Of a stretch of DNA of 31,740 nt, positions 1-31,740 are shown piece by piece. The translations under genes and the position numbers were made by a program. The notes under the pieces are model-generated. The model saw nothing but the letters and a program-made list of their open reading frames with translations. It did no database searches and was not told where the DNA came from. Where the stretch lies: IMG/VR virus record IMGVR_UViG_3300022890_000410, positions 1 to 31,740 of that record; one strand, written 5' to 3'. Source of the stretch: a virus. Positions within the stretch are counted from its first letter, which is position 1; every line of letters begins with the position of its first letter.

Positions 1-3000
1 CTTCATTATCTTGATTCCAACCAAGAGCCAACTGGACTTTAGTAAATAGTTCTTGTACAGCTTTAATCAAATATTTAATCTGACTTGAAAGAGAAACACC
101 CTCATTTACTTTGCTTCCAGACTCCTTAATTAAAGTTTCAGTAGTAGTTGCTCCTTTTTCATCATACTTATATTCGTAAGTATCTTCCCAAGAAACTTCA
201 TTTGAAACATAACTAGGAAAACTCTTATGGTCTAGTGTGCCATCTTCTTTATTCTTCATATTCATAATTACACTTAAAGCATCACCTTCTGGTATTGGTC
301 TTGAATGTTCTACAAAGTCATCAGCGTAAACTACACCATCTGTTGAACCAGCACAATTAGTTCCACCAGAATTTTCTACACAAATAGAACCATCTGTTAT
401 CCAAACATCATCACTTGCTCCTAATTGTAAAGTCTTTGTAGGATTAATTACTCCAAGCCCTACATTTCCAGTATCAGATGATAAAAATAAAATATTATCA
501 ACAGTTCTTGAAAATATATCTGTATTATCACCACCTCCGAAAATAAGGTCATTACCATCCATACGCATATCCATCCAATTAGCTCCAGTTGATTGGTCAT
601 CAAAAGCAAGTCTAGGTAGAAAACCTCGTAGCATCATTCCTCCACTTAATCCATCATTAGTTTGAGAATCTAACATCATATCGAATTTATCATCTCCATT
701 AGCTGCTGTTCCCACAACATCTAAAGTAACATTAGGACTAGCTGTTCCTATTCCTACATTGCCGTTGGTATGAACCCTCATTCTTTCTGTTATAGTTCCT
801 GCTGTATTCATAGTGCTTAGTTTAATTAATTCAATTCCTGATTCAATTTTTGAACCTGCATAACCCGCTCTTATTTGGGCATCTGTTGATGGTTTTATAT
901 TTGCAGAAAATCCAAAATCATTTCCTCCGAAGTGTCCTATTATTCCCTCCACATTTGAGAGGTGTGCTGAAATTAAATCGTCTTCGACTGTATTAAATAA
1001 CATTATTGCATTATTATTAGAAGTCCTTGTTGGTGAGCCTATTAAAATTTTATCTTGTGATGCATCTATGGTTATCATATTTGGATTAGTTAATCCTTCC
1101 ACCCTAAAATCATAATTATCTCCAGCTTCATTAAAAATCGCATCACCTCTTACATCTAATAAAGCACCTGGAGCATCTGTTCCTATTCCTACATTGCCAG
1201 TACCTATTGCCCCGTTAATACTTGTTCCAAAAATTACATTACCAATATTCATTTGGTTATCTGCTGTGGCACTAGCTACATCAGATACAGTACCAATAGT
1301 TATATTATAATCACCAGTAGTAATATTGTCTCCAGAATTATTACCCAAAGTTGTATTTCCAAGTCCTGAAGTAATTTTATCTCCTGAATTATATCCTAAT
1401 GTTGTGTTATTATTTCCACCTACAATACCCGAGCCTGAACCAGTACCGATAAGTGTATTATAATCTCCTGTTGAGAGAGAATTTCCTGACTGATAACCTA
1501 AAGTAGCATTACCATACCCTTCTGTGATAGAAGAACCAGCACTATGACCTATTGCTGTATTTTGATAACCTGATGTGTTTCTCCACAAAGCATATGTTCC
1601 CATACCTACGTTTCTATTATCAGTTCTGTCATCAACCACACCTGCAAATTCACCAACATAAGTAGAATTACCACCATCATTTAATGATAATATTCCACTT
1701 ATTGTTGTAGTTGCAAATTGAACTGTTGAAGTAGTATCAAGCCATTGGTCAAATGGATTTCCACTACTGATTCCAGAAACATTTAAAACACCAGCAGTAA
1801 CTGAGAGATTTGTTCCTGTAAAGTCAGTTATGTAATCGTCATTAACTTCGATAGTTGTAGCAGACATTGTGCCAGTAGTTGTAGCATTAGTCATTGAAGT
1901 TGAAGTAGAATATAAGTTTGGGATTCTAACATCACCACCGGCTTCTAAATATAATTGCCCACCATTGCCACTACCTGCATAAATATCTAAATCTCTAGCT
2001 GTTCCTGTACCAGCAGCAAAAGTATTAATATCATACTTGCCACCAGTATTCCATTGCATTATAAGTACTTCACGATTAGCTATATCAGTAAAGGCGTTTC
2101 TTCCAGACACTACAAGTCCAGCGTAGTCTGTTCCGTCGTCATCTTTATTGCCAACAGCAAAATATGTAGGTTGTCCAGAAGTTTGGCCTTGAACTGCTAA
2201 GGCAGAGAGAGTAGCATCTGATTCAATCTTATGATTGCCAACATATAGCTTATTAGTTATGGTAGCATCATCGCCAACCTCTAAATCCCCACCAACATAA
2301 AATGAATCAGTTGTAGTTGAGTTACCAGTAACATTAAGATTTCCATTAACTGTCAATTGTTGGTCTGCTGAATCAACTGCAAATGTACCATATAATAAAG
2401 ATTTTGTTTTATCTCCAGCAGTATCAGTTCTATCTTGATTATTTACATAAAAAGAATTAGAGCCTGTTTCATAAGCACCAGCGTAATAACCAAGCCCTAC
2501 ATTGCCTGAACCAGTTAAGTTATTTAAAAAAGTAATTGACCCAACCGCAGTGTTATAATCTCCAGAAGTATTTTGAGTAATAGACTGACTACCATAGGAA
2601 GTATTAAAATTACCTATACTTTTTGTTAGAGCCTGATAACCACCTGCTGTGTTCTCATCACCAGTAATATTTGCATAGAGTGAACGATAGCCATCTGCTG
2701 TATTCCTAGTACCATCATCGTTTGTTCTCATAGAGTAACGACCAACTGCTGTATTGTAATTACCGCTATTGCTTGAAAATAAAGCCTCATCACCTACTGC
2801 TACACAACTCCATCCAGTGTTATCTTGTCCAGCTCGAATTCCAACAAAGATACTATCTGTCCCTGCATCTTGCAAAACAGTATTATCCCCTATCTTAAAA
2901 TGAGAAGAACTCATATAACCAGTAGTTGTTGCGTTACCACCAACTAGTAAATCACCACCTAAGTAAGAAGTACCATCAGCAATATATAATGGGTAAGATG

Positions 3001-6000
3001 TTGTAGCTTGGCTAGTACCCCAACCAGTTGGAGAATAAAATCCGTAATGTCTATCAACCCTTCCACCTGTATATGATAAAGCATTAGAATAAAAATTATA
3101 GATATCAGTCGAAGTTCCGTTTTGGTGGTCTATAACAGTATTAAACAATTTAATAGAGGTATTTGTACCTGCTAAATCATTTGAAGTATAATCTGCTACA
3201 ACAATTTGACCATCATTAATATCTCCACCACCATCAGTATCACCTGGACCATTGTCTATACTAAATGCACCACCAACAACAGTATCCACATTACCAGTGT
3301 TGGCAAGTTCAACTCCTATATTACTTCCATACATTGCATTAACATTACCAGTACTTTCTTGAGTTAAATCACTATCTAAACCAACTACTGCTCCTGTATA
3401 GTTAGAAGTTCCTTCGATTGTGAATGAATTTTTAAGTATAAACATATTAGCATCAGAATCAGTTGGGGCGTCTACTGAACCACTAAAGATATTATAATAG
3501 GCAGTTCCAGTAGTTATGTCGTCTGCGTAAAGAAAAAGGTTTCTAGTATGTACTCCAAAACTAGATATAGCATCATAATTCAAAGCAGAAGCATCTCCTG
3601 CCCCAGGTGCAGCACCAACATATAAAGAACCAGTTGTAGTAGAACTGCCAAAAGTATGAACATTACCAGTTATTTGCATATCATCAGTAAAGTCATATAA
3701 AGTAGCATTTTCAAAATGTAAAGCACCAGTTGTAGAGCTTAGTCTTAGTTGTGAACTAACTTCGGAAGTAGCATCTGTTCCATCAACATTCATACCAAAT
3801 ATTGCATCAGAGGTTGAAGCAATTTGAGTTATAACCTCAGAAGCAAATATTATATATTCAAGTGGCTCTGTTTCTGTTACCCCTGGACTTTTAACAACAA
3901 CATTAGCAAAAGAGAAAGAAGATGTAGTTGTGTTATAGCCCATAATACCTGCTTCAACTGAATCTTCAGACCCAAAAGCCATAAATGGTCCTTGGTCATC
4001 AGTAGTATTCCAAATATAGCCATAATCTAAAAGTCCAAACACACTCATTACAATTCCTTTTTTAATATCTGCATTGTAAGGAACGGAATTAGAATCAAAA
4101 ACTTTTTGTTCTAATGAGCCTACGTTATTACCATCATCAAAAGTCCAAGTTGTAGTAGCAAAATTAACAGAGCCATCAATAGATAAACTACCTTCAATCT
4201 TTAAATCTCCTGTGGTAGTAGCGTTACCAAGATTATCTACTGTAAATAAATCTGTACCATCACTCTTTTCTACAACAAATATATCATCAGCTTGATTTAA
4301 GTAACCTCTAACAGTTAATTGTTCGGTGTCGGCTGAACCTTTAAAATATCCATCACCATTGACGTGTAGTTTCTTTTCAGGACTTCCTTCGTTAATTCCT
4401 ACCTTACCACCAGTTTTAAGCATAATATTTGGGTCGCCACCATTCCAATCTCCAATAGCCAAATCATAATAACTAGAACCATCATAAGGAAGAATACGAG
4501 CAGTTGTTCCACTTAAAACATATAATTCAAGGTATGCTCCTATTCCTGATGGGTGACTTCCAGAGCCATTAGCAAGTACCATTTCACCTTGGATTATTCC
4601 TGCAGCTGTTATATCTTCTACTGTAGCTATATTGCCAGTAGTATTAAAATCACCAGTTCCAATATTCATAGAACCACCATCAGATAAAACTACATCATCA
4701 AGCCAACTAGTAACTTCCGTATAATCGGCTGATTCCCAATGAAAATACTCACCAGTTTTTCCACCTTGTTTTCCAGTAGTATCATTATGAGCTGAAACAG
4801 CTCCAGAGCTTAAAGCCCAAACACTACCATTAAAAGTATATTGTAATTCTTCATCAGTAACTATTGTTGCCCAACCAGATTCAGGAGTAGCGAAAGTCCA
4901 ACTTACTCCATCCCATTCTGTAATGTCATCAACGTGTCCAGCCCAATCACCACTAGCCGAAATACTTTCTTCAGCTCCGAAAGTAACAAAATTAGCTGGG
5001 TCGTCTTGTATGTTAAAAGTAGTTGAAATGTAATCATCACTTCTAATTGAAGCTGATATTTTAACTTCATCCATAATACCACCCCAGAATGAAGATACAG
5101 CATCTCCACGAGTTCCTATTTTAATTGAGTTTAATCCACCATAACCAGTAACAACTGGTGAAGTTCCAGCACTAACACCATTTACAAAGCCCTCATAAGT
5201 ACCAGCAGTTTCATCCCAAGCCATTACAATATAATTCCAATTAGTACCAGTGAATCCTCCTGGTTGAGCTAGTTGTTTACTTCTCATCCACCAAAGATTA
5301 GAAGCTCCATTATAGTAGAATATGAAGTCAGAAGAATAACCAGGAGCAGTATGTGCCTGTGCGATTGCGTAAACTTCAGTAGTTGAATCTGCTTTAAACC
5401 AACCCTCAATAGTAAAATCACTAGCTGATAAACTTGTTGTATAGTTTGTATCGGTATAAGAATTAGAACCGTTATAATCATAAGCATCACCAATCTTACC
5501 AGTAGCACTATAAGATACGTTTGTATTTGAAGCATCATAGACTCCAGTTGAGTCATCTGCACTACCACTTGTTTCTCCAAAATGATAAACCATCTCGTAG
5601 TCACTATCCCAAGTATCAGCAACTTCCTGTTGGTTTCCAGCAACAGCATTACCATAATACATATAAATATTAGTAGTAGAGGTTGAATTTAGATAGGGAA
5701 CTTTAACGTGAGCTATCAATTCATCAGTAGCGTTAAATGCTTCTAGTTCGTGTTTTAGTTTATTGCCATCTTCGTCAGTAAATAAAATATCATTACCATT
5801 AGCCTGGGCAGTTGCAAATACTGAATTGCCACTATCAGTCAATTTAATAAGCACTGGATAATCTGTCATAGCACTGGTAACGTCTGCATTAGCTAAATCA
5901 AGTTCCTGTCTATTGCTCCAAGAGGTGTTGTACCAATTAGAAGCACTACCAGCAACAATATATCTATCCCCTAGTGTTGGACTACCAGGAGGAGTTGAAA

Positions 6001-7210
6001 GGTCTTTATCTATTACTGGCTCTTGCCAAGCTAACCCTGAAAGATATAAATTCATTGTTTCAAGATTAACAGCGTGTAAATCACTTGTTGGGTCTGCTAC
6101 TGTTAAAGGTTGTCCAAAGTCCCAATCACCTGTAACAGAATAATCTTGACCTTGAACTCTAGTATCAACTCTAGCGTTAGTATAAAAAAGATTAGTAGAG
6201 CCTTCTGTTAAATCATCAGTATCATCAACGCCCTTAATAAATATATTTTCTGATTCATTAAAAGTAAGGTGGTAATATTCATTACTAGCTCCACCTTGCA
6301 AACCAAGCAGAGAATTATGACTAAAAGCACTACCTAAACTATTCCAGTTCCAATCATCAGAATTAAAAGTATAAAACATTCCATCAGCAATATTCTTCAA
6401 AGCCATCTGATTTGTTGGTGTAGTAGTAGCCCAACTTATGGTGTCCCATTCGTAAATAAACTGATTATACATAAATTGACTCGTAATAAGAGCAGTTGAA
6501 GTAGCGTCAGAAATGTATCTATCACCTAAAGTAGGGACAGCAGGTTCACTAGCAGAAAAATCAATTATATCCAAAACCGCTTCCTGCCAAGAAAGACCAC
6601 CAGTAGCATTAGCGTCAAAGTATGCTTTGTTAATAGCATCTCCACTATCAACTGGGTCTGAAACATTCTTAATCCTATTAGAACTAACATCAAGTAATTC
6701 AAGAGTAGTAGTACCACTACTAACCTCTAGTTTAGTTTGTGGGCTATTAGTTCCAATCCCAATTCTATTATTGGTAGTATCATAGAATAAATCACTATTA
6801 TTCTCAGCCAAACTATTAGTTCCATCAATATAAGCAATTGAACCAGGAGTTAAATAGTCAAGAGTAAGAAGCGTATCAACTGTTATATTAGTAGAGTTTA
6901 GATCAGTAAAAGTGCCATTGCCACCTACATATAGATTATCTGTTATTGTAGCGTTAGCTGGTAGTAAAACATCAACAGTAGAAGATGGAGTTAACTGACC
7001 AAAAGCATTGAATATCCAGTCACCTATGCCGGCTATACTACTTGGAAGAATCCAAGTGCTATCTGTTCCATCTGTTTGTAATATGTAATCAGCTGAAGGA
7101 CTAGAACCTACTTGGATAGAAAGAAACGGATCAAGCCAATCAGCAAAAGCTACTGTCCCAAAACCGAACAATAGTATAAAAGTTAAAATTGTGAGATATA
7201 CTTTTTTCAT
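1..7210 (-). CDS. Giant modular tail fibre / surface adhesin with signal peptide (partial, C-terminus beyond window)
   Basis: The frame is open from ATG at 7210 to the window edge, about 2403 codons with no stop. Residues 1-23 look like a Sec signal peptide (MKK, hydrophobic core, AFA then DW). Next come phage-fibre units with NRIGIGTNSPQTKLEV-type motifs, a DUF2793-like unit (WQEAVLD..LGDRYI..YEWD, about 6595-6250) and a second such unit (WQEP at about 6028) that is split by a DUF2341 plus LamG-like lectin cassette (about 5937-4962). The rest is Thr/Ser-rich with GNATTTG-type repeats, two YadA-head-like clusters (about 2830-2460 and 1625-1285; motifs NTAVG, NTAIGHSAG) and NVGIGT motifs. The last residues before the edge look helical (IKYLIKAVQELFTKV). 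It is the last gene seen of the virion operon, one base after the preceding fibre gene. The probable role is host recognition on the virion. A secreted surface protein is the alternative, because of the signal peptide. Confidence 0.85.
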   Translation of the reverse strand, partial: MKKVYLTILTFILLFGFGTVAFADWLDPFLSIQVGSSPSADYILQTDGTDSTWILPSSIAGIGDWIFNAFGQLTPSSTVDVLLPANATITDNLYVGGNGTFTDLNSTNITVDTLLTLDYLTPGSIAYIDGTNSLAENNSDLFYDTTNNRIGIGTNSPQTKLEVSSGTTTLELLDVSSNRIKNVSDPVDSGDAINKAYFDANATGGLSWQEAVLDIIDFSASEPAVPTLGDRYISDATSTALITSQFMYNQFIYEWDTISWATTTPTNQMALKNIADGMFYTFNSDDWNWNSLGSAFSHNSLLGLQGGASNEYYHLTFNESENIFIKGVDDTDDLTEGSTNLFYTNARVDTRVQGQDYSVTGDWDFGQPLTVADPTSDLHAVNLETMNLYLSGLAWQEPVIDKDLSTPPGSPTLGDRYIVAGSASNWYNTSWSNRQELDLANADVTSAMTDYPVLIKLTDSGNSVFATAQANGNDILFTDEDGNKLKHELEAFNATDELIAHVKVPYLNSTSTTNIYMYYGNAVAGNQQEVADTWDSDYEMVYHFGETSGSADDSTGVYDASNTNVSYSATGKIGDAYDYNGSNSYTDTNYTTSLSASDFTIEGWFKADSTTEVYAIAQAHTAPGYSSDFIFYYNGASNLWWMRSKQLAQPGGFTGTNWNYIVMAWDETAGTYEGFVNGVSAGTSPVVTGYGGLNSIKIGTRGDAVSSFWGGIMDEVKISASIRSDDYISTTFNIQDDPANFVTFGAEESISASGDWAGHVDDITEWDGVSWTFATPESGWATIVTDEELQYTFNGSVWALSSGAVSAHNDTTGKQGGKTGEYFHWESADYTEVTSWLDDVVLSDGGSMNIGTGDFNTTGNIATVEDITAAGIIQGEMVLANGSGSHPSGIGAYLELYVLSGTTARILPYDGSSYYDLAIGDWNGGDPNIMLKTGGKVGINEGSPEKKLHVNGDGYFKGSADTEQLTVRGYLNQADDIFVVEKSDGTDLFTVDNLGNATTTGDLKIEGSLSIDGSVNFATTTWTFDDGNNVGSLEQKVFDSNSVPYNADIKKGIVMSVFGLLDYGYIWNTTDDQGPFMAFGSEDSVEAGIMGYNTTTSSFSFANVVVKSPGVTETEPLEYIIFASEVITQIASTSDAIFGMNVDGTDATSEVSSQLRLSSTTGALHFENATLYDFTDDMQITGNVHTFGSSTTTGSLYVGAAPGAGDASALNYDAISSFGVHTRNLFLYADDITTGTAYYNIFSGSVDAPTDSDANMFILKNSFTIEGTSNYTGAVVGLDSDLTQESTGNVNAMYGSNIGVELANTGNVDTVVGGAFSIDNGPGDTDGGGDINDGQIVVADYTSNDLAGTNTSIKLFNTVIDHQNGTSTDIYNFYSNALSYTGGRVDRHYGFYSPTGWGTSQATTSYPLYIADGTSYLGGDLLVGGNATTTGYMSSSHFKIGDNTVLQDAGTDSIFVGIRAGQDNTGWSCVAVGDEALFSSNSGNYNTAVGRYSMRTNDDGTRNTADGYRSLYANITGDENTAGGYQALTKSIGNFNTSYGSQSITQNTSGDYNTAVGSITFLNNLTGSGNVGLGYYAGAYETGSNSFYVNNQDRTDTAGDKTKSLLYGTFAVDSADQQLTVNGNLNVTGNSTTTDSFYVGGDLEVGDDATITNKLYVGNHKIESDATLSALAVQGQTSGQPTYFAVGNKDDDGTDYAGLVVSGRNAFTDIANREVLIMQWNTGGKYDINTFAAGTGTARDLDIYAGSGNGGQLYLEAGGDVRIPNLYSTSTSMTNATTTGTMSATTIEVNDDYITDFTGTNLSVTAGVLNVSGISSGNPFDQWLDTTSTVQFATTTISGILSLNDGGNSTYVGEFAGVVDDRTDNRNVGMGTYALWRNTSGYQNTAIGHSAGSSITEGYGNATLGYQSGNSLSTGDYNTLIGTGSGSGIVGGNNNTTLGYNSGDKITSGLGNTTLGNNSGDNITTGDYNITIGTVSDVASATADNQMNIGNVIFGTSINGAIGTGNVGIGTDAPGALLDVRGDAIFNEAGDNYDFRVEGLTNPNMITIDASQDKILIGSPTRTSNNNAIMLFNTVEDDLISAHLSNVEGIIGHFGGNDFGFSANIKPSTDAQIRAGYAGSKIESGIELIKLSTMNTAGTITERMRVHTNGNVGIGTASPNVTLDVVGTAANGDDKFDMMLDSQTNDGLSGGMMLRGFLPRLAFDDQSTGANWMDMRMDGNDLIFGGGDNTDIFSRTVDNILFLSSDTGNVGLGVINPTKTLQLGASDDVWITDGSICVENSGGTNCAGSTDGVVYADDFVEHSRPIPEGDALSVIMNMKNKEDGTLDHKSFPSYVSNEVSWEDTYEYKYDEKGATTTETLIKESGSKVNEGVSLSSQIKYLIKAVQELFTKVQLALGWNQDNE

Positions 7211-7211
7211 T

Positions 7212-8012
7212 TTAGCCAATATACTTAATTTCAAAATCTCTAGTAGAATACGCAGCTGGAATTGCACTAGCAAAAGTTATTGTTTTACCAACATAAGTAA
7301 AGTTAGGTAGTTCTGCTATCTGCTGGTTGCTTATAGTGAACCCTGCCACCCACCAAATGTTCTTAGCAACTGTAAACACTTTATTAGTTCCATTAATAAG
7401 TCCAACAGGTTTTTCAGTATGAGCAATATATTTGAAAGTCTGTGCAACACCTGCGGCTGACGTACCACCACCTTTTAGTCGTTTGTTTCTGGCAAGGTCT
7501 TCTCTGAGTTTTAAAATATCTTCTGAATTACTTTCAACATTTATTGAGTGGTCTGGTATCTTATCTAATACTTTTTGAATTATTTTTTCTTCGTCTGCAT
7601 CTTTACCTGGCTTACCCTCTATACTTTTCCCGTCTTCACCATCTTTAATCTTCCTTACCTTATCTCTTATAAAATTTAAGCTGTTCTCCTGGTCTTTTAG
7701 TGCTTTATTAAGTGATACTTCAAACCTATCGGCTACTGCCCTTAGAGTGGCTTGTGTGGCTTCTAGGGAGGTACTATTAGCACCTTTTAGCTCGGCTATA
7801 GCCTTATTAACCTTTTCTACCAACTTAATCTCAGTTCTTAAAGTATGTTCAGTAATCTTCTTAAATGACTTTATGAACTCATCTTTTGAAAGTCCGTCAT
7901 TAAGTAAAGCTAAAACCTCTTTAAGTTTATCAGGGGTCAACTTATTTGATTTTACTATCTCAAGAAGTTTCTTTAGTTTTTCTTTTTTAGTCAAGTTCAC
8001 CATATTTATCAA
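7212..8012 (-). CDS. Coiled-coil tail fibre or tail-tip protein with short collagen-like segment
   Basis: A 266-aa protein. Residues 1-125 are charged and helical, probably coiled coil. They are followed by a short Gly-Lys/Asp collagen-like stretch (DGEDGKSIEGKPGKD) near residue 130. A compact C-terminal beta domain covers about 190-266 (FKYIAHTEKPVGLINGTNKVF, IPAAYSTRDFEIKYIG). This layout (helical shaft, flexible Gly segment, C-terminal beta domain) is common in phage tail fibres and tail tips. It lies directly upstream of the giant fibre with a one-base gap, so the two are probably co-translated and may assemble together. There is no signal peptide, unlike its neighbour. A second ATG three codons downstream could also serve as start. 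The exact role is inferred from architecture and position. Confidence 0.65.
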   Translation of the reverse strand: MINMVNLTKKEKLKKLLEIVKSNKLTPDKLKEVLALLNDGLSKDEFIKSFKKITEHTLRTEIKLVEKVNKAIAELKGANSTSLEATQATLRAVADRFEVSLNKALKDQENSLNFIRDKVRKIKDGEDGKSIEGKPGKDADEEKIIQKVLDKIPDHSINVESNSEDILKLREDLARNKRLKGGGTSAAGVAQTFKYIAHTEKPVGLINGTNKVFTVAKNIWWVAGFTISNQQIAELPNFTYVGKTITFASAIPAAYSTRDFEIKYIG

Positions 8013-8061
8013 CTACAAGCATAAATAATAAACCACCTAAGATTGAAAACATTAAATACAT
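7987..8061 (-). CDS. Tiny hydrophobic ORF (24 aa), possible membrane peptide
   Basis: ATG at 8061 starts one base after the stop of the 531-aa gene and is preceded by the AATAAT context used by most genes here. It encodes MYLMFSILGGLLFMLV, then a charged tail ending at TAA 7987, and overlaps the start of the fibre gene at 8012 by 26 bases. The peptide would be one transmembrane segment. A small lysis or ejection-membrane peptide is possible, but nothing shows function. It could also be chance, because it is so short. Confidence 0.3.
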   Translation of the reverse strand: MYLMFSILGGLLFMLVVDKYGELD

Positions 8062-8062
8062 A

Positions 8063-9658
8063 TTATTCTTTTATTTTACTAATACCTGCTGGTAAAATAT
8101 CTATTATCGCTTGGATAGCGTTAACTCCTTCTTTTTGTCCAGCTTTTTCTAATCCTTTCAACACTCTTATCAATTCTTGTTTTAATAATTTTGATGTTAC
8201 TACTGTTTTTCCTACTTTTACTGTTCCACCTACGATTATACTTCCAATAACTACTGGGTTACTTAATAGTCCAGTAAGTGCTCCAAAAGTTAAAATACCG
8301 CCAGTTACTCCAGCTACTAAAGGATTTTGTCTTAATGCTGCCATTGCTTTTTTAATTGCAGAGGTATCTACTAAAGAAGCAGTTTTATTAGATATATTTT
8401 TAATACCCTTATACATTAATGTCTGCTCTTTCAATAGTTTTTTATAAATATTTTTTTCTGGTAATTTAGTAGCAATAAAATCATTGACAGCACGTCTTAC
8501 ATCTAATACTGCATTAGACCTTACTGAATCTCCAGCAAACTTATCAAATAATTTAGGAAACTTTTGTTCAATGATTTTATCAAAGTTTTTTCTTGCTTGT
8601 AATAAACCACCTAAATCATTTTTAGTTTTCCCTAGTTGTTTCATCATTTCATCAATAACAGAGTTATAAGAATTTTGTAATGTTTTATCAGAACCAAATA
8701 CTATTTTGCTTTCTTCTTTAACAGAATTTAAAGCAGATTTAATTTGATTATTGTTAAATATAGTATTATTGTTTTTTAATCCTTCCTCCGTTTTTTTGGC
8801 TAATTCAGTTATTTTATTTTTAATTGCATTAATATTATCAATAGCATTTTTTGATTTAGAAACTATACCTTCAACAACTTGAGCTATTCTTTGTTCAACT
8901 TTAGATGGAGCAAGAGTAATTGTTTCGTAGACTCTCGGTAAAATTTTATTTTTAACGACCCCTCTACCACTTGATAATGCCGCTTCTTTTTCAACTTTAT
9001 TCAAAGTAGGTTTTATTACATCTAATGCTTCTTGATAACTTTGTTTAACTACTTTTTGTTCTAAATTTGTTACTATTTTACCTGAAGTTTTACCTACAGC
9101 TTCTTGTATAGGTTTCTCTACTGTTTTTCCAGTTCCTAAGATTGCAATATCTAAAACATTCTGTAAGTCTTTAGCAAGCTTAGGATTAGCTTCTGCAAAC
9201 TCACTAATCTTAGTACCTATCCATTGAACTCCAGGTAATTCTGATATTTTTTCTCCTGCATATTCTAACCCCTGTTTAATTCCAGGTGCTTCAACAATAG
9301 GAGTAAATGCTTGCTTAGCAACTTCACCTGCTGTTCTTAGTCCACCCCTTAATGCTCCAACAGTAGATTGTATATTTCCAGCAACATAATTTTGATTTTG
9401 TCTACCAGCCTCAACTTCTTGAGCTGATTCTTGAATACCAGAAATAATATTTTTAGCACCTTGCATATATTCACTACCAACCCTTTTGAAATAATTAGGT
9501 TGTTTTTCAGTTGACTGATTAACTTCTTCTGAATCATCAATTTGAGAACGATAAGATGGATATTTAGTCAGCATTTTTTCTACTAATACATCATCAGGTA
9601 AAGTATTATAGATTGAATACTTTTGTTTTATTTTTTGAGCAAATTCTTGTTTTGTCAT
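8063..9658 (-). CDS. Internal virion / DNA-ejection-type protein (531 aa)
   Basis: The N-terminus has two related helical units (FAQKIKQKYSIYNTLPDDV and VEKMLTKYPSY), a pattern seen in large internal proteins of short-tailed phages. The middle is mostly predicted helix and rich in Lys, Glu and Asn (about 150-430). Near residues 440-490 there are two hydrophobic Gly-rich segments (PLVAGVTGGILTFGALTGLL, PVVIGSIIVGG) that could span a membrane. Such segments fit a protein ejected with the DNA to form a channel in the host envelope. It follows the 733-aa gene with a four-base gap and precedes the fibre genes, the usual place for ejection proteins. No lysozyme or transglycosylase motif was recognised. 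The assignment rests on position and composition. Confidence 0.5.
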   Translation of the reverse strand: MTKQEFAQKIKQKYSIYNTLPDDVLVEKMLTKYPSYRSQIDDSEEVNQSTEKQPNYFKRVGSEYMQGAKNIISGIQESAQEVEAGRQNQNYVAGNIQSTVGALRGGLRTAGEVAKQAFTPIVEAPGIKQGLEYAGEKISELPGVQWIGTKISEFAEANPKLAKDLQNVLDIAILGTGKTVEKPIQEAVGKTSGKIVTNLEQKVVKQSYQEALDVIKPTLNKVEKEAALSSGRGVVKNKILPRVYETITLAPSKVEQRIAQVVEGIVSKSKNAIDNINAIKNKITELAKKTEEGLKNNNTIFNNNQIKSALNSVKEESKIVFGSDKTLQNSYNSVIDEMMKQLGKTKNDLGGLLQARKNFDKIIEQKFPKLFDKFAGDSVRSNAVLDVRRAVNDFIATKLPEKNIYKKLLKEQTLMYKGIKNISNKTASLVDTSAIKKAMAALRQNPLVAGVTGGILTFGALTGLLSNPVVIGSIIVGGTVKVGKTVVTSKLLKQELIRVLKGLEKAGQKEGVNAIQAIIDILPAGISKIKE

Positions 9659-9662
9659 ATTT

Positions 9663-11864
9663 TTATAAGATACCTAACGGGTCATTATTAGTTATTGATT
9701 GTTGGTCAAATCCACCAATATATCTACCAGCACTTGCTTGCGCTTCTACATATCTTTCATAATCAGTTTGTATATCAGTAATTAATTGTTCAATCTTGTA
9801 TCTTGCAGTCTCAGGTGTATCAGTGAGAGTAGCTAGAATCTTCTTATATTTTTCTTCATCTTCTTTTCTAAGAACACCACCCTCTAATGCTTTACCAACT
9901 TTTTGTCTAATTCTGTCAACATCAGCTTGGATTTGTCTAGCTTTAGAAAAAGGATTTAATTTTTGCAATCCTTTAATTGGACCAATATATTCTAAATTAC
10001 CAGCAATTTTATCTTGTAAATCAAGTAACCCATCTAAAGCATTTTGAGTTTCAGCAATTTGTTTTATAGCTGTTTCAGATAATTTAGTATTAATTCCACC
10101 AATTTGTGCATTTCTTAAAACAACTTCATTTCTTATATCATTTGGAATACTAGATAAACTAGCTTGCCCTTGATTCATTGCAAGTGCATAAGCACCAATT
10201 ATATCAGTTCCTTGTGTTTCTTGTGATTCTATACTTTGTTTAATTAAAGTATCATATTCAGACCTATATAATTCAGGGTCAGCAAATGTCATACCAGCTT
10301 CATCTTGTTTTCTTTGTATAAATTCTTCAAAACTAATTGGTTGAAATTCTGGAATATTATATCCACTTTCATATCCACCACCACCGACTCCACCAGTTGC
10401 TACTCTATTCTGACCTATAATTCCCATCGCTTCTGCAAAACCTCCAGCAATTTCTATTTGTTTTAGTACACCGGCATCAAAGATACCAGCATTAACTGCA
10501 GTTGCCATCCAACTCTTTCGTTCATCTAGTGCATCATTTTCTCTATCATATATATTCTTCATAGCTGTAGCGTACTCTTTATCCTTTTTATCTATTTGTG
10601 GCATTAAAATATTAAGCATATTAATCTTGTTGTTTATCGCATCTTGTTGCGAGTTATAACGAAGACTAATAGCTTCATTTGCAGAAGCGATAGCACCATT
10701 CAAATCACCTTGTAACGACTTACCTTGAGCAACTAATAAAGCAGTATCAGCTGCAATTTGATTATGCTGGGCTAAGTACATTTTATAATTCTGTGCTTGT
10801 GATCCTCGTAATTGTGATAGAGTTTGTGGTCTACCTTCTTCAGTTTGATTAGCAGTATTATATGAAGCAGTTAAAGCCGCGTCTTTAGCTAACATAATAT
10901 CAATCTCATCAGCCTTTCGCCTAACTGCATTTTCTTTTGCCTGTATATCAGCTTTAGCTCTTTCTTCTAATTTAATAGTTTCCTGACTTTTAGCATTTGC
11001 AGTTAAATCTGTAATATCTGCAAGCAACTTGTCAGCTATTAAATCTTGCTCATCTTTCTCCCTTCGCTGTGCCTCAACTTCAGCTTGTGCTTGTTCTTTT
11101 CTAGTTTGTTCAACATACGTTTTAGAACCTGCAATAGATGTATCTGCTTCACTACTACCTGTTCTCTGTGTTCCGTCTCCTATATTAATATCTGGTACAT
11201 TACCTAGTAAGTTAGAGTCTACAGTTCCACCACCAACTTTATCTCCTAGTGTCCAACCAGTAGATAAGAGTTGACTAGCTTCTTGTGAACCAACCGTAAC
11301 TACTTTCTTTTCACCATTAGGAGAAGTTAGGGTAGCTTTTTGATTCGCAACTGGTTGTGCATTAGTTTGCCCACCAGTCCAATATGCCTGTGCTTCTGCT
11401 TCTGTTCTTAGTTGACCACTAACTGAAGATGGAATACCAGCCCAAGGATTATTTGGGTCTGGTTGTTGATTAGCACCACCTGGTTCTATAAATTTTGATG
11501 CAGCAGGTGTGCCAACACCATAAAATTGGTTCATTTGATCTTGAGTATATGGTGTATTAGCTATGGCATCAGCTTGGGAAATACCTTGTGCAGCCAAAGA
11601 CGCTAAAGCAGCCTTACCAGTAACAGAAGTGGGAGACCAAGCTGCAGCATTATTAGCATTAACAGATGCTTGTGTTGCTGCACCTGACGCTAAACTAGCC
11701 TGTTGGGCTGCTGATACATTAATACCTGCTGCTTGAGCAGCGGCAGCAGTTGGGTAATAAGTAGTACCGCCGCCACTAGCTGCTTTAGCTGCCTGTGCTG
11801 CTACCGCATCTGCTCTTGTTCCAGTTGGTCCAACGGATACTCCGAAGAAAGGATTGTAAGCCAT
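9663..11864 (-). CDS. Large internal virion protein, Ala/Gln-rich with central coiled coil (733 aa)
   Basis: Residues 1-110 are low-complexity, rich in Ala, Gln, Gly and Ser (PTAAAAQAAGINVSAAQQ). About 255-480 form a long charged helical region with heptad-like Glu/Lys/Arg patterns (EQTRKEQAQAEVEAQRREKD). A short Gly linker (GGVGGGGYESG) follows near 500, and the C-terminal part is helical (KARQIQADVDRIRQKVGKAL, EGGVLRKEDEEKYKKIL). The C-terminal motif KALEGGVLRKEDEEKYKKIL recalls conserved ends of podovirus internal virion proteins. It is also compatible with a tape-measure-like role, but 733 residues without tube or chaperone genes argues for a short-tailed phage. The gene starts ATG 11864 in the context AATAAATAAT and is followed by another probable ejection protein. 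Confidence 0.5.
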   Translation of the reverse strand: MAYNPFFGVSVGPTGTRADAVAAQAAKAASGGGTTYYPTAAAAQAAGINVSAAQQASLASGAATQASVNANNAAAWSPTSVTGKAALASLAAQGISQADAIANTPYTQDQMNQFYGVGTPAASKFIEPGGANQQPDPNNPWAGIPSSVSGQLRTEAEAQAYWTGGQTNAQPVANQKATLTSPNGEKKVVTVGSQEASQLLSTGWTLGDKVGGGTVDSNLLGNVPDINIGDGTQRTGSSEADTSIAGSKTYVEQTRKEQAQAEVEAQRREKDEQDLIADKLLADITDLTANAKSQETIKLEERAKADIQAKENAVRRKADEIDIMLAKDAALTASYNTANQTEEGRPQTLSQLRGSQAQNYKMYLAQHNQIAADTALLVAQGKSLQGDLNGAIASANEAISLRYNSQQDAINNKINMLNILMPQIDKKDKEYATAMKNIYDRENDALDERKSWMATAVNAGIFDAGVLKQIEIAGGFAEAMGIIGQNRVATGGVGGGGYESGYNIPEFQPISFEEFIQRKQDEAGMTFADPELYRSEYDTLIKQSIESQETQGTDIIGAYALAMNQGQASLSSIPNDIRNEVVLRNAQIGGINTKLSETAIKQIAETQNALDGLLDLQDKIAGNLEYIGPIKGLQKLNPFSKARQIQADVDRIRQKVGKALEGGVLRKEDEEKYKKILATLTDTPETARYKIEQLITDIQTDYERYVEAQASAGRYIGGFDQQSITNNDPLGIL

Positions 11865-11869
11865 ATTAT

Positions 11870-12082
11870 TTATTTATTATTTTTAGAATCAATTAGCTTT
11901 TCAAACTCGTCTTCCATATCAGAAAATTTCTTAGTAACTCTATAATTCACCTTTATAATATCATTAACGATAGTATTCAAATGTCGTTGGAAATAATCAC
12001 TTAAATCCTCTTTAGGCATTAAATACTTTAATATCTTTTTTTGTTTGTTTGTAATTTCAATGTTTAATTTCATATTAAGCAA
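11870..12082 (-). CDS. Small charged protein of unknown function (70 aa)
   Basis: It encodes a helical, Lys/Asp/Glu-rich protein (NKQKKILKYLMPKEDLSDYF, then MEDEFEKLIDSKNNK). The start overlaps the end of the glycine-rich gene by eight bases, and a five-base gap follows before the 733-aa gene, so it is embedded in the virion operon. No domain was recognised. Size, charge and position would suit an assembly chaperone or minor tail component. An alternative ATG lies three codons downstream. Confidence 0.6.
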   Translation of the reverse strand: MLNMKLNIEITNKQKKILKYLMPKEDLSDYFQRHLNTIVNDIIKVNYRVTKKFSDMEDEFEKLIDSKNNK

Positions 12083-14225
12083 ATATATTATTCTCAGTAA
12101 TTAGTGATTGTCCAGATGCTCCACCAGTTCCGCCAGCTCCACCACTTTGTCCTATATCGAAATTTGAACCGCCTCCACCACCGCCTCCAGCTCCAGCACC
12201 AGCACCACCACCATTACTACCAACACCACCTGGACCTGCCGTTGTTGCACTACCACCTGTTCCGCCTGCACCACCATAAGCTCCTCCTCCTCCACCTCCA
12301 CTGCCACTACCATCTGTTCCACCAACTCCGCCAGGTGTATTAACACCAACCGAACCTGCACCACCATTACCACCATTAGTTGAAACAGTACCACTATTTG
12401 CAGTTAAAGTATTATATAAAACTAAAGCCATTCCACCGCCGCCACCACCACCACCACCAGAACTATTAGGGTTAGCAGTTGCACCAACTTCACCTTTAAC
12501 ATTTATTGTACTTGTAAAATTCCAAGCTCCAGCACATTCTATTATCAAAACACCTCCACCTCTACCACCATCTCCGCCAGTATAAGTTGTTGATGGTGGT
12601 GCTATAGTTCCAGCTCCACCACCACCACCAGAACCACAGGCTAAATTTAAAACTCTTCTTTGTTCTCTACCAGAAACTATAGTATATTCCCAAGCACTTG
12701 CTAAAATTACACCTCCTGCACCTCCACCCACTGGAGAACCTTTAGTACCACCAACCCCATAATGATTATTTGAATCTAAAATTTGAAATCCATTAGTTCC
12801 AACAGAACCAGCTGCGTTAGTTCCACCAGCACCACCATCACCACCCATAGCACTAACATCTATAGCCGAACCATCAGATGAAGTAATAGTTACATCTCCC
12901 TGACTTTTTAAAACTATAACTGTTCCGTCTGAAGCTGGATTTGAAAAAGCTAACTTACCGTCACCAGTTATACTTATTGAAGTATAATTTTTAACAACTA
13001 TATTGGCACTACTACAATCAATAGTTGTTGTTCCAGTCGTTATTGTCAAAGCTCCGTCTGAACCATCTCCACCAAAAGAGCCTTTGCCTGTTTTGTTATA
13101 ACCATTAAGAACTAAGGTAGAACTAACTGAATCATAACTTAAATATTCACCTGAAGCATAATCTCCTAAAAATATCCCATAAGTATCTGATACAAAAGCT
13201 CCAATACCGTTTAGATTACCTAGCCTACAAGATTCTTTATAATCATTGTAAAGTACACCATCTCTTTCAAATACTGAGTAATAAGGGCTATTAGTTCCCT
13301 CTCCATATAAACGTAGCCAACCACCTGAAAAAGTTGAAGCACCATCACTAGAACCTTGTTTTACAACAGGAGTTCCTGCTTTCCATATAGGGTTAGAATT
13401 GGCCGCATAAGAGCTAGCCAAATCTCTGGTAACTGTATAAGTAGGTGCAGAACCAATATTAGTAACTCGTAGCCATTCCTCATCAATACCAGAAGTAGCG
13501 ATTCCTCTAATTACTAAAATATCGTTTACTGCAAAGTCTGTTGTGTCTTTAGTTGTCAATGTTGAAGCATCTAACGCCGTCATATCAGCGTCAAGTGCAT
13601 CTGCGTTAGCAACCATTAATTGTCCACCAATAGCAGAGATAACATCGTAAGCAAAAGTTGAACCTCTTAAAATTCCTCTAGCAACAATATTCTCAGCTTC
13701 AACTAAGTCAGCCTGTATTGTAAAACCTGAAACACCAGTAACATAATTAGAACTTCGTAAACGAACATTACCTCCGTCTAAAGTTATATAATCACCTGAC
13801 GTTGCACCTAATCTGATTAAAGAGTTTGTGCTATCCAATAATACTGTTGCATCATTTGCTACTGCGTTATCTCCAATGAAAGTTGCACCTATTGTCCAAC
13901 CACCAATCGTACCAGTTGCAGCAGATATATCTCCCCTAAACACACCATCTGAAAATTCTACATCACCATTACCTTTTATAATCCAACCTGAATCGCCAGG
14001 GCTATAATTATGAGACTTTAGAAAACCTTTGACTACACTTCCGTTTCCACTTTTTATTATATTAGAATCTGGTGGCGGTGGTGTTGCACCTGTATTTTGA
14101 GTGTTAGCAACTGGTGTTCCACCTATTGCCATTGCTGTACTTCTGTCCTCATCAGTCACAAGTAAATCTAACGGAACAATATTATTTTCTATATCACCTA
14201 CCGAAGGTGTTATTGTAACAGTCAT
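12075..14225 (-). CDS. Tail protein with glycine-rich C-terminal domain (716 aa)
   Basis: The N-terminal 60 residues are Pro/Thr-rich (GATPPPPDSN). Residues 75-125 hold GWIIKGNGDVEFSDGVFRGD and ISAATGTIGGWTIGA, a motif set common in central tail-tip and fibre proteins. A beta-rich middle follows. From about residue 430 the chain is extremely Gly-rich, with GG(N/D/A)GG runs, several stretches of six to ten Gly, and short beta interruptions (VLIIECAGAWNF). It resembles the Gly-rich adhesin domains of some phage tail proteins that can pack as polyglycine-II helices. Start and stop overlap by one base with the upstream beta-propeller gene (TAATG), indicating coupling. The likely role is a tail spike or tip that contacts the host surface. 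Confidence 0.65.
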   Translation of the reverse strand: MTVTITPSVGDIENNIVPLDLLVTDEDRSTAMAIGGTPVANTQNTGATPPPPDSNIIKSGNGSVVKGFLKSHNYSPGDSGWIIKGNGDVEFSDGVFRGDISAATGTIGGWTIGATFIGDNAVANDATVLLDSTNSLIRLGATSGDYITLDGGNVRLRSSNYVTGVSGFTIQADLVEAENIVARGILRGSTFAYDVISAIGGQLMVANADALDADMTALDASTLTTKDTTDFAVNDILVIRGIATSGIDEEWLRVTNIGSAPTYTVTRDLASSYAANSNPIWKAGTPVVKQGSSDGASTFSGGWLRLYGEGTNSPYYSVFERDGVLYNDYKESCRLGNLNGIGAFVSDTYGIFLGDYASGEYLSYDSVSSTLVLNGYNKTGKGSFGGDGSDGALTITTGTTTIDCSSANIVVKNYTSISITGDGKLAFSNPASDGTVIVLKSQGDVTITSSDGSAIDVSAMGGDGGAGGTNAAGSVGTNGFQILDSNNHYGVGGTKGSPVGGGAGGVILASAWEYTIVSGREQRRVLNLACGSGGGGGAGTIAPPSTTYTGGDGGRGGGVLIIECAGAWNFTSTINVKGEVGATANPNSSGGGGGGGGGMALVLYNTLTANSGTVSTNGGNGGAGSVGVNTPGGVGGTDGSGSGGGGGGAYGGAGGTGGSATTAGPGGVGSNGGGAGAGAGGGGGGGSNFDIGQSGGAGGTGGASGQSLITENNIFA

Positions 14226-15721
14226 TATTGTAGGGTTACTGATTTTAAATGTGGTGTTGTTAGATTACTTGTCCCAGCACCAAGTTCAACTCTAACTTGT
14301 ATAAGCTCTGTTTCTGGTATGTTAATATTTTTAACTTGATGTGAAACTACTGCACCAAGATCTGTATAAGTGTATGTTCCAAGTGTAGTCCAATCATCAG
14401 TTAGATTAACTCTAAGTTTAATCCGTATTGACTCCCCTACTGCTAATTCTTTTGATAACTGAAACTCACACTTAGTAAATTGACGTTTATCGATATAACT
14501 TCCTACTACATACAATGGACTTTCACAGTAACCACCGTAACTAGCCTGTCTTGTTGTTGTAGTTGTTTTGTCTATTCCAAAAGTAGTTGCATCAACCCAA
14601 CCAGCTAATATTGTGTCCCTAGATACTTGTGATAAAGCACCAACTTTTAGAATAGCAGAAGTGCCGTCACTACCAGTAGACACAATGTGTTCCATATTTA
14701 AAATGTTTCCTTTACTTGTTTCTAGTAAAGAATATATACCCATACCTGACGTAAAGGTTGCACCACCACTATTAACTCCAAAAGTCGGTCTGCCTTTAAA
14801 ATTTATAAAAGAACCTGGGTATGGTTCAAGATATTTATTACCTTCAATATTTGCTATTGAAGTTGGTATTTGACAAATAACAGTTGCGCCAACGCCATCT
14901 GACTTATACATCTTCCCATCAACACCAGCTAGGACATACAGATAGTTGCCTAGTGTAAGCATTGCGTTGACACCATTTTCAACTAAGTTGATTGGTTGAC
15001 CATAAGTTGTTGAACTCATATCCCAACTAAATATATCAGCTATTCTAAAGTCTGTAATTGTTGTTCCTTTCCAAGTACCAATCATTAAATTATTACCAAG
15101 TTCTTCTAAACACTTAACACGATAATCGGCTGGTAAGTCTAATGCTTCAGCGGTTGCTGTATAAGTCCCTGCGTCATCCCAAGCAAAAGTTTGTCCAACT
15201 ACTTCAGCAATACTATCAATGTAATTAGCAGAGCCTATGAATAACTTATCATTTATTTTAGAAACAGATATTGGATGCCATAAAGTGTCAGATGCCATTG
15301 TTAATCCAGCCCAAGCATCACGCCAAGCTGGGCTACTTGATAGTGGTCCGTATAAATCCATCTCTGCACCCCTAGGACAAAACAAGTAATCTTTCCAGAT
15401 AGCTAAACCCTGACCCTTACCTGCAGCACTTGCTGGTTGAGTACCTAGTTTAGCGAAACTTACGCCACTATTTGTTGATACATAAACTTCACCACCATCA
15501 TCTACTGCGTAGAAATTAGCTGACGTAACTGGATCACGGACAATCCATTTAACTAAACCTGTAGCAGTTGTTCCTGATACTTTATCAAGATTATTATTCA
15601 ATCTAACAATTCCGGGGATAGTAAATATATCTAAATTTCTAACGTCAGAAAAACCAACGTGGGGACTTTGGGAAATCCCTGTTGACGGTGCATTGATTAT
15701 TAGTGGTTTTCTATCTGCCAT
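14225..15721 (-). CDS. Beta-propeller tail nozzle / DNA-stabilisation-like protein (498 aa)
   Basis: The sequence is almost all short beta strands with repeated aromatic-Gly turns (NFYAVDDGGEVYVSTNSG, LMIGTWKGTTITDF, YLYVLAGVDGKMYKSDG), the pattern of a beta-propeller. The C-terminal 100 residues look like a separate beta-sandwich (KCEFQLSKELAVGESIRIKL). In P22-like and T7-like phages a beta-propeller protein closes the tail tube (P22 gp10, T7 gp12), and the gene order here (adaptor, then this protein) matches. It starts three bases after the adaptor gene and its stop overlaps the next start by one base. Assignment comes from fold pattern and synteny, not from a specific signature. Confidence 0.6.
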   Translation of the reverse strand: MADRKPLIINAPSTGISQSPHVGFSDVRNLDIFTIPGIVRLNNNLDKVSGTTATGLVKWIVRDPVTSANFYAVDDGGEVYVSTNSGVSFAKLGTQPASAAGKGQGLAIWKDYLFCPRGAEMDLYGPLSSSPAWRDAWAGLTMASDTLWHPISVSKINDKLFIGSANYIDSIAEVVGQTFAWDDAGTYTATAEALDLPADYRVKCLEELGNNLMIGTWKGTTITDFRIADIFSWDMSSTTYGQPINLVENGVNAMLTLGNYLYVLAGVDGKMYKSDGVGATVICQIPTSIANIEGNKYLEPYPGSFINFKGRPTFGVNSGGATFTSGMGIYSLLETSKGNILNMEHIVSTGSDGTSAILKVGALSQVSRDTILAGWVDATTFGIDKTTTTTRQASYGGYCESPLYVVGSYIDKRQFTKCEFQLSKELAVGESIRIKLRVNLTDDWTTLGTYTYTDLGAVVSHQVKNINIPETELIQVRVELGAGTSNLTTPHLKSVTLQ

Positions 15722-15723
15722 AT

Positions 15724-16677
15724 TTATTTATAGACTCTCTTGTTAGTTTCAATTATTGTCTTCCCTGGCTTAATCATTGATTGCCAGTATTCTTCAATTT
15801 CCTGTTCATAGATTGCAAGTAACTCTCTAGTCTTAGCGAACTTAGGGTGGTCAGCATCCATAAACTTGTACGAAGCATATTGAGCTAAGTAATCGTGATG
15901 GATAACTGGAATACCTGGTTCACCGGATACTTTAACGTATTTTTGGTTACCAGTTCCGTCTGAACTTAATGTAATTGTCGAACCACCTAGCGTGGTTGAT
16001 ACTTTAAAGTCATCAAGTGTTAAACCTGATGCAATTACATAGTAAACTGTTGTGTCAGCTGTTAGCCCACCTGGGATAGTAGTGTCAGTTACAAAAACAA
16101 GCCCATCATCAGCTACTAAGCCGTGGGCTGCACTTGTAGTGAATAAATCTGTTGCAAAAGTTGTGGTAAAAGTTACGTAAGGGAATTTATTTAGTTCTCT
16201 GCTAACATAAAGTCTTAAACCACTTGTTTCTGCATAGTTAGGACAAGGATAAATATACACGTAGTCTCCAACTTTAGTCCAGTATTCTGGATCGCCTCTA
16301 TCTTCACTATCAGTTGAGTATCGTTCTGTGAAGTCTTTTATATCTTCAAAGTCTTCATAGATTAAATCATTTTCTTCGCCATTGCTATCTATAACTGATA
16401 CTCGTAAAATCTGTAGAATGTTGTTTGTGATAGAGCTTAACTTGTAGGCGTTAGTACCGTCTACTAAGTCAGGTGTTTCAACTGGTATTGATGTATTACC
16501 AGTATCATCAAAAGTTCCTTGTGGTGCAGACTGTACCGCTAGAAAAAAGTATTTATCTAGTGCTTCATTAACACGTGCAACCTTTTGCTTATTTGTATAA
16601 GATTGGTCAGTAGTACCACATATATCATTTATTTCGTCAAAGATACTTTCTTGACTTATAGGCTCGTATAGCTTCAT
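15724..16677 (-). CDS. Head-tail adaptor (P22 gp4 / T7 gp11-like) with inserted beta domain (317 aa)
   Basis: The N-terminal 165 residues fit a helical connector protein: KVARVNEALDKYFFLAVQSA, a Tyr/Asp-rich centre, DPEYWTKVGDYVYIYPCP and LRLYVSRELNKF. The C-terminal part returns to the same fold (GIPVIHHDYLAQYASYKFMD, ending in a helix with EEYWQSMI). Between them, about residues 167-250, is a beta-only module (SAAHGLVADDGLVFVTD, LTADTTVYYVIASG, STTLGGSTITLSSDGTGNQ) of a type found in many phage tail proteins. It therefore appears to be an adaptor carrying an inserted decorative domain. The gene lies between the YkgJ-like gene and the nozzle-like gene, as expected for the portal-tail joint. 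Confidence 0.6.
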   Translation of the reverse strand: MKLYEPISQESIFDEINDICGTTDQSYTNKQKVARVNEALDKYFFLAVQSAPQGTFDDTGNTSIPVETPDLVDGTNAYKLSSITNNILQILRVSVIDSNGEENDLIYEDFEDIKDFTERYSTDSEDRGDPEYWTKVGDYVYIYPCPNYAETSGLRLYVSRELNKFPYVTFTTTFATDLFTTSAAHGLVADDGLVFVTDTTIPGGLTADTTVYYVIASGLTLDDFKVSTTLGGSTITLSSDGTGNQKYVKVSGEPGIPVIHHDYLAQYASYKFMDADHPKFAKTRELLAIYEQEIEEYWQSMIKPGKTIIETNKRVYK

Positions 16678-16682
16678 AATTT

Positions 16683-16937
16683 TTATTTAAAAAATTCTTT
16701 AAAGTTTTCGCAATCAAATTTTTTGCACATTTCAGGCCTATCCTCGTATATTAAACATTTTCCGTGTTTTAGCTTAGAACATTTTTGAGGTATCTTTATG
16801 AAACGACCATAGCTGTTATCAACAACTTCTATACCGTGAAGTTCTATCCACCTAATTATGTCTTTATCCTGTTCTGGATAAGGTAAGAAAAGCTCATCAC
16901 AACACTTGTGGCACTTTAGTTTTATACAATCTTTCAT
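16683..16937 (-). CDS. YkgJ-like Cys-rich putative zinc/iron-chelating protein (84 aa)
   Basis: Eight cysteines are arranged as C4, C9, C12-C13, then C53, C61, C71 and C76, with the signature CLIYEDRPEMCKKFDC (Tyr-Glu-x-Arg-Pro before the Cys pair). This matches the YkgJ/CxxxCxxCC family of putative metal-binding proteins, whose biochemical role is not settled. It sits between the major capsid gene and the adaptor gene, an unusual place for such a protein. Its ATG lies six bases after a pair of interleaved inverted repeats, so its expression may be tuned relative to the capsid gene. It could be a virion component, a modification enzyme or cargo picked up from a host. Confidence 0.7.
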   Translation of the reverse strand: MKDCIKLKCHKCCDELFLPYPEQDKDIIRWIELHGIEVVDNSYGRFIKIPQKCSKLKHGKCLIYEDRPEMCKKFDCENFKEFFK

Positions 16938-16983
16938 ATTATTTTCAGACCTTCGGGCATAGCGGTCTGAAGTGCTTGCCCGA
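16938..16983 (-). promoter_or_regulatory. Two interleaved inverted repeats just upstream of the YkgJ-like start
   Basis: Read on the minus strand, TCGGGCA (16983-16977) pairs with TGCCCGA (16959-16953), and TTCAGACC (16971-16964) pairs with GGTCTGAA (16951-16944). The arms alternate, so the topology is that of a pseudoknot, but only one base separates the third and fourth arms. Two mutually exclusive hairpins are therefore more likely than a full H-type knot. The last arm ends six bases before ATG 16937. An outer ATATTATT/AATAATAT pairing is also possible. No U-run follows, so it is not a standard terminator. Confidence 0.6.
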
Positions 16984-17000
16984 GGAATAATATTTAATTA

Positions 17001-17876
17001 TTAGTTGACGTTCACGTCAATAATGAATTCTAAGTTGTAAGCAGGTAGATTGAATCCCCAATCTACACGACTGACAATGCCAAGTCCTGAAGTCTGTGAT
17101 GGATCTTCGATATGTTTTACTTTACCGAATGTACTCCGTAGAATACCTAATTCCATTGTCCTTTTGATTCCAGCAAATAGATGATTTGCAGTGTGAGAAG
17201 TTGATAAGTAATGGTCAACTCCCATATATCGGAATGCTTTTTGAACAGCAATGCCATTCTTTAAAGCAATGTCAGCTTCTGTGAATCCGTTAGCTTGAGT
17301 AAAGGCTTCAAGTAGTTCAAAGTGTTCAGCTCCCCAAACAATGAAGATACCACGTTCAACAGCGAAATCAACACCGTTGTTCTCGTAAATCTTACGTTTG
17401 ATAGCACGGATAAGGTCATCAATGTTTGATGCCGATACTGTAATCTTAGTAGTATCGTCTGCACCTGTGTTGCTTAGATCAGTTACACCAAAGTTAGTAC
17501 CACCGATAGCTGCAGCCAAAGTTACTGTTTCAAGATATTCAGAAATCTTTTTACCTTGATAAGTAGCAATGTCCATCATACTAACGTAATCTTGCTGGGC
17601 TCTATCTGCTTCATCGATAAATACAGGTACAACCCTTGATTGATTGATTGTCAATGTATCTTGAGCAGTCTCGTAATCAGAGTAAGTGTAAGCAGATGCT
17701 CGTGTGTTAGCAGAAGTAGCTGGTTCAGTTGACCAGTAACCATTAACGATTGTTCTAACATCACTATAAGTAACTTTCAATACGTCACTCCAAACAGTAG
17801 GGAGATTGATTCTTGCCCTCAATCGGGAAACGTAATCGTGTTTATTATAGGTATTAGTAGTTGTTGCAATAGCCAT
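17001..17876 (-). CDS. Major capsid protein (291 aa)
   Basis: Size, composition and position directly after an acidic scaffold-like gene identify the coat protein. Features include the N-terminal KHDYVSRLRARINLPTVWSD, a long helix-like segment DEADRAQQDYVSMMDIATYQ with GKKISEYLETVTLAAAIGG (a spine-helix-like region), IDDLIRAIKRKIYENN, and a beta-rich C-terminus (FGKVKHIEDPSQTSGLGIVS, then EFIIDVNVN). This is consistent with an HK97-fold coat protein of the P22-like or related short-tailed phage type. The fold itself cannot be proven by eye. The leader before ATG 17876 is A/T-rich without a Shine-Dalgarno sequence. Confidence 0.8.
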   Translation of the reverse strand: MAIATTTNTYNKHDYVSRLRARINLPTVWSDVLKVTYSDVRTIVNGYWSTEPATSANTRASAYTYSDYETAQDTLTINQSRVVPVFIDEADRAQQDYVSMMDIATYQGKKISEYLETVTLAAAIGGTNFGVTDLSNTGADDTTKITVSASNIDDLIRAIKRKIYENNGVDFAVERGIFIVWGAEHFELLEAFTQANGFTEADIALKNGIAVQKAFRYMGVDHYLSTSHTANHLFAGIKRTMELGILRSTFGKVKHIEDPSQTSGLGIVSRVDWGFNLPAYNLEFIIDVNVN

Positions 17877-17926
17877 AAAAATTTAGTTTAGTTGGTTTAT
17901 TAATCAACCAAACGCCGACCACCAGA

Positions 17927-18517
17927 TTAATACATTTCATCTGAGAATTTGCTGCCATCTTGTTTTTGTTTGATTCTAGCATCGATAACTTTGTTGTTAA
18001 ATTCAACATCATTACCTGGAGGATTCTTATACACTCCGTCTTTATCGGTCTTATTGACCCAGTATTCAACGGAACTTTTGTTTCCACCGCTAGTCTTTCC
18101 ACTTTCATCAGGCATACCAGCTTCAGCTTCTCGCTGTGTTTCAGCAGTTTTAAGTTTGGACTTAATATGTTCCATTCCTAGCACTTCTTCAACAGGGAGA
18201 GCTAATCGTTTAGCTTCATCCGTAACGATTTTTACATCATCCGAATGGGTTACGCCTTCAGTTTTCAATGTTAGCTTATCAATTTTGTCTTTGTAATCTG
18301 GCTCGTCTGATTGTTCTTCTTTTTTAGGAGTTTTGGTCTCCGCTTCAGCTTTAAGTTTTTTATTCTCAGCTTCAGCTTTCTCAGCACGAATCTTTTGATT
18401 GTTAGCTACTTCGTTAGCTTTCACTACTTCATCATTAGATTCCTCAACAGCTTCAGGTGGCTGTTCTACACCCTCGTCATTTATAGGAGTTTCGTTCTCC
18501 AATTCTTCATCAGTCAT
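17927..18517 (-). CDS. Capsid scaffolding protein (196 aa)
   Basis: It is a highly charged, low-aromatic protein with an acidic N-terminus (MTDEELENETPINDEGVEQP), a coiled-coil centre rich in Ala, Glu and Lys (about residues 40-75) and a more polar C-terminal tail with KVIDARIKQKQDGSKFSDEM. Scaffolds of tailed phages typically have this make-up and lie immediately upstream of the major capsid gene, as here (50-base gap). The basic helix near the C-terminus may be the coat-binding part, as in other scaffolds. No protease gene is recognisable nearby, so removal of the scaffold without cleavage, as in P22, is one possibility. Confidence 0.75.
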   Translation of the reverse strand: MTDEELENETPINDEGVEQPPEAVEESNDEVVKANEVANNQKIRAEKAEAENKKLKAEAETKTPKKEEQSDEPDYKDKIDKLTLKTEGVTHSDDVKIVTDEAKRLALPVEEVLGMEHIKSKLKTAETQREAEAGMPDESGKTSGGNKSSVEYWVNKTDKDGVYKNPPGNDVEFNNKVIDARIKQKQDGSKFSDEMY

Positions 18518-18563
18518 AGATTTGTTTTTAAGGCGGACAAGTCACCGCCAATTTAATTTATAT

Positions 18564-19247
18564 TTAATTTCGTTCGTGACAATTTACATATACACTACCA
18601 GCCATTCCATAAGATGTAGATGTAGCATCTGAGCCAGTTAGAATATCATACTGACCGATAATACTATCACCTTGTTCCCACAGCCAAGATTTTCCGTCAT
18701 CAGTTCCAGCTGTTGCATAAGTACCTGCATTAGCAGTGGTATCAAACAACTGAACTGTAGAAGTGGCAAGAGTAGATGTAGCAATTAAACTTGCAGTAGC
18801 ATTCAATGTACCAATAGTTGATGTAGATACTGAGAATACCAATGGAAGTCCTGTACCAAGCACACCACCAACAGTACTAGCTGTAGAAATATCAAGCTCT
18901 ACTCTAGAACAAACTTTAGTTGGTCCATAGTTATCTAATACGAATAATCCACCAGGAGTAGAAGTTGCACCTTCTTTAAAGGTTAACCCTTTAGAGCGTG
19001 ATGAACCATATGTTAGATTATCTACTGTTAAGTCTGTTCCTGGTTGAGCACCAAGATTAAATTCATCTGGGGCTTGTTCGGCTGTTGCATTATTTACAAC
19101 GTAATCTCCACCATCTGTATTTACAGTTGTGTTGTTAGTTTGACCTACTGAGTAAGCTAGTGCAAAAGCGCCAACTCCTAAACAAGCGACTAATGAAATA
19201 ACTACGTAGTATTTTATTCCATTAACTTTCTTTATTTTTTTAGACAT
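18564..19247 (-). CDS. Membrane-anchored or secreted Thr/Ser-rich protein in the head gene cluster (227 aa)
   Basis: The N-terminus has a Lys-rich start (MSKKIKKVNG) and a hydrophobic segment at about 12-32 (YYVVISLVACLGVGAFALAY), which predicts a signal anchor. The rest is a beta-type, Thr/Ser-rich domain with repeated TST/ATST motifs (SLIATSTLATSTVQLFDTT, SDATSTSYGMAG) and two cysteines (PTKVCSRVELD, VNCHER). It is placed between the portal and scaffold genes, where phages often carry minor capsid or decoration genes, yet export signals are unusual there. The alternatives are a virus-encoded surface protein or a membrane-associated assembly factor. The start at 19247 overlaps the preceding gene by eight bases and has an AAAGGA sequence upstream, one of the few Shine-Dalgarno-like sites here. 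Confidence 0.6.
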   Translation of the reverse strand: MSKKIKKVNGIKYYVVISLVACLGVGAFALAYSVGQTNNTTVNTDGGDYVVNNATAEQAPDEFNLGAQPGTDLTVDNLTYGSSRSKGLTFKEGATSTPGGLFVLDNYGPTKVCSRVELDISTASTVGGVLGTGLPLVFSVSTSTIGTLNATASLIATSTLATSTVQLFDTTANAGTYATAGTDDGKSWLWEQGDSIIGQYDILTGSDATSTSYGMAGSVYVNCHERN

Positions 19248-19407
19248 ATTTATTTTCCTTTCTTTTTAGATGAGGTTCGACTACTTCCTCGCTTTTAGGA
19301 ATTAGTTTCTTAAGCGGTTTCTTCTCTCTCTTAAGCTCTTGTTCGGCTTCATCATCATAAATCTTGTCTGACAAAGAAGCCATTTTTGCTTCGTTCATTT
19401 TAGACAT
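19240..19407 (-). CDS. Small highly charged protein (55 aa)
   Basis: ATG at 19407 to TAA at 19240 encodes MSKMNEAKMASLSDKIYDDE, then a Lys/Glu-rich helix (EQELKREKKPLKKLIPKSEE) and a short tail. It overlaps the 227-aa gene by eight bases, the same overlap length seen elsewhere in this operon (terS/terL, and 716-aa/70-aa), and fills what would otherwise be an empty 179-base gap. Its opening bases (ATGTCTAAA) match those of the following gene. No family was recognised. Charge and size would suit a small assembly factor. Confidence 0.55.
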   Translation of the reverse strand: MSKMNEAKMASLSDKIYDDEAEQELKREKKPLKKLIPKSEEVVEPHLKRKENKYV

Positions 19408-19426
19408 ATTGGTTGTCTGTTATTAA

Positions 19427-19849
19427 TTAACGATATGTGACTGTAGTTGTTCCCGTTGTGCCCTCTGTGACATCAAGATATAGACCATAAATCAACTGAG
19501 CATCAAAAGTGTAAGTTCCCACGGTAGCGGTACTGATACAGGTAAGTTGTTGAGTTGAAGTAGATCTACCAAGCTCTGAAAAATGAGTTACATCTGTTGA
19601 AATTGCATCATACAAACAAAATTTCAAATCTCCTGCACTTGTAACTGCCACTTGAGCTAGTGAACCCCAGCCACCCTTGATCTCACCATCAGTCTGAGCC
19701 GCATCCCAAGGTGTACTTGTAGCATAATAAGACTGCCCAGTGACAATACTACCTACATTATATTCTGTATCATCTGGATACAAAATATAAGCAGTTGCTG
19801 CAAGTCCTATTGCTAAAATCACGAATATTGTGATTATTACGTTTTTCAT
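19427..19849 (-). CDS. Membrane-anchored or secreted small beta protein (140 aa)
   Basis: Residues 4-24 form a hydrophobic segment (VIITIFVILAIGLAATAYIL) after MKN, predicting a signal anchor or uncleaved signal peptide. The remainder is Thr/Ser-rich with probable beta strands (GSIVTGQSYYATSTPWDAAQ, GDLKFCLYDAIS, LGRSTSTQQLTCISTATVG), including two cysteines that could pair outside the cytoplasm. It resembles the 227-aa neighbour in layout (N-terminal anchor, ATST/STST motifs, two Cys), which suggests related roles. It sits between two small genes in the head module. No known family was recognised. Confidence 0.55.
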   Translation of the reverse strand: MKNVIITIFVILAIGLAATAYILYPDDTEYNVGSIVTGQSYYATSTPWDAAQTDGEIKGGWGSLAQVAVTSAGDLKFCLYDAISTDVTHFSELGRSTSTQQLTCISTATVGTYTFDAQLIYGLYLDVTEGTTGTTTVTYR

Positions 19850-19869
19850 AAGTTTTTATTTAATTATTA

Positions 19870-20124
19870 TTAACGACCTTTATTAAAATCCTCAGTATTA
19901 GTTTTATTATCTTTGTAAGTTTCTATGCCCTCTAAAACTTCATCAAATATGCTTATAGCTTTCTCATAAGCCCGATACTTTTGACCCAATACAGTATCAT
20001 CGTCTTGTGGTAAGACATTTGGCTTTTCCTTTTCAAACTTTTCTAAGAAAATAGCTTTGATTGCATCTAGTGTTATTTTATCTGACGCTAGTATTTTTAG
20101 TTTTGACTCAAATACTTCATTCAT
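19870..20124 (-). CDS. Small protein of unknown function coupled to portal (84 aa)
   Basis: The ATG at 20124 overlaps the portal stop as ATGA, so translation is probably coupled. The protein is mainly helical and charged (FESKLKILASDKITLDAIKA, AYEKAISIFDEVLEGIETYK). Small helical proteins right after the portal gene are common in short-tailed phages, but no specific family is visible. It could be a minor head or assembly protein. Confidence 0.6.
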   Translation of the reverse strand: MNEVFESKLKILASDKITLDAIKAIFLEKFEKEKPNVLPQDDDTVLGQKYRAYEKAISIFDEVLEGIETYKDNKTNTEDFNKGR

Positions 20125-21902
20125 TGTTGTGGTTGGTTACCCTGACTTAGTTCTTGTAATGGTTGAGTTGATCCGCCACCTTGTTGCTGTTGCACTTGTT
20201 GTTGAGCCTGTTGTGGTGATGGACCAAAGGAAATTGGTGATAGTCCTGAACTTTCTAATATAGTATTTAACAGTTTAGTCATTTCAGGGTCTTGTCGTAG
20301 TTCAGGTGTAGACATATACTGTCGTAGGACATTTACCAACTTATCAGTCATTAAGGCTAAGTTCTTTTGTTTACCTGCAATGTTAGTCATTACCGATATG
20401 CTGATATCTTTCATTTCGTCTTTAAGTATCTTGAAGAATCGTTTATTACCCTCTTTAGAAACGGATACTCTAACTTGAGCCTGAAAGTCTTGGACAAGTT
20501 CTTCGTTTATCACTTGGCCACTTAGTACCATTCGTTTCTTAAAGTCATTAGTTCTACTTGTTAGTACCTTCTCAGTAACCAGTTGCATCTCATCGAAACT
20601 TAGTTCCTGCATAAACTCTTGTTCTTTGACAATCTCTTTTGCCAAGTAAGGTAGAATCCATTCCCTGTAAAGTTCATCCATAAATACTGCTAACTTACCC
20701 TGTCTGTACTTGTGCATACCCTTTCCTTCAATAGTTTGTGCTTCAAATAATTTGAATGGTGTACCAGAACTTGGTGTCTCACCTAGTAATGGTTCAGGTG
20801 CTGAACCCATAAGTTGTGCGTGTTGCCAAAACCTTTCTACACTATCGTTAAAAACCCCTACATTACGTGGGAATGTATCAATCTGTCCGATTCTCTTACC
20901 CTCTTGTAGGGCAAACACTTCGTTGTTCTGTGCGTTGTTAAGGTTATTCCTTGACTTAAAGGTTGGATCATCAGACATAAACAATGTCTTACTAGCACTA
21001 TCTAGCATTTCAGTTATCTTTACTTCGTTCCAGTTAGTCCAGATTTGATTTTCAAACAGTTCTTCAACGCCACCTCTACCCAATGCCCTGTTGTAAACGT
21101 CATCACGCTTTAAGAATTTGAAAGGTAATACAGGCATCTTCTTCTTGAAAAGTGTGACACCTTGATCGTTGTGATTCTCATCTTTATAAAATGCTACTAC
21201 TTGTATTTGTGGTACATCTTCTTCACTAACATCAATTATGTCTTCATCATTTAACCATTCAATAGGTAAGCTACCGTGACATTCATATATTTCTATTGTA
21301 GTATTTTCATCGTTTTCTTGTTTTACTAGGTCAATTAGAGTGTCAATATCAATGTCAGCACCCTCACTACCCCAGTTCATCTTCTTTCCCTTACTTCTAA
21401 GCTCTGCAAAACTCATCTCGTGTTTAATAGCAAATGGATGGTTAAGTAAGTCGTTCTGATTACAGAAAGCTAAACTTCTAAGGTCAATTACTTCTGGCTT
21501 AGCTTGTTTTGTCTTTCGTACTAGTACACCACCATAGGTGCAGTAACTTTCAGTCATCTCATCAATGAATGTGTCTATTTCATTTTCTAACGCCCACTTC
21601 TCGTGGTACTTCTTGATTAGTAATGACTTGTAGTATTCGTCTTTGTTATCAACATATAACTCAATATCTTTGACATCAAACCCCTCTGTCCTAAACTGTA
21701 TGTTTAAAATTGGTTGCACAATGTTTTTAAACGGTCTTAGTATTCTATCCTCATTGTTTTCTTCAAATTGGCTGTTCAAATACAAAAAGGAACGATTTAA
21801 GTGTTCCTTCATTGACCAATCCCAACCCTCAGTTAGGGTAATTGGCTGATCGTACTTGGTCTTCTCCCCTGTTATGTAATCAAAGATTGTTGATGTAGTC
21901 AT
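20121..21902 (-). CDS. Portal protein (593 aa)
   Basis: Placement two genes after the terminase-side small ORFs and before scaffold and capsid, plus size (593 aa), fits the dodecameric portal through which DNA is packaged. Visible features are an N-terminal domain with NRSFLYLNSQFEENNEDRIL and IVQPILNIQFRTEGFD, and the central GRGGVEELFENQIWTNWNEV plus KITEMLDSASKTLF, the helix-rich stem/wing pattern of portals. Next comes GSAPEPLLGETPSSGTPFKL, and the C-terminus is very Gln-rich (QQAQQQVQQQQGGG at about 563-576). Low-complexity Gln tails occur on the barrel side of several portals. The start context is ATAAATAAT-ATG without a Shine-Dalgarno sequence. Confidence 0.8.
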   Translation of the reverse strand: MTTSTIFDYITGEKTKYDQPITLTEGWDWSMKEHLNRSFLYLNSQFEENNEDRILRPFKNIVQPILNIQFRTEGFDVKDIELYVDNKDEYYKSLLIKKYHEKWALENEIDTFIDEMTESYCTYGGVLVRKTKQAKPEVIDLRSLAFCNQNDLLNHPFAIKHEMSFAELRSKGKKMNWGSEGADIDIDTLIDLVKQENDENTTIEIYECHGSLPIEWLNDEDIIDVSEEDVPQIQVVAFYKDENHNDQGVTLFKKKMPVLPFKFLKRDDVYNRALGRGGVEELFENQIWTNWNEVKITEMLDSASKTLFMSDDPTFKSRNNLNNAQNNEVFALQEGKRIGQIDTFPRNVGVFNDSVERFWQHAQLMGSAPEPLLGETPSSGTPFKLFEAQTIEGKGMHKYRQGKLAVFMDELYREWILPYLAKEIVKEQEFMQELSFDEMQLVTEKVLTSRTNDFKKRMVLSGQVINEELVQDFQAQVRVSVSKEGNKRFFKILKDEMKDISISVMTNIAGKQKNLALMTDKLVNVLRQYMSTPELRQDPEMTKLLNTILESSGLSPISFGPSPQQAQQQVQQQQGGGSTQPLQELSQGNQPQQ

Positions 21903-21910
21903 ATTATTTA

Positions 21911-22174
21911 TTATTTTTTATCTGCTTCGAGTAATAGTTTCAATCTTTTAGACCATACAGCTTTCATAATCTTATTGGATAATATCCGTCTTAGTGTTAC
22001 ACCAGGGATTAATTGTGTGCGTTTCAGATTACCTTTAGTTACGACCACTACACCTTTTGACTTAATCTGTTCCCAAGTCAATGGAAACTTATCAAGTGTA
22101 GAATGGATTGTCTTGCCTTCTTCTGACCACTCATTGCCAAGTACAGAGATTGTTATTTTATAATTATTTTCCAT
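21911..22174 (-). CDS. Unknown small basic protein (87 aa)
   Basis: The protein begins MENNYKITISVLGNEWSEEG and ends in a basic stretch (LRRILSNKIMKAVWSKRLKL). A beta segment (SKGVVVVTKGN) lies in the middle. It is one base after the preceding 49-aa gene and eight bases before the portal gene. No domain was recognised. The C-terminal basic helix could bind nucleic acid, but this is only a composition argument. Confidence 0.55.
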   Translation of the reverse strand: MENNYKITISVLGNEWSEEGKTIHSTLDKFPLTWEQIKSKGVVVVTKGNLKRTQLIPGVTLRRILSNKIMKAVWSKRLKLLLEADKK

Positions 22175-22175
22175 A

Positions 22176-22325
22176 TTATTCTTTTGGTAATACTACTATA
22201 TTTTGAGTCATACGTAGCATTAAGTTTTCTTTATCTAAAATAGCTTCTATCTCTTTGGTTACTCTAATTTGTTTGTCTTTTAAGTCTTTTTGTGTTTGTT
22301 GCTCAGGTGTTAATATGTCTGTCAT
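22176..22325 (-). CDS. Small helical protein (49 aa)
   Basis: ATG at 22325 overlaps the stop of the upstream 87-aa gene as ATGA, and TAA at 22176 lies one base before the next ATG (22174). The product MTDILTPEQQTQKDLKDKQI continues as a charged helix ending in IVVLPKE. Exact tiling between its neighbours makes a real gene likely. No family was recognised. A helical, Gln/Lys/Glu-rich peptide of this size could be a small structural or chaperone protein. Confidence 0.6.
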   Translation of the reverse strand: MTDILTPEQQTQKDLKDKQIRVTKEIEAILDKENLMLRMTQNIVVLPKE

Positions 22326-22585
22326 AATGCTTTTTTTAGTTCTTCTAATTTATTAGGGTCATTAAGGTATCCACTAATTGAAGTATCACTATCAGATTTA
22401 CCTTCTTCTTTCTTCCATTTAACTATTAGTCTAATTAGAATTGGATTGTTTATCTTTACTGGGTGTCCCACTATCTTTGATATGATTGGGTCATCCTTTG
22501 GCTCTTTCTTTACACCTATTGTAGGTAAAAACGCATTTTTAGCATTTAGTGCGTCTTTTGGGTCGAAGTTATAGTCTTCCGACAT
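22322..22585 (-). CDS. Unknown small protein (87 aa)
   Basis: It begins MSEDYNFDPKDALNAKNAFL, is Lys/Asp-rich with an Ile-rich centre (PVKINNPILIRLIVKWKKEE), and ends in a charged helix (LNDPNKLEELKKAL). Its start lies inside the 3' end of the 47-codon ORF and its stop overlaps the next ATG as ATGA. No domain was recognised. It is part of a group of four tiny genes between the large terminase and portal genes. Confidence 0.55.
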   Translation of the reverse strand: MSEDYNFDPKDALNAKNAFLPTIGVKKEPKDDPIISKIVGHPVKINNPILIRLIVKWKKEEGKSDSDTSISGYLNDPNKLEELKKAL

Positions 22586-22689
22586 ATTTTTTTTGCCTTA
22601 TTTTTAAATATTTTATCCCAGTTATTGTCCCATTTCTCTTTGTCAATATTAGCCTGTACTGTTATTATACTTTTCTCTGATATATTCAT
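22546..22689 (-). CDS. Small ORF coupled to terminase stop (47 aa)
   Basis: ATG at 22689 overlaps the terminase stop as ATGA, and the frame runs to TAA at 22546, overlapping the following gene by 40 bases. The product is MNISEKSIITVQANIDKEKW, then a Trp/Asp/Lys motif (DNNWDKIFKNKAKKICRK) and a polar tail. The coupled start and the filling of an otherwise empty 100-base gap favour a real gene. The long overlap with the next gene counts against it. No family was recognised. Confidence 0.4.
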   Translation of the reverse strand: MNISEKSIITVQANIDKEKWDNNWDKIFKNKAKKICRKTITSTQKTH

Positions 22690-23936
22690 CTACCTTTATT
22701 AATAAGATTTACTACTGTTTCGGGGTGTAGTTCATCACTGTATATCCTGTCCCAATAGCTTTCTTCTTGTTTAATCCTGCCAAAGTTCTGTAAAACGTAT
22801 CTTATGCCAGCCATATGATGATTAGCACACGCTGGGTCTTCTTTATTTATGATTGTTCCCTTATTATCTACTAGCCAAAAGTAGTTCATATACTCTTTCC
22901 AGATGTTCAAACTACCCTTAGTGACTGATATTGGTTGATCTTGTACCAGTTGAATGCCATTTACTACTGAATCTTGGCCTTTCTTACAGCCTGTTACGTT
23001 CAATCCATATGACTGTAGCTCTGCAATACTCTTAGGTTCAGCTGAATCGGCAATTATCAACGTCTGTGGCTTCTCTAGAGCGTTTAGAAAGTTAGCTAAC
23101 TGCCTATTACTCATCTCTTTCCTGTATAAGTCTTCTTTTAGTATCCAGCCATTATTGTGATAGTATAGTGAACCAATAGCTGATTCATCAATCGAATAAC
23201 CAAAGTCTAGCCACCTAGCTTCCAGTCTAGCTTCGTGTGGCACATCATCAATCTGCTTCCACTCCTTAAAAATCTTTAATTCAAGGCTGTTAGGTTCGCC
23301 CATCCACTTGTGCTGATATAAAGCGTGTCTGTTCCGCTTGTCATCTTCAATTTCCTTTAAGATAACATCAGGCATCATATTGTGCTTGATGGCTATATCG
23401 TAGTTTTCATTGATTATTATGGTATCAGGTCTACCATCTATGACCAATCTAACGTGAACTGGATCATTTTCTAATAATCTATTGTATGTATATATAATTT
23501 TTGAACCAGGTTTTCTAACTGTTGGTGTTAATACCTCAATACTGTTATCAGATACTGTCTGAGCTTCTTCTACCCAAGCTATATCTATTCCCTCAGTTGA
23601 CTTTACGCTCTGTTCGTTGTTTCGTAGCCCTTTAAATATAAAGTCAGAGCCATTTAATCTATTAATAATTGAGTTATTTGTTACCTCAAACTCATTTAAT
23701 TCGTACTTATCAATCAGTTCTTTTAATAATTGATGACTACTTTCAGCTATAGAGTTCTGAAATTCTCTAAAACAGGCTACCCTAGTCTTTGTTTCTCTAG
23801 CCCTTATAAGTAAAAAACGTGCCACCGTATGTGATTTAAGTGAAAACCTACCACCGTATACTGCTGCTTCTCTCCAATTTTTATCAAATAACGGCTTATA
23901 TTCAATCGGAATTTTTATCGTCTTTAGTTTATCCAT
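22686..23936 (-). CDS. terL: Terminase large subunit, ATPase-nuclease (416 aa)
   Basis: This is the packaging motor. The ATPase part has a Walker A-like GGRFSLKS at residues 28-35 (the GGRxSxKS form typical of phage large terminases), Walker B with catalytic Glu in DIAWVEEA (118-125), and a coupling motif YTYNR (about 149-153). The RNase H-type nuclease part shows WLDFGYS with D244 and IIADSAEP with D297. At the place where the third acidic residue usually lies (H-x-x-D-A-x-R-Y) the sequence is HHMAGIRY (373-380), with Ala at the Asp position. It resembles the Terminase_3 type. It overlaps the small-subunit gene by eight bases, and its stop is coupled to the next ORF. Confidence 0.92.
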   Translation of the reverse strand: MDKLKTIKIPIEYKPLFDKNWREAAVYGGRFSLKSHTVARFLLIRARETKTRVACFREFQNSIAESSHQLLKELIDKYELNEFEVTNNSIINRLNGSDFIFKGLRNNEQSVKSTEGIDIAWVEEAQTVSDNSIEVLTPTVRKPGSKIIYTYNRLLENDPVHVRLVIDGRPDTIIINENYDIAIKHNMMPDVILKEIEDDKRNRHALYQHKWMGEPNSLELKIFKEWKQIDDVPHEARLEARWLDFGYSIDESAIGSLYYHNNGWILKEDLYRKEMSNRQLANFLNALEKPQTLIIADSAEPKSIAELQSYGLNVTGCKKGQDSVVNGIQLVQDQPISVTKGSLNIWKEYMNYFWLVDNKGTIINKEDPACANHHMAGIRYVLQNFGRIKQEESYWDRIYSDELHPETVVNLINKGR

Positions 23937-24177
23937 TTATAAATTCAACTAAAACTTTATTTAAACTTTCACCGTCTGTTGTTACATCTTTCTTAACCAC
24001 CATATCCTTTAAAGCCAATGGCAATGCTATCTTTTCCACACCACTTGCTTCTAATTCTTCATTTACTTTAAGCCACGCTTTTCTAACAGCTTCGTTTTTA
24101 GCAAACTCTACCCTAGTGGATTTTCTTCCACTATTTTTATTTCCTTTTAAATTAGGATTTCCATTTGGATTAGGCAT
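23929..24177 (-). CDS. terS: Terminase small subunit (82 aa)
   Basis: The N-terminus MPNPNGNPNLKGNKNSGRKS is the Gly/Asn/Lys-rich opening common in phage small terminases. It is followed by a helical part (EFAKNEAVRKAWLKVNEELE) and a second segment ending KVLVEFING. Its position as first gene of the minus-strand operon, overlapping terL by eight bases, supports the call. The protein is shorter than many small terminases, so it may rely on a compact DNA-recognition domain. Its transcript probably starts from one of two minus-strand promoters at 24196-24225 and 24420-24448. Confidence 0.75.
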   Translation of the reverse strand: MPNPNGNPNLKGNKNSGRKSTRVEFAKNEAVRKAWLKVNEELEASGVEKIALPLALKDMVVKKDVTTDGESLNKVLVEFING

Positions 24178-24195
24178 ACAAAATTAAAATAGTAT

Positions 24196-24225
24196 ATTTT
24201 ACTGTGTTTAGTTATATTGTATCAA
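24196..24225 (-). promoter_or_regulatory. Candidate promoter for the terminase operon
   Basis: On the minus strand TTGATA (24225-24220) and TAAAAT (24201-24196) are separated by 18 bases, with a start expected about 12 bases before ATG 24177. Two bases of the -35 box lie inside the 14-bp inverted repeat arm 24224-24237, so a protein bound there could block it. Confidence 0.45.
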
Positions 24226-24296
24226 ACAGACAGATATGATTTAAGGCTGTAGTTTAACAGTTGTTTGATGACTTGTTCCCCTATATCTGTCTGTTT
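24224..24296. repeat. 14-bp perfect inverted repeat, operator-like
   Basis: AAACAGACAGATAT (24224-24237) and ATATCTGTCTGTTT (24283-24296) are perfect reverse complements, 45 bases apart. A second, partly overlapping pair ATCAAACA (24221-24228) and TGTTTGAT (24262-24269) lies inside. Such spacing suits a pair of regulator half-sites bridged by looping, or an RNA hairpin. The left arm overlaps the -35 box of the terminase promoter. Confidence 0.6.
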
Positions 24297-24313
24297 AATA
24301 GCCTAGGTGCAAC

Positions 24314-24363
24314 AAAAAACCCAAACCATCGTCTTTTTTTGACGTGTGGCTCAGGGTTTTTAT
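24314..24363. terminator. Bidirectional intrinsic terminator
   Basis: AAAACCC (about 24316-24322) pairs with GGGTTTT (about 24354-24360), and inside them CCATCGTC pairs imperfectly with GACGTGTGG around a T-run loop. The stem ends in T-runs on both strands (GGGTTTTTATT on plus, GGGTTTTTTGTT on minus). On the minus strand it lies between the strong promoter at 24420-24448 and the terminase genes. Confidence 0.7.
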
Positions 24364-24419
24364 TATGTTTGCTTTATGTAAAGTTGTAAACATTGTACCA
24401 ATCAATTTACTGCTCTTAC

Positions 24420-24448
24420 ATTTTATCATAGATTGTCTTTTTTGTCAA
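24420..24448 (-). promoter_or_regulatory. Near-consensus sigma70-type promoter, minus strand
   Basis: TTGACA (24448-24443), 17-base spacer, TAAAAT (24425-24420), with TGA before the -10 box giving an extended -10. A start near 24413 would direct RNA into the terminator at 24363-24314 after about 50-100 bases and then into the terminase genes. This makes it a likely late promoter or the source of a short RNA. Confidence 0.65.
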
Positions 24449-24509
24449 ATGCACAGTCTAAAAAAGAATACAATCATATTGCTCCTTTTCTAATTTCTAC
24501 TATCAGGGT

Positions 24510-24720
24510 TTACGGTCTCCGCCCCTATAGGGGGGCGTAAGTCCGTAAACGTACCCCATTCGTTTACGGGCGTTCCGTAAGCCTCCGTAAAGGGTACTAA
24601 ATAATAGCTGGGTTAAGTCACATTCTATTTACGGGCGTTCCGTAAGCCTCCGTAAGCCCTTGACAAAACGTTTTACGGTGTGTCATACCTATTTGACCCC
24701 CTCTCCGTAAAACGGTTTTG
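24510..24720. repeat. CCGTAA/TTACGG site array with 28-bp direct repeat; candidate replication origin or operator cluster
   Basis: Ten exact copies of the hexamer CCGTAA or its complement lie at 24510, 24543, 24564, 24575, 24585, 24629, 24640, 24650, 24673 and 24715. Two 28-bp perfect copies (24563-24590 and 24628-24655, period 65) each contain the dyad TTACGG-5-CCGTAA followed by another CCGTAA. A 9-bp inverted repeat CCGTAAACG/CGTTTACGG spans 24543-24569, and a 12-bp palindrome CCCCTATAGGGG is at 24522-24533. The position in the divergent control region upstream of the primase-helicase suits an iteron-type origin. Binding sites for a regulator are an equal possibility. A TTGACA at 24660 lies inside, but no good -10 box follows it. 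Confidence 0.65.
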
Positions 24721-24771
24721 GCTTAAATTAGCCAACGACTATTTACCAATATTTATCCACACTTCTATCAT

Positions 24772-24800
24772 TTGACACGTTTATTTTTTCTTGCTAAAAT
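24772..24800 (+). promoter_or_regulatory. Near-consensus promoter for the replication operon
   Basis: TTGACA (24772-24777), 17-base spacer, TAAAAT (24795-24800), with TGC before the -10 box. The expected start (about 24806-24807) coincides with the ATG at 24807, so the mRNA may be leaderless or nearly so. Confidence 0.7.
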
Positions 24801-24806
24801 AAATTT

Positions 24807-24935
24807 ATGAACTTTCCGACCAACAATTATACCCCGCATTTTGACGGGGTTTTATTATTATCAAAGAGCTGGGAGTCAGTTGGTCGGAAAACTAACATTG
24901 GCTCTCAGCTTTTTGCTAAAAATAAAAAAATATGA
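24807..24935 (+). CDS. Leader ORF coupled to primase-helicase (42 aa)
   Basis: ATG at 24807 lies seven bases after the -10 box, and the frame ends in TGA 24933-24935, overlapping the primase ATG as ATGA. The product starts MNFPTNNYTPHFDGVLLLSK and continues as a basic, Ser/Lys/Asn-rich tail. Either it is a true small protein translated from a leaderless mRNA, or it is a leader peptide whose translation controls folding of the interleaved hairpins it covers (24813-24914). No family was recognised. Coupling to the primase start and the absence of in-frame stops support translation. Confidence 0.5.
   Translation: MNFPTNNYTPHFDGVLLLSKSWESVGRKTNIGSQLFAKNKKI
24813..24914 (+). promoter_or_regulatory. 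Structured leader RNA with mutually exclusive helices (attenuator-like)
   Basis: Arm 1 TTTCCGACCAAC (24813-24824) is perfectly complementary to GTTGGTCGGAAA (24879-24890). Inside that helix lies a terminator-like hairpin ACCCCG/CGGGGT (24831-24850) followed by TTTATTATTAT. A second hairpin AGCTGGGAG (24867-24875) with CTCTCAGCT (24902-24910; one G-U pair) has the 3' arm of helix 1 in its loop and is followed by a T-run to 24914. The arms alternate, so helix 1 and the second terminator-like hairpin compete, as in attenuators, or could form a pseudoknot-like fold. Confidence 0.6.
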
Positions 24936-26722
24936 AAACAAATAAAGAATGGGCTATTTACTATCTATCACTTGGATTTTCTTTATTACCAATAGGAAAA
25001 AATAGTAAAGGTAAAAAAGATAAAAAAGCACCATACCTTATTTCTTGTCTAGAGTACCAAGATAGATTACCTACTAAGGAAGAAGTAGAAAAATGGTGGA
25101 CAACTTGGCCAGATGCTAAAATTGGTATACTTTGCGGTGAAGTATCAAACCTAATAGTACTAGATGTTGATGATATGGAAAAGTTTAAGCAGACTGGAAT
25201 CATTTTACCCCACACTCCAATCGTAAAAACTGGTAACGGATTCCATTACTACTTTAAGCACGATGGTAAAACTACTGGTACACCTACTGGTTTTGGAGAG
25301 ATTAGATCAACAGGAAACTATGTTATAGCACCTCCTAGTCTACACCATAGTGAAGATGGAGAAGTAGACGGTGACTATTCTTGGGCAATTTCTCTTGAAG
25401 AACAAGAGATGCCAGTCTTTGATTACAACATTTTTGGGTCAATAAAGGAAGATATAAAAAATAGAAAAAATCCTATTGAATTACTAAAAGGTGTGAAAAT
25501 GGGTCAGGATAGGAATATAAAAGGTGCGAGTATGGCTGGGTTTATCTTATCACTAACTCCTCAAAATGAGTGGGGAACAACTGGCTGGACCACAATGCAG
25601 GCGTGGAATATGGGAGTACAACCAGGTAAAGATTGGGGAGAAGAAGAACTACTAGGGATTTTCCAATCAGTAGTTAAAACAAGACTGAGAGAAGAAGAAA
25701 AGGTAATTAATGAATATATACCAATTACTTTTAGTGATTTAATGCTAAAGACTCCAGACCCTCAACCTTTCTTAGTTCAGGATTTAATAAAGAAACAATC
25801 ATTAAATATAATACACGGTGCAACCGGGTGTGGTAAATCACTACTGATATTAAAAATGATTGATGATATAACAATGGGCAATCCATTTCTTGGGAAGTTT
25901 GAGGTTACAAAGTCGAATTGTTTATTAATAGATATGGAGATGACAGAAGACGATTGTATTGTTAGAGCTAAGAACGTGTGTCATCCTGACAATAATAGTA
26001 TTATAAGTTGTGAAAAATCGTGGAATATAAGTGATAAAAATTCAGTTGCGTGGCTAAAGAAAAATATTACTGAAAATAAGATTAGCCTAGTAGTATTTGA
26101 TACGTTTAGTAAGATACATAGTGCAGATGAAAACAGTAATAGTGGTATCACTCCAGTAATGATAGAGCTTATGGATATCTGCAACGAGTTTAAGGTAACA
26201 ATGATACTCCTACATCACGTTAATAAAAGTAAAGACACAACTGGACTAAGTAGGGGTAGAGGAGCAACTGCTATAGCAGATAACGCAGGGATCTACCTTG
26301 AGGTTAGAAGTAAGAAACTAATATCTCCATTCGGCAAGAAGTATCTAGCGATGACAGTAAGCAACGAAAAAAGTAGAAGGAGAGAATCGGTTGGGGCATT
26401 TGACTTAGCTATTAAATATAATGAGGAAGATGAACGAACAGAGTTTGAGTTTCTAGGTGAGAGTGCAGAGTTGCTTGATCCAATTAACAAAGCTAGAGAC
26501 GAGGTGTTTAAAATAGTAAATAGTGAACCAGGGTTAAATAAAACAACTATTAAAGATAAGTTAAAGGACATCGTCAGTAGAGAATCTATTGATGATGCTA
26601 TAAAGTCTCTTGAAGGTGAAGTAAAACTAAAAATTGTTGCAGGTAAAGGTGGTCACTGTGTCTTTCCAGTAATAGAAGATATACAACAAGAAGAATTAGA
26701 TATTAATGAAATTAACTTTTAA
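24932..26722 (+). CDS. Primase-helicase: AEP prim-pol domain plus RecA-like helicase (596 aa)
   Basis: This is the main replication protein. Residues 1-165 form a bifunctional primase/polymerase (archaeo-eukaryotic primase) domain: VLDVDD at 76-81 carries the catalytic acids, then KTGNGFHYYF (99-108) and EIRSTGNYVIAPPS (123-136). Residues about 275-490 form a RecA-type ATPase of the RepA/AAA_25 kind: Walker A GATGCGKS (296-303), LLIDMEM (331-337), LVVFDTFSKIH, then MILLHHVNKS and GRGATAIADNAG. The last 90 residues look like a winged-helix domain (NKTTIKDKLKDIVSRESIDD). It is coupled by ATGA overlap to the leader ORF and lies next to the candidate origin. Confidence 0.88.
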   Translation: MKTNKEWAIYYLSLGFSLLPIGKNSKGKKDKKAPYLISCLEYQDRLPTKEEVEKWWTTWPDAKIGILCGEVSNLIVLDVDDMEKFKQTGIILPHTPIVKTGNGFHYYFKHDGKTTGTPTGFGEIRSTGNYVIAPPSLHHSEDGEVDGDYSWAISLEEQEMPVFDYNIFGSIKEDIKNRKNPIELLKGVKMGQDRNIKGASMAGFILSLTPQNEWGTTGWTTMQAWNMGVQPGKDWGEEELLGIFQSVVKTRLREEEKVINEYIPITFSDLMLKTPDPQPFLVQDLIKKQSLNIIHGATGCGKSLLILKMIDDITMGNPFLGKFEVTKSNCLLIDMEMTEDDCIVRAKNVCHPDNNSIISCEKSWNISDKNSVAWLKKNITENKISLVVFDTFSKIHSADENSNSGITPVMIELMDICNEFKVTMILLHHVNKSKDTTGLSRGRGATAIADNAGIYLEVRSKKLISPFGKKYLAMTVSNEKSRRRESVGAFDLAIKYNEEDERTEFEFLGESAELLDPINKARDEVFKIVNSEPGLNKTTIKDKLKDIVSRESIDDAIKSLEGEVKLKIVAGKGGHCVFPVIEDIQQEELDINEINF

Positions 26723-26726
26723 AAGT

Positions 26727-26819
26727 ATGATTAGATTAAACTTCAATGGAAATGCTAGTGCTTCTACATTTAGATTTTCAACTAACACTAATGGTAACTA
26801 TATGATTAATAATAAATAA
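26727..26819 (+). CDS. Tiny ORF of unknown function (30 aa)
   Basis: ATG at 26727, four bases after the primase stop, to TAA at 26819. The peptide is Asn/Ser/Thr-rich (NFNGNASASTFRFSTNTNGN) with no hydrophobic segment. It fills the space before the next small ORF, but its length and composition allow chance occurrence. Confidence 0.3.
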   Translation: MIRLNFNGNASASTFRFSTNTNGNYMINNK

Positions 26820-26823
26820 AAGT

Positions 26824-26955
26824 ATGAGAAACAATCTAACTAAAAAACAGAAAGAAAAAATAATTAAGGCTTGTCAAGATTATGCTAATGAGATGGCTAA
26901 TATGAGAAGTTACATTAAATTGTGTGATGTTATTGTAGATGTTATTGATAATTAA
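26824..26955 (+). CDS. Small helical protein (43 aa)
   Basis: ATG at 26824 to TAA at 26955, three bases before the methyltransferase start. It is Lys-rich at the N-terminus (MRNNLTKKQKEKIIKACQDY) and helical to the end (SYIKLCDVIVDVIDN). Tight spacing on both sides supports a gene. No family was recognised. Confidence 0.45.
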   Translation: MRNNLTKKQKEKIIKACQDYANEMANMRSYIKLCDVIVDVIDN

Positions 26956-26958
26956 TTT

Positions 26959-27408
26959 ATGAAAGACCTAATAAATAAAGTAATTCACGGAGACTGCATA
27001 ATACAATTAGATAAGCTACCTGACAACTCTGTCGACACCATAATAACTGACCCACCCTATGGTCTTAGCTTTATGGGTAAGAAATGGGACTATGATGTGC
27101 CTAGTGTAGCTATTTGGCAGGAATGTCTAAGGGTGTTAAAACCAGGGGGTACTGCCCTTATATTTGCAGGTAGTAGAACTCAACACCGTATGGCGTGTAA
27201 TGTTGAGGACTCAGGATTTGAACTTAGAGATTGTATAATGTGGCTATATGGGTCAGGATGTGTCCTCGATCCGTTCGCGGGTTCAGGTACAACAGGAGTA
27301 GCGTGTCAGAATACAGGGCGGGACTTCATACTAATAGAACGAGAAGAAGAATATATAAACATAATAAAGGCACGTCTAAGTCAATCTAAACAGAAGAAGC
27401 TATTATAG
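26959..27408 (+). CDS. DNA methyltransferase (N6-adenine/N4-cytosine type), internally shortened (149 aa)
   Basis: This belongs to the N6_N4 methyltransferase family. The catalytic motif TDPPYGLSFMGKKWDYD has DPPY at 31-34, followed by LRVLKPGGTALIFAGSRTQH and RDCIMWLYGSG (to residue 100). The SAM-binding motif VLDPFAGSGTTGVA (102-115) and a C-terminal FILIEREEEYINIIKARL come next. In full-length phage relatives the YGSG motif and the VLDPF motif are separated by some 200 or more residues carrying the target-recognition region. Here they are directly joined in frame at about base 27258. The enzyme may be inactive, may need a partner, or may be a deletion product. Overlap-free spacing and an intact frame argue against random decay. 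Confidence 0.8.
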   Translation: MKDLINKVIHGDCIIQLDKLPDNSVDTIITDPPYGLSFMGKKWDYDVPSVAIWQECLRVLKPGGTALIFAGSRTQHRMACNVEDSGFELRDCIMWLYGSGCVLDPFAGSGTTGVACQNTGRDFILIEREEEYINIIKARLSQSKQKKLL

Positions 27409-27426
27409 TTATCCACACCTATACCC

Positions 27427-27455
27427 TTGACAGTATATAATATGTAGCGTATACT
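27427..27455 (+). promoter_or_regulatory. Near-consensus promoter for the HTH regulator operon
   Basis: TTGACA (27427-27432), exactly 17 bases, TATACT (27450-27455). The start is expected at about 27462, giving a leader of some 24 bases before ATG 27486. It lies in the 77-base gap between the methyltransferase and HTH genes. Confidence 0.7.
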
Positions 27456-27485
27456 GATAGTAAGTTAAAGAAATAACCAAACAAA

Positions 27486-27683
27486 ATGACACTCAAAGAA
27501 TTACTAAAATCAAAGGACAGATCGCTCTACAGCGTGTGCAAGGAGACAGGACTACATTATGGTAACCTATGGCGGATAGCGAACACAAATTGCAACTTCA
27601 ACATAGACACAGTACTTAAACTTAATAAATTAGGCATCACTGTAACCATAACAGGTGGCAAGGTGGTATGGGGGGGGGAATAG
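27486..27683 (+). CDS. Small Cro-like helix-turn-helix protein (65 aa)
   Basis: The fold LKELLKSKDRSLYSVCKETG, then LHYGNLWRIANT and NFNIDTVLKLNKLGITVTIT, matches short XRE/Cro-type HTH proteins: two helices for DNA recognition, then two more and a beta tail. It would bind an operator, perhaps at its own promoter or at the divergent control region. A run of nine G (27670-27678) lies in its last codons. It has its own strong promoter and probably heads an operon of small genes. Assigned by pattern only. Confidence 0.65.
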   Translation: MTLKELLKSKDRSLYSVCKETGLHYGNLWRIANTNCNFNIDTVLKLNKLGITVTITGGKVVWGGE

Positions 27684-27686
27684 CAT

Positions 27687-27812
27687 ATGAAAAAGTACCA
27701 AACAACGTGGAAACAATTACAAACAATAAAGTCCCGCAACTTAGACTTTCAATTTATGCTGGTCTGTGCAATAGCAAGTTGGGTAACCTTACTAATAGCA
27801 ATATATAAATAA
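27687..27812 (+). CDS. Small single-span membrane protein (41 aa)
   Basis: ATG at 27687, three bases after the HTH stop, to TAA at 27812, followed one base later by the zinc-ribbon ORF. The N-terminus is basic (MKKYQTTWKQLQTIKSRN) and residues 21-40 are hydrophobic (MLVCAIASWVTLLIAIY), predicting one transmembrane helix. It could be a small inner-membrane protein such as a holin-like or exclusion peptide, but nothing specific shows this. Confidence 0.5.
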   Translation: MKKYQTTWKQLQTIKSRNLDFQFMLVCAIASWVTLLIAIYK

Positions 27813-27813
27813 T

Positions 27814-27993
27814 ATGTCCCTACCCTTCGACAAAACTTGCCCACAATGCGGTGCACAAGCCATCGCAAGTCCTAAAGACGCTAGGAATTGGGTGTGGTGT
27901 GTAAGTTGTGGATACGAAGGTACAATGCAACAGACACAAAATATAGAACAAGGCATTTCTGATAATACTAAACAATTAAATTTAAATATATGA
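27814..27993 (+). CDS. Zinc-ribbon protein (59 aa)
   Basis: It has two CxxC pairs, C9-C12 (TCPQCGA) and C29-C32 (WCVSCGYEG), typical of a zinc ribbon, followed by a polar Gln/Asn-rich tail. ATG 27814 follows the context ATAAATAAT, and its TGA overlaps the next ATG as ATGA. Possible roles are nucleic-acid or protein binding. Phages often carry such small zinc ribbons next to replication genes. Confidence 0.65.
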   Translation: MSLPFDKTCPQCGAQAIASPKDARNWVWCVSCGYEGTMQQTQNIEQGISDNTKQLNLNI

Positions 27994-28103
27994 ATGACGA
28001 AATTACAAAAGAAGACCAGTATGCCTATGACGACTATTCGGCTGACCACAGTCGAGAGGATTACATCAACCAAGAAGTCAATGCGATAAATAATAACGAC
28101 TAA
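27990..28103 (+). CDS. Small acidic protein (37 aa)
   Basis: ATG at 27990 overlaps the zinc-ribbon stop (ATGA), ending TAA 28103. The peptide is rich in Asp, Glu, Asn and Tyr (MNDEITKEDQYAYDDYSADH), so it is strongly acidic and could mimic DNA or bind a basic protein, but no homology can be claimed. Coupling supports translation. Confidence 0.45.
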   Translation: MNDEITKEDQYAYDDYSADHSREDYINQEVNAINNND

Positions 28104-28108
28104 CAACT

Positions 28109-28228
28109 ATGGAAGATTGTAAACAATGCGACGAATTTGAAGATGAAATTAATGATTTAAAAGATAAAGTTGAAAAGCTAACAAAAGCTTTAGATGAAAT
28201 AAACGATATAGCTCGTAAATTAATATAA
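28109..28228 (+). CDS. Small coiled-coil protein (39 aa)
   Basis: ATG at 28109 to TAA 28228. The peptide starts MEDCKQCDEFEDEINDLKDK and continues as a heptad-like helix (VEKLTKALDEINDIARKLI), a likely short coiled coil with a CxxC at residues 4-7. No family was recognised. It follows the acidic ORF by five bases. Confidence 0.45.
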   Translation: MEDCKQCDEFEDEINDLKDKVEKLTKALDEINDIARKLI

Positions 28229-28232
28229 CTCG

Positions 28233-28261
28233 TTGACATATTAAAGCCTAAAGATTAAACA
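28233..28261 (+). promoter_or_regulatory. Possible promoter for the ssDNA-binding-like gene
   Basis: A perfect TTGACA (28233-28238) is followed after 17 bases by a weak TAAACA (28256-28261). The start would be within a few bases of ATG 28271. Only the -35 box is convincing. Confidence 0.35.
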
Positions 28262-28270
28262 TTAAACACT

Positions 28271-28660
28271 ATGGCAAAAGACGAACTATTCTCAGACGAG
28301 AATATCCCACAATCAAACTGGTTCAAGTTTGAAAAAGTAGGGGACAAAATCAAAGGAACACTAACAGAGAAGTACGAGAAAGCTGGACAAGATCAATTCC
28401 CAGCTCAAATCGTATACGTCATCAAGAACACCGAAGACGGTGAACTCTGGAACGTAGGAGTTAAGAAAGAAAATTCCTTCGTCAACGACAGACTAAAGAA
28501 CGTAGAGCCAGGTATGGTAGTAGGATTACTATTCAAAGAGGAAATCCCTGCAAAGGTTAAGGGCTACAACGCCGCCAAAAGTATCGTACCGTATGTAGGT
28601 GAAAAAGATGAATCGTTTGAAGTAGCTACAGAAGACGCAATGCCAGAGAGCTTTGAGTAA
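28271..28660 (+). CDS. ssDNA-binding-like OB-fold protein (129 aa)
   Basis: Features are NWFKFEKVGDKIKGTLTEKY at the start of the fold, alternating beta segments (FPAQIVYVIKNTEDGELWNV, GMVVGLLFKEEIPAKVKGYN) and an acidic C-terminal tail (DESFEVATEDAMPESFE). This is the usual plan of phage single-stranded-DNA-binding proteins: an OB-fold core plus an acidic tail for partner contacts. Position in the replication module supports it. The gene uses more C-ending codons than its neighbours, suggesting a different origin. A general OB-fold protein is the alternative. Confidence 0.6.
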   Translation: MAKDELFSDENIPQSNWFKFEKVGDKIKGTLTEKYEKAGQDQFPAQIVYVIKNTEDGELWNVGVKKENSFVNDRLKNVEPGMVVGLLFKEEIPAKVKGYNAAKSIVPYVGEKDESFEVATEDAMPESFE

Positions 28661-28666
28661 GTAATA

Positions 28667-28743
28667 TTCAAGTCTGGGAGAGGTGCGAGCAGTGGGTGAT
28701 GTACATTCACTCATAGTGACTACACCATCTCTCCCAGTCTGAA
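28667..28743 (+). ncRNA. Structured intergenic RNA candidate (stem-loop)
   Basis: CTGGGAGAG (28674-28682) pairs with CTCTCCCAG (28729-28737), extended outward by TTCA/TGAA across a small internal loop and inward by GTG/CAC past a bulge. The inner region (28690-28720) has further short complementarity. There is no U-run, so it is not a standard terminator. It fills the 93-base gap between the ssDNA-binding-like gene and the next gene. Confidence 0.45.
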
Positions 28744-28753
28744 TAATAAAATT

Positions 28754-29314
28754 ATGAACACAGAACTACAAACTAAAACAACAGCGATAGCTAAGACGGC
28801 TAACGAACATAAGATAACTGACAAATTTACCTTTGACGAGGGTAGTCAGATATTATCCAACATTAAGCAGGTTTCAAAAAAAATTAAAGAACATAAAGAA
28901 GCAAAGACTAAACCTATAAATGAGTCCTTAAGACTGATTAGGTTGGACTACAAGCCCCTTGAGAGCCTCCTGAAAGACACTTGTGAAACGTTAGAGAAGA
29001 AAATAGTAGTATATTCAGATGTGATAGAAGCGGATAAAATTAAAAAAAGAAGAGAGTTACAGAATAAGTTAGTACCTGGAAGACAAAATAATGAAATACA
29101 CGAAGAGATTAAAAAAATATCTTATCTAGAAGAAAAACTAAAAGGCAATATACACTTTAGAACAAATAAAGAAGTGATAATTACAGATGAAAAGTTAGTC
29201 CCTAAGAAATATTGGGTAATAGATATGGTAGCCCTACGAGCTGATGCCCTCAAACCCTGCAACATAATTCCAGGGGTAGAAGTCAAACGTAATAAAATAA
29301 TAGCAGGGAGATGA
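28754..29314 (+). CDS. Conserved phage-type protein near recombination genes (186 aa)
   Basis: The N-terminal two thirds are charged helices (GSQILSNIKQVSKKIKEHKE, LEKKIVVYSDVIEADKIKKR), probably coiled coil. The C-terminal third is a compact part, NIHFRTNKEVIITDEKLVPK, KYWVIDMVALRADALK, then IIPGVEVKRNKIIAGR. The end pattern (FRT..V.ITDE..VP..Y...D...LR....IPGVEV) is shared by many phage proteins found beside recombination or ssDNA genes, but the biochemical function is not established. Its stop overlaps the helicase ATG (ATGA). Confidence 0.6.
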   Translation: MNTELQTKTTAIAKTANEHKITDKFTFDEGSQILSNIKQVSKKIKEHKEAKTKPINESLRLIRLDYKPLESLLKDTCETLEKKIVVYSDVIEADKIKKRRELQNKLVPGRQNNEIHEEIKKISYLEEKLKGNIHFRTNKEVIITDEKLVPKKYWVIDMVALRADALKPCNIIPGVEVKRNKIIAGR

Positions 29315-30486
29315 AACTCTACAAACATCAACAACAACTCGTAGACCTCGCCCCAGATAAACATTTACTGGCGTGGGAATGTGGAACAGGCAAGACACTT
29401 GCAGCGATACGATTGGCTCATAAAAATTCTTCTGATGAATTAGATATAATTGTAGTATGTCCTAAGAGCATTAAAGAACAATGGATTGAACAGACAGGTG
29501 GTTTCATAAGTGTAGTTAGTAAAGAGGAATTTAGAAAAGACTGGAAAGATTATAGAAAAGTTAACTGCCTAATAATAGACGAAGCACATTACTTCTCAGG
29601 CATCAAAAGTCAGATGCATAAATCATTAATAAAATATGTCAAAAAACACAACCCACAATATATTTACCTTCTAACTGCTACTCCTTATCTTAGTACTCCA
29701 TTTAATATTTACTGCCTTGCTCGTATCCTTGGTTATAACTGGAACTATAGAAAGTTTTTTGATAGCTACTTTACTAATGTGCGTATGGGTTCTCGTTATA
29801 TCCCTATGGTCAAAAAAGGAATCGAACCCCAAATCGCAAAGCTCGTTGCCACCATCGGAAACACCGTCAAACTCCAAGACTGCGTCGATGTCCCCGAACA
29901 AATCTACCAAACAGAATACTTCGGACTTACAGTTGACCAGCGAAGAGCTATCAATGTTATCAAGTCTGAAGAAACCAATCATATCGTCAAGTGGACAGCT
30001 ATTCATCAAGTCTGTGGAGGAACAAGGAAGGGAGACGGATATACAGATACAAAATATTATAAAAGTGAAAAACTCGAACGACTCAAAGACATCTGCAAAG
30101 AACACAAAAAAGTAATAGTTGTTTGTAGATATAATGCTGAACTTGAAACAATACAAAAAGAAATAGGTGGTACCATAATAAATGGTGAGACAAAGAATAA
30201 AAATGAAATATCTATAAGAGAGAATGCAAAAGAAGAAAGTATACTTTTAATGAACGCCGCTTGTTCAGAGGGGAATGATAAGATATGGTCATACCCATTA
30301 ATGGTGTTTTACTCATACGACTTCAGTTTTAAAAACTATAAACAAATGAAAGGTAGAATTTTAAGAGCCAACCACTTAAAGAAGAACGTCTACCTATCAC
30401 TAATAGTTAAGGGAACTATTGATGAAGATGTTAAAAAGAGTTTAGATAATAAAGTATCGTTTGACATAGAGATATATAATAAATAA
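29311..30486 (+). CDS. SNF2/DEAD-like superfamily 2 helicase (391 aa)
   Basis: Motifs in order: an early Q-like LYKHQQQLV, motif I WECGTGKTLAA (about residues 23-33), Ia VVCPKSIKEQW, motif II IIDEAHYF (DEAH, about 92-99), motif III LLTATPYLSTPF (about 119-130), and a C-terminal RecA-like part with IVVCRYNAELETI and motif VI-like KQMKGRILRANH. The C-terminal domain is short, and the arginine-finger motif is the QMKGRILR form seen in phage SNF2-like helicases. Roles would be unwinding or remodelling during replication or recombination. Its start is coupled to the previous gene and may use the upstream GGGAG as a Shine-Dalgarno sequence. Codon style changes inside the gene (C-ending codons at 29800-30090). 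Confidence 0.85.
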   Translation: MKLYKHQQQLVDLAPDKHLLAWECGTGKTLAAIRLAHKNSSDELDIIVVCPKSIKEQWIEQTGGFISVVSKEEFRKDWKDYRKVNCLIIDEAHYFSGIKSQMHKSLIKYVKKHNPQYIYLLTATPYLSTPFNIYCLARILGYNWNYRKFFDSYFTNVRMGSRYIPMVKKGIEPQIAKLVATIGNTVKLQDCVDVPEQIYQTEYFGLTVDQRRAINVIKSEETNHIVKWTAIHQVCGGTRKGDGYTDTKYYKSEKLERLKDICKEHKKVIVVCRYNAELETIQKEIGGTIINGETKNKNEISIRENAKEESILLMNAACSEGNDKIWSYPLMVFYSYDFSFKNYKQMKGRILRANHLKKNVYLSLIVKGTIDEDVKKSLDNKVSFDIEIYNK

Positions 30487-30494
30487 ATAATAAT

Positions 30495-30899
30495 ATGAAT
30501 AAAAAACAAGAAAAAGAAATGTTAAAATGGTTTGCAGATTATTTTTCAAATGTTATTTTAGATATTTGTCAATTAAAAAGCTATAAAATAACTGTAATTT
30601 ATGAAGAACAAGAAGCTGATAGTGAAGATGAAGAAAAAACTTTTAGTATTAAATCTCATTATCCTTATAATCAAATAACTTTATTTGTTAGAAAAGGAGG
30701 TAGACAATTATATGAAGAAAAAGATTTTAATTATATTAGACTTTATCTTCTTCACGAGGCTTGGCATATAATTGATTGGCAATTTAATGAATTAGCTCAT
30801 TCAAGATACGTTGAACCAATTTATATAGAAAATGAACGAGAAATGGTAGCTGAGAAATTTAGTTTTATTGTTAATAATTTATATAAACAAATTAAATAA
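30495..30899 (+). CDS. Zincin-like metallopeptidase candidate with HEAWH motif (134 aa)
   Basis: YLLHEAWHIIDWQFNELAHS holds H87-E88-x-x-H91, the zinc-binding motif of zincins, and a downstream ENEREMVAEKFSFIV could give the third ligand. The N-terminal half is helical, with an acidic loop (EEQEADSEDEEKTFSIKSHY). Small phage proteins with this plan exist, but substrates are mostly unknown. SprT-like or toxin-like roles are possible. Very AT-rich codon use sets it apart from the helicase before it. The start context TAATAAT-ATG is typical for this genome. Confidence 0.6.
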   Translation: MNKKQEKEMLKWFADYFSNVILDICQLKSYKITVIYEEQEADSEDEEKTFSIKSHYPYNQITLFVRKGGRQLYEEKDFNYIRLYLLHEAWHIIDWQFNELAHSRYVEPIYIENEREMVAEKFSFIVNNLYKQIK

Positions 30900-30902
30900 C
30901 AT

Positions 30903-31271
30903 ATGACCTTACTATTAATTATTATGGCACTTGCATTTCCCGATCCCTGCACCCTGCAAAGTGTCGTGTGTGACTATGAAAAAACAACAATCATTGAAGC
31001 GACAGTCTATGGCTATAATAGTGAAGTTGGGCAATGTGACGATTCGCCTTTTATTACTGCCAGTGGCTATGATTTGCATAATGGTGGTAACATTGTTGCT
31101 AATAATTGTCAGCCTTTCGGCATTCTCGTACGAATTGGTGAGAGAACTTACGTCGTTGAAGACAGAATGAATAGTAGATACGGGTGCGAGGTGTTTGATA
31201 TTTGGTTTGAGCATAAGACAGACGCACTTAACTGGGGAAAAAGAACTTTAAATATAGAGGTAATTAATTAA
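30903..31271 (+). CDS. 3D-domain cell-wall lytic protein (122 aa)
   Basis: The sequence matches the 3D (MltA/RlpA-like double-psi barrel) domain: ATVYGYNSEVG, DDSPFITASGYDLHNGG, IVANNCQPFGILVRIG, TYVVEDRMNSRYG, then EVFDIWFEHKTDALNWGKRT. Asp residues of the last two motifs (EDRMN and FDIWF) are present, while the first usual Asp is Asn in VANN. Related proteins cleave or bind peptidoglycan. A short N-terminal hydrophobic stretch (TLLLIIMALAF) may serve export. It could be the lysis enzyme or a wall-entry factor. It follows the zincin-like gene by three bases. Confidence 0.7.
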   Translation: MTLLLIIMALAFPDPCTLQSVVCDYEKTTIIEATVYGYNSEVGQCDDSPFITASGYDLHNGGNIVANNCQPFGILVRIGERTYVVEDRMNSRYGCEVFDIWFEHKTDALNWGKRTLNIEVIN

Positions 31272-31283
31272 ATAAAAAAACTT

Positions 31284-31595
31284 ATGCCAACAATCGAAGT
31301 GAGTGATGAAACACTCGAAAAAATCAAAGACCAACTTGGGTCTGAAATCCAAGTAAAAGAGATAAATAATTTAGAAGATTTGATTGGAGAAACTTATCTT
31401 TTTCAATGTGCTAGATACATTTATCACGGAAAAGTTAAATCAATTAATGGTACTTACATTGAATTAGAAGATGCTAGTGTAGTATTTGAAACTGGACAAT
31501 ATGATGCTAAAGCAGCAGATGATAAGCAAAAACTTCCAAAAAATTGTTATGTAATGCGTCAAGCTATTGAATCATTTTATAAATTAAAATGGTAA
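31284..31595 (+). CDS. Unknown protein next to repeat ORF (103 aa)
   Basis: It starts MPTIEVSDETLEKIKDQLGS with a helix, followed by a beta-rich core (GETYLFQCARYIYHGKVKSI, NGTYIELEDASVVFETGQYD) and a C-terminal YVMRQAIESFYKLKW. The core resembles small conserved proteins of phages and host-associated genomes in which an aromatic strand is followed by ELEDAS-type motifs, but no function is known to me. It lies directly before the hexanucleotide-repeat ORF (three-base gap), so the two are probably co-expressed. Confidence 0.55.
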   Translation: MPTIEVSDETLEKIKDQLGSEIQVKEINNLEDLIGETYLFQCARYIYHGKVKSINGTYIELEDASVVFETGQYDAKAADDKQKLPKNCYVMRQAIESFYKLKW

Positions 31596-31598
31596 GAT

Positions 31599-31740
31599 AT
31601 GTTTTTGATTAATACTTATAGTTTATCACCTTGGTCTGGGTCTCGGTCTGGGTCTCGGTCTTGGTCTTGGTCTGGGTCTGGGTCTCGGTCTTGGTCTCAG
31701 TCTTGGTCTCGGTCTCGGTCTGGGTCTCGGTCTGGGTCTT
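31599..31740 (+). CDS. Ser-[Gly/Arg/Trp] dipeptide-repeat protein (partial, runs off window)
   Basis: ATG at 31599 (three bases after the previous stop) begins MFLINTYSLSP, then an uninterrupted alternation of Ser with Trp, Gly, Arg and once Gln to the window edge. Ser is always TCT. The other codon is TGG, GGG or CGG, with one CAG. No stop occurs in any of the three plus frames within the array. The ATG-led frame and the neighbouring gene support this reading. The true C-terminus and length are unknown. Function is unknown; the charge- and aromatic-rich repeat could drive binding or phase separation. Confidence 0.5.
   Translation, partial: MFLINTYSLSPWSGSRSGSRSWSWSGSGSRSWSQSWSRSRSGSRSGS
31632..31740 (+). 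repeat. Hexanucleotide tandem array with one variable base per unit
   Basis: The unit is NGGTCT, repeated 18 times to the window edge, with one CAGTCT variant at 31698. Only the first base of the unit varies: in order T G C G C T T G G C T C(AG) T C C G C G. A is never seen at that base. Repeat continuation beyond 31740 is unknown. Confidence 0.9.

Follow-up and report, generated by a model that had tools for sequence, protein, structure and literature searches.

Sm, LSm and Hfq proteins share a fold with an N-terminal helix and a five-stranded barrel, and RG-rich tails occur on eukaryotic Sm proteins. In eukaryotic RNA-binding proteins, the RS and RGG low-complexity domains are made up of arginine, serine, glycine and aromatic residues, the order of which is seemingly unimportant. 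Coding tandem repeats of the slippage type gain and lose units, and in diversity-generating retroelements variation is limited to certain positions. DUF6948 (PF22253) is a family already present in Pfam.

The window considered here is an entire viral contig of 31,740 bases, which ends within a hexamer array preceded by a small gene, hereafter the partner (Table 1). The partner is like Sm, LSm and Hfq proteins in predicted fold (Z about 10, 65-70 residues, about 2 Å), but it has no detectable Sm sequence match, the repeat tail is a separate ORF, and a ring and RNA binding are putative. The repeat is analogous to RS and RGG domains in composition and apparent order-independence, and is distinguished from them by strict Ser-x alternation, NGG codons and phage origin. 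As in slippage-type repeats, units are gained and lost and each array keeps one codon set; unlike them, the visible variation falls mainly on one residue-changing base, and a three-residue alphabet is held at 1:1:1. The restriction of variation to certain positions recalls diversity-generating retroelements, but their mode of mutation was rejected since the variation is not adenine-specific: at the variable base N the window has T, G or C, and its relatives have T/G/A or T/G/C. In the DUF6948 pair, as in the family to which the window's pair belongs, a small barrel-like gene is followed by a short dipeptide-repeat ORF that overlaps its stop, with hexamer units that vary mostly at one codon base. 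It differs in that the repeat, Gly-[Y/D/S/N], is anionic and the partner is neutral to basic and represented in Pfam. A search of the open-access literature (subscription papers were outside its scope) found no description of the repeat strings, of DUF6948 or of a phage Sm-like pair. The novelty lies in the two-gene module, the Sm fold and DUF6948 being already known.

Table 1. Positions of the features discussed, in the window and in related contigs
Feature	Contig	Position	Strand	Remarks
DNA methyltransferase ORF, 149 aa	window	26959..27408	+	
Small gene, hydrophobic N-terminus	window	30903..31271	+	
Partner gene, 103 aa, acidic, predicted Sm/LSm fold	window	31284..31595	+	stop TAA 31593-31595
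Repeat ORF, 5′ part only	window	31599..31740	+	cut by contig end; leader, then Ser-[Trp/Arg/Gly] repeat
Leader MFLINTYSLSP, 11 codons	window	31599..31631	+	starts at ATG 31599
Hexamer array, 18 units	window	31632..31739	+	6 GGGTCT, 6 CGGTCT, 5 TGGTCT, 1 CAGTCT
Deviating 12th unit CAGTCT (Gln-Ser)	window	31698..31703	+	
Complete repeat ORF, 58 aa	L132	6316-6492		MFLINTYSLSPWSGSRSG...SWSN
Hammerhead-ribozyme-like core	L132	6755-6802	+	CUGAUGAG..GAAAC..GUC
Second coding repeat, 9-nt units	L132	about 6960-7150		AATTCCTGC
Second coding repeat, 9-nt units	L136	about 7330-7570		
Two MFLIN-leader repeat ORFs in tandem	L137	6303-6640		behind a single partner gene
Short Gly-Tyr repeat	L795 (MT835900)	1169 onwards		near start of larger protein

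Reading frame of the array

The array scores 137-171 by TRF, far above chance expectation. Its extension past position 31740, proposed as a check in the preliminary description, is supplied by two contigs nearly identical to the window, L132 (99.985% over an overlap of 6,458 b) and L133 (100% over its overlap). Both cross the whole array, which runs to 23 units followed by Asn and TAA. An assembly artefact is thereby rejected: the array is genuine and merely truncated in the window by the contig end. Viral contigs often stop inside such arrays, 17 of 118 doing so in the partner-gene survey (L564, L565, L572, L575, L584, L589, L594 and L595 among others); the repeat therefore breaks assemblies.

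The preliminary description had counted 18 NGGTCT units varying only at N, with T, C and G about equally used and A never. This holds for 17 of the 18, the twelfth being the exception (Table 1). The counts at N are C7, G6, T5 and A0, and the probability of finding no A if the bases were equally used is 0.0056, close to the 0.006 given there. Its account of the frames was also correct, in that the ATG-led frame reads Ser-[Gly/Arg/Trp] and N is silent in the Gly-Leu frame.

With the 103-aa upstream gene as query nine loci were found, and in all of those reaching far enough a small ORF lies right behind the gene with, as read by eye, the same residue pattern in other codons. Ser is encoded by TCT, TCG (L138, L140) or AGC (L135), and Arg by CGG or AGG. 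A larger set of 232 distinct arrays, each of at least 10 units and with all three residues, was drawn from the matches listed in three NGG-Ser scans of viral contigs and from homologues. Among these the composition is W.323, R.339 and G.338, and a single Arg codon is used in 196 of the 232 arrays, compared with 15 expected. Arrays with AGG have low-GC flanks (mean.415) and those with CGG high-GC flanks (.528; p 3e-16). In the same listed set the commonest Ser codon accounts on average for 97.6% of the units of an array, yet it varies between arrays (TCT in 124, TCG in 66, TCA in 24, AGC in 13, AGT in 3 and TCC in 2).

Because the arrays were collected in open frames, stops inside them are uninformative. 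Beyond the arrays listed, the median distance to a stop is 1 codon in the Ser frame, against 11 and 9 in the other frames; 79% of the arrays have a stop within 3 codons in the Ser frame, and 6% and 33% in the others. An upstream ATG with no intervening stop is present for 192 of the 232 in the Ser frame, and for 38 and 37 in the others. The Thr analogue NGGACT is rare (54 contigs, two of them with W, R and G together), and in contigs of bacterial and archaeal genomes all three residues are found in just 3 of 120 NGGTCT arrays. The switching of Ser and Arg codons while the residues stay, the placement of ATG and stop, and the rarity of the Thr version establish that the array is coded in the ATG-led Ser-[Trp/Arg/Gly] frame.

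Selection in the Gly-Leu frame, which had also been suggested, would agree with the silence of N there. However, a change of the Ser codon from TCT to TCG, TCA or AGC would leave Gly-Arg, Gly-Gln or Gly-Ala in that frame, whereas Ser-[W/R/G] persists, and the ATG and stop placement does not match that frame; the idea can be regarded as refuted. Minus-strand frames were rejected on the same two grounds. The lack of A at N is local to the window, most relatives using AGG and having no C; it arises because each array keeps to a single Arg codon, with no special mechanism involved. Avoidance of A because it creates TAG in other frames would fit the window, but was rejected in view of the AGG used by most relatives.

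Silent sites are near-invariant within single arrays, which leaves room for a constraint at the DNA or RNA level such as GG every 6 nt. It might be supposed that a two-quartet G-quadruplex with this spacing, or a run of translation-slowing NGG codons, is what is selected, the peptide being a by-product. In arrays collected through the partner gene, an unbiased set in which W, R and G fill 87% of the X positions, NGG makes up 92% of the Arg and 91% of the Gly codons, and in arrays encoding Gly-[Tyr/Asp] GG likewise recurs at 6-nt intervals. Expression is reported to fall, via peptidyl-tRNA drop-off, when NGG codons lie close to the start (PMC12204400). Selection on the nucleic acid is nevertheless improbable, for Ser is retained via both TCN and AGY codons, the stop and ATG follow the Ser frame, leaders are conserved and Thr versions are rare.

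Turnover of units and variation at N

Contigs L034 and L046 agree at 99.8% over 900 flanking bases and at 99.7% over 734, and the array is nonetheless rearranged. Sixteen close pairs with a flank divergence of 4.8% differ by 153 unit indels and by 53 changes at N, a number that may include indels which the unit alignment turns into apparent N changes. Positions outside N have 2 to 13 changes each in these pairs, the third Ser base being the least variable with 2. Along the arrays W, R and G follow one another in near-random order. Arrays evolve mainly via the gain, loss and exchange of units. Since the units differ almost solely at N, exchange between them would alter mainly N, and an N-targeted mutator is not required to explain the variation. 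Of the earlier suggestion that a diversification or slippage mechanism targets N, the slippage-like dynamics are borne out and the targeting is dispensable. On their own, the repeat dynamics are ordinary.

In some phages (L013, L071, L124, L153) the repeat ORF is present in at least four copies in tandem, their leaders conserved; the two in L137 are listed in Table 1. Rapid unit turnover beside nearly identical flanks is what might be expected if a dispensable ORF contained a slippage array that is neutral or selfish. That explanation is already disfavored and highly improbable, given that the 1:1:1 composition is constant across codon types, that the tandem paralogues have conserved leaders and that the arrays remain paired with highly diverged partners, as described below.

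The partner gene and its predicted fold

An HMM grown from homologues of the 103-aa gene identified 144 relatives within array loci. A relative lies directly upstream in 104 of the 122 array loci that have at least 450 nt of upstream sequence, the commonest gap being -4 (an ATGA overlap); in the window the repeat ORF starts just after the partner stop. In a reverse test, loci were collected among viral contigs via the partner gene alone, and 112 had readable downstream sequence. A Ser-[W/R/G] ORF is next in 107 of these, usually with the 4-nt ATGA overlap, so the two-gene system proposed in the preliminary description is well founded. No fused partner-repeat ORF was present among 1176 array-bearing ORFs. 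Leader type tracks partner subtype: basic leaders occur with FCxxYIY, LRxG[YF][DE] leaders with the RTVT subtype and MFLIN leaders with FQCARYIY.

The module is seen in hundreds of uncultured phages. Among 50,697 phage records the partner is found in two, both from Manatee Spring and both with the repeat ORF. In sampled phyla there were no matches to the partner in 398 genomes of one and 395 of another, and one match in 380 Patescibacteria genomes. Two clear cassettes lie on L465 and L496, contigs assigned to Patescibacteria bins; because 379 of the 380 genomes of that phylum are without the partner, these are probably misbinned phage. Neighboring genes that can be named are mostly those of replication and recombination.

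Several other features were observed (Table 1). The small gene upstream of the partner has, in its C-terminal part, weak similarity to phage peptidase families (phrog_6631, E 1.8e-7; phrog_2307), and in L134 a similar gene is directly behind the array. The methyltransferase ORF aligns in two stretches with longer families, at their start and at their end, and looks as though its middle were missing. Just downstream of the window's locus, the hammerhead-like core scores 20.8 bits with Rfam HH9, for which the gathering score is 52; the E is 0.013 for a stretch of 511 b. The nearby 9-nt repeat encodes Asn/Asp-Ser/Tyr/Phe-Cys and runs into a conserved protein (MSEKMIFCLGEGKYE...).

The partner has no passing match in Pfam, PHROG, NCBIfam or PADLOC. 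AF2 models of the window partner (pLDDT 88.6) and of an RTVT-type relative (91.4) both match Sm/LSm proteins, with a best Foldseek E of 6.8e-4. In VIA-align comparisons with the PDB all listed rows are Sm/LSm, the best Z being 10.2, with 64-68 residues aligned at 1.4-2.1 Å. Both the N-terminal helix and the five-stranded barrel are present in the predicted models, and a viral protein among the fold matches is annotated as RNA-binding. At the sequence level there was no Pfam LSM match and no match among PDB sequences, and hhalign against one archaeal Sm sequence gave 0.3%, with nothing detected. As sequence methods fail to reach Sm, the partner appears to resemble Sm/LSm proteins in fold only, a likeness and not proven membership.

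These matches raise the possibility of a ribonucleoprotein, in which the Sm-fold protein would form an Hfq/LSm-like RNA-binding ring and the Arg-rich repeat would act in trans as its RNA-binding tail. The fold matches to Sm/LSm in the PDB and to the viral RNA-binding protein, and a repeat rich in Arg, Ser, Gly and Trp, are consistent with such a particle. It is unlikely all the same: the partner is acidic (pI 4.8), which counts against simple RNA binding, it has no Sm sequence match, and the anionic repeats of the DUF6948 module would not bind RNA.

A parallel module and a possible assembly

Hexamer arrays encoding Gly-[Tyr/Asp/Ser/Asn] also form short ORFs. The partner-family HMM finds 7 genes upstream of such G[YD] arrays at E 5e-6 to 3e-4 in a search of a small set; when iterated, it reaches the gene just upstream in 55 of 75 G[YD] arrays, although its later rounds may drift. 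Four tested genes upstream of G[YD] arrays belong to DUF6948 with E about 1e-28, and the window partner and its relatives have no PF22253 match above the Pfam cut-off. Six DUF6948 phage records were inspected, and in each the end of the DUF6948 gene shares 13-17 nt with a Gly-rich repeat ORF. Cultured phages among the six include Iodobacter PhiPLPE, Chlorobiaceae CV-1-33, Pectobacterium Ymer and Vibrio IKEMa6-1, and examples of the genes are PhiPLPE gp84, CV-1-33 gene 26 and Ymer CDS0033. In a human fecal phage (MT835900), the DUF6948 neighbor is a larger protein with the short Gly-Tyr repeat near its start.

In both modules the charges of partner and repeat are complementary. Ser-[W/R/G] repeat ORFs have a median net charge of +10, and their partners a median pI of 4.83 and a mean net charge of -3.8. 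The partners of the anionic G[YDSN] repeats are neutral to basic, with a median pI of 7.83 and a mean net charge of +1.1. The difference in partner pI has a p of 4e-18, a value that contrasts two clades and overstates independence.

Two small overlapping genes of opposite charge could also be a toxin-antidote or exclusion pair, in which a cationic, Trp/Arg-rich peptide would be toxic or membrane-active and the acidic upstream protein would neutralize it. This is quite improbable, and somewhat more so than the ribonucleoprotein, in view of the acidic Gly-Tyr-Asp repeat of the parallel module, the lack of any toxin, antitoxin or defense-family match in Pfam or PADLOC, the replication and recombination genes nearby and the near-absence of the partner from the three phyla sampled. 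These two are the main rivals to a multivalent assembly.

The coding frame, the pairing, the predicted fold, the turnover of units and the parallel module are shown by the observations above. We infer further, with about even confidence, that the pair acts early in phage infection and that its two products associate to form a multivalent assembly. The opposite net charges, the link between leader type and partner subtype, and the overlap of the genes point to mutual binding. The first gene would provide a small acidic protein of predicted Sm/LSm fold and would be translationally linked to the second, which starts at or overlaps its stop and would encode a short low-complexity protein, a leader followed by the repeat. 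Every second residue of the repeat is Ser, a putative spacer; the positions between are divided about evenly among Trp, Arg and Gly, whose order is nearly random, and selection on the protein would preserve this composition and leave the order free. The array grows, shrinks and reshuffles, presumably by slippage or by recombination between unit types that are almost alike except for the first base of NGG; this would account for the variation at N and for the single Ser codon and, in most arrays, single Arg codon. The stickers may be Trp and Arg (or Tyr and Asp), with Ser and Gly as spacers and the leader as a dock for the partner. Composition that is kept while order is free is as expected for a sticker-spacer chain. 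The assembly, formed in early infection, would perhaps hold RNA or replication proteins.

More tentatively, and with some doubt, this may be an undescribed and widespread module: early in infection, an Sm-fold protein would co-assemble with a low-complexity protein of opposite charge and free residue order into a condensate- or RNP-like body. It would exist in at least two chemistries, a cationic Ser-[Trp/Arg/Gly] repeat with an acidic partner and an anionic Gly-[Tyr/Asp/Ser/Asn] repeat with a neutral-to-basic one.

Such a module easily escapes notice, since small repeat ORFs are readily taken for noise and contigs end within them. The cultured phages with the parallel module (PhiPLPE, CV-1-33 and Ymer) make it testable. 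The fixed pairing of a predicted Sm-fold protein with a minimal sticker-spacer repeat, seen in hundreds of phages and with two opposite charges, would offer a natural system in which to ask whether composition without order suffices for the function of a low-complexity protein, and whether phages build RNA or protein assemblies of their own.
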